Shown: in pieces, positions 1 to 64,000 of the stretch
How the letters are laid out: each line of letters begins with the position of its first letter
Position numbering within the stretch: the first letter of the stretch is position 1
Notes under the pieces: model-generated
Database searches by the model: none
Seen by the model: the letters and a program-made list of their open reading frames with translations, nothing else
What the model was told of the DNA's origin: nothing
Program-made: the position numbers and the translations under genes
Assembly (NCBI GenBank): GCA_945898015.1
Contig: CAMDGM010000001.1
Span: 1 to 64,000, forward strand
From: PVC group bacterium
Lineage (GTDB): Bacteria; Verrucomicrobiota; Kiritimatiellia; CAIKKV01
DNA: 64,000 bases
Direction: 5' to 3'

Positions 1-263
1 GAAGGCGCGCACACCGGCGCGCCACTGTAGCAATCCGTGAACCGCATGCCCTGTCTCGCCATCCGGTCAAGGTTCGGCGTGGCGAATCGTTTCTGGCCAT
101 AGCAACTCAGCAAGGCCGGGCTGAGATCGTCGGCCATGATGAAGACCACATTCGGCGGGCGCACGGGCGCAGGATTATCCGCGAAAGCGGCGCACGGCAA
201 AACCGCAAGAAGTGCCCCCAACCCAACGATCACGGGGGTAGAATGCTCCGTATTTTTTCCCAT
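1..263 (-). CDS. Secreted sulfatase, N-terminal part (runs off window)
   Basis: Type I (formylglycine-dependent) sulfatase, which hydrolyses sulfate esters, here probably on glycans. Only the first 87 codons are in the window. Residues 1-29 look like a signal peptide (hydrophobic VIVGLGALLAVLPCAAFA), so the enzyme should be exported. The metal-binding start of the alkaline-phosphatase fold is visible as VVFIMADDL (about 39-47), followed by CYG and the TPNLDRMA block. The fragment ends at VCAP, the start of the C-x-P-S-R maturation signal, with Cys85 as the residue to be converted to formylglycine. A strong GGAGGAGG ribosome site lies just before the ATG. It is the last gene of the leftward glycan operon, 72 bases after the DUF4091 gene. 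Substrate cannot be told from this fragment. Confidence 0.88.
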   Translation of the reverse strand, partial: MGKNTEHSTPVIVGLGALLAVLPCAAFADNPAPVRPPNVVFIMADDLSPALLSCYGQKRFATPNLDRMARQGMRFTDCYSGAPVCAP

Positions 264-335
264 ATGTCCTCCTCCCGAACAGTCTTGTCACGGTGTCTGT
301 TTCGCGCCCGCCTGCCTGGCTTATTTTTCCAACGA

Positions 336-2363
336 TCACTTGGCGGAGGCGCCGCCCAGATACTCACCCATCTCGTCGCGCACCTTCTCGAACACCCCGG
401 GATGATGCGGCCAGGAACGCTGGTCGCCACCCGCCACCTTCACCGTGGCCCGCTCGTGGGAGGCGTCATCCTGGAAACCCGTCATATCCAACGAACCGGT
501 TATCGGCCTGGACACCACGCGGAAGGCGAACGCCATCGCCTGTCCGTCCCTGCCGTCCTTCGCGGCCACGGCGTGCAGGTACTCGTAATCCTGCATGCCG
601 CGCCGGTACGCCTTGAGCCGCATCGAAGGAAAGACGGCGTCGGGCATGCCAAGCTCGTCGCCGGGATACATAAACAGGGCGGCTCCGGGATTGACCGGAC
701 TGCCGCCGGTGCTCCAGGGCTTGTCGGCCGACGTCGCGCTTTCCAGGAAGGACCACTGGCAACACCCGTGCATGCGCGAGTTGAACACCACCCACGGCCA
801 GGTGCGCGGACCCACCGCCTCGGTGGCGATCACGGTCGGCCCCACGCGGGGCTCGAACCCATTATAGAACCAGACCTTGGCTCCACGCTTGATTGCCGGT
901 TGCAGGACATCGAGGTTGATGCACATGCCGTTGATATTCCAGAGGTCCACGCCGGCGAGGGCGGAGACCACATCCTTCGATCCCTCCACCTTGCCGTTAC
1001 CGTCGAGATCAAACTTGTTCTTGTCGAACCCGCTGCCGATGTCGAACTTGTAGACCACATTCTTCAGGTTCAACTCACGGACGATCTTGATGTAGCCTTG
1101 CAGGGACCGCAGTTGGCCCATGGCCACCTCCGGCGCCGCCTTGTGGAAACCCGGTTCATCCAGGCTGTCCTGGTAAACGACCAGCGTGGTGCCGGGGTAC
1201 TTGTCGGCAAAATGCCTTGAGGCATCCGTCAACAGGGCCTTGAACCGGGCCACGTACTCCGGCGTGAAATCCACCTCCCAGTTATTGTTTTTCGTGGGGG
1301 CCGGGATGGGCCAGTTGGCGCCTCGCCCGGGCCCCTTGGCATCCGGTCGGTCGACCTTCGGCTCGAACGGAAGGACGAACATCTCGAGCGGCACGCCCGC
1401 CCGCGGGCCGTCTTTGTGCAGGGTGCCGTTGATCACCGGCCCGTAGGTCGCGTCAAATCCGTCCCACACGAGTTTATCCCCCCCGGCCCGCAAAGGCGAC
1501 TCGTAGCCGACGAACAGCCTGTTCCCGGTGATCGTGGCCCGGTGCGCTTGCGCCAGGGAGAAGCATGCCTCCCGCAGGGGCTTCGCCATCTTCGCGAAAA
1601 CGGCGTACGACATGAATTCCAGCGTCGTGTTTCCCTTGGCGGGCATTTCGAAACCGAAGACCTGGAGGTCAACCTCCACGGTCTTGCGCCCGGATTCGGC
1701 AACCACCGTGATCGAACCCTTGTACCGGCCCCGGGGTGTTTTTGGAGGAATCCAAAGGTCCACCCAGACAGTCTGGTTCCGGATGTCCGCCACCGCCGGC
1801 TTCGCCCCGCCGAAATTGCCGCCATCCATCGCAAACGGCGCGCCCAGCCCGGGCGTTTCAAGGGGCACGAGGGGATCGGGATACCAGCCTTCGTCCAGCG
1901 GATAAGGAGCGCGCTTGCCATCCACCGCCTGCTTCACCTTCACGTAGAACGCTCGGAAGAAGCTGTACTGCCTGGCCGGGATCGTCCGGCCGGCACCCGA
2001 CAGGTCGGCCGCCGTGACGTTGATCCCCCTTAAACCCGAACCCTCGACGATCAGTTGAAAACTCACGACCTCATTGGCGGCCCCCTTGAGGGTCACGATC
2101 TTCGTCGCGCCGTCCCAGGCCCAGTTCCTCGCCCGGTAGTCGCCGGAGATTCCGCCCGGTAGCACCTTCTCGTTCTCCTCGAAGGCTTTGCCGGTCAGGG
2201 GGTTGATGCGCACTCCCTCGCCAATCGCCCATACCCCCAATTCCACGCCGCTTGTGGCAGACTGAACGCGCATCGCCTCTTCCTCCTGCTTCGCCAGGGC
2301 GGCACCCGTGAAAAGGGCCGCCGCCAGGCCTATGTTTCCCCAAAAAGTCCGTCTCATTGTCAT
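336..2363 (-). CDS. Exported DUF4091-family glycosidase-like protein
   Basis: About 675 residues, starting with a signal peptide (MTMRRTFWGNIGLAAALFTGAALA). I chose the ATG at 2363 because AGAGAGG lies just upstream; an in-frame ATG at 2390 has no such site and would put a charged stretch before the signal peptide. The N-terminal half is beta-rich (PPKTPRGRYKGSITV is typical of these proteins) and the C-terminal half holds the DUF4091 hallmark AYRRGMQDYEYLHA. DUF4091 proteins are (beta/alpha)8-like, often annotated as glycoside hydrolase-like, without a firmly assigned activity known to me. An acidic, glycine-rich loop, DLDGNGKVEGSKD, near residue 450 resembles an EF-hand/dockerin-type calcium loop but lacks a clean position-12 ligand. 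It belongs to the leftward sulfatase/phosphorylase operon, 27 bases after the WD40 gene. Confidence 0.82.
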   Translation of the reverse strand: MTMRRTFWGNIGLAAALFTGAALAKQEEEAMRVQSATSGVELGVWAIGEGVRINPLTGKAFEENEKVLPGGISGDYRARNWAWDGATKIVTLKGAANEVVSFQLIVEGSGLRGINVTAADLSGAGRTIPARQYSFFRAFYVKVKQAVDGKRAPYPLDEGWYPDPLVPLETPGLGAPFAMDGGNFGGAKPAVADIRNQTVWVDLWIPPKTPRGRYKGSITVVAESGRKTVEVDLQVFGFEMPAKGNTTLEFMSYAVFAKMAKPLREACFSLAQAHRATITGNRLFVGYESPLRAGGDKLVWDGFDATYGPVINGTLHKDGPRAGVPLEMFVLPFEPKVDRPDAKGPGRGANWPIPAPTKNNNWEVDFTPEYVARFKALLTDASRHFADKYPGTTLVVYQDSLDEPGFHKAAPEVAMGQLRSLQGYIKIVRELNLKNVVYKFDIGSGFDKNKFDLDGNGKVEGSKDVVSALAGVDLWNINGMCINLDVLQPAIKRGAKVWFYNGFEPRVGPTVIATEAVGPRTWPWVVFNSRMHGCCQWSFLESATSADKPWSTGGSPVNPGAALFMYPGDELGMPDAVFPSMRLKAYRRGMQDYEYLHAVAAKDGRDGQAMAFAFRVVSRPITGSLDMTGFQDDASHERATVKVAGGDQRSWPHHPGVFEKVRDEMGEYLGGASAK

Positions 2364-2390
2364 TTTACCTCTCTTGACATGTCGCCGCAT

Positions 2391-4247
2391 TTAATCCTTT
2401 CTCATCAACCAGAGCGCCCAATCGCCAAAGGAGAATGGCCGCTCATCCCGTGAAGAGACCACCCACCGTCGCAGCGTCCCGTCCTCACACGCCAGCAGTA
2501 GGCTTCTGCCGTCAGGCTCAAATTGCATGGCATTGACCGTGACGTCCGTCGGATGGACGCTGGACACCTTGCCGCGCTCCACCTCCCACACCACCAGCAG
2601 ATGGTCGGCCCCCGCACTAGCCAACCACCGGCCGTCGGCCGACGCTGCCAGGGCCGTCACCACGCTCTTGTGCGCCTTGAGCGTGCGGGCCTGCGGCGTC
2701 TTCCCCCCGAGCGACCAGAGCAAGATCCGGCGGTCCGCGGCGCCGGAGGCCATCCATCGGCCGTCGGGGGAGACGACCAGCGACCAGACGGCCTCGCCGT
2801 GTTTCTCCAGCTCCGTCGGCTTGGCCTCCGCGCGGGCCAGATCCCACAGCGAAAGAGACCGATCCAGGCAGCCGGCTACCAGGCGCTGGCCGTCGGGGGT
2901 GAAGGCCAGCGCGGTCACTTCCGCGGCATGCCGGCGCAGCACGCGCCGCTCGGTTCCCGTCCGGCCGTCGAGCAACCGGATGCTCCCGGCTGGTCCGCCC
3001 GCCGCGAGCGTGGCGCCATCGGGCGAGAATGCCAGAGCCGACACGCGGCGCGTGCCGGCCTCCACGGCGGCCATCTGGCAGACCGCCGCCGCGTCCCAGA
3101 GCCGAATCGTGCCGTCGAGTCCCGCGGTGGCGATCCGATCTCCTTCGGGCGTGACCGCCACGGCCAGAATCCCAAACGCATGTCCGGCCAGCACCGTCGC
3201 TTCGGCCGGCCGGCCCGCCCTCCAGACCCGGGCCCGATTGTCGAAGCCGCCCGACACGCACATGTCGCCGCTAGTGGACATGCCCAGCGCGCGCAGCTCG
3301 ACGCCGTCCCGCCTCAGCAAGGACTCCCCGCCGGGCAGCGGGCGTTCAGCGGAAGCCGGCAGGGCCACCGGATTCCCGGGAAGTCGTCCGGCCAGAAACC
3401 GGTTGGCCGCCTCCAGGGAGTCCGGAGGCAGGCCGGGCGAACCGGACACGGCGGCGCGCACCGCCTCCTGGGAGGTGAATAACGCACTCCGCTGCCCGAA
3501 GGCATGCGTCAGATAGGCAATCCAGGAATCCTGGATCGTCTTCAGCACCCCGGGCTTGTATAGCTCGGGATTCTCCCGCAACCGGCGGGCATGAAAGTCC
3601 AGGACGGCCGCCCGCGGATCCGGGATGTCCGCCTCCGTCGCCAGTCCGATCAGGCCGCGCTGGTAGCCGTTCATGATCTCGGCGGCGATCGCCTGCTTGC
3701 CGGGAAAGAGCGCGATGAAGCGGCCGTCCATGTCGCGGATGAAATCCACGGCGGAATAGAGGTCCGCCAGCGTCGCCGCCTGCACGACGGCGGTCCAGCG
3801 TGCCGAATCGGTGGCAGCTTTCAGGTGCGGCAGCAGGCTTCCCGGCCGTTCGTATTCCAGGGCGGCCATGGCTGTCACGGATCGCTCTCCGGCTCCGGAC
3901 TCCGCCTCCGGTCGCAGCCGCGCCATCCCGGAACCGCCCTGGCCCGCCAGCGCCATGGCGGCAAACAGCGGCGGCATGCCGCCCGGCTGAATACGCATGC
4001 GGTCCAACTCCTCCGCGCCCTTTTCCTCCGCGAGGATGGCGACATACTGACGGACCTCCAGCCGGCTCCGTTGATCCGGCTGGCTCAACCAGCGCTCGGC
4101 CATCACCTGCTTGAAAATGGAGATCAGCAACACCAGCAGCGTGACCAGCGCGGCCAGCAGGGCGAAGCTTCCGACAAATAGCTTGTAATCCCCGCGATCG
4201 AGCACGCGCGCGGGCGAAGCGACCTTTGCAGAAGGGTCCGAGCTCAT
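2391..4247 (-). CDS. Membrane-anchored WD40 repeat protein
   Basis: About 618 residues. One transmembrane segment near residues 23-45 (LFVGSFALLAALVTLLVLLI) is followed by a soluble region of about 270 residues that I do not recognise. Seven WD40-like blades then cover about residues 316-605, each with SPDG-type turns and endings such as TIRLWD, LSLWD, ILLWS and VVWEVE; seven blades would close one propeller. WD40 propellers are usually protein-interaction platforms and no enzymatic motif is visible. The start overlaps the stop of the transporter gene by four bases (ATGA) and has a GAAGGAGG ribosome site, so the two are probably translationally coupled. A regulatory or scaffold role at the membrane for the transport and catabolic proteins is inference only. 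Confidence 0.82.
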   Translation of the reverse strand: MSSDPSAKVASPARVLDRGDYKLFVGSFALLAALVTLLVLLISIFKQVMAERWLSQPDQRSRLEVRQYVAILAEEKGAEELDRMRIQPGGMPPLFAAMALAGQGGSGMARLRPEAESGAGERSVTAMAALEYERPGSLLPHLKAATDSARWTAVVQAATLADLYSAVDFIRDMDGRFIALFPGKQAIAAEIMNGYQRGLIGLATEADIPDPRAAVLDFHARRLRENPELYKPGVLKTIQDSWIAYLTHAFGQRSALFTSQEAVRAAVSGSPGLPPDSLEAANRFLAGRLPGNPVALPASAERPLPGGESLLRRDGVELRALGMSTSGDMCVSGGFDNRARVWRAGRPAEATVLAGHAFGILAVAVTPEGDRIATAGLDGTIRLWDAAAVCQMAAVEAGTRRVSALAFSPDGATLAAGGPAGSIRLLDGRTGTERRVLRRHAAEVTALAFTPDGQRLVAGCLDRSLSLWDLARAEAKPTELEKHGEAVWSLVVSPDGRWMASGAADRRILLWSLGGKTPQARTLKAHKSVVTALAASADGRWLASAGADHLLVVWEVERGKVSSVHPTDVTVNAMQFEPDGRSLLLACEDGTLRRWVVSSRDERPFSFGDWALWLMRKD

Positions 4248-5602
4248 GCGTCCTCCTTCAGAGGCGCCACGTAGTTGTCCCCGCCACACTTCTTCCAGTA
4301 GTAGTACACGATAAACGTGCAGACGAGGGTGCCGAGGTTTAGGGCCCCGTTGTAGAGCAGATAGAACCGGTAGTCCTGTAACCGGTCCAGGATGTAGGCG
4401 CCCAGCAAGGCGCCGCCCATCTGCGACAGGCCGCGGATCATCCCGTTGCAGGAGCAGAACTGCCCGTAGCGCTTCTTCGGGTAGACGCGCATTATCAGCA
4501 CCGCTCCGGAGACCTGGCCGATCTGCTGGACGGGAAACCACAGCAGGCCCAGCAGCATGTAGGACGGCCAGTCCTGGTAAAACAGATAACCCAACAGAGG
4601 CGTGACCAGGGTCACCGTGCCGGTGATCAGACACAGGCGGATGGGATGGAACCGGTCGGCAAAGATCCCGGCCGGATAGGTGGCAATCAGGTTGGCGATC
4701 CCCATGAAGGCGCCGAACACGCCAAGTTGCTCGAGCGTGATGCCCAGCTGCTTCGCGAAAAGGATTCCCACGAAAACAAGGCCGTTTCCGAAGTAATCGA
4801 ACACCGTTCCGATATAGCCCCAGACATAGACCGGATGGCCGAAACATTCGCGCACATAGTTCCGGCCCTGCCGGAGGATGCTAGGCTTCTGCTCGGAGGC
4901 GTCCTCTTCGGACGGCTTGTGCCGTTCCTCCTTGATTCGCCAGCACATCAGGCCGAACCCGACAAAATACAACAAGGTGATCCAGACGTAGATTTCCCTC
5001 GCGTGCGTCTCGGCGTGCGGAAAGATGTAAAGGTTCCAGACAAACCCGCCGATAGCCCCCACCACGCGGCTGAGGCCCGCAAACCGCCCGAAATAGGCCT
5101 CCGGGACCACATCGCGAAACAGGTACCACCAGACGCTGTTCACGAATTCGTTGAAGAACTGGAACCCCAGCACGAGAAACCCGACCCATGCAATCGTCAC
5201 CGCATAAGGCGGAATTCCGCGCCGCTGGAGGAAATCCCAGCCCCGGAAGAACCCGGCGATATCTTCCACAAACCCGATGCTGGCCAGGAAGAGGCACAGG
5301 AACGGCATCGTGAAAACGATGTAGGGCTTGCGGCGCCCCCAGGGATGCGTGCTACGGTCGCTCCTATAGCTTACCGCCGGACCGACGAAAAACCCGAGAA
5401 TGCCCGGAATGGCCGTCATGACCAGGGCCATGTGCGCGTTCGTGGCGCCGATCGAACGCAACTGGAGCGGCAGGAGGGTTCTCACCACCTGCTCCATGAG
5501 CTGGAAGCAGACGCCCCCCCATAGCAGCCACGCAAAAAGGCTGAGCAGGCCCAGCCGCGTATACTTCAGGCCGCCGGCGGAAAGCTTGTCGTCGTCCGTC
5601 AT
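4244..5602 (-). CDS. MFS sugar transporter, GPH/SLC45-like
   Basis: Polytopic inner-membrane transporter of about 452 residues with roughly twelve hydrophobic segments. The loop after the second segment carries SDRSTHPWGRRKPYI, the signature of the glycoside-pentoside-hexuronide/sucrose-type branch of the major facilitator superfamily, which moves mono- and oligosaccharides with a cation. The start at 5602 has an AGAGG site about eight bases upstream; the open frame extends further back but that part is arginine-rich and not transporter-like. It lies 55 bases after a sulfatase gene and is coupled by ATGA to the WD40 gene. In this locus it is the likely importer of the glycan fragments that the downstream phosphorylase and sulfatase handle. 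The exact substrate is unknown. Confidence 0.85.
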   Translation of the reverse strand: MTDDDKLSAGGLKYTRLGLLSLFAWLLWGGVCFQLMEQVVRTLLPLQLRSIGATNAHMALVMTAIPGILGFFVGPAVSYRSDRSTHPWGRRKPYIVFTMPFLCLFLASIGFVEDIAGFFRGWDFLQRRGIPPYAVTIAWVGFLVLGFQFFNEFVNSVWWYLFRDVVPEAYFGRFAGLSRVVGAIGGFVWNLYIFPHAETHAREIYVWITLLYFVGFGLMCWRIKEERHKPSEEDASEQKPSILRQGRNYVRECFGHPVYVWGYIGTVFDYFGNGLVFVGILFAKQLGITLEQLGVFGAFMGIANLIATYPAGIFADRFHPIRLCLITGTVTLVTPLLGYLFYQDWPSYMLLGLLWFPVQQIGQVSGAVLIMRVYPKKRYGQFCSCNGMIRGLSQMGGALLGAYILDRLQDYRFYLLYNGALNLGTLVCTFIVYYYWKKCGGDNYVAPLKEDA

Positions 5603-5657
5603 GCCTGACCTCTGTTGTTCGTCGCGCTTCACTTGCGCTCCGTCACCGGCGCTCGCC

Positions 5658-7073
5658 TCATACATGGACCCCGCGCGCCGCCAGTTCCTGCCGCATGAAG
5701 ATCTCGGGAAAATCATACGTGCGCGGGCCCGCGTTGGCGAGTCGCTGCATCGGGTCACCGTGCGCGTCATACCCGTGCCCGCGCAGCCAGCCCGTCACGT
5801 GGCCATACAGCCGGCGCGCTACATCCGGATGGCGGGCCAGCACGTCCGTTTCCTCGTGCGGATCGGCCGCCAGGTCGTACAGCGCCACCGGCGGATAGAG
5901 CCCGTAGCCGAAATAGCCCGGCGAATACGTCAGCATCAACTTATAGCGATCTTCAAACACGGCGCGCGTGCTCGTATACAGCCCGTGATCACAGATCAGG
6001 AAGGGATGCGCCGACGCGGCCTGCCCCGACAGCAGGGGCCAGAGGGACGCGAAGTCCGTCGGGTTCGGCGCGGCGCCGGCATGCTCCCACAGGGTCGGCG
6101 CCACATCCTGCGCGTAGACCAGCGCGTCGCTGCGGGTCCCCGCAGGGATCCGCCCCGGCAGGCGCAGGATCAGCGGCACGCGCAGGGTTGGCGTCACCGC
6201 GGCGGCGTGTTCGCCGTACATCCCCTGCTCACCGAATTGCTCGCCGTGGTCGCTCGTCACCACGACCAGCGTCTCGTCGAGAACGCCCAGCGCCGCCAGC
6301 TTGTCCAGCACCTGGCCGATGTGCCGGTCGGTGTGATGGATCTGGGCGTCGTAGCGGTTGAGGAAGGCGTCAATCTCGGCGACGGTCCTGAAACCGAAAC
6401 GCTGCGGTCCCTGCGCATGGAAGCGGCTCACGTGTTCGCGCTTCATGGCCTCCGTCGGGTATGGCCAGGGCGGATTCCCCAGAAAGGGGCGGTGCACGGC
6501 GTCGGGCAGATCGTAGGGCGTGTGCGGATCCCAGTAGTGCAGATGCAGCAGGAAGTCGCGGTCGTGGTGGCGTTCCAGCCACGGCAGCGCAATGCCGTTC
6601 ACCTGCTCGGAGTGGTCGCGCTGGCAGCGCCGGTCGTAGGCCGGGTCATGCGTCTCGTCGAAGGCGTAGCGGAACCAACCCGTCTCGCGGCCATGGTCGT
6701 GCTTGTAGAAGCTGCTGATGCTGCACGTGTGAAGGCCGCGCGCCTGCAGCGGGCGAGTCATCAGACGCTCGCCCTGGTTGCCGAAGGCCGCGTCGCTCAG
6801 CCAGGCCCCGGGGCCGGGATGCGTGACGATGCCGTTGGCCACGCCGCAGCGCCCCGAGATCATCGCCGCCCGCGCCGGCACGCATGGCGCGTTGCTCGTG
6901 AAGGCGCGCGTGAACAGCGCCCCCTCGCGCGCCAGACGGTCCAGATTCGGCGAGGTGTTCACCGCGCACCCGTAGCACCCCAGCCGGTCCGCCCGCAGCG
7001 TGTCGATGTCGATCCAGAGAATTCGCCGGCGCCGATTACCCATAAACGCACTCCCGTTCAGCGTCGCGCTCAT
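5658..7073 (-). CDS. Sulfatase without signal peptide (CVPAR active site)
   Basis: Type I sulfatase of 471 residues. The fold starts with WIDIDTLRADRLGCYG (about 20-35), with metal-binding acids, and the maturation motif is C64-V-P-A-R68, so Cys64 should become formylglycine. The usual serine before Arg is Ala here. Later blocks fit the family: HLHYWDPHTPYDLP, TSDHGEQFGEQGMYGEH and LPLILRLPGR-like residues. No signal peptide is present, which points to the cytoplasm, unlike the secreted sulfatase at the window edge. The ATG overlaps the stop of the phosphorylase gene by four bases and has GGGAGG upstream; a second ATG at 7043 is also possible. Its coupling to the phosphorylase suggests desulfation of imported sugars before or after phosphorolysis. 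Confidence 0.88.
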   Translation of the reverse strand: MSATLNGSAFMGNRRRRILWIDIDTLRADRLGCYGCAVNTSPNLDRLAREGALFTRAFTSNAPCVPARAAMISGRCGVANGIVTHPGPGAWLSDAAFGNQGERLMTRPLQARGLHTCSISSFYKHDHGRETGWFRYAFDETHDPAYDRRCQRDHSEQVNGIALPWLERHHDRDFLLHLHYWDPHTPYDLPDAVHRPFLGNPPWPYPTEAMKREHVSRFHAQGPQRFGFRTVAEIDAFLNRYDAQIHHTDRHIGQVLDKLAALGVLDETLVVVTSDHGEQFGEQGMYGEHAAAVTPTLRVPLILRLPGRIPAGTRSDALVYAQDVAPTLWEHAGAAPNPTDFASLWPLLSGQAASAHPFLICDHGLYTSTRAVFEDRYKLMLTYSPGYFGYGLYPPVALYDLAADPHEETDVLARHPDVARRLYGHVTGWLRGHGYDAHGDPMQRLANAGPRTYDFPEIFMRQELAARGVHV

Positions 7074-9955
7074 CGCGGCCTCCCGACCGGCCTCTGCGTC
7101 AACACGATTTCCAGCCGTTCAACCCCGTCCAGCGTCGCCACCTCCGCCACCGGGGATGGGCGCCCGTTGAGGGTCACGCCGGGTGTCTCGCCCGCGCGAG
7201 CAGGCCGCAGGCGCAGTGTCAGCGGAACTTGCCGATAGCCGCCCTTCGGCCGCGCCACATGGATCAGCCGCCGGAGCGTCAGCTCGCCGCCCAGTTCGAC
7301 GGGCAGGCGCGGGGCGATGCGGATCGCGGGCTGACGTTCGTCATGCAGGGCCAGTTCAACCCCCGCCAGGTGCTGGAAGAACTCCACGATCCAGTCGGTC
7401 GAGCCCGAGAGCCCGAAATACATGCCCTTGCCGAAATGAGGATCGGCCGCGTCGGAGGCGTACGAGGTCGACGGCATATCGAATGGCCCCGCAAGCGAGG
7501 CGTCGCGCATGGCGGAGACGATCGGCTTGAACTGCGCCCACGCGCGATCGACCTGGCCGGGCGTCAGCAGGCGGAACCGATGCATCATCATCTGGCCGTG
7601 ATGATACTCTCCGTTCTCGGCGCATCCCGCCGGCACGATGCCCATGCGGCCCACCAGCCGCTGCGCCAGCGCGTCATTGGCGACAGGCGGATGCATCAGG
7701 CGCAAGCCCAGTTTCGGGGCGAACAGAAACCGGTCGCACGTGTTGACCAGCGCCGCCACCTTGCCGGCCGCATCCGGCACGGGCGCCAGATAGGACCGCT
7801 CAACCTGGAGCATCCGCAGCCCGTAGGCTTGCACGGTCACGTCCCGGCGCCGGGCGCCGTCGAAGTCCGACCCGCTCCAGGAACCCAGCGTATACCCCCG
7901 CCCGCCGCGGGCGTAGTCGGGCCGCGACCCGTCCGCGCGCCATTCGTGAATCAGGTTGACGAACCCGGCATGCGCGCCCTCCTCCCATCCCCAGGCAAGG
8001 GCGTTACAGCGGATCGTATCCGCCAGCCTGCGCAGGTCATCCAACGCGCCTGTCGCAACTTCGCCCGCCATGGCCGCGGCGCGCGGGGATTCGAACAGGT
8101 CGAGGGTCTCCACCAGGGCGAGGAACACGTGGGCGCTGAGGCGCACCTGCACGCCCCGCCCCATGCCGCGTGTGGCGGCATCCCCCACCACGGAGGTGCC
8201 GAACATGTCGATGGGATCGCACCAGTCGCCGTACATGGCCTGCACCAGGCCGTAGGGCGAATCCGCCACCTGGCGCCCGTAGGCGCGGAAGATCTCCACC
8301 AGCGCCTCGGCCACACGCTGCTGCTTCGCGCCGCCAACGAGGCCCGAACGCTCCGGCGCGTCCGGAAGCGTCAGCCGCACGGTCGTCACGGGCTCCGCCA
8401 GGATGCCCGCGTCGCCCGTCTCGCGCACGTAGAGGTTGAGCGCGTCGACGAGCCACACCGCGCCGTCGTTGTAGGGGCGGTTATCGTTGGACACTTCAAC
8501 CGTGCGGTCATCCCACCGGCTGGGATACTGCCGCGGGAACAGGCCGTGCAGCTTCTCGATCCTCGTCAGCGGCGCCGACCAGCGGTGATCGTCCGCCACC
8601 GTCACGTACATGAAGCCCAGCGCATGGACGAGGTCGGCCCTCACACGGCCGGGATCCTCCTTCATCTTCGGCCACATGTCCTGGGCCCGGTCGCGCGTGC
8701 CCAGTTCGATGCCCTGGGCCATCTTCGCGCCGTGGGCGCGGCAATTTTCATAAAGTTCGGGCACCCCCGTCCAGAGCGACTGCGCATAGGCCGTCATCAC
8801 CGGCTGGCGGGGCAGTTCAATGGCGAATGCGGGCGGCGGCGCCGTGACCGCGACGCGGGCGGAAGCGGCCAGCGTGCGCGCCACGTCCGGCGTGCGTCGG
8901 ACCAGATCCGCCGCGGCGGCGGCAAAAGCCTTCGCCACGCGCGGGTAATCGGGACGCGGGCACCCGCTGCGGGCCCGGAAGCGGGCGCATAACGCCGGAT
9001 CGCTCACATACAGCAATTCCTGCACCAGATGCGTGGATCGGCCCGGCGCGAGGCGCAGGGCGAAGCGGTTGGCCGCAATGGTGGCAATGGAGAAGCGATT
9101 GAGCCGCACGCCCGCGCCCGGCGCAAGCCGGCCCTCGCGCACGGCCCGGGGCAGGCGCACGCCGCAGGCGGAATCGCCGACGAACGCCGTATAGTCGCAC
9201 GTCGCCTCGCCGTCCCTCAGCCCCCGCCCAAGGGCGCTGGAGACGCGCTTCGGCTGCACGATGTCCGTGTAGGGCACCGGTGCGGATGCCAGCGTCTCCC
9301 GCGGGGTCAGGGGCAGGCCCGCATCGTACCAGATCTCCTTGTTGTAGACGAAGCGCTGCGTGCCGTGCAGATTGAAGAAGCTCCAGAGGTCGCCATTCAG
9401 CGGTTGGCGCCCCGTATTGCGCAGATACAACAGGCGCAGCAGCGCCGGCCCCGCGGACGTGGCCACGAGCTGGAATTTGACCGCGCTGCGAAACGCCACG
9501 CCCGGCCGCGGCGCATAGTCCGCGCAAAACCACATGTCCCGCCCGGGATCGCCCCGCTTGATCACGCGAATCGCCCCGGCCGCGCAACCGCTGCCGTCGG
9601 CCGAATTGATCAGTCCCGCGATCGCCGGCACGCGTCCGCCCTCCAGCCGCAGCCACAGGTTGTTCGACGGGACGCCGGTCTCGCGTTTCTCGGTGACGTC
9701 GAAATGGCCCGAAAGCACCTGCGCGTCCAGGCCATTCGCGAGGCGCACCTCGAACGCGATCGAGCCGTTGGACATGAAGGTGGCCTTCGCCGCGCCCGCT
9801 GTCGTCACCAGCACGGACGGGCAACCATGGGGGTGCGCTTCATAAATCACCTCGCCGCACGGGCCATACCCGCCGAGACGGTTCACGCGCGCCGCCACCG
9901 GAAGATCCAGCAGGCATTCGGCTTCGTTTCGAAAAGCAGCGGCAGCGTCGGGCAT
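7070..9955 (-). CDS. GH94-like glycoside phosphorylase
   Basis: About 961 residues with no signal peptide, so cytoplasmic. The layout matches the GH94 phosphorylases (cellobiose/chitobiose type): an N-terminal beta-sandwich of about 300 residues, then an (alpha/alpha)6 barrel. Motifs visible in order are TRDRAQDMW (near 420, matching the GFRDxxQD block), PYNDGAVWLVDALNLYVRE, YGDWCDPID (near 577, matching the DWND block that carries the catalytic acid), ENGEYHHGQ (near 781) and FGLSGSTDWIVEFFQHLAGVE. Such enzymes use phosphate to release a sugar 1-phosphate from a beta-glycoside. The DWND block is altered to DWCD, so the substrate may be unusual. The start at 9955 is set by an AAGGAG site. It follows the DUF5060 gene by ten bases and overlaps the sulfatase. 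Confidence 0.78.
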   Translation of the reverse strand: MPDAAAAFRNEAECLLDLPVAARVNRLGGYGPCGEVIYEAHPHGCPSVLVTTAGAAKATFMSNGSIAFEVRLANGLDAQVLSGHFDVTEKRETGVPSNNLWLRLEGGRVPAIAGLINSADGSGCAAGAIRVIKRGDPGRDMWFCADYAPRPGVAFRSAVKFQLVATSAGPALLRLLYLRNTGRQPLNGDLWSFFNLHGTQRFVYNKEIWYDAGLPLTPRETLASAPVPYTDIVQPKRVSSALGRGLRDGEATCDYTAFVGDSACGVRLPRAVREGRLAPGAGVRLNRFSIATIAANRFALRLAPGRSTHLVQELLYVSDPALCARFRARSGCPRPDYPRVAKAFAAAAADLVRRTPDVARTLAASARVAVTAPPPAFAIELPRQPVMTAYAQSLWTGVPELYENCRAHGAKMAQGIELGTRDRAQDMWPKMKEDPGRVRADLVHALGFMYVTVADDHRWSAPLTRIEKLHGLFPRQYPSRWDDRTVEVSNDNRPYNDGAVWLVDALNLYVRETGDAGILAEPVTTVRLTLPDAPERSGLVGGAKQQRVAEALVEIFRAYGRQVADSPYGLVQAMYGDWCDPIDMFGTSVVGDAATRGMGRGVQVRLSAHVFLALVETLDLFESPRAAAMAGEVATGALDDLRRLADTIRCNALAWGWEEGAHAGFVNLIHEWRADGSRPDYARGGRGYTLGSWSGSDFDGARRRDVTVQAYGLRMLQVERSYLAPVPDAAGKVAALVNTCDRFLFAPKLGLRLMHPPVANDALAQRLVGRMGIVPAGCAENGEYHHGQMMMHRFRLLTPGQVDRAWAQFKPIVSAMRDASLAGPFDMPSTSYASDAADPHFGKGMYFGLSGSTDWIVEFFQHLAGVELALHDERQPAIRIAPRLPVELGGELTLRRLIHVARPKGGYRQVPLTLRLRPARAGETPGVTLNGRPSPVAEVATLDGVERLEIVLTQRPVGRPR

Positions 9956-9965
9956 GTTGGACTCC

Positions 9966-11624
9966 TTAATCGATCCGCTCCAGCCGGGCCACGACATCGA
10001 CCATGACGGGGGGCACGCGGAGCGACAGATACTGGTGCACGGTTTCAACTTCTTCGCTCGCAAGGTCAGCGCCCGTTTCGGGCGATACCCATCGCACGCG
10101 CCAGCGGCCGGGACCGGTCTGAACGAACAACGGGTCCGAGAGCGTAAAGGCCGTCGCGTGGTCGGCAACATGGCACACATACACCAGCGCCCGCCGCTCA
10201 CCGGCGAGCGCGTAGGCACGCAGCTGCGTCTGGTCCCCGTAGCCGACGGCCGCGGGGCGCATCGTCACCGGCAAGTCGCGCGTAAGGCCGTGGAAGACCC
10301 GGAAGGCGCGGCGCGTTTCGGGGCCGATATAGGCGTTGGCGTTTCCCGTCTTCACGTGGCCGGCGGGAAATTGCCGCTGCGACATGCTCCAGAACACCAG
10401 GCTCGACTCATGCATGTAGGCCGCCCACACGGCGATCCGCCACTTCAGCGGATCCACGTTCGAAAGCGCCCCCTGGTTGCCGAATTCCGTATTCTGAACC
10501 AGTTTTCCGCGAGACTTGAAGAGGGCGATTTGACCCACGAGGTAGGCATCCACCTCGCGCGCCGGCATGCCCATGTATTCGTGCCACGTCGTGATATCGC
10601 TCCAGCCGGCGCCCGGCCGCTCGTAGTTGGTGGTCAGCAGCCGCCCATAGGGATCCGCCTTGCGAATCAAGGCGGCCAGATGGGCCAGATAGTCGTCCGG
10701 AGCGTAGCTGTCCTCGTTGAAGATCTCAAAGATGTCCACAAAGGCCCCGTACCGCGCCACGATATAGCGGATGTACTGCTCCTGCAGGGTGAGGTTGGCC
10801 GCCCGGAGCGTCTTGTAGGACTCCCGGTCGCGAACCTTCCCGAAGGCGGTGTCCCCGCCGCCCCACAGGCTCATGTCCTGGAACAGGATCAGGATCTGGC
10901 TGACCCCCGCCTCGCGCTGCTCGCGATAGACCGCGTCGATCCTCGCCGCCAGATCAAGGTCATAACGGTCAGGCCGGTAGCGGAAAGGGTCAAGCGCCTC
11001 GCCGGGCTTGCCCTTGGGCGGAGCGGCGATAAGCGGCAGCGCACAGCCGGCGCGGGTGCCCTGCCCGAACTGCGTGCGCACCAGGTTCACGGCGCCGGTG
11101 AAGGCCTGCAGCCACTCCGCGTTGCTCACCGTTCGGGATTCTCCCTGTCCCGGTTCCGGCCCGTCGAAGTCGGGACGTAAAAAGTCGCAGGTCTGGATGC
11201 CGATGGGATAGAACGGGGTTCCATCTTCATACTCGTACCGGAAGGGGTTTCGCGCCGAGAGGCGCAGGAAACCATGCCCGTGCGTGCCTCTGCACTCGAA
11301 GGCGCCGGCGGCCTCGACCGGCTTGGCGCCGCCTGTGATCCGGGCCGTCCAACTCCAAAGTCCGTGCTCGCGCGGGACAAACCGGACCTTCCAGAGGTCC
11401 TCGCCATCATGGAACCCCTCCACCCGGAACCGAATCCCCGAGGGCGCGACAAACTCGGCCGCGCAGGCCGCGTCGCGGAACGGGTTCTCGAAGCGATCGG
11501 AGCAGCGGACCGTGAGCTCGACCAACCCGTACTTCGGCACAATGGCCGGCTCGGCACGGATTTCCGCTCGGGCCAATCCCGCCAGCATCTCCGCCAACAC
11601 GATCAAAACTATCCTGAGGTTCAT
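9966..11624 (-). CDS. Exported DUF5060-domain glycosidase-like protein
   Basis: About 552 residues. MNLRIVLIVLAEMLAGLARA is a clear signal peptide, so I start at 11624; a GGAG lies 12 bases upstream. An earlier in-frame ATG at 11642 overlaps the inverted repeat and would give only a very short leader. The N-terminal 100 residues form an immunoglobulin-like module (RFRVEGFHDGEDLWKVRF, PREHGLWSW) like DUF5060, which precedes putative glycoside hydrolase barrels. The barrel part includes FDIFEIFNEDSY, where the Asn-Glu pair is a candidate acid/base, and TEFGNQGAL, a candidate nucleophile region. A beta-rich C-terminal domain ends the protein. It is the first gene of the leftward operon, so probably initiates extracellular or periplasmic attack on the glycan. 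Family assignment is moderate; substrate unknown. Confidence 0.75.
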   Translation of the reverse strand: MNLRIVLIVLAEMLAGLARAEIRAEPAIVPKYGLVELTVRCSDRFENPFRDAACAAEFVAPSGIRFRVEGFHDGEDLWKVRFVPREHGLWSWTARITGGAKPVEAAGAFECRGTHGHGFLRLSARNPFRYEYEDGTPFYPIGIQTCDFLRPDFDGPEPGQGESRTVSNAEWLQAFTGAVNLVRTQFGQGTRAGCALPLIAAPPKGKPGEALDPFRYRPDRYDLDLAARIDAVYREQREAGVSQILILFQDMSLWGGGDTAFGKVRDRESYKTLRAANLTLQEQYIRYIVARYGAFVDIFEIFNEDSYAPDDYLAHLAALIRKADPYGRLLTTNYERPGAGWSDITTWHEYMGMPAREVDAYLVGQIALFKSRGKLVQNTEFGNQGALSNVDPLKWRIAVWAAYMHESSLVFWSMSQRQFPAGHVKTGNANAYIGPETRRAFRVFHGLTRDLPVTMRPAAVGYGDQTQLRAYALAGERRALVYVCHVADHATAFTLSDPLFVQTGPGRWRVRWVSPETGADLASEEVETVHQYLSLRVPPVMVDVVARLERID

Positions 11625-11639
11625 TCTCAACGACGGCTC

Positions 11640-11656
11640 CATATGATACACATAAC
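11640..11656. promoter_or_regulatory. Left arm of 17-base inverted repeat (candidate operator)
   Basis: CATATGATACACATAAC is the exact reverse complement of 11731-11747. Each arm also carries an internal imperfect dyad, TATG-N5-CATA, as expected for a site bound by a dimeric regulator. The site lies immediately downstream of the proposed leftward -10 box and overlaps the upstream ATG of the DUF5060 gene, so a bound protein could block leftward initiation. No regulator gene lies beside it. Confidence 0.6.
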
Positions 11657-11661
11657 AGAGA

Positions 11662-11690
11662 AGGATAAAGGGAGACCCGCAAACTATCAA
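11662..11690 (-). promoter_or_regulatory. Leftward promoter of the glycan operon
   Basis: Read on the minus strand: -35 box TTGATA (11685-11690), 17-base spacer, -10 box TATCCT (11662-11667). Initiation would fall near 11655, at the left operator arm, giving a leader of about 30 bases to the ATG at 11624. It is a sigma-70-like match by eye, not measured. Confidence 0.45.
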
Positions 11691-11708
11691 GATCTTTTAT
11701 AATGGTGA

Positions 11709-11738
11709 TTGACGAACCCGCATTACGTTTGTTATGTG
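11709..11738 (+). promoter_or_regulatory. Possible rightward promoter of the glycan locus
   Basis: TTGACG (11709-11714) is a good -35 box; TATGTG (11733-11738), 18 bases on, is a weak -10 box inside the right operator arm. Initiation near 11745 would make the first rightward gene almost leaderless, which fits its missing ribosome site. A perfect TATAAT also occurs at 11698-11703 but has no good -35 partner. Either could be used. Confidence 0.3.
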
Positions 11739-11747
11739 TATCATATG
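11731..11747. promoter_or_regulatory. Right arm of 17-base inverted repeat (candidate operator)
   Basis: GTTATGTGTATCATATG, an exact inverted copy of 11640-11656 with 74 bases between the arms. It sits in front of the rightward transglutaminase-fold gene and overlaps the possible -10 box. The symmetric placement at both divergent promoters argues for one regulator controlling both operons. Confidence 0.6.
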
Positions 11748-11753
11748 TGTTGC

Positions 11754-13613
11754 ATGACGGCCCCCATCTACTCGCCGCGAGTCGTCGGCGAACAGCGCGC
11801 AGATTTATACAGCCTCGAAACCCTGCTCGCCTTCCCCGCCTTCGCCGGCCGAAAGGGGGAGGCCCTGGCCTTGGCTCTCTACGACTACCTGACCAGTCCC
11901 GTGGATGGCGTCTGGCACGGCTGGCCGCCCAACGAATCCGCCAGCGCACCCCTCGGCTGGGGCGACGTGAACGATCCCGTGAAACTTCTGAACGTCTACG
12001 GGTGGGCCATCTGCGCCCAAAACGCCGACTTGCTCCTCGGGCTCTTCCAGGCCGCCGGCCTCCCGGCCCGACTCCGCGGGCTACCCGGGCACGTCGTCTG
12101 CGAAGTCTCGTACGACGGCCTCTGGCATGTCCTGGACGCGGATATGCGCACGTGGTTCCGAGCGTCGGACGGGCACATCCTCGGCGTCGACGAACTGGCG
12201 CGAAACGCCCAGCCGCTCATCGTTGAAAACACGAACAAGTCCAACCCGTGCAACCTGCCGGACAGGAGTCTGGACGACTACGCCGGCATGTACGATCGGG
12301 CCAAGGGGGAAGCCTTCGTCTTCCCGTTCTGGGCCACACGGGCCCACTCCATGGACTTTATGCTTCGCCCCGGCGAAGCCCTGATCCGATCGCAGGTCCA
12401 CGAGGGCCGGTTCCCCCTGCCCAAGGCCTGGCTCCCGCTCCTGCGCGGCCCATCCGCGCATGAATGGAAGGGCCTTCCTCAAGAACGCTTCGCCCCCTTC
12501 CGCACCCTCGGCAACGGTCGCTGGACCTACGCCCCCGACCTCACCAACCGATCGCGCGATGTTGATCTCGGCGTGTGGAGCCGCTCCGGATTGACTCAGG
12601 ACGCGCACGGATTAAACGGCCCCGGAAGCGCCGTCTTCCGCATCCAGTCCCCCTATCCCTTCTGCGGGATACCCGACGCCCTGCACCCGGAAACGCCGCC
12701 CTCCAACGGCGTCTGGCTGGCCCTGGCCGGCGAGGGCGCGGTGACCGCCGAAGTAACGGACGCCGAGGACCGCTTTGTCAGCGTCGCCACAACGCATGGC
12801 GTCTTCTCCCTGAAACCCGACATCACGCCCCTTCTGGATGCCCGGTACACCGCCCTGATTCGCCTGACGCTGGCCCCGGGCGCACGACTCACCGCCTTCG
12901 CCTTCGACGGCTACCTCCTGACGGCCCCTCTCTCCCTCCCGCGCCTGGCGGAAGGCCCAAACCGCATGACCCTGCGGAGCGGCGACAAGTTCGGCAAGCC
13001 CACGCTGCCGTGGACCATGCCCGTGGATTTCCGCTCCGAGACGGCGCTTCGACGGACACTGGTCTGGCTGGAGAGCGGAGCCCCGCAGCCGTGGAAGCGG
13101 AACCGCCTGCGCATCGTGCCTGCCGCCTCAGGACCAGCCCGGGCCATCTTCCGTTTCGAGGCGCCCGAGCCGCGGCGCTTCGCCTGGGCCTATGCCATCG
13201 CCACCGTGCCGGAAGGCCCGCCGAAGGCTCCGCCCCGTCAGGCCCATCTGGACTGGAGCACGGACGGCTCGAACTGGACCCCCCTCAGCCGGCTGGCAAT
13301 CCCCTCCACCCCCCTGCAATGGGATGCCAGCCTGGATGGCAATTGCGTTCCCGCCGCGGCCTGCCCAACCCTCTGGCTGCGGGTGACCAGCGAGACCGGC
13401 CTCATCGCCCTTGAGCTGGCGGGCCATCTGGAGGCACCCCCGTGCCCTGACGCTCTGCAGATCACCCACCTCTGGACAGAGGACGACGTCCCCCGGAAAT
13501 TCACCGCACCACCCGGTCGGGCGTCCTACGAACTCGTGTGCGGCAAAAACCCACAAGCCCACACGATCGAACTGCGGGCGCCAAGGAGCGTACGTCATGA
13601 TCCCTCCCCCTAG
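11754..13613 (+). CDS. Transglutaminase-fold protein with beta-sandwich C-terminus
   Basis: About 619 residues, no signal peptide seen. The N-terminal 140 residues match the transglutaminase-like core (papain fold): Cys87 in YGWAICAQNA, His113 in GHVVCEV and Asp128 or Asp130 in WHVLDAD form the expected Cys-His-Asp triad, with the usual spacing. Such domains act as proteases, transglutaminases or amidases. The remaining 480 residues are beta-rich with TDGSNWTPLS and WLRVTSETG, like carbohydrate-binding or Ig-like modules; I do not recognise them precisely. ATG at 11754 is chosen because the protein family-like sequence begins right after it; ATG 11745 and TTG 11709 are in frame, and none has a clear ribosome site. 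It is the first rightward gene and overlaps the next by 17 bases. Role in the glycan locus unknown. Confidence 0.72.
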   Translation: MTAPIYSPRVVGEQRADLYSLETLLAFPAFAGRKGEALALALYDYLTSPVDGVWHGWPPNESASAPLGWGDVNDPVKLLNVYGWAICAQNADLLLGLFQAAGLPARLRGLPGHVVCEVSYDGLWHVLDADMRTWFRASDGHILGVDELARNAQPLIVENTNKSNPCNLPDRSLDDYAGMYDRAKGEAFVFPFWATRAHSMDFMLRPGEALIRSQVHEGRFPLPKAWLPLLRGPSAHEWKGLPQERFAPFRTLGNGRWTYAPDLTNRSRDVDLGVWSRSGLTQDAHGLNGPGSAVFRIQSPYPFCGIPDALHPETPPSNGVWLALAGEGAVTAEVTDAEDRFVSVATTHGVFSLKPDITPLLDARYTALIRLTLAPGARLTAFAFDGYLLTAPLSLPRLAEGPNRMTLRSGDKFGKPTLPWTMPVDFRSETALRRTLVWLESGAPQPWKRNRLRIVPAASGPARAIFRFEAPEPRRFAWAYAIATVPEGPPKAPPRQAHLDWSTDGSNWTPLSRLAIPSTPLQWDASLDGNCVPAAACPTLWLRVTSETGLIALELAGHLEAPPCPDALQITHLWTEDDVPRKFTAPPGRASYELVCGKNPQAHTIELRAPRSVRHDPSP

Positions 13614-16443
13614 ACACATCCTCTCTCCACGCCGCAGGCCCGCCGCCGAAGTCCTCGCTGCCCTGATCCTGACGGCCGCATGCCTGGCGTCGGCGGACAC
13701 CGTGACGGTCCGGGCCAACCGCCATGCCTCGCTCAGCGACCATCCGACCGAGCGGGACAGGGTGCAGGCCAACCGCGGTTCGATGAAAATCAAATACTTC
13801 GAGGAGTTCGGCCTCGTGGGGTTCGACGTCTCCCCGCTCAAAGGGAAAAAAATCAAGAGCGCCGTCCTCGCCGTGAAGCCCGCCGGCGGCCACACGTTCA
13901 ACCTCAACAACGGAACCGACCTCGCCTGGATCTCCCTCTCGTCCGTCTCCCTGGACTGGGACGTGAAGAAGGTCTGCGCAAACCGCTCCGGACTTCGGGA
14001 CGACTGGGGCTGGCCCGGCGCGCGTCTCTACGACGTCGTGCTCGGCAACGGCAACAGCCTGCGCTGTAACGGACGCCTCGAGCCCTCGGCCGGCGCCCAT
14101 AAAATGCCGCTCGACCCGAAACTCGTCGAGGCGCTGGTGGCCGGCGCCAGTTCCGGGTTGCTCATCGCGGATGGATCGACCAGCTACAGCCTGAACTGCC
14201 GCATCGCCGGCGACGTCACGATCGAAGTCGTCACCGACGGAGCCGATACGCAGGCCCCGCCTCCGCCGGCCAACCTCACCGCGGCGCCGGCCCCCAACGA
14301 CGCCACGGCCGAGTTCGGCGCCCTTGCCCTGTCGGTGACGGCGCCGGAGGACGCGCTCACCTACGACATCGCCGTGAATGGGCAGGCGTTGCCGCGCTGG
14401 CAGATCCCGTTCGCCACACCCGGCGCCATCCAGGCGTTCCCTCTCGTAAACCTGCCGCCCTCCGCCGACGTGCGCCTCGAGGTCGCGGTCGTGGATGCCG
14501 CGGGGAATCGCTCGAGTCCGGTGACGCTGACCGGCAGGACAAGCCCGAGTCTCACGGTGCCGATCCTGCCGGGCTCCGCGTTCCAACCGACCCCTGGCGA
14601 CCCGCGACCGCTGGCCGGGGCCAGGGTGTATGCCTTCCCCGAAGTCACCGAAATCGATCCGGTGACCGGCAAGGTGCTGCACGAGGCTGTCACCGATTTC
14701 AGCCGCGCCAATCCCGTCTGGGACGGCGCGTCGGGCGCCGTGCGGCTGGCCGCCGCCCGCGGCGAGATCGCCAGCTTCCAGCTGGCCATCGAAGGCCGCA
14801 TCAAGGGCGTTTCAATCACCCTGTCGGACCTGGCCGGCCCCGGCACGATCAACAACCGCAACGTGCGGCTGTGGCGGAACTGGTATGTCCGGAACCAGCC
14901 CGAATACGCGCTGCCGCTTGCCGGCGCCGTGGACTGCCCCATGGCAGACAATGCCGTCACCAGCCAGACCCACCAGGCGGTGACAGTGGACTGCTTCATC
15001 CCGCCGGCCACGCCGCCCGGCGACTATGCCGGCACGATCGAACTCGCCTCCGGCGCCGATCGCCTCGCGATCCCGCTGCGAATCAAGGTCTATTCGGCCA
15101 CGATTCCGGACGACATCCATTTCAACCCCGAACTGAACTGCTACAGCGGTCCCGGCCGGGCCGGCAGCGACCAGTTCCGGAACAGCTTCCGCCTCGCGCA
15201 CTACAACCGCTGCACGATCAACCGCGTCCCCTACAGCCAGCAGGGCCGGGTCCATGACGACTACGCGCCCGCGGTGGATGCGGCGGGCAAGGTCACCGAC
15301 TGGACCCCGTTCGACAACAACCTGGGCGGACTGCTCGACGGCTCGTGGTTCAGGGACAACCCCCGCTCGGGCGTGCCGGTCGCCAGCCTGTACCTGCCGC
15401 TTTTCGAGGGCTGGCCCCTGGACTTCCAGGCGCATTACCGGCCGGGCCCCGGCGTCCCCCCCACCTCCCCGGATCACGCCGCCAACGTCCGGCACCACAT
15501 CCTGGCCCGGCCGGCCGATGAAGCCTTCGACACGGCCTTCAAAACCGCATTCGTCAACACCGTGCGCGACTTCCACGCGCATGCCCGCGAGAAAGGATGG
15601 ACGCGCACGGCGTTCCAGTGCTACCTGAACAACAAGTCCAAATTCGGGTACACCCGGTGGACCCTGGACGAGCCGAATGTCTATCGCGACTGGGAGGTCC
15701 TCAATTTCTTCGGCGCGCTCTGGAAACAAGGCATCAACGACCCCGCCCTCTATACGCCCCAGTGGCACGACGCCCTCTTCCGGGTGGGGCTCGCCGGGAT
15801 GAAACGCGCCGGCCCGACCTTCCTCTTCCGCGGCGACATCTCCCGGCCCACCTGGCAAGGCAACCTGTCAGACGGCCTCATGACGGCCATGTATGTGAAC
15901 GGCGGCGGGTTCGACAAACGGCGCCTGATCCAGAACCACAAACGCCGGATGCCGTGCGTCATGTATGCCTATGGCGCCTGCGCCCCTTTTGAGAAAAGCA
16001 ACTGGGACAACGCCGCCTGGTGCCTGAAGGCTTACGCCGGGGAGTCCGATGGCGTCCTGCCCTGGCAATCCCTCGGCAAGGGATTGGCCAATCCCGATCC
16101 GCCTGACAGCGGCAACGCCCTCATCGTGGATGCCGGCAGTCCGTATGGCAACGCGATCGGCTCCCTCCGTCTGCACGCTTTGCGGCGCGGCGCGCAGGAC
16201 TGCGAACTGCTGCGCCTCCTGCAGCTCAAGCAGGGCTGGTCCCGCCAGCACGTGGGCCTGCTGGTGTCCCAGAAGGTCCCTCTCGACAGCCAATACAAGC
16301 CGCGTTTCACCGACGACGCAACGGCCACCACCTTCGGCCCGCTAAGCAGCCAGGGCTTTGTCGAACTGAAGGAAGGTGTCTTGAAACTGCTGGAGACCCC
16401 CCTGAACCCGGCCCCCTTGAGTCACGCCGGGTCCGCCCCATGA
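13597..16443 (+). CDS. Exported DNRLRE-like / DUF4091 protein
   Basis: About 948 residues with an arginine-rich N-terminus followed by a hydrophobic signal segment (AAEVLAALILTAACLASAD). The first module (about 35-225, with DTVTVRANRHASLSD and VGFDVSPLKGKKIKSAVLAV) resembles DNRLRE/CBM96-type beta-sandwiches that bind carbohydrate. An Fn3-like segment (DAALTYDIAVNG-like, about 230-310) follows. The rest is a DUF4091-type protein like the one at 336-2363: PPATPPGDYAGTIEL in the beta domain and the C-terminal hallmark ALRRGAQDCELLRL. AAGGAG eight bases before the ATG fixes the start. It overlaps the transglutaminase-fold gene by 17 bases and is coupled to the peptidase/acetyltransferase gene by ATGA. 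Probably acts outside the cytoplasm on polysaccharide; activity not established. Confidence 0.78.
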   Translation: MIPPPRHILSPRRRPAAEVLAALILTAACLASADTVTVRANRHASLSDHPTERDRVQANRGSMKIKYFEEFGLVGFDVSPLKGKKIKSAVLAVKPAGGHTFNLNNGTDLAWISLSSVSLDWDVKKVCANRSGLRDDWGWPGARLYDVVLGNGNSLRCNGRLEPSAGAHKMPLDPKLVEALVAGASSGLLIADGSTSYSLNCRIAGDVTIEVVTDGADTQAPPPPANLTAAPAPNDATAEFGALALSVTAPEDALTYDIAVNGQALPRWQIPFATPGAIQAFPLVNLPPSADVRLEVAVVDAAGNRSSPVTLTGRTSPSLTVPILPGSAFQPTPGDPRPLAGARVYAFPEVTEIDPVTGKVLHEAVTDFSRANPVWDGASGAVRLAAARGEIASFQLAIEGRIKGVSITLSDLAGPGTINNRNVRLWRNWYVRNQPEYALPLAGAVDCPMADNAVTSQTHQAVTVDCFIPPATPPGDYAGTIELASGADRLAIPLRIKVYSATIPDDIHFNPELNCYSGPGRAGSDQFRNSFRLAHYNRCTINRVPYSQQGRVHDDYAPAVDAAGKVTDWTPFDNNLGGLLDGSWFRDNPRSGVPVASLYLPLFEGWPLDFQAHYRPGPGVPPTSPDHAANVRHHILARPADEAFDTAFKTAFVNTVRDFHAHAREKGWTRTAFQCYLNNKSKFGYTRWTLDEPNVYRDWEVLNFFGALWKQGINDPALYTPQWHDALFRVGLAGMKRAGPTFLFRGDISRPTWQGNLSDGLMTAMYVNGGGFDKRRLIQNHKRRMPCVMYAYGACAPFEKSNWDNAAWCLKAYAGESDGVLPWQSLGKGLANPDPPDSGNALIVDAGSPYGNAIGSLRLHALRRGAQDCELLRLLQLKQGWSRQHVGLLVSQKVPLDSQYKPRFTDDATATTFGPLSSQGFVELKEGVLKLLETPLNPAPLSHAGSAP

Positions 16444-19175
16444 ACAATCAACAACGATCGCAAGAAACAACGGTCCGTATGGAATGGCTGCCGGAAACCC
16501 GTGAAGCCGCTGCCGCGTTCCGCCCCCGACGCGCCCTGGAGACGATCCGCCAGCTGTGGAAGGCGACGCGCGGCATGGACTCGCGGGCCGTGCAGAAAGC
16601 CGCGGAAATCGCCGCCGCCGAACTGCGAAAGGCGAAGCTGGATGACGTCTCAATCGAGGCGCTTCCGGCCGATGGCCGCACGGTGTTCGGCGGCTGGCTG
16701 ATGCCCGTTTCCTGGACGGTCGACGAAGCTCGCCTCGAGACGGCCGCCACCGGACAAAACGGGGAGACATGGGCGGACTATGCCGCGACGCCCCAGAGCC
16801 TCGCCCTGTATAGCCCTCCCACCCCGCGCGGCGATTGGGTGCAAGGACCCGTGGTGCCGGCGCCGGATGTGGAATCCGTGGCAGGACGATTGGCGGGGGC
16901 CTTTCTGTGCCTTGAGTCGGGCATGGGTTCGGCCGAGATCAACGAGGAGGCGGCCCGTTCAGGGGCGCTGGGCGTGATCGTCAGCATGCCGAACGAAAAC
17001 CCGTCCGCCGTCCGCTACGTCAACTACGCGGTCCCCCTTGACGCCGGCCGGGCCTGCGTGCCCTGCTTCTCCCTGTCGCCAACCGCCTATGCACGCCTCC
17101 GGGCCCTGCTGCGGACGGACCCGCGCATGCGCCTGCGAGCGCGCGTGCGGGCCTCCCGCTCGACGGCCGGCTCGACTCCGCTCGTCACCGCCACGCTCGG
17201 ACAAGGCCAGCCCGAGGTCTATCTCTGCGCGCATCTCGACGAGCCGGGGGCGCAGGACAACGCCTCGGGAGTCGGTGTGGCCATCGAGGCCCTGCGAGCG
17301 ATCCAGGCGGCCGGCCGCGGCCCGGCGCGCCGCCCCCCCCTGAGGGCCATCCGCGTGTTCTTCTCCGTGGAAGTGCGGGGACTGCAGGCATGGGCGAACA
17401 GCATCCCGAAAATGCCCGCCTTCGTGGCTGGCCTCAACCTGGACATGGTCGGCCGTGAGCCCGAGACACTCGGCCTCATGCGCCTCGGCCGCGGATGGCC
17501 GGGCCAACCACATTTCGCCCCTTATCTCCTGGAGGCCGCCGCGCGCCTGGCCGATCGACAGGTCGGGCATCTGCGCCGTCGCGCGGGCGCATGCGGTATC
17601 AGCGACGCTCTGGTCGGGATGGACTCCGCACCCGGACACGTATCGCTGGAGCAAACAACAGACGCGACCTACCACACCTCCGCCGACGTGCCCGCCCTCC
17701 TCTCCGCGAGAGTCATTCATTGGTCAGGCGTGGCCACGACGGCGTTCCTGCATGCGGCGACGCATCTCGACAACCGGCAAGCCCTTGGGCTCGCGAGGCG
17801 TCTGGCCCGGCGCGCCTCGGACGGCCTGCGTGCGCGGCCTTCCGAGGCGCCGGCCATCCAGTCCCGGGCCAAAGCCGAACTGGCCTCCCTGCGCTCGGTC
17901 CTGGGCAAGCCGAAGTTGTTCGGAGACTGGCGCTCGCCGGCGGACCTCTACCGGGCCGGCGTGCGTCGCGGATCCGGATGCTGGCCGGAGGTCGAGGATC
18001 GCCGGCGGCTCGAAACCCTGATCGCGTCCCTGCCGTTGTCTCGTCCAAGCCCCGGAAACGATTCCCCGGCGGCTATGCGGGCGCGGCGCGAAGCCAAGGG
18101 CCTGGTTCCCCAGGTGACCTTCCGCGGTTTTCTCTCCTTCGAGGACCACACCTCGCCGGCCGCGCGCGCGGATCTGGCGGAAACCCTGGGCCTGACGCCG
18201 CAATGGGCGACCGCAGCCTGGGCGTGGCTGCTGGCCGCGCGTCTGCGGGGCAAGTCCACCCTGGCCGGGGCCGTGGACGAACTCCAAGAGCAGGGCGTGG
18301 CGGTGGAGATTCGAAAGGCGCTGGCGCTGACCCGTTATCTGGTCAGAACCGGCAAGGCCCGGTTGCGGCCCATCCTGAATGCAGAGGTTCTGGGCCGGGC
18401 CTTCCAGGCCATCGGCGTAAGGCGCGGTTCGATCTTGTGCGTACAGTCCTCGTTAAGCCAGTTCGGCTACATTCCAGGGGGCCCGCCGACGCTGGTGAAG
18501 GCGCTTCTGGAAGTGCTGGGGCCGGACGGGACGCTGTGCATCCCGACGCACTCGCTCAGCGTGCTCGGAGCCGAGCCGTACGATCCGCAGCGTTCGCCCT
18601 CGGTCCTGGGTGCCGTGAGCGAGTATTTCCTCCGTCATCCCGGCGTGATCCGTAGCGCGCATCCGACCCACTCGGTCGCCGCCGTAGGCCCCGCCGCCCG
18701 CGCGCTGACCCGCCTGTCGAAACCGGTCTCGGCCCCCATGGCTCGCGACGGATTCTGGGGGAAGCTCTACGATGCCGGCGGCGACGTGCTGCTGCTCTGT
18801 CCCGTGGGGAGCGCAACGATCCTCCACGTCGGGGAAACGTGGACCGGAGTGCCGCAGCCAGCGCTCGTCGTGCACCTCAGGGACGCGGCGGGCAAACGGC
18901 GCGTGGCCGTGCAACCGCAGGCGCCCTGGCATTCAGACCATTTCGAGAAAACCCTGGTGAACCCGCTCCTGAAAACCGGCGTCATGCGCTCCGCCACGCT
19001 CGGTGACGGCACGGCTTATCTCGGTCCTGCACGCGCCATGGCCGACATCAGCGTGGCCGTCAACCGCACCAATCCGCTCGTCAGTCTTGGCCGGAACGGG
19101 GCATGCAGCTGCTTTTACTGCCGCGTCCTCCGCCTCGGCGTCGAGCGGGGTGGTTATTCCCCTCAGGCACCATAA
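16440..19175 (+). CDS. M28-type peptidase fused to AAC(3)-type N-acetyltransferase
   Basis: One 911-residue frame joins two enzymes. Residues about 1-445 are an M28 metallopeptidase with a PA-like insert (about 130-235). The zinc ligands appear as H265-L-D, D273 in QDNASG, E311 in SVEVRG, D335 in LDMVG and H412 in TYHTS; the usual double Glu is reduced to a single Glu. A helical linker (about 450-640), perhaps winged-helix-like, leads to residues 645-905, an aminoglycoside 3-N-acetyltransferase-type domain: SSLSQFGYIPGG, GPDGTLCIPT, the conserved HPTHSVAAVG (741-750) and LHVGETWTGVP. AAC(3)-fold enzymes move an acetyl or other acyl group from CoA to a sugar amine. No signal peptide, so cytoplasmic. 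It ends the rightward operon, coupled to the DUF4091 gene. Cleaving a peptide and acylating the exposed amine is an attractive but untested reading. Confidence 0.8.
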   Translation: MNNQQRSQETTVRMEWLPETREAAAAFRPRRALETIRQLWKATRGMDSRAVQKAAEIAAAELRKAKLDDVSIEALPADGRTVFGGWLMPVSWTVDEARLETAATGQNGETWADYAATPQSLALYSPPTPRGDWVQGPVVPAPDVESVAGRLAGAFLCLESGMGSAEINEEAARSGALGVIVSMPNENPSAVRYVNYAVPLDAGRACVPCFSLSPTAYARLRALLRTDPRMRLRARVRASRSTAGSTPLVTATLGQGQPEVYLCAHLDEPGAQDNASGVGVAIEALRAIQAAGRGPARRPPLRAIRVFFSVEVRGLQAWANSIPKMPAFVAGLNLDMVGREPETLGLMRLGRGWPGQPHFAPYLLEAAARLADRQVGHLRRRAGACGISDALVGMDSAPGHVSLEQTTDATYHTSADVPALLSARVIHWSGVATTAFLHAATHLDNRQALGLARRLARRASDGLRARPSEAPAIQSRAKAELASLRSVLGKPKLFGDWRSPADLYRAGVRRGSGCWPEVEDRRRLETLIASLPLSRPSPGNDSPAAMRARREAKGLVPQVTFRGFLSFEDHTSPAARADLAETLGLTPQWATAAWAWLLAARLRGKSTLAGAVDELQEQGVAVEIRKALALTRYLVRTGKARLRPILNAEVLGRAFQAIGVRRGSILCVQSSLSQFGYIPGGPPTLVKALLEVLGPDGTLCIPTHSLSVLGAEPYDPQRSPSVLGAVSEYFLRHPGVIRSAHPTHSVAAVGPAARALTRLSKPVSAPMARDGFWGKLYDAGGDVLLLCPVGSATILHVGETWTGVPQPALVVHLRDAAGKRRVAVQPQAPWHSDHFEKTLVNPLLKTGVMRSATLGDGTAYLGPARAMADISVAVNRTNPLVSLGRNGACSCFYCRVLRLGVERGGYSPQAP

Positions 19176-19188
19176 TGTATCCTATCAT

Positions 19189-19217
19189 TTGCCATGCCCC
19201 CACTGTCGTGGTAAAGT
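19189..19217 (+). promoter_or_regulatory. Possible promoter of rdgB
   Basis: TTGCCA (19189-19194), 17-base spacer, TAAAGT (19212-19217), in the 125-base gap before rdgB. The leader would be about 77 bases. Match by eye only. Confidence 0.3.
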
Positions 19218-19300
19218 CTTCCCCGTGCCTCGCACCAGGGCGAGCACCGTCACCCGGACGGATGCCGGCAGCGTGTCCACCCCCCTCGAGCACCCATTCC

Positions 19301-19918
19301 ATGAAACTCTTCATTGCCACCGGCAACCTCCATAAATTGCGCGAAATCCGCGCCATCCTCGCCGTTCCCGGCCTCGACATCACCAGCCCCCGCGACTGGC
19401 CGACGCCCCTCCCGCCCATCGAGGAGGACGGCCTCACCTTCGAGGACAATGCCGTCAAGAAGGCGCTGTTCACCGCCTTCGCCACCGGCCTGTGGACCCT
19501 GGCCGACGACTCCGGCCTCGAGGTGGACGCTCTGGACAACGCGCCGGGCGTCCGCTCTGCCCGCTACGCCGGCGAACCCTCCCAGGATGCCGCCAACAAC
19601 GCGCTGCTGCTGAAAAACCTGGCCCACTCGACAAACCGCCGCGCCCGGTTCCGATGCGCCCTGGCGCTTTGCAGCCCCAAGGGCCATTGCCAGGTCGTGG
19701 ACGGCGTCTGCCCCGGATCCCTGCTCACCGCGCCGCGGGGCGCCAACGGATTCGGCTATGATCCCCTTTTCGTGCCCGACCGATATACCAAAACATTCGC
19801 CGAAATGCCGGACACGGAAAAAAACAAGATCTCCCACCGGGCCCAGGCGCTCCAAAAAGCCGCCGACACCTGGGGCGACCTGTTCGCCGGCGATGCCCAA
19901 GACTGGCCCCAACGCTAA
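19301..19918 (+). CDS. rdgB: XTP/dITP diphosphatase (HAM1/RdgB)
   Basis: Cytoplasmic house-cleaning pyrophosphatase that converts ITP, dITP and XTP to monophosphates so that they are not built into DNA or RNA. The 205-residue length is typical. Family blocks are all present: TGNLHKLREI at the start (nucleotide binding), LADDSGLEVDALDNAPGV with the metal-binding acids, GFGYDPLF, and SHRAQAL near the end. The ATG at 19301 starts exactly where the family begins (MKLFIATGN); the frame is open upstream but that part is not conserved in character. No strong ribosome site is visible. It stands alone between operons and runs toward the GT4 gene, whose stop is 16 bases away. Confidence 0.95.
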   Translation: MKLFIATGNLHKLREIRAILAVPGLDITSPRDWPTPLPPIEEDGLTFEDNAVKKALFTAFATGLWTLADDSGLEVDALDNAPGVRSARYAGEPSQDAANNALLLKNLAHSTNRRARFRCALALCSPKGHCQVVDGVCPGSLLTAPRGANGFGYDPLFVPDRYTKTFAEMPDTEKNKISHRAQALQKAADTWGDLFAGDAQDWPQR

Positions 19919-19934
19919 CCCGGAGCGCCGGCGG

Positions 19935-20999
19935 CTACAGGTCCGCCAACAGGGCGCGCACCTCATCCGCCGGCTTGCGCGCACGAATCGCCGCCATCCG
20001 GCCAGCCTGGGATTGAAGCGCCTCCGCCCGCACAGCCGGATCATGAATCGCCAGGCCCATCAACTCCCCGAGCTGCGCCGAAGACAGGCCCTCATACTGA
20101 ATGCCGGCCCCATCCAACGCCTCGGGCATGCCGCCGGTTCGGCGGGCAATCACCGGCACGCCGGCCGCCATGGCCTCGATCAGCGGCAGGCAATAGCCCT
20201 CGTGTTCGCTGGCGGTAACAAACACACTCGCCTTCGCGTAAAGCGTGGCCAGCCCGGCGGGAGAAGCGAACCCCTCGAAGCAAACATTGGGAAGGTCCAG
20301 AGCATGGGCCAGCAGGCGGAGCATGGCGGCATACCGCGGACAACTCCGGTCCGACCCGGTGATGATCAGCCGGCTTTGCGGATTCACCGCTCGGTGATAC
20401 CCATGAAACGCCAGGATCAACTCCTCCACCCGCTTGTTCGGCGCCAGGCGGCCTACGAAAAGGATGTTCGCCAGCGGACGGGAGATCCGGGCCAGCATCT
20501 CGGGATCCAGGTCCAGCCGGAACCGCGCCTCGGAAAACAGCAACGGCAGCACCCGGCTTTGCGGAAGATTCCACGCCGCCAATTCCCCCGCATTAAACGC
20601 CGAAACCGACCACACGGACCGGGACCGCTCCGCCACGGACCGGAGCGCCGTTCGCGCGGCGCGAAGCCGGGCCGCCAGCGCCGGGTCAAAGGCGTCAAAA
20701 TATCCGGCCGGGGTGATGTTGTGGTACCGCAGCACCCGGCGCGCAGGCGTCTCCTGAAACGCCCGGACCGCCTCGGGATCCAGCACATCGTGCAACACCG
20801 CCAGGTCGCCGGCCCGTCCGGCATAAGCCGTCATCGGCCGGACCCGGTGCGCGGCCGCCGGGTCGGTATGCGATTGGGAAACGAACAAGTCGGACTCGAA
20901 GCCAAGATCGCGAAACACGGCCTGCAGCAGCAGAGCATCCTGGGAAATGGCATCGTTTTCTGCAAATCCCGCCAGCAGTTGATCGACGCGAATCGTCAT
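19935..20999 (-). CDS. Glycosyltransferase family 4
   Basis: 354-residue GT-B glycosyltransferase with no membrane segment. The C-terminal half has ILFVGRLAPNKRVEELI (about 179-195), the start of the Glycos_transf_1 domain, LIITGSD, and E267-GYCLPLI-E275, the EX7E motif that binds the donor nucleotide sugar. The N-terminal acceptor domain has RYHNITPAGYF, seen in many GT4 mannosyl-type enzymes. It is the last of four leftward genes with a GT2, a TVP38-like membrane protein and a coiled-coil protein, and its start overlaps the preceding stop as ATGA. Likely adds a sugar to a lipid-linked or cell-surface glycan; donor and acceptor cannot be read from the sequence. Confidence 0.88.
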   Translation of the reverse strand: MTIRVDQLLAGFAENDAISQDALLLQAVFRDLGFESDLFVSQSHTDPAAAHRVRPMTAYAGRAGDLAVLHDVLDPEAVRAFQETPARRVLRYHNITPAGYFDAFDPALAARLRAARTALRSVAERSRSVWSVSAFNAGELAAWNLPQSRVLPLLFSEARFRLDLDPEMLARISRPLANILFVGRLAPNKRVEELILAFHGYHRAVNPQSRLIITGSDRSCPRYAAMLRLLAHALDLPNVCFEGFASPAGLATLYAKASVFVTASEHEGYCLPLIEAMAAGVPVIARRTGGMPEALDGAGIQYEGLSSAQLGELMGLAIHDPAVRAEALQSQAGRMAAIRARKPADEVRALLADL

Positions 21000-21442
21000 G
21001 GCCGGGCCTCCGGCGGAAGGCGCGCTTCCAACGCGTCGATCCGGCCACGCAACGCGGCGCCTTCACGCCGCTGTTCCTCGCAAACAGCCTCCAGAGCGGA
21101 AAGGATTTGGCTGTTAACCGCATTCTGCTGAACGGCCACCCGTTCATGCTGATACCGCAATACGCCCCACAACGCTCGCTTCACACCACGCATCAAGTCC
21201 CCGGCAACCCCCGGCCGGCCGGGCACATCGAACCGGTCGGTTCGCACGGCGCCATGGGCGCGCAACAGCGCCAGCCACCGATCCAGCTCCTCCGCCTCCG
21301 TGGACGCGTTGCGAAGCGCGGCAATGGGCGCCTGTTTTTCAACCTGCGCCGCCAGAGCCGGATCACGACCGACAACCGCCCGATCCAGGCGCGGCAGGAG
21401 GTCCGCCGTCCGATCTTTACCCGCCAACCAGATCGCCCTCAT
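20996..21442 (-). CDS. Small helical/coiled-coil protein in polysaccharide operon
   Basis: 148 residues, no signal peptide or membrane segment. I do not recognise a family. The sequence is mostly helical; the C-terminal part (VLRYQHERVAVQQNAVNSQILSALEAV in two pieces: 93-110 and on) has a Gln/Asn-rich amphipathic pattern like the helical stretch found ahead of some O-antigen methyltransferases and glycosyltransferases. It starts inside the end of the TVP38-like gene (26-base overlap) with AAGGAG upstream, and its stop overlaps the GT4 start as ATGA. This tight coupling makes it a real gene and suggests it is a partner or length-control subunit of the GT4 enzyme, which is inference. Confidence 0.7.
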   Translation of the reverse strand: MRAIWLAGKDRTADLLPRLDRAVVGRDPALAAQVEKQAPIAALRNASTEAEELDRWLALLRAHGAVRTDRFDVPGRPGVAGDLMRGVKRALWGVLRYQHERVAVQQNAVNSQILSALEAVCEEQRREGAALRGRIDALEARLPPEARP

Positions 21443-22112
21443 CCGTGTCGCTCCTTTCCTCCCGAACCGGCAGCCATTTCCGGCCCGCCCACCAGGAACC
21501 CAGCGTCAAGGCCACCACCAGCCCGATCGCCAGAGCCAGATAGCCGGGCGAAGGCTTGCGCATCATTTTTCCCCACGCGGCATACATGAGGGTGGACGGG
21601 ATCATGCCCAGGAAAGTCGAGCCGATAAACGGCAGCATCCGCATGTTCAACGCGCTGGCCAGCAAGTTGGTCAGTCCGTAATTGGACAACGGAAAGGCCC
21701 GCAGCCCGAAAATCACCATAAACGCCTGGCGATCGCTGATCCGGTCCGACAAGCGGAACCGCTTCCGCACCCGCTCCCCGGCCGATTTGAACATCCGGCG
21801 GGCCAGCGCAAAATGAACGATCGCGCCCAGCGTGCCGGCGGCCGTGCCAATCACCGTGCCAATCACGATGCCATACAGGGCGCCGGCCACAAACACCACC
21901 GGCCAGCGCGGCAGGAAAAGGAAGGGCAACGCCATGGAAATCCCCAGAATGGCCAGCGGACCCCAGACGCCCAGATGCCCCACCCACGCCCGGATGGAGT
22001 CCTCGGAGAGATGCGCCTTGATCGCCGGATGCCGACCGATCAACACCGCCGCCACCGCAAAAACAAGAAACAACAACAGGCCGCGCGATCCGAATTTTAG
22101 CTTTACCCGCAT
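21417..22112 (-). CDS. TVP38/TMEM64 (DedA-like) membrane protein
   Basis: About 231 residues with five to six membrane segments. It has the VTT/SNARE-associated domain pattern: LPRWPVVFVAGALYGIVIG followed by a Gly-rich helix (GTVIGTAAGTLGAIVHFALA), then FGLRAFPLSNYGLTNLLAS and a late FLGMIPSTLMYA segment. Proteins of this superfamily are thought to move or scramble lipids, including undecaprenyl phosphate in the DedA branch. The start at 22112 is set by GAGGTG upstream and overlaps the GT2 stop by ten bases. Sitting between a GT2 and a GT4, it may help recycle or flip the lipid carrier used by these enzymes; this is inference. Confidence 0.88.
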   Translation of the reverse strand: MRVKLKFGSRGLLLFLVFAVAAVLIGRHPAIKAHLSEDSIRAWVGHLGVWGPLAILGISMALPFLFLPRWPVVFVAGALYGIVIGTVIGTAAGTLGAIVHFALARRMFKSAGERVRKRFRLSDRISDRQAFMVIFGLRAFPLSNYGLTNLLASALNMRMLPFIGSTFLGMIPSTLMYAAWGKMMRKPSPGYLALAIGLVVALTLGSWWAGRKWLPVREERSDTDEGDLVGG

Positions 22113-22837
22113 TCCGGCTTCACCTCGAACCGCTTGTACCGGCTCCGCATCCAACTCACCGCGGCCAGGTCGGAAACCGTCCGGGCCAGCCGCCCCATGT
22201 TCGTGTACTTGCTCACGCCCGCCGCGCGGGCCCGGTGCCGGACCGGCCGCTGCTCGATCCGGGCGCCCCGCATCAGCGCCAGCGCCGGCAGGAACCGGTG
22301 CATGCCCTTCAACTCCATCGGAAGGTCCCGGACCACCCAGGCCTTGAACGCCTTGAGCGAGCAGCCGGTATCCCGGATCCCGTCATGCAGAAAAGCGCGG
22401 CGGACGGCATTGGCGAACCGGCTTCCGATCCGCTTGGACCAGGTGTCCTGCCGGTTCATCCGGTATCCGCAACAGACATCGCAAGAACCCAGCGCCGCCA
22501 CGAGGGCCGGAATGTCGGCCGGATCGTTCTGCCCGTCCGCATCCATCGCCACCACGGCGTCGCCGCAGGCATGGCGGAAGCCGGCGCCCATGGCCGCGCT
22601 CTGGCCGGAATTGGGAATGAGGGTCAGCACGCGAAGCCCCTTCAGCGCCGGAACCAGTCCCAGCAGAACGGCGCGGGTGCGATCGGATGAGCCATCATTG
22701 ACCGCGAGAATTTCAAAGGTGCTCCCCATGCCGGAAAGAACGCCATGCACTTCGCGGAGAACGCCTTCAATGCATTCTTCCTCGTTATAAACGGGGAGCA
22801 CAACCGAAACTCGGATGGATTCGACACGGTCACTCAT
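22103..22837 (-). CDS. Glycosyltransferase family 2 (dolichol-phosphate-mannose-synthase-like)
   Basis: 244-residue GT-A enzyme. SVVLPVYNEEE (about 11-21), NDGSSDRT (47-54) and the metal-binding AMDADGQNDP (97-106) are the canonical GT2 motifs, and GYRMNRQDTWSKRIGSRFAN is the region shared by DPM1/GtrB-like enzymes, which charge a polyprenyl phosphate with a sugar. It lacks the C-terminal double membrane helix of GtrB, so it would be a peripheral membrane enzyme. An AGGAA ribosome site precedes the ATG, and a good promoter lies about 30 bases upstream. It is the first gene of the leftward four-gene operon and would supply the lipid-linked sugar for the later steps. Confidence 0.9.
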   Translation of the reverse strand: MSDRVESIRVSVVLPVYNEEECIEGVLREVHGVLSGMGSTFEILAVNDGSSDRTRAVLLGLVPALKGLRVLTLIPNSGQSAAMGAGFRHACGDAVVAMDADGQNDPADIPALVAALGSCDVCCGYRMNRQDTWSKRIGSRFANAVRRAFLHDGIRDTGCSLKAFKAWVVRDLPMELKGMHRFLPALALMRGARIEQRPVRHRARAAGVSKYTNMGRLARTVSDLAAVSWMRSRYKRFEVKPECG

Positions 22838-22864
22838 CGGCAGATTCCTGGGTTGATGCGGCGG

Positions 22865-22892
22865 ATTATATCAGAAAGGCGGGGCCGCACAA
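22865..22892 (-). promoter_or_regulatory. Promoter of the GT2-GT4 operon
   Basis: Read on the minus strand: TTGTGC (22887-22892), 16-base spacer, and a perfect TATAAT (22865-22870). Initiation near 22858 gives a leader of about 21 bases to the GT2 ATG. Confidence 0.5.
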
Positions 22893-22957
22893 TGCAAACG
22901 AATGCCGTTCAAGTTTGCTTGGCAATGAGTCGGTTTCTGTGAGATGCTTATTCGCTC

Positions 22958-23770
22958 ATGAGCCTATCATTCAATCTGATTACCCTCTGGAAAATTCCCA
23001 TCCGGATCCACATCTCCCTGATCGTGCTGCTGGCGATCGTGGGAATGGCCGCCGGGTCTCTCGGCGGCATGGAGGGGGTCTTCTGGAACATCTCTCTCCT
23101 GGCCGTAGTGTTCGCCAGTATCGCCCTGCATGAGTTGGCGCACTCCCTGGTGGCCGTCCGCAAGGGATGCCGCGTGCGGGAAATCACGCTGATGTTCATC
23201 GGGGGCGCCGCCCAGATGGATGAAATCCCCCGCAAGCCCCTCGACGAAATCCAGGTGGCCATCGCCGGGCCGCTCTTCAGCATTCTGCTCGGCGCCCTGG
23301 CCTGGTTCGGCGGCCCCTGGGTTCCCCTGCCGGCCAACCTGCCGTCCCTCGTGGACCAGCATCCCCTGAATCTGGTTCAGCTCGCGGGCCAGTTCAACTT
23401 CAGCCTGGCGCTCTTCAACCTGCTGCCCGCCTTCCCCATGGATGGCGGCCGGATCTTCCGCGCCCTCATGAGCCGCAAAATCGGATTCCTCCCCGCCACC
23501 TTCGTGGCGTCCCGTCTCGGCCGCGTGGCCGCCATCATCATGGGCATCGTCGGCTTCAGCAAAGGCTGGTGGGGCTTGATGATCATCGCCGTGTTTCTAT
23601 TCCGCGCCGCCGGCCGGGAATTCGATTATGTCCTTCGCCAGGAAATGAAGGATGGCTTTCAAACCCTGAACCACTGGGCCCGGGGCGGGCCGGCCTTCAC
23701 GCCCCCCGTCAAGGACCTCGGCGGCCAGGTCAAGATCAGCCCCCCGCCCTACAAACGCGACCCTTCCTGA
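22958..23770 (+). CDS. Site-2 protease family M50 membrane metallopeptidase
   Basis: 270-residue intramembrane zinc protease of the short SpoIVFB/Rv2869c-like type. The zinc motif HELAH is at 58-62 inside a hydrophobic helix, and the third ligand lies in NLLPAFPMDGGRI (154-166, Asp162). Six hydrophobic segments are visible and there is no PDZ domain or CBS pair. Such proteases cut membrane-bound regulators or remnant signal peptides. The gene stands alone, divergent from the GT2 operon, and ends seven bases before the convergent rsmE stop. Its substrate is not apparent: no anti-sigma factor lies nearby. Confidence 0.92.
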   Translation: MSLSFNLITLWKIPIRIHISLIVLLAIVGMAAGSLGGMEGVFWNISLLAVVFASIALHELAHSLVAVRKGCRVREITLMFIGGAAQMDEIPRKPLDEIQVAIAGPLFSILLGALAWFGGPWVPLPANLPSLVDQHPLNLVQLAGQFNFSLALFNLLPAFPMDGGRIFRALMSRKIGFLPATFVASRLGRVAAIIMGIVGFSKGWWGLMIIAVFLFRAAGREFDYVLRQEMKDGFQTLNHWARGGPAFTPPVKDLGGQVKISPPPYKRDPS

Positions 23771-23777
23771 AGCGGCG

Positions 23778-24509
23778 TCACGCCTGCAAGTCCCGCACCA
23801 GCGCCAGGAGCGCGATGCAGGCCACATCGGTGCGCAAGGCCCCGCCCGCCAACCCCACGGATTGAAAGCCCCGGCTCTCCAGCAACCCCAGCTCAAAGGC
23901 GTTCCAGCCACCCTCCGGACCCACCGCCAGCAACACCCCGGCGGGATCGGGGCTCACCCGGTCCCGCATCCGGGCGGCCGTTCCCGGATGCGCCACAATC
24001 CGGCAGGTGCCCGGCGACCAGTCCGCCAGCTCATCCTCGATGAACGGCCGGAACCGGCGATGAACCGTCACCTGCGGCAGGCGGGTCCCGCCCGCCTGTT
24101 CGCAGCCTTCCAGAAGCTGGGCGCGGATGAAGCCGGGCTCCAGCACATGGGAATCGAAATAAACCCGCTCCACCCGCTCGGCGTTGATCAGCCCCACGCG
24201 GCGAACCCCGAACGAGGCCAGCACCGGCCAAAACCGCTTCATCACCTTCGGCCGCGGCAATGCCAGTAGCAGGTCGAGCAGCGGAGGGTCGGGCGGAAGC
24301 GCGGATTCAAACACACACTCCAGCATCACGGCGGAGTCGGAGACGGAGCGCACGATGCCCGTTCCGGTAGGGCCGTCGATCAACCCCAGGCGCAACTCGG
24401 ACCCGGGCACGGCGCGAAGCACCGTCCGGATATGAACGGCACGCCGATCGGAGAGGACCACCGTGCGATCGGGCGCCCATTCCGCCGGGTCGATCAGGAT
24501 GCGATTCAT
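23778..24509 (-). CDS. rsmE: 16S rRNA m3U1498 methyltransferase
   Basis: SPOUT-class methyltransferase that methylates N3 of U1498 in 16S rRNA (E. coli numbering). The 243-residue length fits. The N-terminal PUA-like part is visible (HIRTVLRAVPGSELRLG), then the knot region: LLLALPRPKVMKRFWPVL, GVRRVGLINAERV, and LAVGPEGGWNAFELGLLE with the S-adenosylmethionine-binding GPEGG. The C-terminal loop reads LAGGALRTDVACIALL, where most family members have LGxRILRxETA, so it is somewhat diverged. The start overlaps the stop of the upstream Gfo/Idh oxidoreductase as ATGA, an odd pairing of a ribosome gene with sugar metabolism. Confidence 0.88.
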   Translation of the reverse strand: MNRILIDPAEWAPDRTVVLSDRRAVHIRTVLRAVPGSELRLGLIDGPTGTGIVRSVSDSAVMLECVFESALPPDPPLLDLLLALPRPKVMKRFWPVLASFGVRRVGLINAERVERVYFDSHVLEPGFIRAQLLEGCEQAGGTRLPQVTVHRRFRPFIEDELADWSPGTCRIVAHPGTAARMRDRVSPDPAGVLLAVGPEGGWNAFELGLLESRGFQSVGLAGGALRTDVACIALLALVRDLQA

Positions 24510-25597
24510 GCCTTTTTCTTGAGGGCCGCCTTCTTCGCCGCCAGCTTGGGCAACGGATTCTGGCGGTGGCATTCTTCCAGGACAAACACCTGGCGCCGCA
24601 CCTGCTCATGCGTGACCACCAGCTTGCCCTTGTTGACAATGGCATTGTAAATGCAATCGTAAAAACCCTTGGAAATGGTCTGGAACACGTCCGGAATCTC
24701 GCAGGTCCAGTTCTCCTCCACCCACGGCAGCACCTCGCTGTTATACGCCCGCTTGTCCGACCAGCTCGGCATCAGCTTCTGCTTCGGGGCCTTGGCCGGG
24801 TCGAAATGACGCCATTTGAGGGATTTGAAATTGCCGGTGATGCCGCCGCACGTGCCGCTGAGGTTGAACATGTCGCCCAGCGGATACGCCAGGTTGCTAC
24901 TCACGGACACCTCAATCGTCGGCGCGTTTTTCCCGTGCAGGACGACCAGGGCAAAATCATCGGCATCGCCAAAGCTGTTGGGTCCCGAAGCCAGCTTGGC
25001 GTACACCTCCAGCGGCCGAGCCCCGAACAGCACCACGGCCATGTCCAGCGGATGCGGGCCCGTGTTGTTGATATTGCCGCCCCACATCTCCTGCCGGGTC
25101 TGCCAGTCCCACCGGCGGGCAAAGCCGCTGTAGGACAAGCGGGCGTTAACGAGCGGCCCGATCACGCCGGACGCCAGGATTTCCTGGATCTTGATGAACG
25201 CGGGCTGGAAGCGGCTGTTCTGGAACGGCGCCAGGATCTTTCGGCTCTCGTCGGCCGCATCCAGCATCTTGTCGAAATCGGAAAGCTTGACCGCGCTGGG
25301 CTTCTCGCACACCGTGTGATACCCGGCCTGAAGGCCCTTGATCGCGGCCTTGGGATGCAGGAAGCTGGGCGTGGCGTTGACGAAAAGATCAAAGCCGCCG
25401 GCCTTGAGCATCTCCTCGTAAGTCTTGTAGACCCGGCAGCCGAATTCGGCCTTGGCCTGCGCCCGGCGCTCGGGCAGAAGATCGGCCACCGCCACGATCT
25501 GGAATTGCTGAGGCACGGTGCGGAGCCACCGCGCATGAATATCATACCCGCTACGACCTTGCCCTGCTATGCCCACCTTGATGATTTTGCCGTCCAT
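24506..25597 (-). CDS. Gfo/Idh/MocA family oxidoreductase
   Basis: About 363 residues, cytoplasmic NAD(P)-dependent sugar or inositol dehydrogenase. The Rossmann fold starts at once (KVGIAGQGRSGYDIHARWL), which is why I place the start at 25597; AAGGG lies upstream. EKPSAVKLSDFD carries the catalytic Lys-Pro of the family, and the C-terminal domain has MWGGNINNTGPHPLDMAV, the position of the usual (D/N)xGxHxxD catalytic motif. A possible promoter (TGTAAA/TCTATA as read on the plus strand, about 25611-25641) lies in the 110-base gap upstream. It is next to a large GH106-like hydrolase and coupled to rsmE. Substrate unknown; probably a sugar released by the neighbouring hydrolase. Confidence 0.88.
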   Translation of the reverse strand: MDGKIIKVGIAGQGRSGYDIHARWLRTVPQQFQIVAVADLLPERRAQAKAEFGCRVYKTYEEMLKAGGFDLFVNATPSFLHPKAAIKGLQAGYHTVCEKPSAVKLSDFDKMLDAADESRKILAPFQNSRFQPAFIKIQEILASGVIGPLVNARLSYSGFARRWDWQTRQEMWGGNINNTGPHPLDMAVVLFGARPLEVYAKLASGPNSFGDADDFALVVLHGKNAPTIEVSVSSNLAYPLGDMFNLSGTCGGITGNFKSLKWRHFDPAKAPKQKLMPSWSDKRAYNSEVLPWVEENWTCEIPDVFQTISKGFYDCIYNAIVNKGKLVVTHEQVRRQVFVLEECHRQNPLPKLAAKKAALKKKA

Positions 25598-25707
25598 GCG
25601 CTGCCCTTTCTCTATAAAATGAATATGGCCGGTACTGTAAACCAACCCCGCCATCCTGTCCATGCCCAGTTGTCGAAAACCCGGCCCCTCCATTCATCTC
25701 ACCGCCC

Positions 25708-28700
25708 TCACCCCATCCGGACCAACCGGCCCGCCCCGATCCACCCCTGCGGCTGGGCCGGATAGACCAGTTGAAGCCGATTCCCCGCCGTGGAGCTGAC
25801 TGTCAGCTCAAACGTGTTCACGCCCGGCGTGAGTCCGGAAAGCGGCCAGCGCCAGGGCGCCCAGGCCCGCGTGCCCTGATCCTGCCCGTTCACCCGCAAG
25901 CCGGCGCTGTCCACAATCTCCTCAAGCTCCAGCGCCCAGTTCCCGCCGGCCAGATCCTTCTCCGTCAAACGTTCGGTCCAGCGATAGACGCCATCGCCCA
26001 TGTAATGCGCCAGGCCCATGTCGAGCCAGCCCCGGGCCGACACCTTGGCCGGCGCCTCGGCAGACACCACCGGCCGCCCCTTCCGGATCCGCACCTCAAA
26101 CGCGCCCTCGATCCACACCGTGCAGAGCAGCCCTTCCATGGCGTTCTTCACGTCGAACCGGAACTCCACCGTATTGAGGCCCTTTCTCACATTCGTCACC
26201 GGGAGGCGCAGCGGCGTGATGTTCGACAACGGAAACACGAGCGGCGTCGAAACCCCGCGCCCGTTGCAAAAGACCCGGAACCGGCCGCGCGCACAACGCG
26301 GATCAAGCACCAGCTCGGCCTTCTTGAGGGCTGTCCGCGATTCGAAGGTGAAACGGTAGCGCAGGTCGGACTCGGCCACCGTGCTCTCCACCGGCATGTC
26401 GCCGCCGAAGTTGCCGAACATCTCGGAGGCGTAATACTCCTTGAACCGCTGCCAGTACGGCTGCGGATACGGCCGCTCCTGCGGAGGGCGGCCCTTGAGC
26501 ACGATGCGGCACCGGTCGAGGCGCAAGGCGTTCGGGCCCGTCCGCTCGAAACCAGCTTGCGCGCCCGCAGCCCGGGAAACCGTGACCCGCGCCGCCGGGG
26601 GCGGAACGGACCCGAGGGCAAACATTCCGCACCCATAGGCGGGCACGCTCCACCGCAAGCCCATTTTCGTCCTCACCCCGTCGCCATCCGCCAGCGCCGG
26701 ATCGGGCTTCCAGGCGGCGTCCCCTTCATCGCCCAGGGTGAAGACCCGCGGCTCCTTGGCGATGTTGACCGCAAACAGCCGCTCGGAGCCGTCTTCGGCC
26801 CGGAACCGGCGCACATAACACTCCTTCGCCTGCGCGCCGCCCACCCGGGCCTGCGCCACCAGGTTCGCCCGGCACCAGGCCAGCGACGGCTCCAGCTCGC
26901 GCCGCACCTCGCCGGCCGGGATCGGCGCCGGCGCAAGCGGGCCGGACTCCTCCACCAGCTTCGCGGGCCCGCCGCCAAACCAGACCACGCGCGTGCCGGA
27001 CGCGGCCGCCTCCTGCAAGCGCCGGAACGCGGCGCCGGTCATGATCCCGCCGGCGGGCACCAGGATCGTCTTGTACGTGCGTGATCCGACGGTCAACCCG
27101 TCAGGCCCCGGGGCCCCCAGGGCGGCATCGGCCGCGTCCAGCGCATGAATGCCCACCTGCGCCTGCAGACTCCTCAGAATCGTGAACCAGTGCGAATGCC
27201 GCCAGCGCTTGAGCGCCGCCTCATCCATCTTCCGCGCCCAGCCCCAGAACGAGGTGATATTGTCGAGCACGGCCACGTCCGCGCTTTCATGCCCGCCATC
27301 CATGACGGCATCGCACTGCTCGAGCCAGGCGTTCACCGCCGCGGTGCCCCGGAACAGAGAGGAGTGCGGGCCGTAATCCGCCGGCGCCTCCAGGTTCGTG
27401 ATGCCGTCCAGGCTGTTCCAGAAGCCGTGCGTATAAAAGCGATCCACCCCCAGCATCTTCTGCCAGGCATAAATCTGACGGGTCTGCCGGGTGGTGATAA
27501 TCCAGTCCCCCAGCGCCTGCGACTCGCTGACGCAATAGCGGCGCCCGGTCTGGCTCTTAAGCGACCCGATGCGCAGGCTGCCAAGATTCAGCGTCGGACA
27601 GCACTCGTCGCCGACGGCGGGGATAATCACGTCGCAGCCCGGGAAGCTCATCGCCTTCATGATCGGCATGCAGGCCGGGAGGCAGGCGGTTTCCTGGATG
27701 GGATCGTCCTCGGGCGAGAAGTGGCCCACCAGATGCAGGTTGTGCGCCTCGCACCAGTTGCGGTAGGGATGGACAAAGCCGGTCATGAACCGGTCCAGGA
27801 TCCAGCGCCGGTAATCGATCCGCGTCCGGACCGCATCGTCATCCAGAGGGTCCCCGAACAGCTGATGAAGCCGGGGATACAGCTCATAGCCAAACCGGGC
27901 ATGGAACGCCTCGAACAGGTCTTTCGTAAAAGGCGTGCTGCCATGGGGCTTGGCTTCGTCGGTGAAAATGCCGGGCACCGTCTTGCCAAAATGCTCGCCC
28001 ACGGCCCGGGCATAAGGCTCGAGCCCCAGCCGCCGGAACACGTCAAAGGTGTCAGGCTGCAGCAGGTCGGGCAGGCTCCCCCACGGCCCATCCTCGCCGG
28101 CAAACACCTCGGTCACGGCCGCCAGCTTGAAACCCGGCGGAATCTCCGGCACCCGCATCGTATACAGCATCCGGACCGCCGCGCCCCGCACACAGGGGAA
28201 AAGCGGCGTTTCGCTGTAATACCAGCGGCTGTCCCAGTCCGTGGCGAACCAGTCGGATCGCACCGGCCCGACGGCGGCGGTCAGATCCCGGGACGGAAGC
28301 CCCGCCTGGAGCGGCGCCAAACCCGCCCAGATGACGCGGCCGCGGCCGATGGACCACAGATCGCCGGGCTTGAGCGCCGCGGGCTTTTCAACCCAATCCA
28401 TGATGCGCGACTTGAGGTCCGGCCGCTCGGCCATCACCAGGCCGCCCGCCGCGCCGCTGGGATAGGGGTCCTCGTCGTAAAGCCAGAGCTTCATGTCCAG
28501 TCGCACGGCCTCCGCCACCAGGGCCTTGATCATGTCGAACCACTCGGCGCTCGCAAAGGGAATCAGGTTGCCCGTCCGCGGATGGGGGGTTAGGGCCTTG
28601 ATGCCCCCGGCCCGGCAGCGGCGCATGAAGTCGATTTTTTCCGACACCGTCGAGGCGTCGCACAGCATCCAGAAGGGCATCAGCCCGCCGGGGACTCGTT

Positions 28701-28713
28701 CACTAGGTGGCAT
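25708..28713 (-). CDS. GH106-like glycoside hydrolase
   Basis: About 1001 residues. The N-terminal barrel begins with LMPFWMLCDASTVSEKIDFM, then CRAGGIKALTPHPRTG and MKLWLYDEDPYPSGAAGG, the layout of alpha-L-rhamnosidase GH106 and its unnamed relatives. PGIFTDEAKPHGSTPF holds a likely catalytic or metal-binding Asp-Glu, and NLHLVGHFSPEDDPIQE another acidic cluster. The C-terminal 350 residues are beta-sandwich modules (NTVEFRFDVKNAMEG, WALELEEIVDSAGLRVNG) as in that group. I see no signal peptide; a start at 28713 is supported by AAGGA seven bases upstream. The downstream Gfo/Idh gene is 110 bases away. Rhamnosidase is a guess; related proteins cleave other deoxy- or uronic sugars. Confidence 0.75.
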   Translation of the reverse strand: MPPSERVPGGLMPFWMLCDASTVSEKIDFMRRCRAGGIKALTPHPRTGNLIPFASAEWFDMIKALVAEAVRLDMKLWLYDEDPYPSGAAGGLVMAERPDLKSRIMDWVEKPAALKPGDLWSIGRGRVIWAGLAPLQAGLPSRDLTAAVGPVRSDWFATDWDSRWYYSETPLFPCVRGAAVRMLYTMRVPEIPPGFKLAAVTEVFAGEDGPWGSLPDLLQPDTFDVFRRLGLEPYARAVGEHFGKTVPGIFTDEAKPHGSTPFTKDLFEAFHARFGYELYPRLHQLFGDPLDDDAVRTRIDYRRWILDRFMTGFVHPYRNWCEAHNLHLVGHFSPEDDPIQETACLPACMPIMKAMSFPGCDVIIPAVGDECCPTLNLGSLRIGSLKSQTGRRYCVSESQALGDWIITTRQTRQIYAWQKMLGVDRFYTHGFWNSLDGITNLEAPADYGPHSSLFRGTAAVNAWLEQCDAVMDGGHESADVAVLDNITSFWGWARKMDEAALKRWRHSHWFTILRSLQAQVGIHALDAADAALGAPGPDGLTVGSRTYKTILVPAGGIMTGAAFRRLQEAAASGTRVVWFGGGPAKLVEESGPLAPAPIPAGEVRRELEPSLAWCRANLVAQARVGGAQAKECYVRRFRAEDGSERLFAVNIAKEPRVFTLGDEGDAAWKPDPALADGDGVRTKMGLRWSVPAYGCGMFALGSVPPPAARVTVSRAAGAQAGFERTGPNALRLDRCRIVLKGRPPQERPYPQPYWQRFKEYYASEMFGNFGGDMPVESTVAESDLRYRFTFESRTALKKAELVLDPRCARGRFRVFCNGRGVSTPLVFPLSNITPLRLPVTNVRKGLNTVEFRFDVKNAMEGLLCTVWIEGAFEVRIRKGRPVVSAEAPAKVSARGWLDMGLAHYMGDGVYRWTERLTEKDLAGGNWALELEEIVDSAGLRVNGQDQGTRAWAPWRWPLSGLTPGVNTFELTVSSTAGNRLQLVYPAQPQGWIGAGRLVRMG

Positions 28714-28767
28714 GTTAATTCCTTCACTCAGTCCGGGAAGCCTAGCGCAGCACAGAATCGGACGCAA

Positions 28768-28872
28768 TCAATGATTCACCCGTTCTGCACCCGGGCGGCG
28801 CGTGATCCGGCGATGGACCACCTTCCCGTTAACGAATAGCACCAGCGGCGGGCGGGTTTCAAACGCGATCAT
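28768..28872 (-). pseudogene. Possible relic of a small protein gene
   Basis: A 34-codon frame ending in TGA, open for about 20 more codons upstream of its only ATG. The composition (PPLVLFVNGKVVHRR) is protein-like, with a hydrophobic strand followed by a basic tail, but no start signal is visible. It could be the tail of a decayed gene. Very uncertain. Confidence 0.15.
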
Positions 28873-28999
28873 CCGCGCCCGGAGCGCGGCCCGTGAACCC
28901 GGGCCCGCAGCAGATGGGGCCTCGCTGTCAACAGGGCCTTTTTAAGCGGATCGGGTTTTGTCCAAAAGCCGTCCGCGCCCCTTCCACACCTTTTCGCAC

Positions 29000-29027
29000 T
29001 TGCATTTCACCCGCCTGCGTGCAGAAT
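29000..29027 (+). promoter_or_regulatory. Proposed promoter of the rightward oxidoreductase cluster
   Basis: TTGCAT (29000-29005), 16-base spacer, CAGAAT (29022-29027). Initiation near 29034 gives a leader of about 33 bases to the ATG at 29068. By-eye match. Confidence 0.4.
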
Positions 29028-29067
29028 GCCGGTTTTCAGTCACGGACAGTCAACCCACGGAGCGGCC

Positions 29068-30111
29068 ATGAGCGAAAAGAAATTACGGTTGGGCTTTATC
29101 GGCGCGGGCGGCATTGCCCAGGCCCAGATGAAAATCGTCAAGGCCTATCCGGATGTGGAGCTGGTCGCGGCCTGCGACATCAACGACCCGAGCCTGGCCA
29201 AGGCCAAGGCCGACTACGGCTTCCCCGCCGTCTACACCGACTGGAAAGAGATGCTCCGCCGGGAATCCTTTGACGCCGTCAGCGTCTGCACGCCCAACGG
29301 CGGCCATTGCGCCCACACCGTCGGCGCGCTCCAGGCCGGCGCCCACGTGCTGGTCGAAAAACCGCTGGCCATGAACGCCAAGGAGGGCGAGGCCATGCTC
29401 GCCGCCGCAAAAAAAGCCAAACGCAAACTGGTCATCGGCTTCCAGTGGCGCTTCGAGCCCAAGGCCCAATTCATCCGCAAGATGAGCGAGGCCGGCCAGT
29501 TCGGCAACATCCTGTTCGGCCGCTGCAAAGCCCTCCGCCGCCGCGGCATCCCCAACTGGGGCGTCTTCGGCCGCAAGGATCTGCAAGGTGGCGGACCGCT
29601 TATCGACATTGGCGTCCACATCATGGAAGTCACCCATTACGTGATGGGCTCGCCCAAGCCCGTGTCCGCCAGCGGCCAGATCTTCCAGTACCTCGGCAAC
29701 AAGAAGAGCGACGTAGCCAGCATGTGGCCCAACTGGGACCACAAGACCTACACCGTCGAGGATCTGGCCGTGGGCCAGATCCGCTTCGAGAACGGCGCCG
29801 TGATGCACGTGGAATCCTCGTTCGCCGCCCACTGCAAAGATGAATTCAACTTCAGCATCATGGGGGAAAAGGGCGGCGCCGACTTCGACCCCATCTCCAT
29901 CCATACGGATGAAAACGGTTACATGGTGGACAAGTCGCCCGCGTTCATCCCCAGCCAGGACTGCTTTGCCCGCAAGCTGCGCCTGTTCGTGGACACGGCC
30001 CTCTACGGAAAGCCCACCGAAGCGCCAGGCGAAGCCGGCCTCATGATCCAGAAGATGCTCGACGGCATCTACGAATCGGCCGCCAAGGGCCGCGAAGTGC
30101 CCATCCGCTGA
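29068..30111 (+). CDS. Gfo/Idh/MocA family oxidoreductase
   Basis: 347 residues, cytoplasmic. LRLGFIGAGGIAQAQMKIV is the NAD(P)-binding Rossmann start; AACDINDPSLAKAKADYG ends the second strand with the acidic residue that often favours NAD. VLVEKPLAMNAKEGE contains the catalytic Lys-Pro, and GGGPLIDIGVHIMEVTHYVMG is the GxxxDxGxHxxD catalytic block, here fully kept. GGAG lies five bases from the ATG. It is the first of four co-directional genes with a URO-D-like protein, a second divergent oxidoreductase and a class III aminotransferase. It probably oxidises or reduces a sugar or cyclitol; the keto product could feed the aminotransferase. Confidence 0.92.
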   Translation: MSEKKLRLGFIGAGGIAQAQMKIVKAYPDVELVAACDINDPSLAKAKADYGFPAVYTDWKEMLRRESFDAVSVCTPNGGHCAHTVGALQAGAHVLVEKPLAMNAKEGEAMLAAAKKAKRKLVIGFQWRFEPKAQFIRKMSEAGQFGNILFGRCKALRRRGIPNWGVFGRKDLQGGGPLIDIGVHIMEVTHYVMGSPKPVSASGQIFQYLGNKKSDVASMWPNWDHKTYTVEDLAVGQIRFENGAVMHVESSFAAHCKDEFNFSIMGEKGGADFDPISIHTDENGYMVDKSPAFIPSQDCFARKLRLFVDTALYGKPTEAPGEAGLMIQKMLDGIYESAAKGREVPIR

Positions 30112-30162
30112 GGCGGGCCTGCCCCCAACCCCGCCAGCCGGCGAAACCGAAGGAAAACCGAT

Positions 30163-31224
30163 ATGACCCCACGCCAGAACTTGCTGCAGGCCCTGCGCCG
30201 GCAGGGCTACAGCCAGGTGCCGCTCGATTGCGGTAACTTTTGCGCCTCCCAGGTCGACGCCTTCAAAGCCCGGTTCGGACACACGCGCATTCTGGAGTTT
30301 TTCAACGTTCCCTTTCGCAGCTGCGGCGTGGAAATGGTCAAAACCTGGGACGACGCCAGGCGTCTCTATCCGCGGGAGCAGCTGCCTCCGGATGCGGATA
30401 TCAACGCCTGGGGCATCGCGCATTCGCACCGCCCCGGATGCTACCACATGACCCGCATGCATCACCCGCTGAAGGGCGATGTGACGCGGGACGAGGTCGC
30501 CACGTACCCCTTGCCCCGTCCGGCGCCGGACGCGCTGGCGCGCCTTCAGGGCCAGGTGTCCGCCCTGCACAACCAGGGGCTCGCCGCGATGGTCGGAATG
30601 GCCTGCACCGTGTGGGAAATCGCCTGGTACATCCGCTCGATGGAGGACCTCATGGTCGACATGTTGTCCGGCGACGAGCGCGCCACGGTTCACCTCGACC
30701 GGGTGACGGCCAACGCCATCGAGCGCATCCAGCTGGCCGCCCGGTCGGGAGTGGACATCATCCAGCTGGGCGACGATATCGGCATGCAGAGCACCATCAT
30801 GATGAGCCAGGAGCTGTGGCGCGAATGGCTCAAGCCGCGCCTGGCCGCCGTAATCCGGGCCGGCCGGGAAGTCAAGCCGGACCTCCTGATCTTCTACCAC
30901 TCCTGCGGCTACGTCCTGCCGTTCCTCGAGGAGCTGGTTGAAGTCGGCGTGGACATCCTGAATCCCGTCCAGCCCGAATGCATGAAGTTCGAAGACGTTC
31001 TGGCGCGGGTCGGGGGCCGGATCTCGTTCTGGGGCACGATCGGCACGCAAACGACCCTGCCCTTCGGCACCCCACAGGATGTCCGGGACGCGGTATGGGC
31101 CAACCTGCGCCGGTGCGGCCCGGCGGGCGGAATCGTCATTGCGCCGACCCACATGGTGGAGCCCGAAGTGCCGTGGGCGAACCTCCTGGCCATGAAAGAA
31201 GCCTGCGAGTCATTCCAAGGCTAG
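30163..31224 (+). CDS. URO-D-superfamily protein (not haem-specific)
   Basis: 353 residues of the uroporphyrinogen decarboxylase-like TIM barrel. QLGDDIGMQS (202-211) and FYHSCGYVLPFL with His246 and Cys248 resemble the methyltransferase branch (MtaA/CmuA type), where His and Cys bind zinc. The porphyrin decarboxylase hallmark near the N-terminus (RQAGR) is missing, so this is not HemE. Many such paralogues occur in sugar-use clusters of PVC bacteria with no known reaction. AAGGA eight bases upstream sets the start; it follows the oxidoreductase by 51 bases. Its role here is unknown: a methyl-transfer or decarboxylation step on a sugar acid is conceivable. Confidence 0.85.
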   Translation: MTPRQNLLQALRRQGYSQVPLDCGNFCASQVDAFKARFGHTRILEFFNVPFRSCGVEMVKTWDDARRLYPREQLPPDADINAWGIAHSHRPGCYHMTRMHHPLKGDVTRDEVATYPLPRPAPDALARLQGQVSALHNQGLAAMVGMACTVWEIAWYIRSMEDLMVDMLSGDERATVHLDRVTANAIERIQLAARSGVDIIQLGDDIGMQSTIMMSQELWREWLKPRLAAVIRAGREVKPDLLIFYHSCGYVLPFLEELVEVGVDILNPVQPECMKFEDVLARVGGRISFWGTIGTQTTLPFGTPQDVRDAVWANLRRCGPAGGIVIAPTHMVEPEVPWANLLAMKEACESFQG

Positions 31225-31241
31225 CGCCACAGGGAAAAGAA

Positions 31242-31270
31242 TTGCTTTCGGAGGTCCAATCCGATAATTA
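31242..31270 (+). promoter_or_regulatory. Proposed internal promoter
   Basis: TTGCTT (31242-31247), 17-base spacer, TAATTA (31265-31270), in an A+T-rich gap that stands out from the surrounding sequence. It would give a leader of about 20 bases to the oxidoreductase at 31297, which has its own AAGGA site. Confidence 0.4.
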
Positions 31271-31296
31271 TTTACACGTTTTTATAAGGAATTGAC

Positions 31297-32544
31297 ATGA
31301 GCAGCAAGGTTCCCGTTTGCATCGTCGGCGGCGGCATGATCACGCAAGTGCAGATCCTGCCATCCCTTTACCAGCTCCAGCGCCTCGGCCTCGTGGGCGA
31401 CATCCACATCTGCGCCCTCAACAGCGCCCCCCTCCGCACTCTCGCGGAAGACCCCATGCTGAAAAAGGCCTTCCCCACCCAGCAGTTCATCGCGCACCCC
31501 CCCCTGGCCACCGATCCGGCCCAAAACAAGCCCGAGCTATTCAAGGAAACCATCGCCGCCCTCCCCAAGCACAGCATCGTGGTGGTGGCCGTGCCCGACC
31601 AGCTCCATTACGGCGCCCTCCAGGTGGCCCTCCAATACGACCAGCACATCTGCTGCGTCAAACCCCTCGTGCTCAAGCATGACCAGGCCGAGGAAATCGG
31701 CCAGAAGGCCTACGAAAAGGGGCTGCTGGTCGGCGTTGAATACCACAAGCGGTTCGACGACATCAACCTGATCGAACGCCGCCTCTGGCGCGAAGGCAAA
31801 TTCGGCGAATTCAAGCTCGGCCACGCCGATCTCCACGAGTGCTGGTACTACCGCCACTCCAACTTCCAGAACTGGTGCACGGCGGAAAACTCCGACGCCT
31901 TCTCCTATATCGCCTGCCACTACATCGACCTGGTCCACTTCCTCACCGGCCTGAAGCCGGCCAGCGTCTCCGTCTACGGCATCAAGGACAAATACCCCAA
32001 CGGCCGCGAAGGCTACCTGTGGACTGACGGCCGCGTGATCTGGCAAAACGGCGCCGTGCTGAACGTCCAGAACTCGCTCAGCTACCCGGACGAGGGGCCC
32101 GGCGGCAACTACCAGGGCATGCGCCTGTTCGGCTCCAACGGCAAGCTCGGCACCATGGTCAACCACAACGACCAGTTCCGCGGCGTCGAACACGCCTACA
32201 CGGCCAAGGGCGACAGCCCCGGCGACACCCAGTTCACCCAGCCCAACCCGACCTATTTCCAGTTCCTCGATCTCGGCGGCGAAGGCCTGACCCCCACCGG
32301 CTACGGCTACCGCTCCATCGCCTACATCATCCAGAAGATCAACGAATGCCGCGCCAAGCCGACCCTGGAGGCCCGCCGCGAATTCATCCGGGCCATCGAT
32401 GCCGAAGGCATCATGGCCACGCCCCGCAACAGCGCCTTCAACGAACTGGTCATGGAAGCCGGCCGGATGTCCATCCTCAACGGCGGCCGCGAAGTCGAGA
32501 TCACCTACGCGCCCCAGGCCGGCGTCCGCTTCAAAACCTACTAA
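31297..32544 (+). CDS. Divergent Gfo/Idh/MocA-like oxidoreductase
   Basis: 415 residues. The N-terminus has a glycine-rich Rossmann motif, VCIVGGGMITQVQILPSLY, and CCVKPLVLKHDQAEE is the site of the usual EKP motif with Val in place of Glu but the Lys-Pro kept. Further on, VGVEYHKRFDDINLIERRLW and YIACHYIDLVHFLTGL (with His and Asp at the catalytic positions) match the family. It is longer than typical members (about 340-380) because of an insert in the C-terminal domain. The start is set by AAGGA eleven bases ahead of ATG, with a good promoter upstream. It precedes the aminotransferase by 34 bases and is probably its metabolic partner. Confidence 0.85.
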   Translation: MSSKVPVCIVGGGMITQVQILPSLYQLQRLGLVGDIHICALNSAPLRTLAEDPMLKKAFPTQQFIAHPPLATDPAQNKPELFKETIAALPKHSIVVVAVPDQLHYGALQVALQYDQHICCVKPLVLKHDQAEEIGQKAYEKGLLVGVEYHKRFDDINLIERRLWREGKFGEFKLGHADLHECWYYRHSNFQNWCTAENSDAFSYIACHYIDLVHFLTGLKPASVSVYGIKDKYPNGREGYLWTDGRVIWQNGAVLNVQNSLSYPDEGPGGNYQGMRLFGSNGKLGTMVNHNDQFRGVEHAYTAKGDSPGDTQFTQPNPTYFQFLDLGGEGLTPTGYGYRSIAYIIQKINECRAKPTLEARREFIRAIDAEGIMATPRNSAFNELVMEAGRMSILNGGREVEITYAPQAGVRFKTY

Positions 32545-32578
32545 CCCCCTTGTAACACCCACACCCGGAGCACCTGTC

Positions 32579-33946
32579 ATGGCCAAAGAATTCCCGCTGA
32601 CACCGACCCGCGTCCCCGCCGTCAAAACCAAGTTCCGCCGCATCCAGGGCGTGCTGCCGAACTCGAAAACGGTCGCCGAAATCAAAAAGCTCCGCAAGGC
32701 CGAGCCGATCAGTATGCGCGGCCAGCCGCCCCTCATCTGGGACACCGCCCGGGGCTTCTCCGTCTTCGACGCCTTCGGCAACCAGTGGCTCGACTTCTCC
32801 TCCGGCGTGCTGATCACCAACGCCGGCCACGGCCACCCTGCCATCGTGAACGCCGTGATCAAGCAGGCCAAAAAACTCCTCACCACCTACTGCTTCCCCA
32901 ACGAACCCCGCATCGGGCTGACCCAGAAAATCCTCTCCATCGCGCCCAAGGGCCTCAACAAGGTATTCCTGCTCAGCACCGGCTCCGAAACGCTCGAATG
33001 CGCCATCAAGCTGATGCGCACCTATGGCCGCCGCAACCACGGGGACGCCAAGTCCGTGATCGTCTCCTTCGAGCGCGGCTTCCACGGCCGCACGCTCGGC
33101 TCCCAGCAGATCGGCGGCATCCCCGCCGGCAAGGCCTGGATCAAGAACCTCGATCCCGAAATGATCCAGGTTCCCTTCCCCGACGGGTTCCGCACCGAGG
33201 ACACGAGTTTCAAGCTTTTCGAAAAGACCCTCAAGGCCAAGGGCATCAAGCCCGCCCAGGTGGCCGGCGTCGTCGTGGAAACCTACCAGGGCGGCGGCAC
33301 CAGCTTCCTGCCCAAGCCCTATGCCCGCGAGCTCCGCGCGTGGTGCACCCGGAACAAGGCCCTCCTCTGCTTCGACGAGGTTCAGGCCGGCTTCGGCCGC
33401 TGCGGCACCATGTTCGGCTTCCAGCTCTACGGCGTCACGCCCGACCTGTTCTGCTGCGGCAAGGGCATCAGTTCCTCCCTCCCCATCAGCGCCGTGGTCG
33501 GCCGCGAAGCCGTCATGGACATCTACGGCCCGAACGAAATGACCAGCACGCACTCCGGCAATCCCGTGTGCTCCGCCGCCGCCCTTGCCAACATCGAGGT
33601 CATCCTCAAGGAAAAGCTCGTCCAGAATTCCGCCCGGGTCGGCGCCGTGCTCCAAAAGGAGCTCGACAAGATCAAGAAGGCCTTCCCGAAGGTCATCGGC
33701 GCGCGCCACGGCAACGGCCTCGTGGCCGGCCTCCACATGGTCAAGCCCGGCACCAAGGAGCCCGACGGCGACCTCGCCTGGGACATCGTCTACACCTGCT
33801 TCAAGCGCGGCCTTCTGATGTTCGCCCCGGTCGGCTTCGGCGGCGCCACCGTCAAGATCGCGCCCCCGCTGTGCATCACGAAGGAGGCGGTCCTCGAAGG
33901 CTGCCGCGTCCTCCGCGACGCCATCGCCGAGCATACGAAGAAGTAA
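32579..33946 (+). CDS. Class III pyridoxal-phosphate aminotransferase
   Basis: 455 residues, fold type I, omega-aminotransferase/4-aminobutyrate branch. TGSETLECAIKLM (134-146) and FERGFHGRTLGS bind the cofactor phosphate and ring; CFDEVQAGFGR holds Asp266, which contacts the pyridine nitrogen; Lys295 in CCGKGISSSLPISAV forms the Schiff base. NAGHGHPAIVNAV (81-93) is the usual N-terminal block. It transfers an amino group from an amino acid or amine to a keto or aldehyde acceptor. In this cluster of dehydrogenases the acceptor may be a keto sugar or cyclitol, although class III enzymes are more often used on amines and amino acids. CGGAG nine bases upstream supports the start. Confidence 0.9.
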   Translation: MAKEFPLTPTRVPAVKTKFRRIQGVLPNSKTVAEIKKLRKAEPISMRGQPPLIWDTARGFSVFDAFGNQWLDFSSGVLITNAGHGHPAIVNAVIKQAKKLLTTYCFPNEPRIGLTQKILSIAPKGLNKVFLLSTGSETLECAIKLMRTYGRRNHGDAKSVIVSFERGFHGRTLGSQQIGGIPAGKAWIKNLDPEMIQVPFPDGFRTEDTSFKLFEKTLKAKGIKPAQVAGVVVETYQGGGTSFLPKPYARELRAWCTRNKALLCFDEVQAGFGRCGTMFGFQLYGVTPDLFCCGKGISSSLPISAVVGREAVMDIYGPNEMTSTHSGNPVCSAAALANIEVILKEKLVQNSARVGAVLQKELDKIKKAFPKVIGARHGNGLVAGLHMVKPGTKEPDGDLAWDIVYTCFKRGLLMFAPVGFGGATVKIAPPLCITKEAVLEGCRVLRDAIAEHTKK

Positions 33947-34004
33947 ACCGCACGACATCGCCCCCCGCCGTGATCGCCACCGGCTTCCGAAAAAGAACCC
34001 CGGC

Positions 34005-36797
34005 ATGACCGTTGAAAAAAACCACTGGTTTCTCTATGTGATACCGCCGGCCCTCGTTGCCGCCATCATGATGACGGTGTATGCCATCAAAGGGTTTTAT
34101 CCGTTTGGATCGGCAACCATTATTTACGGCGATATGGGTCAGGGGTTTATCCCGATTTGTTATCATTTATACGACGTGATCCATCATGGGAAATCCCTGT
34201 TTTGGGATCCTTTTTTAGGCACGGGCTCTAATATTTTCGGAAGTGAAGCCCTTTCCGGAATGTTCAGCCCCGTCTCCTGGCTGGTGGCGTTGCCACCCCG
34301 GGATAACATTCCCTATTTCATGTCATTTCTCCTGGTGATTCGCATGGCCTTGATGGCCGTTTCCTCCGTGGCCTTTTTCAACGTCGCCTTTCCCGGCACC
34401 CGCGCTTTTTGGAAAATCTCCATCAGTGTCATGTATGCCTTTTGTGGCTTTGTTCTGGTTTACTACACCAACATGATGTGGCTGGATTCCGCCATCTTGT
34501 TTCCGCTTCTGCTCCTCACCCTCAAGCGTCTTTTCGACGCCGACAAGAAGACGGGATTCATCCTGGTCCTGTCCGCCAATTTGATTGCGTGCTACTACAT
34601 CGCATTCATGGTGCTGCTCTTCCTTTTTTTCAGCAGCGGCGTTTTGCTGATTTACTACGTGCCCCGCGAACGACGCCAAAAAGCATTGTGGACGCTGGGC
34701 CTTTGCATCCTCACCGCGTTGGCCGCGACCAGTTTCGTGACGATTCCCGCCTGCCTGCAAGCCGTCGCCTCCAAGAGAATGTCAGGCGCTCCCTTCCGGA
34801 CGCTGCTGTCCATTCGGGAAACGCTTCCCGACATCGGCAATAAAGCGTTGTTTTTCTTCTTTGCGGCCGCCACCTGGGTGAGTCTGGCGAAGCTGGCCGC
34901 CCCAGGCCGAACCGACAAAAAAGCCGTGGCGGCGTTCGGCTTGCTGCTGGTCCTGACCGCCTCGCAGGTTTTTGTCGAATCCATTAATTTGATCTGGCAC
35001 GCCGGCAGCTACAACTGCTTTCCGCTCCGGTTTGGTTTTATCCCGCTCTACCTTCTCCTCGCGGGATGCGCGTATTGTTTTTCAGGAAACCCCGAATGCT
35101 CCGTCTTTGCCAGGACCCGAACAAATCTTGGCGCGGGGCTTCTGGCGCTGGCGGCATTCGTCTACGCCCTCTATTTGGGGATGAAGTGCGGACCGGCCAT
35201 CAACGCCAGCGCCCCCGCCTTTGGCATCAGCCCAGCCTTGGCGATGACGTTTTTCGCCACTAGCCTGCTGCTTGCCTTGTCCCTCTGGCTTTTGCTGAAA
35301 CTGAAAGCACCCCGGATCAAATACATCCTGATCGGCATCCTTTTGGCCTCCGAATGCGGCCTGCATGCGATGTGGTTCATCGGGGTTCCCGCGCCGCCCC
35401 AGTTGAGCAAAAAAAACGAAGCCTGGATTTTCACGTCCCTCGCCATGAAAAAAGACTTTCCCCTCGAGCCGGACTCCCTGTCCCGTTATAAAAACGTGGA
35501 TCCGGCCCTGAACTCCAACTACCCGTTAATCCTGGGCGCGCCCTCCATGTCCGGATGGACTCACTTAATCAGGGCTGGCCAGCAGGAAGCCTTTCAACAA
35601 CTGGGTTATTCCATCGTCTATACGCGGTTGCTGGACAGGGGCGGCACCCTGTTTTCGGACATGGTTTTAAGCGTGGACCGGTATTTGACCGAATCCTCTT
35701 ATCCCTCGAACCTATTCGCTAAAATCGGTGTTTCGCAAACCGTCAATTTATATGAAAACAAAAACCCTTTGCCGTTCGGGCTGCTCTTCTCCTACTCCAA
35801 CGAGCCCTTGGCATTCAAGAAAAACGCATCGCTGTTCGACAATCAGAATCGCTTGTATCGTACGCTGTTCAACCGGAAAGACCGCATCATCGAAACCCGG
35901 AAGATCCAGCCTGAACCCCTAAACGCCATCACCGTTCAAGTAAAAAACGAGTTCCGCTGCCGGCCCGCCTCCGGCAGTACGCCGGGCATCCTCGAATTTA
36001 AGATCCCCGTCGCCGGGCTGACGTGGTTATATCTGGACGCAGACATTATCCCTGAAAAGCCGAGGATCGAGTCGGCGGCGCCGCACGCCAATCCTGACAA
36101 AAAGCCGGTTCCTCAAAAGATTAAAAAAAGATGGAAGCCCAGAACCCAGTCCGTTATGACGGTCCGGATCAACGGACAACCCCTGTTCATCCCCACTCTC
36201 GGAAACAGCACGAACCTTGCCTTCCCTGAAAAATTCAACAACGGGATACTGCCTCTGGGCCTGTTTAGCAATGAAACCGTGAAGCTTGAACTGACGTTCA
36301 CCACCAACCTCGCGTTCCGCTCGCTGCTCATCGGGGATCTTTCTGTCGCCAAACTCCAGGAACTCCCACATGCGATCGCCCCCGCCAGCACCCTTGCTGT
36401 CATGAAGGGAAATCACATTCGGTTCACCGTCCCCTCGGCCCGGAATGATCAATCCCTGTTTATCCCCATCACGTTCGACCCGGGATGGAAAGGCCGCCTG
36501 AATGACCGCCCGGTTTCCATTAAAAAAGTGTTTGGCGCTTTCATGGCGGTGCCGTTGGCGGAAGGCGCGAACACCCTCGAACTTCGGTTTGTGCCAAAAG
36601 GGTTTGCCCCCGGACTGCTCCTAAGCGCGCTCGCGTGGCTGTTCTGGCTGGTCGTTCTGCTCCCTTCGAGATGTCCTTTCATCACCGAGCCCATCGTCTT
36701 GCAACGTCTGGCCTATTTCGTCTATTGGCCGGTTTATCTGGCGGGAATCCTGTTGGTCTATATCATTCCTGTTTTCGCCCTGCTCTTGAGGTCCTGA
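34005..36797 (+). CDS. YfhO-like polytopic membrane protein
   Basis: 930 residues. The N-terminal half has about twelve membrane segments; the periplasmic loop after the first reads YGDMGQGFIPICYHLYD and LFWDPFLGTGSNIFG, the hallmark of the YfhO family (GT-C fold, linked in Gram-positives to glycosylation of teichoic acids). A soluble beta-rich domain (about 480-870) follows, then two closing membrane helices. So it is likely a lipid-linked-sugar glycosyltransferase acting outside the membrane. The base composition is clearly lower in G+C than its neighbours (42% by hand count over 34141-34200), and runs of A/T are common, suggesting transfer or recent acquisition. No clear ribosome site. It starts 58 bases after the aminotransferase but may be transcribed with it. 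Confidence 0.85.
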   Translation: MTVEKNHWFLYVIPPALVAAIMMTVYAIKGFYPFGSATIIYGDMGQGFIPICYHLYDVIHHGKSLFWDPFLGTGSNIFGSEALSGMFSPVSWLVALPPRDNIPYFMSFLLVIRMALMAVSSVAFFNVAFPGTRAFWKISISVMYAFCGFVLVYYTNMMWLDSAILFPLLLLTLKRLFDADKKTGFILVLSANLIACYYIAFMVLLFLFFSSGVLLIYYVPRERRQKALWTLGLCILTALAATSFVTIPACLQAVASKRMSGAPFRTLLSIRETLPDIGNKALFFFFAAATWVSLAKLAAPGRTDKKAVAAFGLLLVLTASQVFVESINLIWHAGSYNCFPLRFGFIPLYLLLAGCAYCFSGNPECSVFARTRTNLGAGLLALAAFVYALYLGMKCGPAINASAPAFGISPALAMTFFATSLLLALSLWLLLKLKAPRIKYILIGILLASECGLHAMWFIGVPAPPQLSKKNEAWIFTSLAMKKDFPLEPDSLSRYKNVDPALNSNYPLILGAPSMSGWTHLIRAGQQEAFQQLGYSIVYTRLLDRGGTLFSDMVLSVDRYLTESSYPSNLFAKIGVSQTVNLYENKNPLPFGLLFSYSNEPLAFKKNASLFDNQNRLYRTLFNRKDRIIETRKIQPEPLNAITVQVKNEFRCRPASGSTPGILEFKIPVAGLTWLYLDADIIPEKPRIESAAPHANPDKKPVPQKIKKRWKPRTQSVMTVRINGQPLFIPTLGNSTNLAFPEKFNNGILPLGLFSNETVKLELTFTTNLAFRSLLIGDLSVAKLQELPHAIAPASTLAVMKGNHIRFTVPSARNDQSLFIPITFDPGWKGRLNDRPVSIKKVFGAFMAVPLAEGANTLELRFVPKGFAPGLLLSALAWLFWLVVLLPSRCPFITEPIVLQRLAYFVYWPVYLAGILLVYIIPVFALLLRS

Positions 36798-36834
36798 CGC
36801 CTTGGGATCAACGCCAAACGCGGCAACGACGAGC

Positions 36835-36863
36835 TTGCATCACCTCCTTTTCTATGACATATT
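36835..36863 (+). promoter_or_regulatory. Proposed promoter of the VWA/MoxR operon
   Basis: TTGCAT (36835-36840), 17-base spacer, CATATT (36858-36863), in the 85-base gap after the YfhO gene. Initiation near 36870 leaves about 13 bases including AGAGGTG before the ATG at 36883. All genes to 53650 follow with gaps of at most 22 bases, so this may drive the whole operon. Confidence 0.4.
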
Positions 36864-36882
36864 GACCCCTAGAGGTGCCACC

Positions 36883-37350
36883 ATGAAATCAGGGTTTATG
36901 CTGCCCTTTCTTTTCTGCGCGCTGTTCGCCGTTTCCGCCCGGGCGGAAGCCGTTCGAAATGGAAACGAACTAGCCCTCTCTTTTTCCCGCGCCGATGCCC
37001 CCGGAAAAGCCGCCCTTCAAAAGGAATCCGAGGGCCGCCTCTTCACCTTCCGTTTTCTGAAGATTATCCGGATCGACCCCGGCCCCACCGGCGGGCTGCC
37101 CGTCTACACGACGATCGAGCCCTCCTCGGACCTCACCGTCATTCTCCACCCCCAGGGCGGTGTCTCCCGGCAGGTTGCGGCGACAGCCGCCACCAACGAC
37201 TGCCTCGCCGCCAACGGGCGCCTCGCCCGCCTTGGAACCCCGTCCGGCACGCTCGTTATCGAACCCGCGGTGCTTCGCTCGAAAGACCGCGCCGCCCCCA
37301 AGGGCGAAAAAGAACTGCTTCCCGAAATCGACTCCACCGCGGTGAAATAA
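36883..37350 (+). CDS. Small exported protein heading the VWA/MoxR operon
   Basis: 155 residues; MKSGFMLPFLFCALFAVSARAEA is a signal peptide and AGAGGTG lies five bases before the ATG. I do not recognise the family. The mature part seems beta-rich with one Cys and a hydrophilic tail. It is the first gene of an operon of envelope proteins and precedes the DUF4159 gene by three bases, so it is probably a periplasmic or outer-membrane component of the same system. Function unknown. Confidence 0.72.
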   Translation: MKSGFMLPFLFCALFAVSARAEAVRNGNELALSFSRADAPGKAALQKESEGRLFTFRFLKIIRIDPGPTGGLPVYTTIEPSSDLTVILHPQGGVSRQVAATAATNDCLAANGRLARLGTPSGTLVIEPAVLRSKDRAAPKGEKELLPEIDSTAVK

Positions 37351-37353
37351 ATC

Positions 37354-38895
37354 ATGACCTCCACCCACCCTCTAGCCCGCCACGGGCTCCCTCTCGCCAC
37401 TCTGGCCCTATTCTTCGCCGCGGCCACCGCCCCGGCCTTCGTCCTGTTCCAGGGCGATGGATCGGACGAGCCCGGGTTCGTCGCCCCCACCGTCGGAAAA
37501 CCCCCGCCCCCGCCCCCCGCCCACATGGCCTCCGCCGAAACCTACATCCCCTACCCCGGCCCGCCGGTGGTGCCCCAGGCCCGGTCCGAAAAAAAGAAGC
37601 CGCCGTCGCCGCCCGTGATGTTCACCAAGCTCACCTCCCCGTACGGACCCGTGGATTGGTGCACCCGGCCCAACGACCTCAACAACCTTCTGAAAAACAT
37701 GAAGGAGAACGTCAATGTCAACTTCACCTGCGAAGTCAAGGCGCTGGGCGAAGTGGATCTGGACCCCGATCGCAATCCCATCCTCTACCGATCCGGACAT
37801 TTCCACTTCACCTTCACGCCCCAGGAACGTGAACGCCTCCGGGCCTACCTGCTCGCCGGCGGCATGCTGATCCTCAACACCGGCATGGGCTCAAAACCCT
37901 TCTATGATTCCGCCCTCAGCGAGCTCCAGGCCATCTTCCCCGAATCCCCGCCCCGCCGGCTCGGCCCGGACCATTCCGTCTTCCACTCCTTTTACGACCT
38001 GGACCGGGTGGAGTATCGCTCCGGCGTGCGCAAGGCCGGTTACGGGGGCTCCGACCCCTGGTTCGACGGCGTCACGATCAACTGCCGCACCGTGGCCATC
38101 CTCTCGCGCTGGGGCATGGAAATCGGCTGGGATGCCGTGGAGGACGACACGCTGATGGGCTACTCCGTCGAATCCGCCCGCCAGCTCGGCGTCAACCTGA
38201 TGTCCTACGCCATCGCCGAACGCGCCTGGGCCAAGGGCGCCGCCCACGCGATCCGGCTGGTCGACTCCACCACCCCGGCCACGGGCAAGATGCGCCTGGC
38301 CCAGGTCATCTATACCGGGGAGTGGAAAACTCGCCACGCGGGTCTGTCGGTCTTGCTCAACCAGTTCAACCAGAAAACCGAAATCCCGGTCAAATTTGCC
38401 CATGAGGAGATGCGGCTCACCGATCCCCGCCTGTTCGATTCGCCCCTGCTCTACATGACGGGACACGAGAACTTCGTCCTCAAGGACGATGAGGCCGCGG
38501 CGCTCCGGGAATATCTCAAGCGCGGGGGCTGCCTGTTCGCCGAAGCCTGCTGCGGCCGGAAAGCCTTCGACGCCGCCTTCCAGCGCGAAATCGCCCGGGT
38601 CCTTCCCGGCGTGCCGCTCGCTCCCATTTCCGCCCGCAACGGCCTCTTCACCCTCCCCAACCCGCTCGCCTCCGTCGGCGTCACCCCCGCCCTCGCCGCC
38701 CAGCTCGGCAATAAAAACGCCATCGAACCCCGGTTAATGGGCATGGACCTCTCCGGCCACTTCGCCGTCCTTTACAGCCCCTTCGGCCTCGCCGGCGGCT
38801 GGGAATTGTCCCAAAGCCCTTATGCCTTCGGCTATGACGACGGAAGCGCCATGAAAATCGGCGAGAACATCCTGATGTATGCCATTACCCAATAA
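37354..38895 (+). CDS. Exported protein with two tandem DUF4159 domains
   Basis: 513 residues with an N-terminal hydrophobic segment (LPLATLALFFAAATAPAFV), so exported or anchored, then a proline-rich linker (about 48-90). Two copies of DUF4159 follow, about 95-280 and 312-512. Copy one has YRSGHFHFTFTPQERERLRAY and LLAGGMLILNTG; copy two has YMTGHENFVLKDDEAAALREY and LKRGGCLFAEACCG, and each ends with a GW/GGW block. DUF4159 has a glutamine-amidotransferase-like (flavodoxin-type) fold and is found with MoxR/DUF58/VWA genes in many bacteria; its role is not established. The tandem arrangement is unusual in my knowledge. It overlaps the next gene by 17 bases. Confidence 0.85.
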   Translation: MTSTHPLARHGLPLATLALFFAAATAPAFVLFQGDGSDEPGFVAPTVGKPPPPPPAHMASAETYIPYPGPPVVPQARSEKKKPPSPPVMFTKLTSPYGPVDWCTRPNDLNNLLKNMKENVNVNFTCEVKALGEVDLDPDRNPILYRSGHFHFTFTPQERERLRAYLLAGGMLILNTGMGSKPFYDSALSELQAIFPESPPRRLGPDHSVFHSFYDLDRVEYRSGVRKAGYGGSDPWFDGVTINCRTVAILSRWGMEIGWDAVEDDTLMGYSVESARQLGVNLMSYAIAERAWAKGAAHAIRLVDSTTPATGKMRLAQVIYTGEWKTRHAGLSVLLNQFNQKTEIPVKFAHEEMRLTDPRLFDSPLLYMTGHENFVLKDDEAAALREYLKRGGCLFAEACCGRKAFDAAFQREIARVLPGVPLAPISARNGLFTLPNPLASVGVTPALAAQLGNKNAIEPRLMGMDLSGHFAVLYSPFGLAGGWELSQSPYAFGYDDGSAMKIGENILMYAITQ

Positions 38896-39664
38896 ACTCA
38901 TCCTCGCCCTGGCCGTCCTCTTCGCCGCCGCGGCCGTCCACGCCGCGGAATCCGAGGAAAATACGCTCGGCGTCCTGTTCCGGCTTCACGCCCAGTCGCC
39001 GTCCGGTGACGTGGCCGTCTGCACGGCCGCCACTCCGGCCGTCGCCGCCCTGGGCCCCGGCGCCTACCGCGCCGCCGCCCGCGCGCTCCTCGGCTGGCGC
39101 CTGCTCCGGTCCGGAAAGCCCGCCGAGGCAAAACCGGTCTATCAGGCCTTGCTCGACGACCCCGCCTCGCCCCCCGCCTTCACCGAACTGGCCCGCCGCT
39201 GGCTCACCCGGCTCGACCGGGAGGCCGTCCGCGAGGCCCTCCAGAAAATGTGGACCGACACGATCCTATATCCCCCGTCGCTTGACACCCTGCCCGCGCC
39301 CCTGCCCCCGATGCGGGACCGCTGGGGCAGCGCCTGGCGCTACCGGCCCGTTATCCTCAAACGCCTCAAAACCGAATCCCAGCGCTACACGCTGGAAAGC
39401 GCCGGACTGGGAGCGGACTCCGATCTCGCCGCGGCCCTCGCCCGGCCCTGGCCAAAAGAACCCTCCCTGCGGGCGGTCGCCGTGAACACCGATGCCGGCG
39501 CCACGCCGGTCGTCACCTTCCAGACCCGCCAGGCCCCCGCCGAAAAAACCCTGATGGCCGAAGGGAAGACCGCCGGCGGCCTGGCCCTCGTCAAAACAGG
39601 CGCCCGCGCCCTGCTCATCGTCGAAGGCGACTACGTGCACCTCGTCCCCCAACCCGGAAACTGA
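38879..39664 (+). CDS. Exported helical-repeat protein of the VWA operon
   Basis: 261 residues; MPLPNKLILALAVLFAAAAVHAA is a signal peptide. Residues about 45-130 look like a TPR-like helical pair (AARALLGWRLLRSGKPAEAK, YQALLDDPASPPAFTELARRW). The C-terminal half is beta-rich (VTFQTRQAPAEKTLMAEG, ALLIVEGDYVHLV). No family recognised. It starts within the last codons of the DUF4159 gene and is two bases from the DUF58 gene, so translation is probably coupled. Likely a periplasmic component of the complex. Confidence 0.7.
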   Translation: MPLPNKLILALAVLFAAAAVHAAESEENTLGVLFRLHAQSPSGDVAVCTAATPAVAALGPGAYRAAARALLGWRLLRSGKPAEAKPVYQALLDDPASPPAFTELARRWLTRLDREAVREALQKMWTDTILYPPSLDTLPAPLPPMRDRWGSAWRYRPVILKRLKTESQRYTLESAGLGADSDLAAALARPWPKEPSLRAVAVNTDAGATPVVTFQTRQAPAEKTLMAEGKTAGGLALVKTGARALLIVEGDYVHLVPQPGN

Positions 39665-39666
39665 TC

Positions 39667-40569
39667 ATGTCGCGTGGCATCGCCTCCTTTCTCTCCCCCC
39701 CGGAGCTTCAGCGGCTCGGCCGGCTGGCGCTCCAGTCCCGCTCCATCGTGGAAGGCAATCTCGCCGGGCGCCACCGCAGCCCCCTGAAAGGCGCCAGCTC
39801 CGAGTTCGCCGACCACCGCGCCTATTTCCCCGGCGACGATCCCCGCCACATCGACTGGAAAGTCCTGGGCCGCACGGAACGCTATTTCATCCGCCGCTAT
39901 GAGGAGGAAACCAACCTCCGCGTCTACCTCGTCGTGGACCGCAGCGCCTCGATGGGCTACGGCTCCGGAAACACCGGCTCCAAATACGCCTTCGCCTGCC
40001 GCCTCGCCGCCGCCATTGGATACGTCGTGCTCAAGGCCAAGGACTCCGTCGGCCTCTTCCTTTACAGCGACCGCGTCACCGCCGCCCTCGGCGCCCGCAA
40101 CTCCTTCCGCCATCTCGACAACCTGCTCGGCGTGCTGGCCGACCAGAAGCCCGGCAAGGCCACCGCCACCGCCGCCACCCTTCACCAGGTGGCCGAATCC
40201 GTCCGGAAGCGGGCGCTCATCGTGATCTTTTCCGACCTGTTCGACGAGGGCGAAGCCCTCCGCCAGGCCCTCGCCCACTTTCGCAAACAGCGCCACGACG
40301 TGATCCTGTTCCACGTGCTCGACCCCGCGGAAATCGACTTTCCCTTTGCCAAGGGCGCGGAATTCGAGGATCTGGAGACGGGCGACCGCCTGCCTGTAGA
40401 CCCCCGCCGCCTCGCGGACGACTACCGCCGCGTGTTCGCCGGTTTTCTCGCCGACTGCCGGAAGCCCTGCACGGAGCTGAACATCGACTACCGCCTCGCC
40501 CGCACCGACCAGAGCGCCGAGCTTTTCGCGCGGGCCTACCTCGAAGAACGCAAACGCCTTTCCAAGTGA
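39667..40569 (+). CDS. DUF58 protein with von Willebrand A-like fold
   Basis: 300 residues, no membrane segment. The DUF58 signature is complete: SSEFADHRAYFPGDDPRHID and WKVLGRTERYFIRRYEEE (about 44-81). The following strand ends with VVDRSASMGYG, where D91-x-S93-x-S95 is a MIDAS metal site, and IVIFSDLFDEGEAL gives the second VWA strand with its Asp. DUF58 proteins are regular partners of MoxR ATPases, which are thought to remodel or load VWA-domain proteins. Here the MoxR gene is 11.6 kb downstream in the same operon rather than immediately upstream. It probably works on the cytoplasmic side of the membrane. Confidence 0.92.
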   Translation: MSRGIASFLSPPELQRLGRLALQSRSIVEGNLAGRHRSPLKGASSEFADHRAYFPGDDPRHIDWKVLGRTERYFIRRYEEETNLRVYLVVDRSASMGYGSGNTGSKYAFACRLAAAIGYVVLKAKDSVGLFLYSDRVTAALGARNSFRHLDNLLGVLADQKPGKATATAATLHQVAESVRKRALIVIFSDLFDEGEALRQALAHFRKQRHDVILFHVLDPAEIDFPFAKGAEFEDLETGDRLPVDPRRLADDYRRVFAGFLADCRKPCTELNIDYRLARTDQSAELFARAYLEERKRLSK

Positions 40570-40576
40570 CCTGATC

Positions 40577-42748
40577 ATGTGGACATTCCTCAATAGCGCG
40601 TTCCTGTGGGCCAGCGCGGCGGCCCTGTTGCCGCTGATGCTGCACCTGCTTCAGCGCCGGCGCACGGTCCGCGTCCCCTTCAGCACGCTCCGGTTCCTGA
40701 AGCTCGCCGAGAAAAAATCCACCAGCCGCATCCGCCTCGAAAATTTCCTGCTCTGGCTGCTGCGCACGCTGCTCGTGCTGTTCCTCGTCCTCGCCTTCGC
40801 CGGACCCGTCATGCGCGTCACGGGGCTCGGCCACTGGGCCGGAGCCTCCCGCCGCGACATCGCCATCGTGCTCGACGACTCCGCCAGCATGCACTACGAA
40901 TCCGGCTTCCTCAAGGTCTGGCCCGCCGCCGTCGAAACCGCCGCCGCCCTGATCCAGGGATTGAACCCCGGCGACCGCGTCACCCTCTTCCTCGCCCGGG
41001 AAAACGCCGTGCCCCTGATCGAGCAGCCGAGCGGCGACTTCGAGCTCGCGCTCTCGCTCCTGCGCGCCCAGGAACCGGGCTCCGGCGGGGCTCACCTGAA
41101 AGCCGCCTTCCGCGCGGCCTGCAACTCCCTGAAGGAATCGGGCAGCCGCGAAAAAGAGGTCTACCTGCTGACCGATGGCCAGGCGTTGTCCTGGTCCGAT
41201 TTCAAAAACCCGGAAACCGAAACCAATAAAACCGCGGCCGCCGGGGGTTCGGACACCTGGAAACCCGATCCCCAGATCGCCCTGTTCACGCTCCTCGCGG
41301 GTTCGGAAAACCCCGAAAACGCCTATCCGGTGGCGCTCGACATCGACCCCCTCCTCGTCCGCGCCGGACAACCGGCCAAGATCAAGACAACCATCGGCTT
41401 CAGCGGGCCGGCCCGGGCCACGTCGGCCGCGCTGATGGTGGACGACCGCGAGGCCGCCCGGCGCACGGTCAACCCCGGGGAAGGCGCCCGGCAGGAAATC
41501 CTCTTCACCCTCCCGCCGCTCGACGCCGGCCGCCACACCTTGCGGATCGAGCTGCCGCCGGATCCGCTCATGGTGGACGACGTCTTCCACGCCGTCGTGG
41601 TGGCCCACGACCAGCTCCCGGTTCTCGTCGCGGGCCGGCCGCAGGACCTGTTTTTCCTGGGGCGCGCCCTCAACCCGGGCGCCTCCTATTCCTCGCTCGA
41701 CGTCCGCACCGTCCAGCCGGACGCGCTCGACGCCGAGCACCTCGCCGATTTCGCCTGCCTCTTCCTCTGCAACGCCGTGCCCCTCTCCGGGCAGGCCCTC
41801 GTGGCCGTCGAGCAATACATCCGCAATGGCGGCGTGGCCGTGCTTTTCCCCGGTGACCGCGGCGCCCCCGCTGATTACGACGCCTGGTCATGCCTCCCGG
41901 CCAAGCCCCGCGCCATCCGCGACCAACCCCCGCAGGACTCCACCCGCCTGCTGCGCCTCCTGCGGCCCGCCGACCCCCTCTTTGCGGGTCTTCACCTGCC
42001 CCCCGGCTCCACGCCCGCCCTCGCCGTTCAGCGGCGGCTCGAGTTCGGCCCCCTGGAAAAAGAGGCCGAAACCACCATCGGCATGGGCGATGACGCCCCC
42101 TTCCTCCTCTCCCGCCCCTTCGGCCGCGGCCGCATGCTGGTCTGCTCGGTCAGCGCAGACCGGGCTTGGAGCACCCTCCCGCTCTCGCCCTTCTTCCTCC
42201 CGTTGGTTCACCGCATCGCCCTTTATGGCACCGGCGTATCCGTCGGACGGCTTTACGTCTTCCCCGCTCCTCTCCAGGATGTGACCGACCTTTTCAACGC
42301 TTTTCCCGGCGATCTCAATCTAGTGTCGCCATCCGGGTCCATGCTCCCCATCCGCCGGATCCAGGACGATAAACGCGAAGTCTGCGTGGTCGAAAACATC
42401 GTCCATTCCGGCATCTACCGCCTGGCGTCCGACAATGCCCCCATCCTCGCCGTCAACCTGCCCCGCGCCGAGTCCGACCTCACGCCCCTTCAGCCGGCCG
42501 ACCTGACCTCCCTTCCCGCGCTCTCCGGTTTGAGTCTGGCCCGCTCCCGCGAGGCGTTGCTCCTGAAGGTGAAGGAACATCGCATCGGCACTCCCCTCGC
42601 GGAAGTGTTCCTCTGGCTGGCCCTGCTGACGTCGATCCTCGAAAGCCTGCTCGCCGCCCGGTCCGTCCGCCGGACCGCCCGGCTTTCCGATCACATGACC
42701 GTCGAACCCTCGGGCCGCCTCCGGGGTTCTGGCGCGGAGGCCCCATGA
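40577..42748 (+). CDS. BatA-domain / VWA membrane protein
   Basis: 723 residues. It starts with the aerotolerance (BatA) N-terminal module of two membrane helices: FLWASAAALLPLMLHLLQRR (9-28) and LLWLLRTLLVLFLVLAFAGP (58-77), joined by VPFSTLRFL. A VWA domain follows, with MIDAS D100-D-S102-A-S104 in VLDDSASMHY and LTDGQALSWSDF. A large periplasmic-type beta-rich region comes next, and a last hydrophobic helix (LAEVFLWLALLTSILESLLAA) closes the protein. Such proteins, common in Bacteroidota and PVC bacteria, sit beside DUF58 and MoxR. The stop overlaps the next gene as ATGA. Confidence 0.9.
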   Translation: MWTFLNSAFLWASAAALLPLMLHLLQRRRTVRVPFSTLRFLKLAEKKSTSRIRLENFLLWLLRTLLVLFLVLAFAGPVMRVTGLGHWAGASRRDIAIVLDDSASMHYESGFLKVWPAAVETAAALIQGLNPGDRVTLFLARENAVPLIEQPSGDFELALSLLRAQEPGSGGAHLKAAFRAACNSLKESGSREKEVYLLTDGQALSWSDFKNPETETNKTAAAGGSDTWKPDPQIALFTLLAGSENPENAYPVALDIDPLLVRAGQPAKIKTTIGFSGPARATSAALMVDDREAARRTVNPGEGARQEILFTLPPLDAGRHTLRIELPPDPLMVDDVFHAVVVAHDQLPVLVAGRPQDLFFLGRALNPGASYSSLDVRTVQPDALDAEHLADFACLFLCNAVPLSGQALVAVEQYIRNGGVAVLFPGDRGAPADYDAWSCLPAKPRAIRDQPPQDSTRLLRLLRPADPLFAGLHLPPGSTPALAVQRRLEFGPLEKEAETTIGMGDDAPFLLSRPFGRGRMLVCSVSADRAWSTLPLSPFFLPLVHRIALYGTGVSVGRLYVFPAPLQDVTDLFNAFPGDLNLVSPSGSMLPIRRIQDDKREVCVVENIVHSGIYRLASDNAPILAVNLPRAESDLTPLQPADLTSLPALSGLSLARSREALLLKVKEHRIGTPLAEVFLWLALLTSILESLLAARSVRRTARLSDHMTVEPSGRLRGSGAEAP

Positions 42749-44958
42749 TCCGACCCGACTGGATTTTCGAACACACGGCGCCAACCTCCGCCATCACCGG
42801 CGGACTCGTCATCGCCGTGGCCGTGCTCCTGTTTTCCCTCTGGCGCTGGCCCGGCGCCTCATGGCTCCAGGCCGGGCTCGCCGCCCTCCGGGTCACCTTT
42901 CTCGCCGGGCTCGGCTGGTGCCTCCTCATGCCCGCCGCCCGCGAAGATCAGCGCGAAGTCATCCGGCCCCGGCTTCTGATCGCGTTCGACACCTCCGCGA
43001 GCATGACCAACACGCCGTCGCCCAGCGTGGCGACCCGCCAGTCTACGGCGCGCTCCCTGCTGACCCAGGACTGGGTTCGCGTGGTCGCCTCCCGATGCAC
43101 CGTGGACCTGTACCCCTTTGACCGCGAACTCGGCGCCCGACTGGACACCACCGAGGCCGCGCATCTCCCCTCCACCGGCCAGGCCACCAGTCTGCGCGAC
43201 AGCCTGGCGCGGCTCATCGACCGGCTTCGCGGCCAGGACGTCCTGGGCGTGCTCCTGCTCTCGGACGGTCTCGACACCCGCGAAAACTCCCCCCTCTGGA
43301 CCCGCCAGACCTGGCCCTTCCCGATTCATACGGTCCGCCTCGAACCGCCCGCGGACTGGTCCGTCCCCCCGGATGTGCGGGTGGATGGCATCGATACGCC
43401 CAACCGGGTGACCGTGGGATGGAACAGCGAAATCAAAGCCACCGTCTCGGGCGAGGGGTGCGCCGGCAAACTGCTCTCTGTCAAGCTCCTGCGCGACCGG
43501 GAAACCATCCAGGAGGTTCCCACCCAGCTGCCCGCCGAAGGAGGGTCACGCGACGTGATCTTTCCCCTCCAGCATGACGCGATCGGCCTGTTCACCTACG
43601 AAGTCCGCGTGACTCCCCTGGAAGGCGAAACCCAGACCAACGACAACCGCTATGCCGTCACCGTCCAGGTCATGGACACCAAAAACCGCCTGCTCTACGT
43701 CGAAGGCGTGCCCCGCTGGGAATCCAAATACCTGGTCCGCGTGCTCCGCGGCATCGCCTCGATCACGCCGCTCGCCTTCATTCGCGGACCCGACGGCCGG
43801 TTCATCTCATACGGCACGCGCAGCGGCGCCACCCTGGAGTTGACCGACGCCCAGCTGGCGAACTACCGGATCGTCGTCCTGGGCGATCTCGACGCCGAAG
43901 CGCTCGGCAATGGCCGCGCCGAGGCCCTCGGAAAATTCGTGGAAAAAGGCGGCAGCCTGGTGCTGCTCGGGGGACCTCTAGGCTGGGGCGAAAAAGGCTT
44001 TTCCGCCTCCGCCCTCGGCAAGCTTCTGCCCGTGCAGCGTGGCGCTGCGGGGCCCGCCCTGGAAGGCCGGTTCCCCCTCACCGCCACGGCCGAAGGCCGC
44101 GCCCATCCCGCCTTTGCGGGAGATCCGGCCTGGCTCTCCCGCCTGCCGCCCGTGCTCTCCGTGTTTCCCGGCTCCCAGCCCGCCTCCGCCGCCACGGTGC
44201 TCGTGTCCGCCCAAACCGATGCCGGCATCCAGCCCGTCATCGTCTTCCAGCGTTATGGGCAAGGCAAAGTCCTGGGCGTGCTCACGGACTCCCTGTGGCG
44301 CTGGCAGCTCGAACGGCAGGACTCGTCCGACTCCTATTTCCGCTTCTGGAACCAGATGCTGAACTGGCTGCTCCCCGCCGAAAGCGAAGCCGCGCCCGTC
44401 CAACTCGACCTGTTCGCCGATGCGGAGCGGCTCTACCTGGGCGATCCCCTCACCCTTAACGCCCGGTACAGCGCCCTGTCCAAGGACGACGCTCCGCCCG
44501 ACACGCTCACCTGCTCCATCGGCACGCCCGACGGCCGGCTGCTCCCCTTCGTCATGACCCGCCAAACGGTGACCGCCGGAGCCGCCGGCGCGGCCGCCAC
44601 CTACTCCACCCGCTTTCTGGCCGAAGGGCCCGGCCTCTACCGCGCCACCGCCTCCGTGCACGTCAAGGGCACGCCCGTGGAATCGCCCGCCTACTCCTTC
44701 TTCGTCAAACCGTTCACCCCCGAATCGCTTCCCCGGCCTCCGGATCTGGACACCCTCCGCGCGCTCGCCACGGCCAGCGGCGGACGATTCCTCGAGCCCG
44801 CCGACGTAGCTGGAGCCATGACCGCCATCCCCGTCAAACCGCGGGAGGAGGCGCTGGTGCGCTTCACCTCGCTCTGGAACACCATTCCCGTGCTGGCTTG
44901 CCTCATCGGCCTGTTGGCCTTAGAATGGGTATTCAGAAAAACAAAAGGCATGGTATAG
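42745..44958 (+). CDS. VWA / glutamine-amidotransferase-like membrane protein
   Basis: 737 residues, the second membrane VWA protein of the operon. Two N-terminal membrane helices (about 15-33 and 44-63) are followed by a VWA domain with MIDAS D82-T-S84-A-S86 (IAFDTSASM) and LLLSDGLDTREN. A central region (about 310-540) has LLYVEGVPRWESKYLVRVL, YRIVVLGDLDAEAL and GGSLVLLGGPLGWGEKG, the layout of a class I glutamine amidotransferase-like domain that lacks the catalytic Cys. A beta-rich part and a C-terminal helix (TIPVLACLIGLLALEWVF) follow. Similar proteins occur in planctomycete VWA operons. It may form a heterodimer with the preceding BatA-like protein. Confidence 0.88.
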   Translation: MIRPDWIFEHTAPTSAITGGLVIAVAVLLFSLWRWPGASWLQAGLAALRVTFLAGLGWCLLMPAAREDQREVIRPRLLIAFDTSASMTNTPSPSVATRQSTARSLLTQDWVRVVASRCTVDLYPFDRELGARLDTTEAAHLPSTGQATSLRDSLARLIDRLRGQDVLGVLLLSDGLDTRENSPLWTRQTWPFPIHTVRLEPPADWSVPPDVRVDGIDTPNRVTVGWNSEIKATVSGEGCAGKLLSVKLLRDRETIQEVPTQLPAEGGSRDVIFPLQHDAIGLFTYEVRVTPLEGETQTNDNRYAVTVQVMDTKNRLLYVEGVPRWESKYLVRVLRGIASITPLAFIRGPDGRFISYGTRSGATLELTDAQLANYRIVVLGDLDAEALGNGRAEALGKFVEKGGSLVLLGGPLGWGEKGFSASALGKLLPVQRGAAGPALEGRFPLTATAEGRAHPAFAGDPAWLSRLPPVLSVFPGSQPASAATVLVSAQTDAGIQPVIVFQRYGQGKVLGVLTDSLWRWQLERQDSSDSYFRFWNQMLNWLLPAESEAAPVQLDLFADAERLYLGDPLTLNARYSALSKDDAPPDTLTCSIGTPDGRLLPFVMTRQTVTAGAAGAAATYSTRFLAEGPGLYRATASVHVKGTPVESPAYSFFVKPFTPESLPRPPDLDTLRALATASGGRFLEPADVAGAMTAIPVKPREEALVRFTSLWNTIPVLACLIGLLALEWVFRKTKGMV

Positions 44959-44972
44959 ACCAAGGAACCGCC

Positions 44973-45638
44973 ATGAAAAACATTCTCGTCTTACTGCTCA
45001 CCCTCCTCCTCCTGCCCGCCGCCCGGGCCTCGTCCAACCTGCTGGAAAACGGCAGCTTCGAAAGCCACGGCGACCCCCTCAAGGGTTGGAAATTCAAATA
45101 CGACAAGGAAGGGGAAAGCTGGTACTTCGACAACTACAAGAATGTGAAAGTGGAACCGCGCATTGACGGGCGTTCCGGTGTGCTGGCGCTGTTCGGCGAC
45201 CAGAATACCGTGGCCGGCGCCGGCCAGGGCACCAAGGTGGACAGCTTCCCGGTGGAAGTCAAACCCGGCGGCCGGTATCGCCTCAGCCTCTCCGCCCGTT
45301 CAACCGGACCCGGCACCCGCACCCTCGTGGAGGGCTACCAGTGGCGGCCGGGTGTCAAACCCCATCCGAATCCGGACATTTCCGAGGTGCGCAAATGCTT
45401 CAAGTCGGAGCTCGTCTATTTCGGGGGCCAGAAAGGCGGCACCTTCTCGAGCGTCTCCAGGGCCTGGCAGAACGCCAGCGTGACGTTCCCGTCCGAAAAA
45501 CCCTCGCCCCTGGCCGTGGACAAGCTCTCCAAAATGGAGTTTCTCGTGGTGCATATCGTGGCCATCCAGGGCGGCGAAGGCACCCTGTATATCGATGACG
45601 TGGAACTGGAACAGGTCGAAGGACCCCGGGCAAAATAG
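44973..45638 (+). CDS. Exported CBM4/9-like jelly-roll protein
   Basis: 221 residues with a signal peptide (MKNILVLLLTLLLLPAARAS) and an AAGGA site before the ATG. The mature protein begins SNLLENGSFESHGDPLKGWK and ends YIDDVELEQVEG, the two ends of a galactose-binding/CBM4_9-type jelly roll; PVEVKPGGRYRLSLSARS is also typical. These domains bind carbohydrate or stabilise other proteins. No catalytic residues are seen. It lies between a VWA membrane protein and the DUF4175-like gene, so it may help the complex contact a cell-surface glycan. Confidence 0.8.
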   Translation: MKNILVLLLTLLLLPAARASSNLLENGSFESHGDPLKGWKFKYDKEGESWYFDNYKNVKVEPRIDGRSGVLALFGDQNTVAGAGQGTKVDSFPVEVKPGGRYRLSLSARSTGPGTRTLVEGYQWRPGVKPHPNPDISEVRKCFKSELVYFGGQKGGTFSSVSRAWQNASVTFPSEKPSPLAVDKLSKMEFLVVHIVAIQGGEGTLYIDDVELEQVEGPRAK

Positions 45639-45647
45639 GATCACGCG

Positions 45648-48600
45648 ATGAGTCCCTTGCGGGAAAACCTGGACACGATCGGCCGCACTCTCGTGCGGTG
45701 GCGCACCGGTCTGATCGTCGTGATCGGCGCCGCCGCCGTCGTGACGGTGGCGAGCCTCTCGGCGCTGGTCGACCTGGCCGCGCATTTCGCCCGCACCGGC
45801 CGCGTCGCGGCCGCCGCGCTTATCGCCGCGATCACGGCGGCCGCCCTGATCGCCGCCTTTCGGGCCGCCGCCCGCCGGTTTTCCAATGTGGCCATCAGCG
45901 CCACGCTCGAACGCGCCTTTCCCGAGCTCGACAACCGGCTCATCAACCGCATCCAATTTGAGGACCGTCCCCGCAAGGATGCGCTCGAAACCGCCTACCT
46001 CGCCCTGCCGCCGCCCGCCCTGGGCGACCTCGATCTTTCCACCCTCAAAAACAAACGCGCCCACCGGCAAGCCTGGCTCGGGCTCACCGCCGCCCTGCTG
46101 TTGCTGGCCGCGCCGGCCTTCTGGGCTCCGCCCGCCGTCTGGGCCAATGCCCTGCTCCGCGTGCTCAACCCCTTCTCCAGCCGCCCGCCCACGCTCCTGG
46201 CTCGCGTGCTGGAGGTGAGCCCCGGAAATGCCGTCCGGCTCCAGGGCGAGCCGGTGCTCCTCTCCTGCCGCGCGGAAGGCCGCCGCGGCCAGCCGGTATC
46301 CCTGGAGCTCATGCCTTCCGACGGCTCCCGAAGCGTAGTCAAGCTCGGCGCCCTCGCGAATCCGGGCGCCGAGCCCTTTTCCTTCAACCTCGACAGCCTG
46401 ACCACCATCACCCGTTACCGGTTCCGGGCCGGCGACGACGCCGCGCCCCTGTGCCTCCTCACGCCGCGCCCGCCGCTCGCCTTCAGTTCCGTTTCAGCGG
46501 CCATCGAACCGCCCGCCTACACCCGCCTCGAACCCCGCACCGTAGACGCCCTCACCGGGGAGACACCCGTCCCCGCCGGCTCAACCGTCCGCTTCCGCGC
46601 GACCTGCAACTTCCCGCTCGCCGCCGGCTCCGTCTCCAACACCGAAGCCCAGGCCCAGCTCACCCCCACCTCCGATCCCGCCGTGGGCGAAGGCTCCACC
46701 GTCATCACCAACCCCGCCGGACTCCGGATCGACGCCCGCGACACGGATGGCTTTACGGCCGCCGCGCCGCTGACACTCATTCCCCTTCTGGATCAGCCGC
46801 CGCAAATTCAACTCGTCGCCCCGCTCGCACCTGTGGTGCTGGGTCCCGGTTCCGCCCCCCACATCCAATGGCTCGCCACCGACGATTACGGACTCGGCGC
46901 CATGAGCCTGGAACAAGTTGAGGAAACCCGCGAAGCCACCAACCGCACCGTCCTCGCCACGTGGAATCCCGCCGGCCAACGCGAATGGGCCGGCGACTGG
47001 ACCGGGGATCCGCCGCCCACGAACACCACCCTCACGCTCTCCTTCCGCATCGTCGCCACCGACGCACGTCCCGATCTTCCCCAAACCGCCGCCTCCGCGC
47101 CGATCCTCTTCCAATCCCGGGGCGCGGAGGCGGCGCTCGAGGACTCCCGTAAAACCGATGCGGAATCCCGCGACACGCTGGACGCGCTCGTCCGGATGCA
47201 GGCCGAGAACATCGCCCGCACGGAACCTCTGGCCGCCGATCCCGTCCGGGCCCGGCCGGCCCAATGGAAAGAGGCCGCCGAATCGCAGCGCCTGATCCGC
47301 CAGACCGCGGGCCGCCTCTCGGCCGATCCCCGCCGGCCGCTCGGCGCGCTCAAAACCATCGTGGACCGGCTGTGGCAGGACGAAATGCCCAAGGCCATCG
47401 ATGTGTTGGTCCGGATTCCGGACTCGGAAGCCCAGGCTCAGGGCCCCCTGGGGCGCCAGGCGCTCATCCTCGAAAACCGCATTCTCGAAGCGCTTTCACG
47501 GGCCCAGCAAGGCATGACCGCCGTCCAGGAACACCGCGAAATCACCGGCCTGCTCGCCCTGCTCGACGCGCTGGTCACGGGGCAGAAACAGACGCGGGAC
47601 ACCACCAAGACGCTGCCGGCGGGCATCGCCGCTCCTCCCGCCCTCGTGAACCGCCAGGACGCCCTGTCGGGCAACACCGTGGAATTCATCACCGCCTGCC
47701 GGCGCGAAGCCCAATCCGTGCGCAAGGGAGACGCCGCCTTCTCCGACCTGCTTCTCAAGACGGCCGCCCAGGCCGAAACCCAGCAGATCGCCGCCGACAT
47801 GACCCGCGCCGCCGAGGCCCTTGAAAGCCAGTCCTTCCCCGCCGCGCTCGTGCTCCAGGAAAAAACGCTGGCGGAACTCGTGGCGCTCCAGGACCAGCTC
47901 ACCGCCTGGCGCGTCCAGGACGCCGAGGCCAAGGCCGAGGAGCTCCAGCAGGCCGCGGCCGAGGCGGGAGCCAAGATCGAAAAACTCCGCAACCTCCAGG
48001 CCAAGATCGTGGCCTCCATGCGCGAAGTCGACACCCAAAAGGACAAATCCGACAAAGCCTACGACGAACTCATGGAAGAAGTCAGCACCGTCAAGACCAA
48101 CATGGCCGAAGCCCTTCTGAACATCGCCAAGGACCTGCACATCTTCCCGGAACTGCCCGTCGGCAACGACCTCGTCGAAGATATCTTCCAGATCTACGAG
48201 GACATGACGCAGGTTCCGGGTTCGGACAAGGCCAAAGCCACGGAGCTGGGTCTTCAGAAGGAGGACTCCATCCTCGGGCTTCTGGAAAAGGCCAAGGGCC
48301 GCATGGATGACATGGAAATGTGGCTGACGGCAAAACCGGACGCGGTCAAACGCAACACGGAAAATTTCGACAAGAACGAAATGCCAAAAATTCCCGTCCT
48401 GCCCATGCCCTCGGAACTGGAGGACCTGATCGGGGACCTGCAAAAGCAGGAAGAGGCGGAAAAGAAGAAAGCCGATGACTCCGCCACCAACCAGGGGTCG
48501 GCGGACATGCCCGCCGGCTGGGACGTTGCCGAAGGCGAATTCGCCAATTTCAGCGCCAAGGGAAAATCCGGCAACGAGGCACCCGACCACAACGAGCAGA

Positions 48601-49202
48601 ACGGCCGTTCGCTCGTGGGCCGTCAGGGCATGGCCAACGGCGAAACCACGGCCGGGTCCGGAAAGATCAACGCGGGCGACAACAACATCGAGGCGCGCCG
48701 CACGCGGGATTCCGCGCAGGGCGGTCAGGTCCAGGAAGAAGGGCACGCCGATGCCAAGGCCACCGGCGGCGGAAAATCCTCCGGATACGCCGAGGAAGCC
48801 GGCATGGGCGGTGCGGGCCCGCGCCGCGATGCCGCCATGGAAGGCAATGACCTGGGCCTCCAGGCCATGCTCCGCCGGGATGCGGAATCCCTGTACGCCA
48901 AAGCCTCCCTCATGCATGTTCGCACCGGGGCGCTCGAAGATGCCGTCACCGCCATGCGCCGGGTCGAGGACGCCCTGGCCACCGGCCGGATCCAGCAGGT
49001 GCGGGAATTCCAGAAACAGGCGGTCGCCGCCCTCAAGCGCGCGCGCACCGAACTCAGCTCCGGCCTCTCCTCCGAAGCACTGCCCGCGGACTTTACAGGC
49101 CGGCCGACGGCGGACCAGACCGCCGGCGTCACCGACGAGGCGCCGGCCGAATACCGGGAGCTCGTCTCCGAATACTTCAAAGCCCTCAACCAGGCACCAT
49201 GA
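45648..49202 (+). CDS. Large DUF4175-like membrane and coiled-coil protein
   Basis: 1184 residues. The N-terminus has two membrane helices (about 19-44 and 50-72), a conserved-looking FPELDNRLINRIQFEDRP, and a third helix (about 145-165), the pattern of DUF4175-like proteins. A periplasmic beta-sandwich region follows, then a long helical part with a charged coiled coil around 760-820 (EAKAEELQQAAAEAGAKIEK). Residues about 938-1070 are low-complexity, rich in Gly, Glu, Asp and Asn, and look disordered. The C-terminus is helical. Known DUF4175 proteins often lie with MoxR/DUF58/VWA genes. It could be the structural backbone of the envelope complex. The stop overlaps the next start as ATGA. Confidence 0.8.
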   Translation: MSPLRENLDTIGRTLVRWRTGLIVVIGAAAVVTVASLSALVDLAAHFARTGRVAAAALIAAITAAALIAAFRAAARRFSNVAISATLERAFPELDNRLINRIQFEDRPRKDALETAYLALPPPALGDLDLSTLKNKRAHRQAWLGLTAALLLLAAPAFWAPPAVWANALLRVLNPFSSRPPTLLARVLEVSPGNAVRLQGEPVLLSCRAEGRRGQPVSLELMPSDGSRSVVKLGALANPGAEPFSFNLDSLTTITRYRFRAGDDAAPLCLLTPRPPLAFSSVSAAIEPPAYTRLEPRTVDALTGETPVPAGSTVRFRATCNFPLAAGSVSNTEAQAQLTPTSDPAVGEGSTVITNPAGLRIDARDTDGFTAAAPLTLIPLLDQPPQIQLVAPLAPVVLGPGSAPHIQWLATDDYGLGAMSLEQVEETREATNRTVLATWNPAGQREWAGDWTGDPPPTNTTLTLSFRIVATDARPDLPQTAASAPILFQSRGAEAALEDSRKTDAESRDTLDALVRMQAENIARTEPLAADPVRARPAQWKEAAESQRLIRQTAGRLSADPRRPLGALKTIVDRLWQDEMPKAIDVLVRIPDSEAQAQGPLGRQALILENRILEALSRAQQGMTAVQEHREITGLLALLDALVTGQKQTRDTTKTLPAGIAAPPALVNRQDALSGNTVEFITACRREAQSVRKGDAAFSDLLLKTAAQAETQQIAADMTRAAEALESQSFPAALVLQEKTLAELVALQDQLTAWRVQDAEAKAEELQQAAAEAGAKIEKLRNLQAKIVASMREVDTQKDKSDKAYDELMEEVSTVKTNMAEALLNIAKDLHIFPELPVGNDLVEDIFQIYEDMTQVPGSDKAKATELGLQKEDSILGLLEKAKGRMDDMEMWLTAKPDAVKRNTENFDKNEMPKIPVLPMPSELEDLIGDLQKQEEAEKKKADDSATNQGSADMPAGWDVAEGEFANFSAKGKSGNEAPDHNEQNGRSLVGRQGMANGETTAGSGKINAGDNNIEARRTRDSAQGGQVQEEGHADAKATGGGKSSGYAEEAGMGGAGPRRDAAMEGNDLGLQAMLRRDAESLYAKASLMHVRTGALEDAVTAMRRVEDALATGRIQQVREFQKQAVAALKRARTELSSGLSSEALPADFTGRPTADQTAGVTDEAPAEYRELVSEYFKALNQAP

Positions 49203-51463
49203 ACGCCACACGTACCATCCTCCTATCGGCGGCCACGCTGCTGGCCGGAACGGCCCTGGCCGACTGGGCCGTCCCCGAAGCGACGCTACGATTCGATTTC
49301 ACCGTGGAATCGACGCCCTCCGCGCCCGCCGCCGGCATTCTTGTCTTCCTCCCCGACGGGGGATTGCTGCCCCTCCCGGAGCCCCGCCCGACCGTGCTGG
49401 ATGGAACCGGCAAGGCGCTCGATTTCGAAACGCTGTGGCGGAATCCCCAGGAAGGGCTTGGCCTGGTGATCGCCAATCCCGTCACCCCGGCCTTTTCCGT
49501 TTATGTCGGACGCCAGTCGCTCCTCGCCCGCAACAAACGGAGCGCGTTCATGCCAGGCCCGCTGTTCTACGTCAAACAGGGAAATGCGAGCCTGGAGATG
49601 GCCACGCGGCTAAACAGCGGGTTTCCACCGGGCCGGGATGCCCTCATGGGGCCGGTGTCGCTGATCGGTCAGCGGGGAAATCCATTCGGGTCCGACAAGG
49701 ACTTCTCCGGATGGTTCTCCGCATGGCTCCAGGTGGACAAACCCGGGCGCCATTACGTGGCTACCATTTCGGATGAAGGCTCGGTCGCGAAAATCGACGG
49801 CAAGACGGTGGCCGAATGGCCCGGCCTGCATTCGCGCCAGGCGGGGGCCAAAGGCCAGTTCGGCTCGTTCATCGAATTGGCAGCCGGCCCACATCCGGTG
49901 GAATATGCCTATTTCAACGCCGACGGTCCCTCCGAGGCTCAACTCGCCTGGCGGCCGCCGGGCGCGTCCGAAGCGCTTCCCATCGTAATTCCGGACTCCG
50001 CCTATCTCCACTCGGGCTTGTCCCGCCTCACGGGAGTCGCCGAACGCGACGGCGGGCCTGTGGCCATTCCTGCGGCTCCCTGCGAAACCTATTTCTGGTT
50101 CGGCGAGCTTCCCGCCAACCTGCACCGCCTGTCCCCGCAATTCACCCAGGGGAACCCCACCAACACCGTCTATGAGTGGCGACTGGATGACGGCAAGCTC
50201 ATCCACGAAGCCTCGTTCCCCTGGATCTTCGAGGGAACGACACCCCGGACGGTCACGCTTACGGCCCGGGCCGGGAGCCGGGCGTCCTCGGCCACCTGCA
50301 CCGTGCGACTGCCGGCCACGCCGCCGGCCGCCACGCTCGCCAATCCCGCCCAGCTCCTCCTGTTCCGCACCGCCCTTCTTGCCCGCTGTCACGCCGTGCT
50401 CCCGCCGGAACGCCCCGCGGCTGACTGGACGCCGGGCCTCTGGGACGTGTTGCTCAACGTCATGGAACCCCTGAAAGGACAAGGCCTCCTGACCGAATTG
50501 TTCGAACGGTCCCGGGACGACCTCATCCAGCGCCTGTCGCCCGCCGATCGCGGGTTCCTGGAAGAGCTCTACGCCGATAATCTCCGGTACAGCAACCCCG
50601 CCAAGGCGGCCGCGTGGCTCGAGCGCTTCGAGCGGGAGGAAAAGAATCTCGACCGGAAAAGAGACTGGGTACTCGCCCGGATCGAGTTGGCGCTGTACAC
50701 GGCGGGCGACACCAATCTCGCCCGGAAAACCGCCACCTCCCTTTCCAGCCAGGCCCCCGGCACGGAAGCCGGAGTCCTGGCGCTCGTCCGGCTGGGCGAC
50801 ATCGAGGCCCTGGCCGGCAACTTCGACGGCGCCCGCACCTTGTATGCGCAAGCCCAGGCGCAGACCCCGCGCAAGGCAGCCGCCCTCGCGTCCGGAGAGC
50901 CGGCTGCCACAGGACCCGTCACCACCGGGCTCGCCCGCTCCCGCGAAGACCTGAATCGCCGGAACGCGGAAGACAACAAGCGGAAGCCCGCGGGCGTCAA
51001 AACCAATTCCGGATTATCCCGGCGGGTAGATCCCTGGAAGGCCGAGGCGGTGCGTGGCGGCGCCTACTACGAGACCATCCGCGACCTGCTTCGTGACGGC
51101 TACCTCAGAGAAGCCCGCACCGAATTGCGTCATTGGGAGCTCGAGCTGCCCACGGAAAAACTCGGAGGCGAATATCCTGTCGCCGAGGCGGAATATTTCA
51201 TGGCCATTCGGGATTACGCCCGCGTACAGGCGATCCTGTCCGTCTGCCTGAAGGCCGTGGACGTGTCGCCGTACATCCCCCGCGCCATGGGCATGCAGCT
51301 CGACTGCCTCCAGAAACTCGGCCGACAAGAGGAAGCGCTTGCGCTCGCGGCCCTGGCGCTGAAACGGTTTCCCGGCACACCGGTTGCCAACCAGGCAAGG
51401 CTAGTCCAGCAATTCTCGGGCACACCCCGGGCGGCCGGCCCGTCGCCCGAGGAGGCGCCATGA
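49199..51463 (+). CDS. Exported PA14-like / TPR protein
   Basis: 754 residues with a signal peptide (TRTILLSAATLLAGTALA). A beta-rich N-terminal part contains a PA14/GLEYA-like module at about 145-265 (FSGWFSAWLQVDKPGRHYV, ISDEGSVAKIDGKTV), which often binds carbohydrate. A PKD-like segment (YEWRLDDGKLIHE) follows. The C-terminal half (about 370-745) is helical with TPR-like units (GDIEALAGNFDGARTLYAQA, QKLGRQEEALALAALALK). The combination suggests a periplasmic scaffold that meets both glycan and protein partners. Coupled by ATGA at both ends. I know of no function for this architecture. Confidence 0.78.
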   Translation: MNATRTILLSAATLLAGTALADWAVPEATLRFDFTVESTPSAPAAGILVFLPDGGLLPLPEPRPTVLDGTGKALDFETLWRNPQEGLGLVIANPVTPAFSVYVGRQSLLARNKRSAFMPGPLFYVKQGNASLEMATRLNSGFPPGRDALMGPVSLIGQRGNPFGSDKDFSGWFSAWLQVDKPGRHYVATISDEGSVAKIDGKTVAEWPGLHSRQAGAKGQFGSFIELAAGPHPVEYAYFNADGPSEAQLAWRPPGASEALPIVIPDSAYLHSGLSRLTGVAERDGGPVAIPAAPCETYFWFGELPANLHRLSPQFTQGNPTNTVYEWRLDDGKLIHEASFPWIFEGTTPRTVTLTARAGSRASSATCTVRLPATPPAATLANPAQLLLFRTALLARCHAVLPPERPAADWTPGLWDVLLNVMEPLKGQGLLTELFERSRDDLIQRLSPADRGFLEELYADNLRYSNPAKAAAWLERFEREEKNLDRKRDWVLARIELALYTAGDTNLARKTATSLSSQAPGTEAGVLALVRLGDIEALAGNFDGARTLYAQAQAQTPRKAAALASGEPAATGPVTTGLARSREDLNRRNAEDNKRKPAGVKTNSGLSRRVDPWKAEAVRGGAYYETIRDLLRDGYLREARTELRHWELELPTEKLGGEYPVAEAEYFMAIRDYARVQAILSVCLKAVDVSPYIPRAMGMQLDCLQKLGRQEEALALAALALKRFPGTPVANQARLVQQFSGTPRAAGPSPEEAP

Positions 51464-52176
51464 AGTTCGGACCCGTCATCCTGGCCCGCGTGGCGGCGCT
51501 CCTGGCCGCCGCCACCGCCCTCGGCGGCGAATTCACCGCCACCGAGCAGTCCTCGCGGCTCTATACGCCCGTGGACCCGGCCGCCGGAGGCGGCCTTCGC
51601 CTGCGCCTTTTGACCACCGCCAAACCCATGGGCGTCTTCGCGCTGGACCAGTCCGACGCGAATCGCTGCTACCGCGGAACCGCCGAATCGAGCGGCTGGC
51701 GGTTCACAGGCCTTCCCGTGGGAAAATACGATCTCGTGACGGTGTTTTCCGACCGGTTTTACGAGGGGCTCCTGCTGACGCGCGAGGCGGACACCCTGAC
51801 GCCCGCGGACCAGACCTCCATCAACGCCATCATCCAGGCGTCCGTTCCGTTTTTCGATACAAAGCTGGTTCACCGGACGGGGGGCATTACCGGCCACGAG
51901 GGCAAAGCCGCTATCGTCTTTCAGGAGGTCAGGACCCGGCCAGTCACGCTTCAATCCGCCGAAGTGCGCAATGACATCCAGATCCGAAGCCTCAAAATGG
52001 GTTTCTTGGAGGAAGTCAATATCGGATGGCAGCTGATCAACACCCGCGAAATCATGCGCATCGAAGTCGGGGGCGCCATGCCCAAAGGGCTGATCCGCCA
52101 CGTCTATGTCAAGGCTCTCGGCAATATCCGCGTCACGGACTCGATCAAGGATCTGGGCGAAATCCGCCTGGACTAA
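51460..52176 (+). CDS. Exported beta-rich protein of the VWA operon
   Basis: 238 residues with a signal peptide (MKFGPVILARVAALLAAATALGG). A transthyretin-like or prealbumin-like strand pattern is visible (WRFTGLPVGKYDLVTVFSD, FYEGLLLTREADTLTPAD). The C-terminal half has QSAEVRNDIQIRSLKMGFLE and ends in charged strands. No family assigned. GGAGG lies in front of the ATG, which overlaps the PA14/TPR stop as ATGA; the MoxR gene follows after 22 bases. Probably a periplasmic part of the same system. Confidence 0.7.
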   Translation: MKFGPVILARVAALLAAATALGGEFTATEQSSRLYTPVDPAAGGGLRLRLLTTAKPMGVFALDQSDANRCYRGTAESSGWRFTGLPVGKYDLVTVFSDRFYEGLLLTREADTLTPADQTSINAIIQASVPFFDTKLVHRTGGITGHEGKAAIVFQEVRTRPVTLQSAEVRNDIQIRSLKMGFLEEVNIGWQLINTREIMRIEVGGAMPKGLIRHVYVKALGNIRVTDSIKDLGEIRLD

Positions 52177-52198
52177 ACCGGCAAAAAAGGAAACGATC

Positions 52199-53650
52199 AT
52201 GGCACATCTGTTGTTTACCAAGGGCGACCGCGAAGGGCAGTCGATCGCGCTGGAGGGGAAAACAATCACCATCGGGCGCAACGACACCTGCGAGCTTGTC
52301 ATCCACGACACGCTGGTGTCCAGCGTGCACGCCAAGCTGGAATGGAAAAACGGACAATGGCGCCTGACGGACCTGGACAGCTCCAACGGCACCCAGGTCA
52401 ACGGAGTCCTGATCCGCAGCGTGCCGCTGAAAGAAAATGACGTCATCGCCCTGGGGGAGGAAGAACTCGTGTACCGGCCGGAGAACGCGCCGGCGGCCCC
52501 CTCGGCCGCTGCACCTCGAGCCGCCGCCGAACTCGAGCCTGAAACTCAGCCCGAAACCCCGGCCGAAACCGAAGCGGAACCCGCCTCGCCGCCCCGCACG
52601 GCCGCCCCGCCGCCGGCGCGCGCCGCCACACCGGCCGCGCTGGCGGGGGACATGGAGCTCGTCCGCCAGATGAAGGCACGGACGGACGCCATCCGCGCCG
52701 AAGTAGGCAAGGTGATCGTCGGCCAGACTGAGGTGCTGGACCAGATCATGATGGTGCTCCTGGCGGGCGGGCACGGACTCCTCGTGGGCATGCCCGGCAT
52801 GGCCAAGACGCTGATGGTCAGCACCCTGGCCAAGGTGCTGGACATGGGGTTCAAGCGCATTCAGTTCACCCCCGACCTGATGCCCTCAGATATCACGGGC
52901 ACAGAAGTGCTGGAAACCAACCGGAGCACCAACGAGAAAGAGTTCCGGTTCATGCAGGGCCCCATCTTCACCAACCTGCTTCTGGCGGATGAAATCAACC
53001 GGACCCCGCCCAAGACGCAGGCGGCGCTGCTCGAAGCCATGCAGGAAAAACGCGTGACCGTGGGCAACAAGACCTACACGCTCGAGGCGCCCTTCTTTGT
53101 GCTCGCCACGCAGAATCCGATCGAACAGGAAGGCACCTACCCGCTGCCCGAGGCCCAGATGGACCGGTTCATGTTCTTCATCTGGGTGGATTATCCGGCC
53201 GAGGCGGAAGAGGAAACCATCATTGCCACCACCACCGTCAAGCGCACCCAGCAACCCGAACGGGTGCTCACCCGGGAACAGGTGCTGCAACTGCAGGACG
53301 TGGTATCCAAGATCCCGGTGTCGGATCATGTGATCAAGTACGCCACCCGCCTGGTTCGCTCCACGCGCCCGGCCGATCCGAAAGCCCTGGATTTCATCAA
53401 GCAATATGTCTCCGTGGGCGCCGGCCCCCGCGCCGGCCAGTTCCTGATCCTCTCGGCCAAGGCGCGTGCCGTCCTGGAAGGGCGGATCCACGTGAGTTGC
53501 GCGGACGTCAAACGCGCCGCGCTGCCCGTTCTCCGGCACCGCCTCTACACCAACTTCGCGGCCGACTCGGAGGGGATCACCCCCATGATCCTGATCCAGC
53601 GCCTGCTGGACGCTGTCAAGGAACCCGGCGCCGAAGATTACAAGCCGTAA
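52199..53650 (+). CDS. FHA domain fused to MoxR-type AAA+ ATPase
   Basis: 483 residues. Residues 1-92 are an FHA domain: IGRNDTCELVI with G26-R27, S42-V-H44 and S61-SNG64 are the phosphothreonine-binding residues, all kept. A Pro/Ala/Glu-rich linker (about 95-150) joins it to a MoxR AAA+ module: Walker A GMPGMAKT (197-204), Walker B LLLADE (260-265), and sensor 1 N306 in ATQNPIEQEGTYPLPEAQ with MDRF after it; the C-terminal lid ends at about 475. MoxR ATPases work with VWA proteins as chaperones or remodellers. The FHA domain would let phosphorylation control assembly or recruit a partner. It closes the operon; AAAAAAGG precedes the ATG. No Ser/Thr kinase lies in the window. Confidence 0.93.
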   Translation: MAHLLFTKGDREGQSIALEGKTITIGRNDTCELVIHDTLVSSVHAKLEWKNGQWRLTDLDSSNGTQVNGVLIRSVPLKENDVIALGEEELVYRPENAPAAPSAAAPRAAAELEPETQPETPAETEAEPASPPRTAAPPPARAATPAALAGDMELVRQMKARTDAIRAEVGKVIVGQTEVLDQIMMVLLAGGHGLLVGMPGMAKTLMVSTLAKVLDMGFKRIQFTPDLMPSDITGTEVLETNRSTNEKEFRFMQGPIFTNLLLADEINRTPPKTQAALLEAMQEKRVTVGNKTYTLEAPFFVLATQNPIEQEGTYPLPEAQMDRFMFFIWVDYPAEAEEETIIATTTVKRTQQPERVLTREQVLQLQDVVSKIPVSDHVIKYATRLVRSTRPADPKALDFIKQYVSVGAGPRAGQFLILSAKARAVLEGRIHVSCADVKRAALPVLRHRLYTNFAADSEGITPMILIQRLLDAVKEPGAEDYKP

Positions 53651-53719
53651 CGGCCCTTCAGGAAGTTCTCGCCGCCCACAACTGAAAACCATCACGCCTG
53701 GCAAGGTTCATCAGCAGGC

Positions 53720-53748
53720 TTGACGCCCGTCCCCCGATTGCCTATGTT
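53720..53748 (+). promoter_or_regulatory. Promoter of the MarR/RND efflux operon
   Basis: TTGACG (53720-53725), 17-base spacer, TATGTT (53743-53748). Initiation near 53755 gives a leader of about 26 bases and places the palindrome at 53760-53780 just downstream, as in autorepressed MarR operons. Confidence 0.5.
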
Positions 53749-53759
53749 TGCCTTTTGTA

Positions 53760-53780
53760 ATAGTTAGCAAAGACAACTAT
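53760..53780. promoter_or_regulatory. Candidate MarR operator palindrome
   Basis: ATAGTT at 53760-53765 and AACTAT at 53775-53780 form a 6-base dyad with a 9-base centre in which two more bases also pair. It ends directly before the proposed MarR start codon and follows the promoter, a typical place for autorepression. Confidence 0.5.
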
Positions 53781-54245
53781 ATGCCTGTTTCGCCCAAAGA
53801 AAGCGCCGGCCAGCTCCTGGGGGTCATGCCGTTGGTGATGCGTGCCGTCCGCGCCGAGATGCGCAGCCACCGCACGCTCGGCCTTTCGGTGCCCCAGTTC
53901 CGCGCGCTCGCCTTCACCCACCGCCATCCCGGGGCGTCGCTGTCGGCCGGGGCGGAACACATCGGCGTCACGCTCCCCACGATGTCGCGGCTGGTCGACG
54001 GCCTGGTGAAACGCAAGCTGGTGGTGCGGCGAAGCCATCCCGGCGACCGCCGGCGCATCACGCTGGACCTCACCGCCCAGGGTCAAGCGCTCTGGCAGAC
54101 GGCTTATGATTTCACGCATGCCTCGATGACGAAACAATTATCGGGGCTCACGGGAAGTCAATGCGCGGCCGTGTCGAAAGCCATGCATATTCTATTTCGC
54201 TTGTTCGCACCAGGAATGACCCACGAAGGCCCCAGTGATTCTTAG
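53781..54245 (+). CDS. MarR-family transcriptional regulator
   Basis: 154 residues. The winged helix is clear: LGLSVPQFRALAFTHRHPG, then the recognition helix region IGVTLPTMSRLVDGLVKR and the wing HPGDRRRITLDLTAQGQ, with helices at both ends for dimerisation. Such proteins repress efflux and stress genes and are released by small ligands. ATG at 53781 is preferred, although it has no ribosome site and abuts the palindrome; a TTG at 53748 lies inside the promoter and is rejected. The next gene, an RND adaptor, starts ten bases after the stop, so this is the local repressor of the efflux operon. Confidence 0.92.
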   Translation: MPVSPKESAGQLLGVMPLVMRAVRAEMRSHRTLGLSVPQFRALAFTHRHPGASLSAGAEHIGVTLPTMSRLVDGLVKRKLVVRRSHPGDRRRITLDLTAQGQALWQTAYDFTHASMTKQLSGLTGSQCAAVSKAMHILFRLFAPGMTHEGPSDS

Positions 54246-54255
54246 GAAAACAATC

Positions 54256-55458
54256 ATGACCAAATTTCCAATCCACCCCTTGACCGGCAGTCCCCGTCCA
54301 TCTACGCTCGTCCTGCTTAGCCTGGCGTTGACGGTGGCGATGCTGGGCGTATCCTGCTCCAAACCCGGATCCCCTGCCAGCCCCTCCCGCCCGAGTCGGG
54401 GCGTGCCAGTGACCGTCGCGCCTGTGGTCCGGAAGGATATGCCGCTGGAGATGGACACCTTTGGAAGGGCCCAATCGAAAGCCAGCGTCACCATCAAAGC
54501 CCAGGTCACCCAGCTGATTCAAAAGGTGCATTTCCAGGAAGGCCAGGCCCTGGCCCGCGGAGACCTCCTGTTCACCCTGAACAGCCGGCCCTACGAGGCG
54601 GCCCTGGCGAAGGCCCGGGCGACCCTGGCGCGGGACAAGATTCTGGCCGACGACGCGCAATTGGCGGCGCAACGCAACGCCGAACTGCTGGCTAAAAAAT
54701 TCCTGGCCCAGGAGGACTTCGACAAGGCCAGGACCGCCGCCAGCGCGCTCGCCGAAACACTCAAGGCGGACCAGGCGTCCATCGACGCGGCCCAAATCGA
54801 TCTGGATAACTGCACGATCACCTCGCCCATCGACGGCCGGGCCGGCAAGAGCCTGGTGCATGCCGGCAATCTGGTCTCGGCCAATGCCGACTCGCTCGTC
54901 ATGATCAACCAGATCAAGCCCATCGATGTCTTTTTCAGCCTCCCGCAAGCGGAACTCGACCGCATCCGGGCCTACCGGGACAAAGCCGAGCTGTCAGTGA
55001 CCGCCATCCTCCCGGGCGAACCGGACCGCCCTGAAAAAGGCGCTCTGGCCTTTATCGACAACCGCATCGACCCCGGCAACGGGACCATCGAAATGGGTGC
55101 CACTTTCCCCAATCCGGATGAACGTCTCTGGCCGGGCCGCTACCTGCTCATACACCTCCTCTTAACGATTCAGCGTGACGCCCTGGTGGCCCCGCTTCGC
55201 GCCATCGTGACTGGTAGCAACGGCCAGTATGTCTTTGTCGTTAAAAAGAACCAAACGGCGGAGCGGCGTGCGGTGAAAGTGGCCCGGACGGTGGGCGATG
55301 ACGCCCTGATTGAAACCGGCCTTCAACCCGGCGAACAGGTGGTAACCGACGGCCAGCTGCAGCTGGAAAACGGCACTCCGGTCGAGATCACCTCCGCCGG
55401 ACCGACGCCCGCGCCGTCCGCCGCCGAGGCGCCGCCCCAGACAGGAGCCACTCGATGA
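54256..55458 (+). CDS. RND efflux periplasmic adaptor (membrane fusion protein)
   Basis: About 400 residues. The N-terminal hydrophobic segment ends in LGVSC, close to a lipoprotein signal, so it is probably anchored in the inner membrane by a lipid. VTVAPVVRKDMPLEMDTFG begins the membrane-proximal domain; the lipoyl half-motifs (IQKVHFQEGQALARGDLLF and CTITSPIDGRAGKSLVHAG) flank an alpha-hairpin of about 90 residues; the beta-barrel and a C-terminal domain (VVTDGQLQLENGTPVEI) follow. It links the RND pump to the outer-membrane channel. TAGGA eight bases upstream sets the start at 54256. The stop overlaps the pump gene as ATGA. Confidence 0.93.
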   Translation: MTKFPIHPLTGSPRPSTLVLLSLALTVAMLGVSCSKPGSPASPSRPSRGVPVTVAPVVRKDMPLEMDTFGRAQSKASVTIKAQVTQLIQKVHFQEGQALARGDLLFTLNSRPYEAALAKARATLARDKILADDAQLAAQRNAELLAKKFLAQEDFDKARTAASALAETLKADQASIDAAQIDLDNCTITSPIDGRAGKSLVHAGNLVSANADSLVMINQIKPIDVFFSLPQAELDRIRAYRDKAELSVTAILPGEPDRPEKGALAFIDNRIDPGNGTIEMGATFPNPDERLWPGRYLLIHLLLTIQRDALVAPLRAIVTGSNGQYVFVVKKNQTAERRAVKVARTVGDDALIETGLQPGEQVVTDGQLQLENGTPVEITSAGPTPAPSAAEAPPQTGATR

Positions 55459-58400
55459 ACCTGTCGGACCTCTTCATCCGCCGCCCGGTCATGACCGTGC
55501 TGGTGATGATCAGCATCCTCCTGTCCGGCCTCATCGGCTACCGCCTGCTGCCGGTGAGCGACCAGCCCAGCGTCGACTTCCCGACCATTGTCGTGAACGC
55601 CAGCCTGCCCGGCGCCAGTCCGGAAACCATGGCCTCGGCCGTGGCCACCGTGCTGGAAAAGGAGTGCTCCGCCATCGCCGGACTGGACTCGATGAGCTCC
55701 AGCAGCGCCATGGGCTCGACGCGTATCACCCTGCAATTCTCCCTCGACCGCGATATCGACGCTGCGGCGCAGGACGTTCAGGCGGCCCTTGCCCGGGCCC
55801 AGCGGAAATTGCCGAGCAACATGACGACTCCGCCCTCCTACCGGCGCTCCAATCCGGCCAGCCAGCCGATCCTGCTGATCGCCCTGAACAGCCCGACCGT
55901 GCCGCTGGCCGTGCTCGACCAGTACGGCCAGACGATGTGCCAACGCCTCTCGACGATCGACGGCGTGGCCGAAGTGCAGGTGCGAGGGACGCAAAAATAT
56001 GCCGTTCGCATCCAATTGGACCCGGTTGCCATGAATGGCTGCGGCATTGCCGTCGACGACGTGGCCAAGGCCGTGGCCGAACAAAACGTGAACCAACCTT
56101 TGGGGTCCCTGACCGGCCCCTACCGCTCGATGACGCTGATGGCCGACGGTCAGCTTTCGATGGCCGACCAATACCGTTCCGTCATCGTGGCCGTCCGCAA
56201 CGGCGCGCCGGTTCGCCTGGCGGACGTGGCCAACGTCCTCGACAGCGTGGAAAACGACAAAAATACCGCCTGGTTCTTCACCTCCAAAACGGCCGCCCAG
56301 TCCATCTTTCTAGCCGTAATGAAACAGCCGGGGCAGAACACCATGAAGGTCGCGGACGCGGTCAAGGCCGTGCTGCCGTCTTTCGAGGCGAAACTGCCGG
56401 CCGCCGTCCATATGCAGGTCATGATCGACTCCAGCCAGGCCGTCCAGGCGTCGTTCACCGACGTCAAGGCCACGCTGCTGCTGACCCTGGTGTTGGTGGT
56501 CATGGTGATTTTTATTTTCGTTCGCAATCTGTCCGCCACGGTCATTCCCAGCCTGGCCCTGCCCATGTCCCTGGTGGGCACCTTCGGCGTCATGTACCTG
56601 CTCGGATACAGCCTCAACAACATTTCCCTAATGGCCCTGACGCTATCGGTGGGATTTGTGGTTGACGATGCCATCGTCATGCTGGAAAACGTGATACGCC
56701 ATCTTGAAATGGGGAAAAGCCGATTACAGGCCGCCCTGGACGGAGCCCGGGAGGTCGGCTTCACGATTATCTCCATGACCCTCTCTTTGGCGGCCGTTTT
56801 CATCCCCCTTCTTTTTCTCGGCGGCATCATGGGGCGGCTCTTCCGGGAATTTTCCGTCACGATCGGCGTGGCCGTGCTTGTCAGCGGATTCGTCAGCCTG
56901 ACCCTGACGCCCATGCTCTGCAGCCGATCCCTGCGCGAACAGCGCCACCTGCATCATGGCCGCCTTTTCCAGGCCAGCGAAGCCGCCTACCAGTGGCTGG
57001 CCCGGGGCTATGGCCGGAGCCTGTTGTTTGTCTTGCGTCACAAACACGTGGTGCTGCTCCTCTCTCTGGCCGTGCTGGTTGCCACCGGGGTCCTCTTCCT
57101 GAAGGTACCCAAGGGGTTCATCCCTTCCGAAGACCGCGACCTCATCAACGTCAGCACGGAAACCGCCCAGGACATCTCGTACCCCGCCCTGCTGGCCCAC
57201 ATGAATGCACTCGCCAAGATCGTCCAGGACGATCCGAATGTCGACCGATTCATGACCGACATCCACGATGACGGCACCATGCGACTGGTACTCAAACCGC
57301 GGGCCGAGCGCACGCTCTCCGTCGACCAGGTGATCGCCGAACTGCGCCCCAAACTCAACCGCGTGCCCGGCATCCGCGCCATGCTGGTCAATCCCCCGGC
57401 CATCCAGGTCGGCGGCCGGCCCTCGCGCAGCCAATACCAGCTGAGCCTCCAGGGAACCGACATCCGCCAGATCTACGACGCGGCCGGAAAACTGCTCCGG
57501 GCCATGCGCCAGTTGCCCAGCATCCAGGACGTCACCAGCGACATGCAACTTGAAAACCCCCAGCTGCATGTCGAAATTGATCGCGATCACGCCGTGATGC
57601 TCGGCGTCAGCCCGAAGCAGATCGAGGACACCCTCTATAGCGCCTACGGGAGCCGCACCATCTCGACCATCTTCGCGCCCAACGACCAGTATAACGTGAT
57701 TATGGAGCTGCAACCCCGCTACCAAACCGACCCCTCCATGCTGGCCATGGTCGATGTCCGGTCCGACCAGGGAAAACTGGTCCCTCTTCAGGCCGTCACC
57801 CGGCAACGCGAAGGACTCGGCCCGCTGTCCATCAACCATTCCGGACAACTGCCGGCCGTCACCATTTCCTTCAACCTCAAGACCGGCGTCGCCCTCGGTC
57901 CCGCGCTCGACGAAATCAGCCGACTGACCCTGTCCAGCCTGCCCAACGGCGTGCTGGCCAGCTGGCAGGGCAGCGCCCAGCAATTCCAGGTCTCCCAATC
58001 CAGCATGGGCTGGCTGATTGCGCTGACCATCATCGTGATCTACATTGTTCTGGGGATCCTCTACGAAAGCTATATTCATCCGCTCACCATCCTGACGGCG
58101 CTGCCCTTCGCGGGGTTCGGCGCACTGTTGACGCTCTACCTCTTCCGCGTCGACCTGTCGCTCTATGCCTTTGTCGGCATCATCATGCTGGTGGGCCTGG
58201 TGAAGAAAAACGGCATCATGATGGTCGACTTTGCCATTGAAGCCCAACGCCAGGGCAAGGATGCCCACGACGCGATCCACCAGGCCTGCGTCATCCGCTT
58301 CCGCCCGATCATGATGACCACCCTGGCGGCCCTGATGGCCGGGCTTCCCATTGCGCTGGGCCTCGGCGCCGGCGCGGAAGCACGCCGGCCGCTTGGCCTT

Positions 58401-58505
58401 GCCGTGGTCGGCGGACTCCTCTTCTCCCAGACCTTAACGCTTTATGTCACCCCGGTGTTCTACCTTTACATGGAAAAACTTCAACAGTGGCTCAAACGCG
58501 CATGA
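55455..58505 (+). CDS. RND multidrug efflux permease (AcrB/MdtB-C-like)
   Basis: 1016 residues, full length for the HAE1 family. It starts NLSDLFIRRPVMTVLVMIS, the usual first helix, and has twelve membrane helices in two halves with large periplasmic loops. The proton-relay Asp pair is kept as D404-D405 in GFVVDDAIVMLENV, and the Lys partner lies in MLVGLVKKNGIMMVDFA. The start and sequence flavour (SISPEDRDLINVSTE-like, FIPSEDRD) fit the MdtB/MdtC-MuxB group. The pump exports drugs, bile salts or metabolites from the periplasm and inner membrane using the proton gradient. ATGA coupling at both ends ties it to the adaptor and outer-membrane channel. Confidence 0.95.
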   Translation: MNLSDLFIRRPVMTVLVMISILLSGLIGYRLLPVSDQPSVDFPTIVVNASLPGASPETMASAVATVLEKECSAIAGLDSMSSSSAMGSTRITLQFSLDRDIDAAAQDVQAALARAQRKLPSNMTTPPSYRRSNPASQPILLIALNSPTVPLAVLDQYGQTMCQRLSTIDGVAEVQVRGTQKYAVRIQLDPVAMNGCGIAVDDVAKAVAEQNVNQPLGSLTGPYRSMTLMADGQLSMADQYRSVIVAVRNGAPVRLADVANVLDSVENDKNTAWFFTSKTAAQSIFLAVMKQPGQNTMKVADAVKAVLPSFEAKLPAAVHMQVMIDSSQAVQASFTDVKATLLLTLVLVVMVIFIFVRNLSATVIPSLALPMSLVGTFGVMYLLGYSLNNISLMALTLSVGFVVDDAIVMLENVIRHLEMGKSRLQAALDGAREVGFTIISMTLSLAAVFIPLLFLGGIMGRLFREFSVTIGVAVLVSGFVSLTLTPMLCSRSLREQRHLHHGRLFQASEAAYQWLARGYGRSLLFVLRHKHVVLLLSLAVLVATGVLFLKVPKGFIPSEDRDLINVSTETAQDISYPALLAHMNALAKIVQDDPNVDRFMTDIHDDGTMRLVLKPRAERTLSVDQVIAELRPKLNRVPGIRAMLVNPPAIQVGGRPSRSQYQLSLQGTDIRQIYDAAGKLLRAMRQLPSIQDVTSDMQLENPQLHVEIDRDHAVMLGVSPKQIEDTLYSAYGSRTISTIFAPNDQYNVIMELQPRYQTDPSMLAMVDVRSDQGKLVPLQAVTRQREGLGPLSINHSGQLPAVTISFNLKTGVALGPALDEISRLTLSSLPNGVLASWQGSAQQFQVSQSSMGWLIALTIIVIYIVLGILYESYIHPLTILTALPFAGFGALLTLYLFRVDLSLYAFVGIIMLVGLVKKNGIMMVDFAIEAQRQGKDAHDAIHQACVIRFRPIMMTTLAALMAGLPIALGLGAGAEARRPLGLAVVGGLLFSQTLTLYVTPVFYLYMEKLQQWLKRA

Positions 58506-60079
58506 ACCGACTCCATTCCCTCATAACCCTCCCCCGGACAACCCTCGCGCTGGTCCTCATGCTGGCCGCTGGCGCCTCCGCCGAACCCACGGCCATGACG
58601 CCAATCGGGCCCGCAACGCCTACCGCCATCAAGCCAGAAACCCCGACCAGCGGTCCGCTTTCCGTGACGGTCATGGACGCAATCCTGCTCGCACTTGAAA
58701 ACAACCGTGCGCTGCGCGTGCAGCGACTGGAACCCGCCCTCCGCCGCACCTTCGAAAACCAGGAAGACGGCGCTTTCGACCCCGTGCTCACCGGTGGACT
58801 TTCCAAATATCACACCCGCACCCAGGAACCGGCCAACGGGGGGACAGGACTGACCAATGCCGACGCCACCGCCATCGCCGCATCGACCAGCCTGTCCAAA
58901 ACATTCGCGACCGGCACCAAAGTTTCACTGGAGGGGACCACCCGCCTCGACGATTCCTCATCCGATGCGGATCGCTTTGCCTCCACGCGAGCCGGTCTCT
59001 CCATCACCCAGTCGCTGCTGAAAGGTGGGCGCATTTCCGCCAACCTGGCCAGCCTGCGTCAAGCCCGGTTGGACACGCTCTCGACCGAATATCAGCTGCG
59101 GGGCTTCGCCGAGGCGCTGGTGGCCCGGGTCGAGAGCGCCTACTGGAACTACGCGCTGACACAGCGTCAGATCGACATCTACACGGAATCCCTGGCCCTG
59201 GCCGAACAACAGCTGGCCGAAACACAGGCGCGCATCCATGTGGGGAAAACAGCCGAACTGGACCTCTCCGCCGCCGAGGCCGAAGTCGCCGCGCGACAAA
59301 CCGGGCTCATCAATGCCCGGAGCGCCCTCGACAAGACACGGATTCAGTTTCAGGCCCTGCTGAACTCGCCCGGAACGAAAGCCTTTGAACGTAACCTTGT
59401 CCTGCTCGACCCCCTGACGATGCCGACGAACCTGCCGGATAACGTATCCGACCATGTGACGCTGGCCATGCGCCTGCGGCCGGATTTGAACGAGACCCGC
59501 CTGGCCATCCAACGGGGAAGCCTCGATGTGATCAAAACCCGAAACGGACTTCTTCCCCGGCTGGACCTTTTCGTCAGTCTGGGCAGCTCCGGTTATGCCG
59601 ATTCCTTCCAGCCCTCGGCGCGCCGTGTGGATGGCGATTTTCACGACACGACCGCCGGCCTCGAATTCGCCATTCCGCTCGGCAACAAAACCGCACGGGC
59701 TCAGCATCAAAGAGCCACGTTAAGCCGCGATCAAGCCGCGGAGGCACTGGCCAACATGCAGCAACTCGCGGAAATGGATGTGCGCCTGGCGTATGTGGAA
59801 ATCGGGCGCGCCCGCGAAGAAGCGGCCGCCACCTCGGTGCTGGTCAAGCGGCGCGAGGAGACGGCGCGGGCCGAAGCGGAGAAATTCCGGGTCGGCAAAT
59901 CCACCACCCTCCAGGTCGCACAGACCCAGCGAGACTTGCTTGTCAGTCAAATCCAACAGGTCGAAGCCACCATCAATTACCTGAAATCCTTCGTGGCGCT
60001 TTACCGCAACGAGGGCTCGCTGCTCGAACGACGCGGCATTTCCGCACCCGGTCGCGAGCCCGTCACGTCCAACCCCTAA
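58502..60079 (+). CDS. TolC-like outer-membrane efflux channel
   Basis: 525 residues with a signal peptide (LITLPRTTLALVLMLAAGASA). Two OEP repeats are visible, each with long helices: ARVESAYWNYALTQRQIDIY and AQTRIHVGKTAELD-like segments in the first, and MQQLAEMDVRLAYVEIGRA with VAQTQRDLLVSQIQQVEATI in the second. The beta strands of the barrel lie in LSITQSLLKGG and LEFAIPLGNKTAR. No N-terminal Cys lipid site is clear. It is the outer-membrane exit of the tripartite pump, and its start overlaps the pump stop as ATGA. It ends 15 bases before the convergent methionine sulfoxide reductase gene. Confidence 0.92.
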   Translation: MNRLHSLITLPRTTLALVLMLAAGASAEPTAMTPIGPATPTAIKPETPTSGPLSVTVMDAILLALENNRALRVQRLEPALRRTFENQEDGAFDPVLTGGLSKYHTRTQEPANGGTGLTNADATAIAASTSLSKTFATGTKVSLEGTTRLDDSSSDADRFASTRAGLSITQSLLKGGRISANLASLRQARLDTLSTEYQLRGFAEALVARVESAYWNYALTQRQIDIYTESLALAEQQLAETQARIHVGKTAELDLSAAEAEVAARQTGLINARSALDKTRIQFQALLNSPGTKAFERNLVLLDPLTMPTNLPDNVSDHVTLAMRLRPDLNETRLAIQRGSLDVIKTRNGLLPRLDLFVSLGSSGYADSFQPSARRVDGDFHDTTAGLEFAIPLGNKTARAQHQRATLSRDQAAEALANMQQLAEMDVRLAYVEIGRAREEAAATSVLVKRREETARAEAEKFRVGKSTTLQVAQTQRDLLVSQIQQVEATINYLKSFVALYRNEGSLLERRGISAPGREPVTSNP

Positions 60080-60094
60080 GACGGACCTCCCGCC

Positions 60095-61051
60095 TCATGG
60101 ACTCCCGCCAAACCGAGGCGTATACCGGTGGCAATACGGCGTCTTTCCGGACCGCTTGTAATAATCGCGGTGATACACTTCTGCCGGCCAGAACACCGCC
60201 GCCGGTTCAAGTTGTGTCGCCACCTTGATCCCTTTGGCCTGTAATTGCGCCATCAGTTTTTCGGCCGTCGCTTTTTGTCCGGGACGGGTATAGAAAATCG
60301 CGGACCGATACTGGCTTCCGAGATCCGGACCCTGCCCGTCAATCTGGGAAGGATCGTGTGTTTCAAAAAAAATCCTGGCCACGGCCTCAAACGTCGTCGC
60401 CCGGGGGTCAAACACAACCTCCACGGCTTCTGCGTGGCCCGTGGAATGGCTGCAGACCTGTTCGTAAGAGGGATGTTCCGTTTTCCCGCCGGTATACCCC
60501 ACGGTGGTTCGAATGACGCCCTTGGCCTGCTGCAGAAAATATTCCACGCCCCAGAAACAGCCTCCTGCAAAAACGGCGCGCTCAAACCGGTTGGTGGAAT
60601 CGGCCAACGGAACCAGCCGCATAGACAGGGAGTTCACGCAGTGCCGGGTGTCTCGCGGGGTCATCTTTTCGCCCAGAAAGACATGCCCGAGATGCCCGCT
60701 GCAATGGGCGCAGAGAATCTCAGTGCGCTGCCCATCCGCATCCGGCTTCCGGAGCACCGCGCCCGGGACTTCAGCGTCAAAACTGGGCCAGCCGCAATCC
60801 GACTCGAACTTGTCCTCGGAGCGATACAGGGCGGCGCCGCAACGGCGGCACGCATAGGTGCCAGGGTCCCGTGTTTTGACATACTCGCCCACGAACGGCC
60901 GTTCCGTCCCCTTGTTCACGACAACCCGGCTTTCCTCTGGCGTAAGCGTGTTCCAGGCATTGCTCATGGTCGATTCCTTTCCGGCGCCCATTGCTCCAAC
61001 AGCCCCAAGCGCACAAACAACAAATCCCATCACCTTGACCAACCCGTTCAT
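60095..61051 (-). CDS. Exported MsrB-MsrA methionine sulfoxide reductase fusion
   Basis: 318 residues. A signal peptide (MGFVVCALGAVGAMGAG) is followed by MsrB (about 32-150): zinc Cys68, Cys71, Cys114 and Cys117 (CRRCG, CAHCSGHLGHVF) and catalytic Cys138 in RHCVNSLSM. MsrA follows (about 157-310): catalytic Cys165 in AGGCFWGVE, and YTGGKTEHPSYEQVCSHST-like blocks. It repairs both R and S methionine sulfoxide in exported proteins. The order is B then A, opposite to PilB-type fusions. GGGGAGG precedes the ATG, which overlaps the upstream YgiQ stop as ATGA. No thioredoxin domain is fused, so a separate periplasmic reductant is needed. Confidence 0.93.
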   Translation of the reverse strand: MNGLVKVMGFVVCALGAVGAMGAGKESTMSNAWNTLTPEESRVVVNKGTERPFVGEYVKTRDPGTYACRRCGAALYRSEDKFESDCGWPSFDAEVPGAVLRKPDADGQRTEILCAHCSGHLGHVFLGEKMTPRDTRHCVNSLSMRLVPLADSTNRFERAVFAGGCFWGVEYFLQQAKGVIRTTVGYTGGKTEHPSYEQVCSHSTGHAEAVEVVFDPRATTFEAVARIFFETHDPSQIDGQGPDLGSQYRSAIFYTRPGQKATAEKLMAQLQAKGIKVATQLEPAAVFWPAEVYHRDYYKRSGKTPYCHRYTPRFGGSP

Positions 61052-62913
61052 GTGCGTCCTCCCCTTTTTTCACGTCCCCGGTCAGGGGGAACCAGCGAGC
61101 GCGGTCCCGTGCCAATTAAATCCGGGCGCCCCGCCTCCAGCAAGGCTTCCCGGGCCTTATCCTGGAATTCCGGCAACTGGCTCAGGAGAAGCGCCCGTTG
61201 CAACAGCTTTTCCCGGTCCGAACGAGCCGTATAGACCGCATCCCCGGTCATCGGATCCCGGCCCGTGTAAAACATGGCGGCGGAAAGCGTCAACGGGGTC
61301 GGGTAATAATCCTGAACCTGCTCGGGCTGCACACCGGCGCGCTTCAAGGCGAGCGCCAACTCCACCATATCCGCCAGCGAACAACCGGGATGTCCGCTAA
61401 TGAAATATTCCACGATGGCCTGCTTGCGGCCCGATCGATCGCAAGCCGCCTGAAAACGGCCGATAAACTCCCGATAAACAGCCGCGCCGGGCTTCCCCAT
61501 CCGGCGCAACACGCCTTCCGACAAATGCTCGGGCGCGATCTTGAGCCGGCCGCACACATGATGTCCCGCCAATTCATCCAGATAGGGATCGCCGCCGCCA
61601 TGCAAGGCCAGGTCAAACCGGATACCGCTGGTCACAAACACATGCTTGACGCCCGGCACCTGCCGGGCCGCCCGCAACAACGCGGTCAGCGGCGCGTGGT
61701 CGTCCTTCAGGTTGACGCAGACCTCCGGAAACAAGCAGCGCCCCTGCCGGCCGCAACCCTGTTCGCCCCGGGCACAACCCGTGCCCCACATATTCGCCGA
61801 GGGCCCGCCCAAATCGCTCACCGTGCCATGGAACCCGGGATCGGCGGCCAGTTTACGGATCGACTCAAGAATGCCGGCGCGGCTGCGGGAGCTAATCGTC
61901 CGGCCCTGGTGCATGGCAATGGCGCAGAAACGGCACTCGCCATAACAGCCCCGATGCGTGGTCACGGAATCCCGGATCATGTCAAACGCCGGAATCCGCT
62001 TTCCCTGATAAGCCGGATGCGGGCGGTTCGTAAAGGGGAGTCCGTAAAGCAAGTCCATCTCGGCTGTGGTCAACGGCAACGCCGGCGGCTGAGCCACCAC
62101 CCAGCGTTCACCATGCGCCTGGACTAAGATCCGCCCGTGAAAGGGCTCCGTATGGGTGAAAATCAGGCGCGTCATCTCGGCGAAGGCGAGCTTTCCCTCA
62201 CTTGTCGCGGCGGAAACCGCCTCGAACGAAGGCAGTGGCACTGGATCATTCAATCCCTCGAGGTTCCGGCGAATGGTCAGGCTGCCGGGCCCGCCGGCGA
62301 GTGGCTCTCCGGCCCGGGCCCGGGCCACCAGCCACGCCAGCGCATCCTCCCCCATGCCGTAAACCAGAACATCCGCCTTGGCATCAATCAACAGGGATCG
62401 CCGCACCTGATCGATCCAATAATCATAATACGCGAAGCGGCGCAAGGACGCTTCGATGCCGCCCAAGACCACCGGCACCCCCTTGGACACCTGACGGACC
62501 CGCGATGCATAGACAATCGATGCATTAGGCGGACGGGCGCCCGCCTCACCGCCCGGGGAATAAGGATCGTCCCGTCGCCGCTTGCGCATCACGGTGAGCT
62601 GGGAGAGCTGACTGTCCACATTCCCCGCCGTGACGCCCCAGAAAAACTTTGGGGCCCCAAGCTTCTGAAAATCCTCCACCGAGTCCGGACGGGGCTGCGC
62701 AATCACCCCCACCCGACAGCCCAGCCATTCCAGGAACCGCCCCACCAACCCGACACCAAAGGAGGGATGGTCCACATACGCATCACCGGTGACCAGAATG
62801 ACATCGCATTGATCCCACCCCCGCGCGGCCATCTCGGCCCGGCTCATGGGCAGCGGTCGGTCGGCGCGGGAAACGGATGCATAAGGCTGCCACCTCACGG
62901 ACGTCTGTTGCAC
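61048..62913 (-). CDS. ygiQ: YgiQ-family radical SAM protein
   Basis: About 621 residues. I choose the GTG at 62913 because AAGGAG lies five bases upstream and the family sequence follows; the frame is open further back but that part overlaps the neighbouring gene and is not family-like. PLPMSRAEMAARGWDQCDVI and LVTGDAYVDHPSFG are the YgiQ N-terminal hallmark. The radical SAM cluster is C-x3-C-x2-C in HRGCYGECRFCAIAMHQG. A second Cys-rich stretch (GCARGEQGCGRQGRCLFPEVC) may hold another cluster or metal. The function of YgiQ is unknown. It is coupled to the MsrB-MsrA gene by ATGA. Confidence 0.93.
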   Translation of the reverse strand: MQQTSVRWQPYASVSRADRPLPMSRAEMAARGWDQCDVILVTGDAYVDHPSFGVGLVGRFLEWLGCRVGVIAQPRPDSVEDFQKLGAPKFFWGVTAGNVDSQLSQLTVMRKRRRDDPYSPGGEAGARPPNASIVYASRVRQVSKGVPVVLGGIEASLRRFAYYDYWIDQVRRSLLIDAKADVLVYGMGEDALAWLVARARAGEPLAGGPGSLTIRRNLEGLNDPVPLPSFEAVSAATSEGKLAFAEMTRLIFTHTEPFHGRILVQAHGERWVVAQPPALPLTTAEMDLLYGLPFTNRPHPAYQGKRIPAFDMIRDSVTTHRGCYGECRFCAIAMHQGRTISSRSRAGILESIRKLAADPGFHGTVSDLGGPSANMWGTGCARGEQGCGRQGRCLFPEVCVNLKDDHAPLTALLRAARQVPGVKHVFVTSGIRFDLALHGGGDPYLDELAGHHVCGRLKIAPEHLSEGVLRRMGKPGAAVYREFIGRFQAACDRSGRKQAIVEYFISGHPGCSLADMVELALALKRAGVQPEQVQDYYPTPLTLSAAMFYTGRDPMTGDAVYTARSDREKLLQRALLLSQLPEFQDKAREALLEAGRPDLIGTGPRSLVPPDRGREKRGGRT

Positions 62914-62932
62914 ACACGCTCCTTCATGCCTT

Positions 62933-64000
62933 CTACGGCCGAATAATACGATACAAGCGGGCGCGGGCGCCTCCATGCGCCCATTCCCGAAGAATGCTTT
63001 TCTGCAGAGGCTGTCCATCCAGAAATGCCTCTTCCCGCACGTTCATCGTCAACAAGGACGCCTCTCGGATCTCCGGATGAGCACCCCACCATTCTAAATT
63101 ATGAACCGGCATCGAGCTGGCCGGGAGAAACGCTTGCAGGGAAAGGCTGGTCATCGTTTTTTGGCGCAACGCTTTTTCCCCATCCCCCAAGGGGAGGATA
63201 TCCCGTTCATACACAAGTCCCATGTCGTTGTAGTCCACGATCAACAAAGGGGCGGGAACCCCCGCCCCTGGATGGGCCAAATAGGAAATAGCTCCGGCGA
63301 AATTCTGACGATTGGCAGAGAGGGCCTGCAACGCGCGCCACTTCCCCAGCAGGAGCGGCGCCATACCGATCGCCAACACCAAACCGCCCGACGCAACAAT
63401 CACCAGATTTCGCCTGAGTTGCCTGCCAGGACGAAGCGCCAGTCGTGGGACGACAAGATCCAACAGGAGGGAAATGGCAGCGCCACCGGCGAGCGCCAAG
63501 CCAAAAGAAGCTTCCACCAGATACGTTCGAACCGTATAGTCCAGCGTCATGATGCCGAGAATGGCGGGAGCCGCCCATAGGGCCCCAATTCCCGCGGGAT
63601 GCCGCCAGACAATCAACACCGCGAAAGCTCCCAACAACACCAGCAACGCGACGTCCGGCGTCATTTTCAGCAACCCCGTCATCACAACAGAAACACCCAT
63701 GGAGAGGACCATGGCGCTCAAGGCATGAGGCAAGAAACGGGCCACCACCCGGTGAACCAACGGAAACAGAATCGCGACCCACACCAGAATCGTGGGAAAC
63801 GCCGTCAGGATGGCGGCATAAAACGACCAGCGCTGCCGAATGAAGACGGAGACGCTCTCAGCCCCCTGAGCCCACGGGATGCCCTGCCGGGAGGCGACGG
63901 AGGCATTCGCCACGATCCAGGCGAGGCCCGCCACCAGCATCAACCCGGCCGTTACTCCGAGCCGGATCCGGGACGGCCGGCCTAACCGCGTCCAGTGCAC
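62933..64000 (-). CDS. Polytopic membrane protein, partial
   Basis: At least 355 residues, cut or beginning at the window edge: the first codon in view is GTG at 63998-64000, so it may be a start or an internal codon. About eight hydrophobic segments are visible (for example VTAGLMLVAGLAWIVANASV, LVVIASGGLVLAIGMAPLLL-like), then a soluble C-terminal domain of about 120 residues with LLIVDYNDMGLVYERD. The pattern resembles GT-C-type glycosyltransferases or ArnT-like proteins with an extracytoplasmic tail, but I see no decisive motif. It ends 19 bases before the YgiQ gene and may be transcribed with it. Confidence 0.7.
   Translation of the reverse strand: MHWTRLGRPSRIRLGVTAGLMLVAGLAWIVANASVASRQGIPWAQGAESVSVFIRQRWSFYAAILTAFPTILVWVAILFPLVHRVVARFLPHALSAMVLSMGVSVVMTGLLKMTPDVALLVLLGAFAVLIVWRHPAGIGALWAAPAILGIMTLDYTVRTYLVEASFGLALAGGAAISLLLDLVVPRLALRPGRQLRRNLVIVASGGLVLAIGMAPLLLGKWRALQALSANRQNFAGAISYLAHPGAGVPAPLLIVDYNDMGLVYERDILPLGDGEKALRQKTMTSLSLQAFLPASSMPVHNLEWWGAHPEIREASLLTMNVREEAFLDGQPLQKSILREWAHGGARARLYRIIRP

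Follow-up and report, generated by a model that had tools for sequence, protein, structure and literature searches.

A recurrent single-gene fusion of an M28-like domain with an AAC(3)-type N-acetyltransferase in a PVC group bacterium

A single gene of a PVC group bacterium joins a domain of the M28 metallopeptidase fold to an AAC(3)-type N-acetyltransferase in one polypeptide of 911 residues, and our analysis supports a recurrent pairing in which both halves are under strong constraint. The gene lies in a window of 64,000 nucleotides (contig CAMDGM010000001.1), which is the whole stretch of DNA analyzed here, and its architecture, its folds, the conservation of its residues and its recurrence were established by computation. 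As the two domains recur as a single-chain fusion, their activities can be expected to work together, which allows a direct functional test. We tentatively favor, at somewhat below an even chance, a cytosolic two-site enzyme that would strip an N-acyl group from an amino sugar (or a similar amine) and then acetylate the amine. Our literature search, which left most subscription journals outside, found no paper describing an M28-like/AAC(3) fusion; the association is already known in kind, from DUF4910 genes located near N-acetyltransferase genes, and the fused form represents a new variant of it.

Results

The fusion gene and its domains. The 911-residue frame, described in the original prediction as single and uninterrupted, is real (Table 1), and two other genomes of the same order encode homologs of the entire fused protein, at 51-52% identity. 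A Pfam scan of the whole protein identified Peptidase_M28 (PF04389; residues 251-426, 44.8 bits against a cut-off of 21.3, E 1.5e-11) and Antibiotic_NAT (PF02522; residues 668-873, 151 bits against a cut-off of 25, E 5e-44), but reported no PA domain as such and no match in linker residues 444-641, which, judging from the model of the protein (pLDDT 85.7, pTM 0.86), may harbor an HTH_47-like winged-helix domain. The predicted PA-like insert is nevertheless supported by the model, which aligns over 371-373 residues with BSAP, an M28 enzyme whose chain contains a PA insertion (6hc7: Z 28.0, 373 residues, rmsd 3.6).

Table 1. Positions in the window of the fusion gene, its parts and the overlapping upstream frame
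Feature	Position	Strand	Residues and basis
Fusion gene	16440..19175	+	911 codons; single open frame; full-length homologs in two other genomes
First part of M28/DUF4910-like domain	16491..16664	+	Residues ~18-75; boundary from model; M28 fold matches begin at residues 4-23
PA-like insert	16665..17171	+	Residues ~76-244, approximate boundary; covered by BSAP and 3k9t fold matches
M28-like core	17172..17768	+	Residues 245-443; Pfam and 57-sequence alignment
Linker, mostly helical	17769..18362	+	Residues 444-641; secondary structure of model
AAC(3)-type N-acetyltransferase domain	18363..19079	+	Residues 642-880; H744, T793, H796, E799; Pfam and fold match
C-terminal Cys motif (C891, C894)	19104..19121	+	Conservation in fused proteins
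Upstream overlapping frame	13411..16443	+	True start probably later

By profile comparison, the M28 half resembles DUF4910. It matches the DUF4910 protein CA_C2195 (3k9t) by profile (E 3.7e-16), with a stretch of the PA-like insert aligned to the DUF2172 part of that protein, as well as by fold (Z 26.6, 364 of 422 residues, rmsd 3.6). The window protein itself had no match to the DUF4910 model (PF16254, cut-off 26.6 bits) at E 1; among nine relatives with the M28 half, one scored above the cut-off (L057, 45.3 bits), five scored below it (L005, 26.2; L053, 24.2; L062, 22; L049, 20.4; L055, 16.8) and three (L047, L060, and L051) gave no match.

The candidate metal site. Canonical M28 enzymes carry two adjacent glutamates, which serve as general base and zinc ligand. 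In the window protein, H265, D267, D273, D335, and H412 lie in motifs that match M28, and the numbering originally given for H265, D273, E311, D335, and H412 held when checked in the alignment; the claim that these form a complete set of M28 zinc ligands did not, as the Glu-Glu pair is reduced to a single E311, followed by V312 and by a loop shorter than in M28 enzymes. This arrangement is typical of the family, since 56 of the 57 M28-half sequences in the alignment have one Glu where M28 has the pair (Glu at position 312 in none and at position 310 in one). The HxD aspartate (D267) is kept in just 3 of the 57 sequences. D273 is nearly invariant, and H265, E268, E311, D335, and H412 are invariant in all 57, a pattern more in keeping with a functional site than with one in decay.

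The sections of Das et al. 2014 (PMC4000134) drawn on here list five ligands for the M28 site together with one Asp and one Glu, and their register for CA_C2195, with Pro225 replacing the catalytic Glu, would place E311 second in the pair; in our profile alignment to 2ek8, E311 occupies the position of the first Glu. Aligned in either register, one of the two M28 glutamates is missing. To see which residue V312 matches, residues 14-312 were folded alone (pLDDT 91.7); in 50 structural-match rows, V312 fell on residue 431 in most rows of glutamate carboxypeptidase II and on 424 in one of them (8bow), on 347 (three rows) or 340 (two rows) of PaAP, and on 230 of 3k9t. In these comparisons the aligner skips the loop at the cut end of the model, and the positions fit no single register.

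The acetyltransferase half. By fold, this half matches AAC(3)-IVa (6mn3; Z 28.9 over 251 residues), BA2930 (3e4f; 27.2), and FrbF (3sma; 25.5). Both predicted motifs, HPTHSVAAVG and HVGETWTGVP, are found in the translation, and all 36 fused proteins share H744, T793, H796, and E799. TxPhiHPhiAE is the catalytic motif of the family and includes its catalytic His, according to the portion of PMC8956665 consulted; the window protein matches it with T793-I-L-H796-V-G-E799 (TILHVGE), in which Thr, His, and Glu are kept and Gly replaces Ala. H796 aligns with the catalytic His of the motif and with H183 of BA2930, a residue that was changed to Ala or Gly for the structures 3n0s and 3kzl. At position 669, the window protein has Gln, compared to His in 35 of 36 fused proteins. 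C891 and C894, kept in 35 and 33 of the 36, respectively, may correspond to the AAC(3)-IVa zinc site that is described in the same portion of PMC8956665. The original suggestion that both halves may be active thus fared differently for the two domains: these conserved residues make an active acetyltransferase well supported, whereas activity of the M28 half is no more than possible, because the residues conserved there depart from the canonical M28 arrangement.

Recurrence of the pairing. The pairing recurs in many genomes of the phylum. In 288 sampled genomes, with up to four candidates scored per genome, an M28-half profile identified 57 places, of which 35 were fused to an acetyltransferase, a share that may lean towards fused members since the profile was built largely from homologs of the fused protein. 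A further two places had an adjacent acetyltransferase, and 19 had none within 600 bases, one more place (G147) falling outside this count; partner counts came from the 52 best acetyltransferase rows, and a check of the remaining rows by eye added one acetyltransferase on the same contig, approximately 5 kb from its M28-half match (G281:C58). The weak matches in G147 (E 4e-16) and G281:C58 may represent ordinary M28 peptidases. Occurrence of the M28-like half without an acetyltransferase suggests that it is able to work without the fused half.

A first contig scan with the single window protein found no relative, and a second scan with an alignment instead found eight loci; the sole genome of the same family that was searched (G001) gave no match. 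One of the two places with an adjacent acetyltransferase is in the genome of the window itself, as a pair of separate genes (G000:C60, L005), the M28 member of which has the same invariant M28-half residues. Trees of the two halves recovered the same close groups, but their deep branches disagree: L051 and L052 group with L055, L059, L060, L061, L063, and L064 in the M28-half tree (100/99) and with L057 and L058 in the acetyltransferase-half tree (96/97), and the domains may therefore have been exchanged or fused repeatedly.

Gene neighborhood and plasmid relatives. The ATG of the fusion gene and the stop of the upstream frame share four bases (ATGA), and this overlap suggests that the two are co-transcribed. 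The gene had been thought to end an operon of glycan-use genes. Recognizable carbohydrate genes (GH94-like and DUF5060) are indeed present but lie on the opposite strand, and the two same-strand upstream genes, including the overlapping frame, matched nothing in Pfam or NCBIfam at E 0.01. Around the first 17 fused loci, 88 neighbor frames contained 153 Pfam families, none in more than four members; sugar-type GntR regulators, CBM9, creatininase, EamA, and many single families were found. These frames are the longest non-overlapping open reading frames, a crude set in which some may not be genes; from the 90 frames first called, three that resembled shadow frames or were small were dropped (two from the window and one from L056), and one trimmed frame (L048) was added.

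In the 12 plasmid records listed of 3,251, the window protein matched through its acetyltransferase half alone, and the separate M28 gene from its own genome found no match there. A tblastn search with the M28 half of L057 reached 17 plasmid records. In six of the eight regions examined, nucleotide-sugar or polysaccharide genes surround the DUF4910 gene. One of the eight, on an Agrobacterium plasmid, has an AAC(3) gene upstream of the DUF4910 gene in the same orientation; the two are separated by an IS3 transposase gene and lie among pse and rfb genes.

Discussion

In the two-site enzyme that we favor, the M28-fold half with its PA-like lid would cut an amide and release the acyl or aminoacyl substituent of the nitrogen, using a rearranged metal site built from H265, D273, D335, and H412 and completed by the invariant carboxylates of E268 and E311. 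The H796/E799 dyad of the AAC(3)-type half would then move an acetyl group from acetyl-CoA onto the exposed amine, and the net outcome would be an acyl swap at a single nitrogen. We infer metal binding and amide cleavage by the M28-like half, the sequence of the two reactions, and a substrate common to both halves, which we take to be an amino sugar (or a similar amine). A cytosolic location is presumed, since no signal peptide is seen by eye and acetyl-CoA is needed. Observations counted against an acyl swap were the absence of one M28 glutamate and the presence of the D267 equivalent in only 3 of 57 sequences, along with the view of Das et al. that the related CA_C2195 is no conventional peptidase, unfused M28 halves, discordant deep branches, G001 without a match, variable neighbors, and Q669. 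The broader proposal of a widespread family of such enzymes, combining an M28-type site of the form H-x-x-E ... D ... single E ... D ... H with AAC(3)-type re-acetylation, is more doubtful. The originally proposed role in catabolism of a peptidyl-amino sugar is speculation, given that neighbors vary by genome and that DUF4910 is tied to the making of surface carbohydrates.

Several other functions have to be weighed. It is less likely that the acetyltransferase half alone is catalytic and that the M28-like half serves as a substrate-binding or oligomerizing module, as in dead M28 homologs. The incomplete canonical catalytic residues would agree with such a role, as would the presence of transferrin receptor 1, a non-enzyme, among the fold matches of the truncated model; for CA_C2195, the passages of Das et al. 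(PMC4000134) used here report loss of both catalytic residues, note receptor precedents and argue that it is not a conventional peptidase, and DUF4910 in general is proposed there not to be a peptidase. The five M28-half residues that never vary are, however, what would be expected of a metal site in use, and D335 is retained, while its counterpart in CA_C2195 is not Asp in the profile alignment.

With still lower probability, the M28-like half could form an amide, loading an amino sugar with an aminoacyl, glutaminyl, or peptidyl group in the synthesis of a modified surface sugar, while the acetyltransferase acetylates another amine. In the same passages (PMC4000134), DUF4910 is suggested to transacylate an amino sugar with a peptide or glutamine, and its genes are reported near amino-sugar acetyltransferase genes, with unspecified fusions, and are linked to the synthesis of surface carbohydrates rather than to their use; the nucleotide-sugar or polysaccharide setting of most of the plasmid DUF4910 genes examined points the same way. 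By contrast, the fused genes have mixed neighbors, and glycosyltransferase family 2 occurs in just 2 of the 88 frames.

It is improbable that both halves handle the same N-acetyl group, the M28-like half removing an acetyl or small acyl group and the acetyltransferase restoring it, so as to set an acetylation state. The same families and conservation that underlie the acyl-swap reading would serve here too, and PIG-L deacetylase genes lie near DUF4910 genes on two Shinella plasmids, one Roseateles plasmid, and one Qingshengfaniella plasmid, but a futile cycle within one polypeptide needs regulation, and none was seen.

It is very improbable that the protein is a resistance enzyme that inactivates aminoglycosides and carries an additional domain. 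AAC(3)-IVa and FrbF are the closest solved acetyltransferases by sequence and AAC(3)-IVa is the closest by fold, and the best NCBIfam model is AAC_3_IV, but its score of 103.8 is far under the curated cut-off of 420, and no AAC(3) cut-off was reached. Moreover, FrbF, YokD, and BA2930 have the same fold without aminoglycoside activity (as stated in the consulted portion of PMC8956665), the gene lies among carbohydrate genes on a contig of 163,533 bases, and fused homologs are spread over many genomes of the phylum.

Finally, a fusion of two genes by assembly or sequencing error has a negligible probability: although a gap of 135 bases splits the halves into two frames in G292:C296 (L059) and the genome itself also holds a separate pair, 36 fused frames were read, two of them the full-length homologs from the same order, and these rule out the artefact.

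For DUF4910-like proteins, a structure (3k9t) has been available since 2009, and the literature found assigns them no function. If the acyl-swap reading is true, it would provide one, would place AAC(3)-type enzymes in amino-sugar metabolism and would make this metabolic background a candidate source of AAC(3) resistance enzymes; many AAC(3)-fold proteins presumably have no known native substrate.

Comparison with known systems

The closest known system is DUF4910 as represented by CA_C2195 (PF16254, DUF2172 insert, HTH_47, 3k9t), which shares with the window protein an M28-like fold, a PA-derived insert, a non-canonical catalytic site, and the lack of a predicted signal peptide; DUF4910 also has amino-sugar N-acetyltransferase genes nearby. 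CA_C2195 differs in being an unfused protein of 434 residues with one modelled zinc on H189, D195, and H324, whereas the window family keeps D335 and the invariant E268 and has an acetyltransferase in the same frame in 35 of 57 places. M28 enzymes (BSAP/YwaD, 6hc6 and 6hc7; 2ek8; Aeromonas proteolytica aminopeptidase, 1amp) have the fold in common with the window protein, and BSAP and 2ek8 also the PA-like insert; the window protein is set apart from them by its single Glu, shortened loop, invariant E268, fused acetyltransferase, and lack of an evident signal peptide. With the AAC(3) family (6mn3, 3e4f, 3sma) it shares the fold and the T-x-x-H-x-x-E motif, but it differs in its M28-like fusion, scores far under the NCBIfam cut-offs, Gly in place of the motif Ala, and Q669. 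The pair in its own genome (G000:C60, L005) consists of the same two families adjoining each other, but as separate genes, with the acetyltransferase first and the M28 gene second.

Results and Discussion

Domain content and predicted structure of the fusion protein

The original prediction that a single frame joins an M28-like half to an AAC(3)-type acetyltransferase half was borne out by an open frame of 911 codons, by full-length homologs, and by Pfam matches to Peptidase_M28 (residues 251-426, E 1.5e-11) and Antibiotic_NAT (residues 668-873, E 5e-44), with no third Pfam family on the protein up to E 1. AAC_3_IV was the top NCBIfam model, at 103.8 bits far under its cut-off of 420. In an AlphaFold2 model built with 17 fused homologs (mean pLDDT 85.7, pTM 0.86), residues 641-901 matched AAC(3)-IVa (Z 28.9, rmsd 2.1, 251 residues) and the linker, residues 444-641, is mainly helical and may include the winged helix of DUF4910 proteins. 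The first half matched BSAP, an M28 enzyme with an inserted PA domain (6hc7; Z 28.0, rmsd 3.6, 373 residues), which supports the PA-like insert also predicted, as well as the DUF4910 protein CA_C2195 (3k9t; Z 26.6, rmsd 3.6, 364 residues).

Coordinates of the fusion gene and related features (window positions unless a locus or contig is named)
Feature	Position	Strand	Remarks
Fusion gene	16440-19175	+	ATG shares four bases with stop of upstream frame
Upstream gene	11709-13613	+	634 codons as called
Upstream gene	13411-16443	+	1010 codons as called
Separate AAC(3)-type and M28-like gene pair (L005)	G000:C60 2876-5307		order opposite to fusion
Creatininase-family amidohydrolase gene	L062 2797-3681		adjoins fusion
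Creatininase-family amidohydrolase gene	L065 5913-6662		adjoins fusion
Second AAC(3)-type architecture	L121 1302-2723
Second AAC(3)-type architecture	L122 1236-2726
Second AAC(3)-type architecture	L123 97-1533
Second AAC(3)-type architecture	L125 114-1589
Second AAC(3)-type architecture	L124

Distribution and evolution

Matches to the fusion protein at E 0.001 were found in 17 of 97 genomes of the wider group; full-length homologs with approximately 52% identity occur in two genomes of the same order as the window genome (G005 and G002), and the sole same-family genome searched (G001) had no match at this threshold. In a second scan, the named relatives were metagenome-assembled genomes assigned to Lentisphaeria, Victivallaceae, Lentisphaerae, and Verrucomicrobia. 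Lentisphaerae bacterium ADurb.Bin242 apparently has three fused copies (908, 919, and 895 codons). Across 288 genomes sampled from the phylum, a profile of the M28 half matched 57 places, spread over 36 genomes (E 1e-15). By acetyltransferase profile and direct frame reading, covering 56 of these places (all but that in G147), an acetyltransferase lies in the same frame at 35 and adjoins as a separate frame at two; 19 have none within 600 bases. All these counts are lower bounds, as at most four candidates per genome were scored, and they may tilt towards fused forms, since the profile drew mainly on the fused protein's homologs. One of the two separate pairs, on a contig of the window's own genome, runs acetyltransferase then M28, followed by genes that, by eye, resemble those for glutamate 5-kinase and gamma-glutamyl phosphate reductase.

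Trees of both halves recover the same close groups. Their deep branches conflict, notably for loci L051 and L052, and unfused M28 halves are interspersed among fused ones; fusion, or domain exchange, may therefore have occurred more than once. A second recurrent AAC(3)-type architecture in the phylum has this domain N-terminal in frames of approximately 475-500 codons; its C-terminal 250 or so residues gave no Pfam family in three of four proteins scanned and a weak xylose-isomerase-like TIM barrel (E 0.005) in the fourth.

Putative active-site residues of the two halves

Canonical M28 enzymes carry a Glu-Glu pair at the position of E311. Among 57 aligned M28 halves (55 of the profile-found places, with G058 and G075 adding one apiece; a set different from the 57 places above), H265, E268, E311, D335, and H412 are invariant and D273 is kept in 54, with Asn in three. 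Glu directly follows E311 in none and directly precedes it in one, and the HxD aspartate (D267 in the window protein) is Asp in just three. The zinc ligand set, predicted to be complete, is thus incomplete by M28 standards, with a single E311 for the pair. Profile alignment places E311 on the first Glu of the pair; the CA_C2195 register of Das et al. 2014 (PMC4000134) would place it on the second. We infer a putative rearranged site in which E268 would assume part of the lost Glu's role. The main rival reading, in our view the less likely one, is that the M28-like half is non-catalytic: the missing canonical pair speaks for it, but the residue pattern in the alignment is too strict to look like decay.

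In the acetyltransferase half, H744, T793, H796, and E799 are invariant in 36 fused proteins (35 profile-found plus one from G058); H796 aligns with H183 of BA2930, a residue replaced by Ala or Gly in the structures 3n0s and 3kzl. C891 (35/36) and C894 (33/36) form a motif that may be the counterpart of the AAC(3)-IVa zinc site described in PMC8956665. Position 669 calls for caution about the window member, being Gln there and His in the other 35; by structural-comparison offsets, it probably matches the residue mutated in the H29A structure 6mmz.

Genomic context and comparison with DUF4910

The original prediction also made the gene the last of a glycan-use operon. Carbohydrate genes are indeed nearby, but the GH94-like and DUF5060 genes lie on the opposite strand, and at E 0.01 neither same-strand upstream gene matches any family in Pfam or NCBIfam. 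A GH94-like gene also adjoins the L048 homolog. Because neighbours vary across 17 loci (88 frames), with the commonest, sugar-type GntR regulators, accounting for four frames, gene context gives only general support to a carbohydrate-related function. Creatininase-family amidohydrolase genes directly adjoin the fusion in two related genomes. In six of the eight plasmid regions with M28-half relatives that were examined, the surrounding genes are of polysaccharide or nucleotide-sugar type; in one of the eight, on an Agrobacterium plasmid, a single gene separates an AAC(3) gene from the DUF4910 gene.

The initial observation stands, with its zinc-site and operon claims corrected. We tentatively propose an acyl swap on an amino sugar as the likeliest mechanism, and the fusion is worth a biochemical test. 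For DUF4910, Das et al. (PMC4000134) prefer a part in the synthesis of a modified carbohydrate, in which a sugar amide might be transacylated or deacylated, a picture that the window family fits and sharpens. In this family, the known gene association of DUF4910-type proteins with an acetyltransferase takes a more specific form: the partner is AAC(3)-type and, in most places found, part of the same chain.
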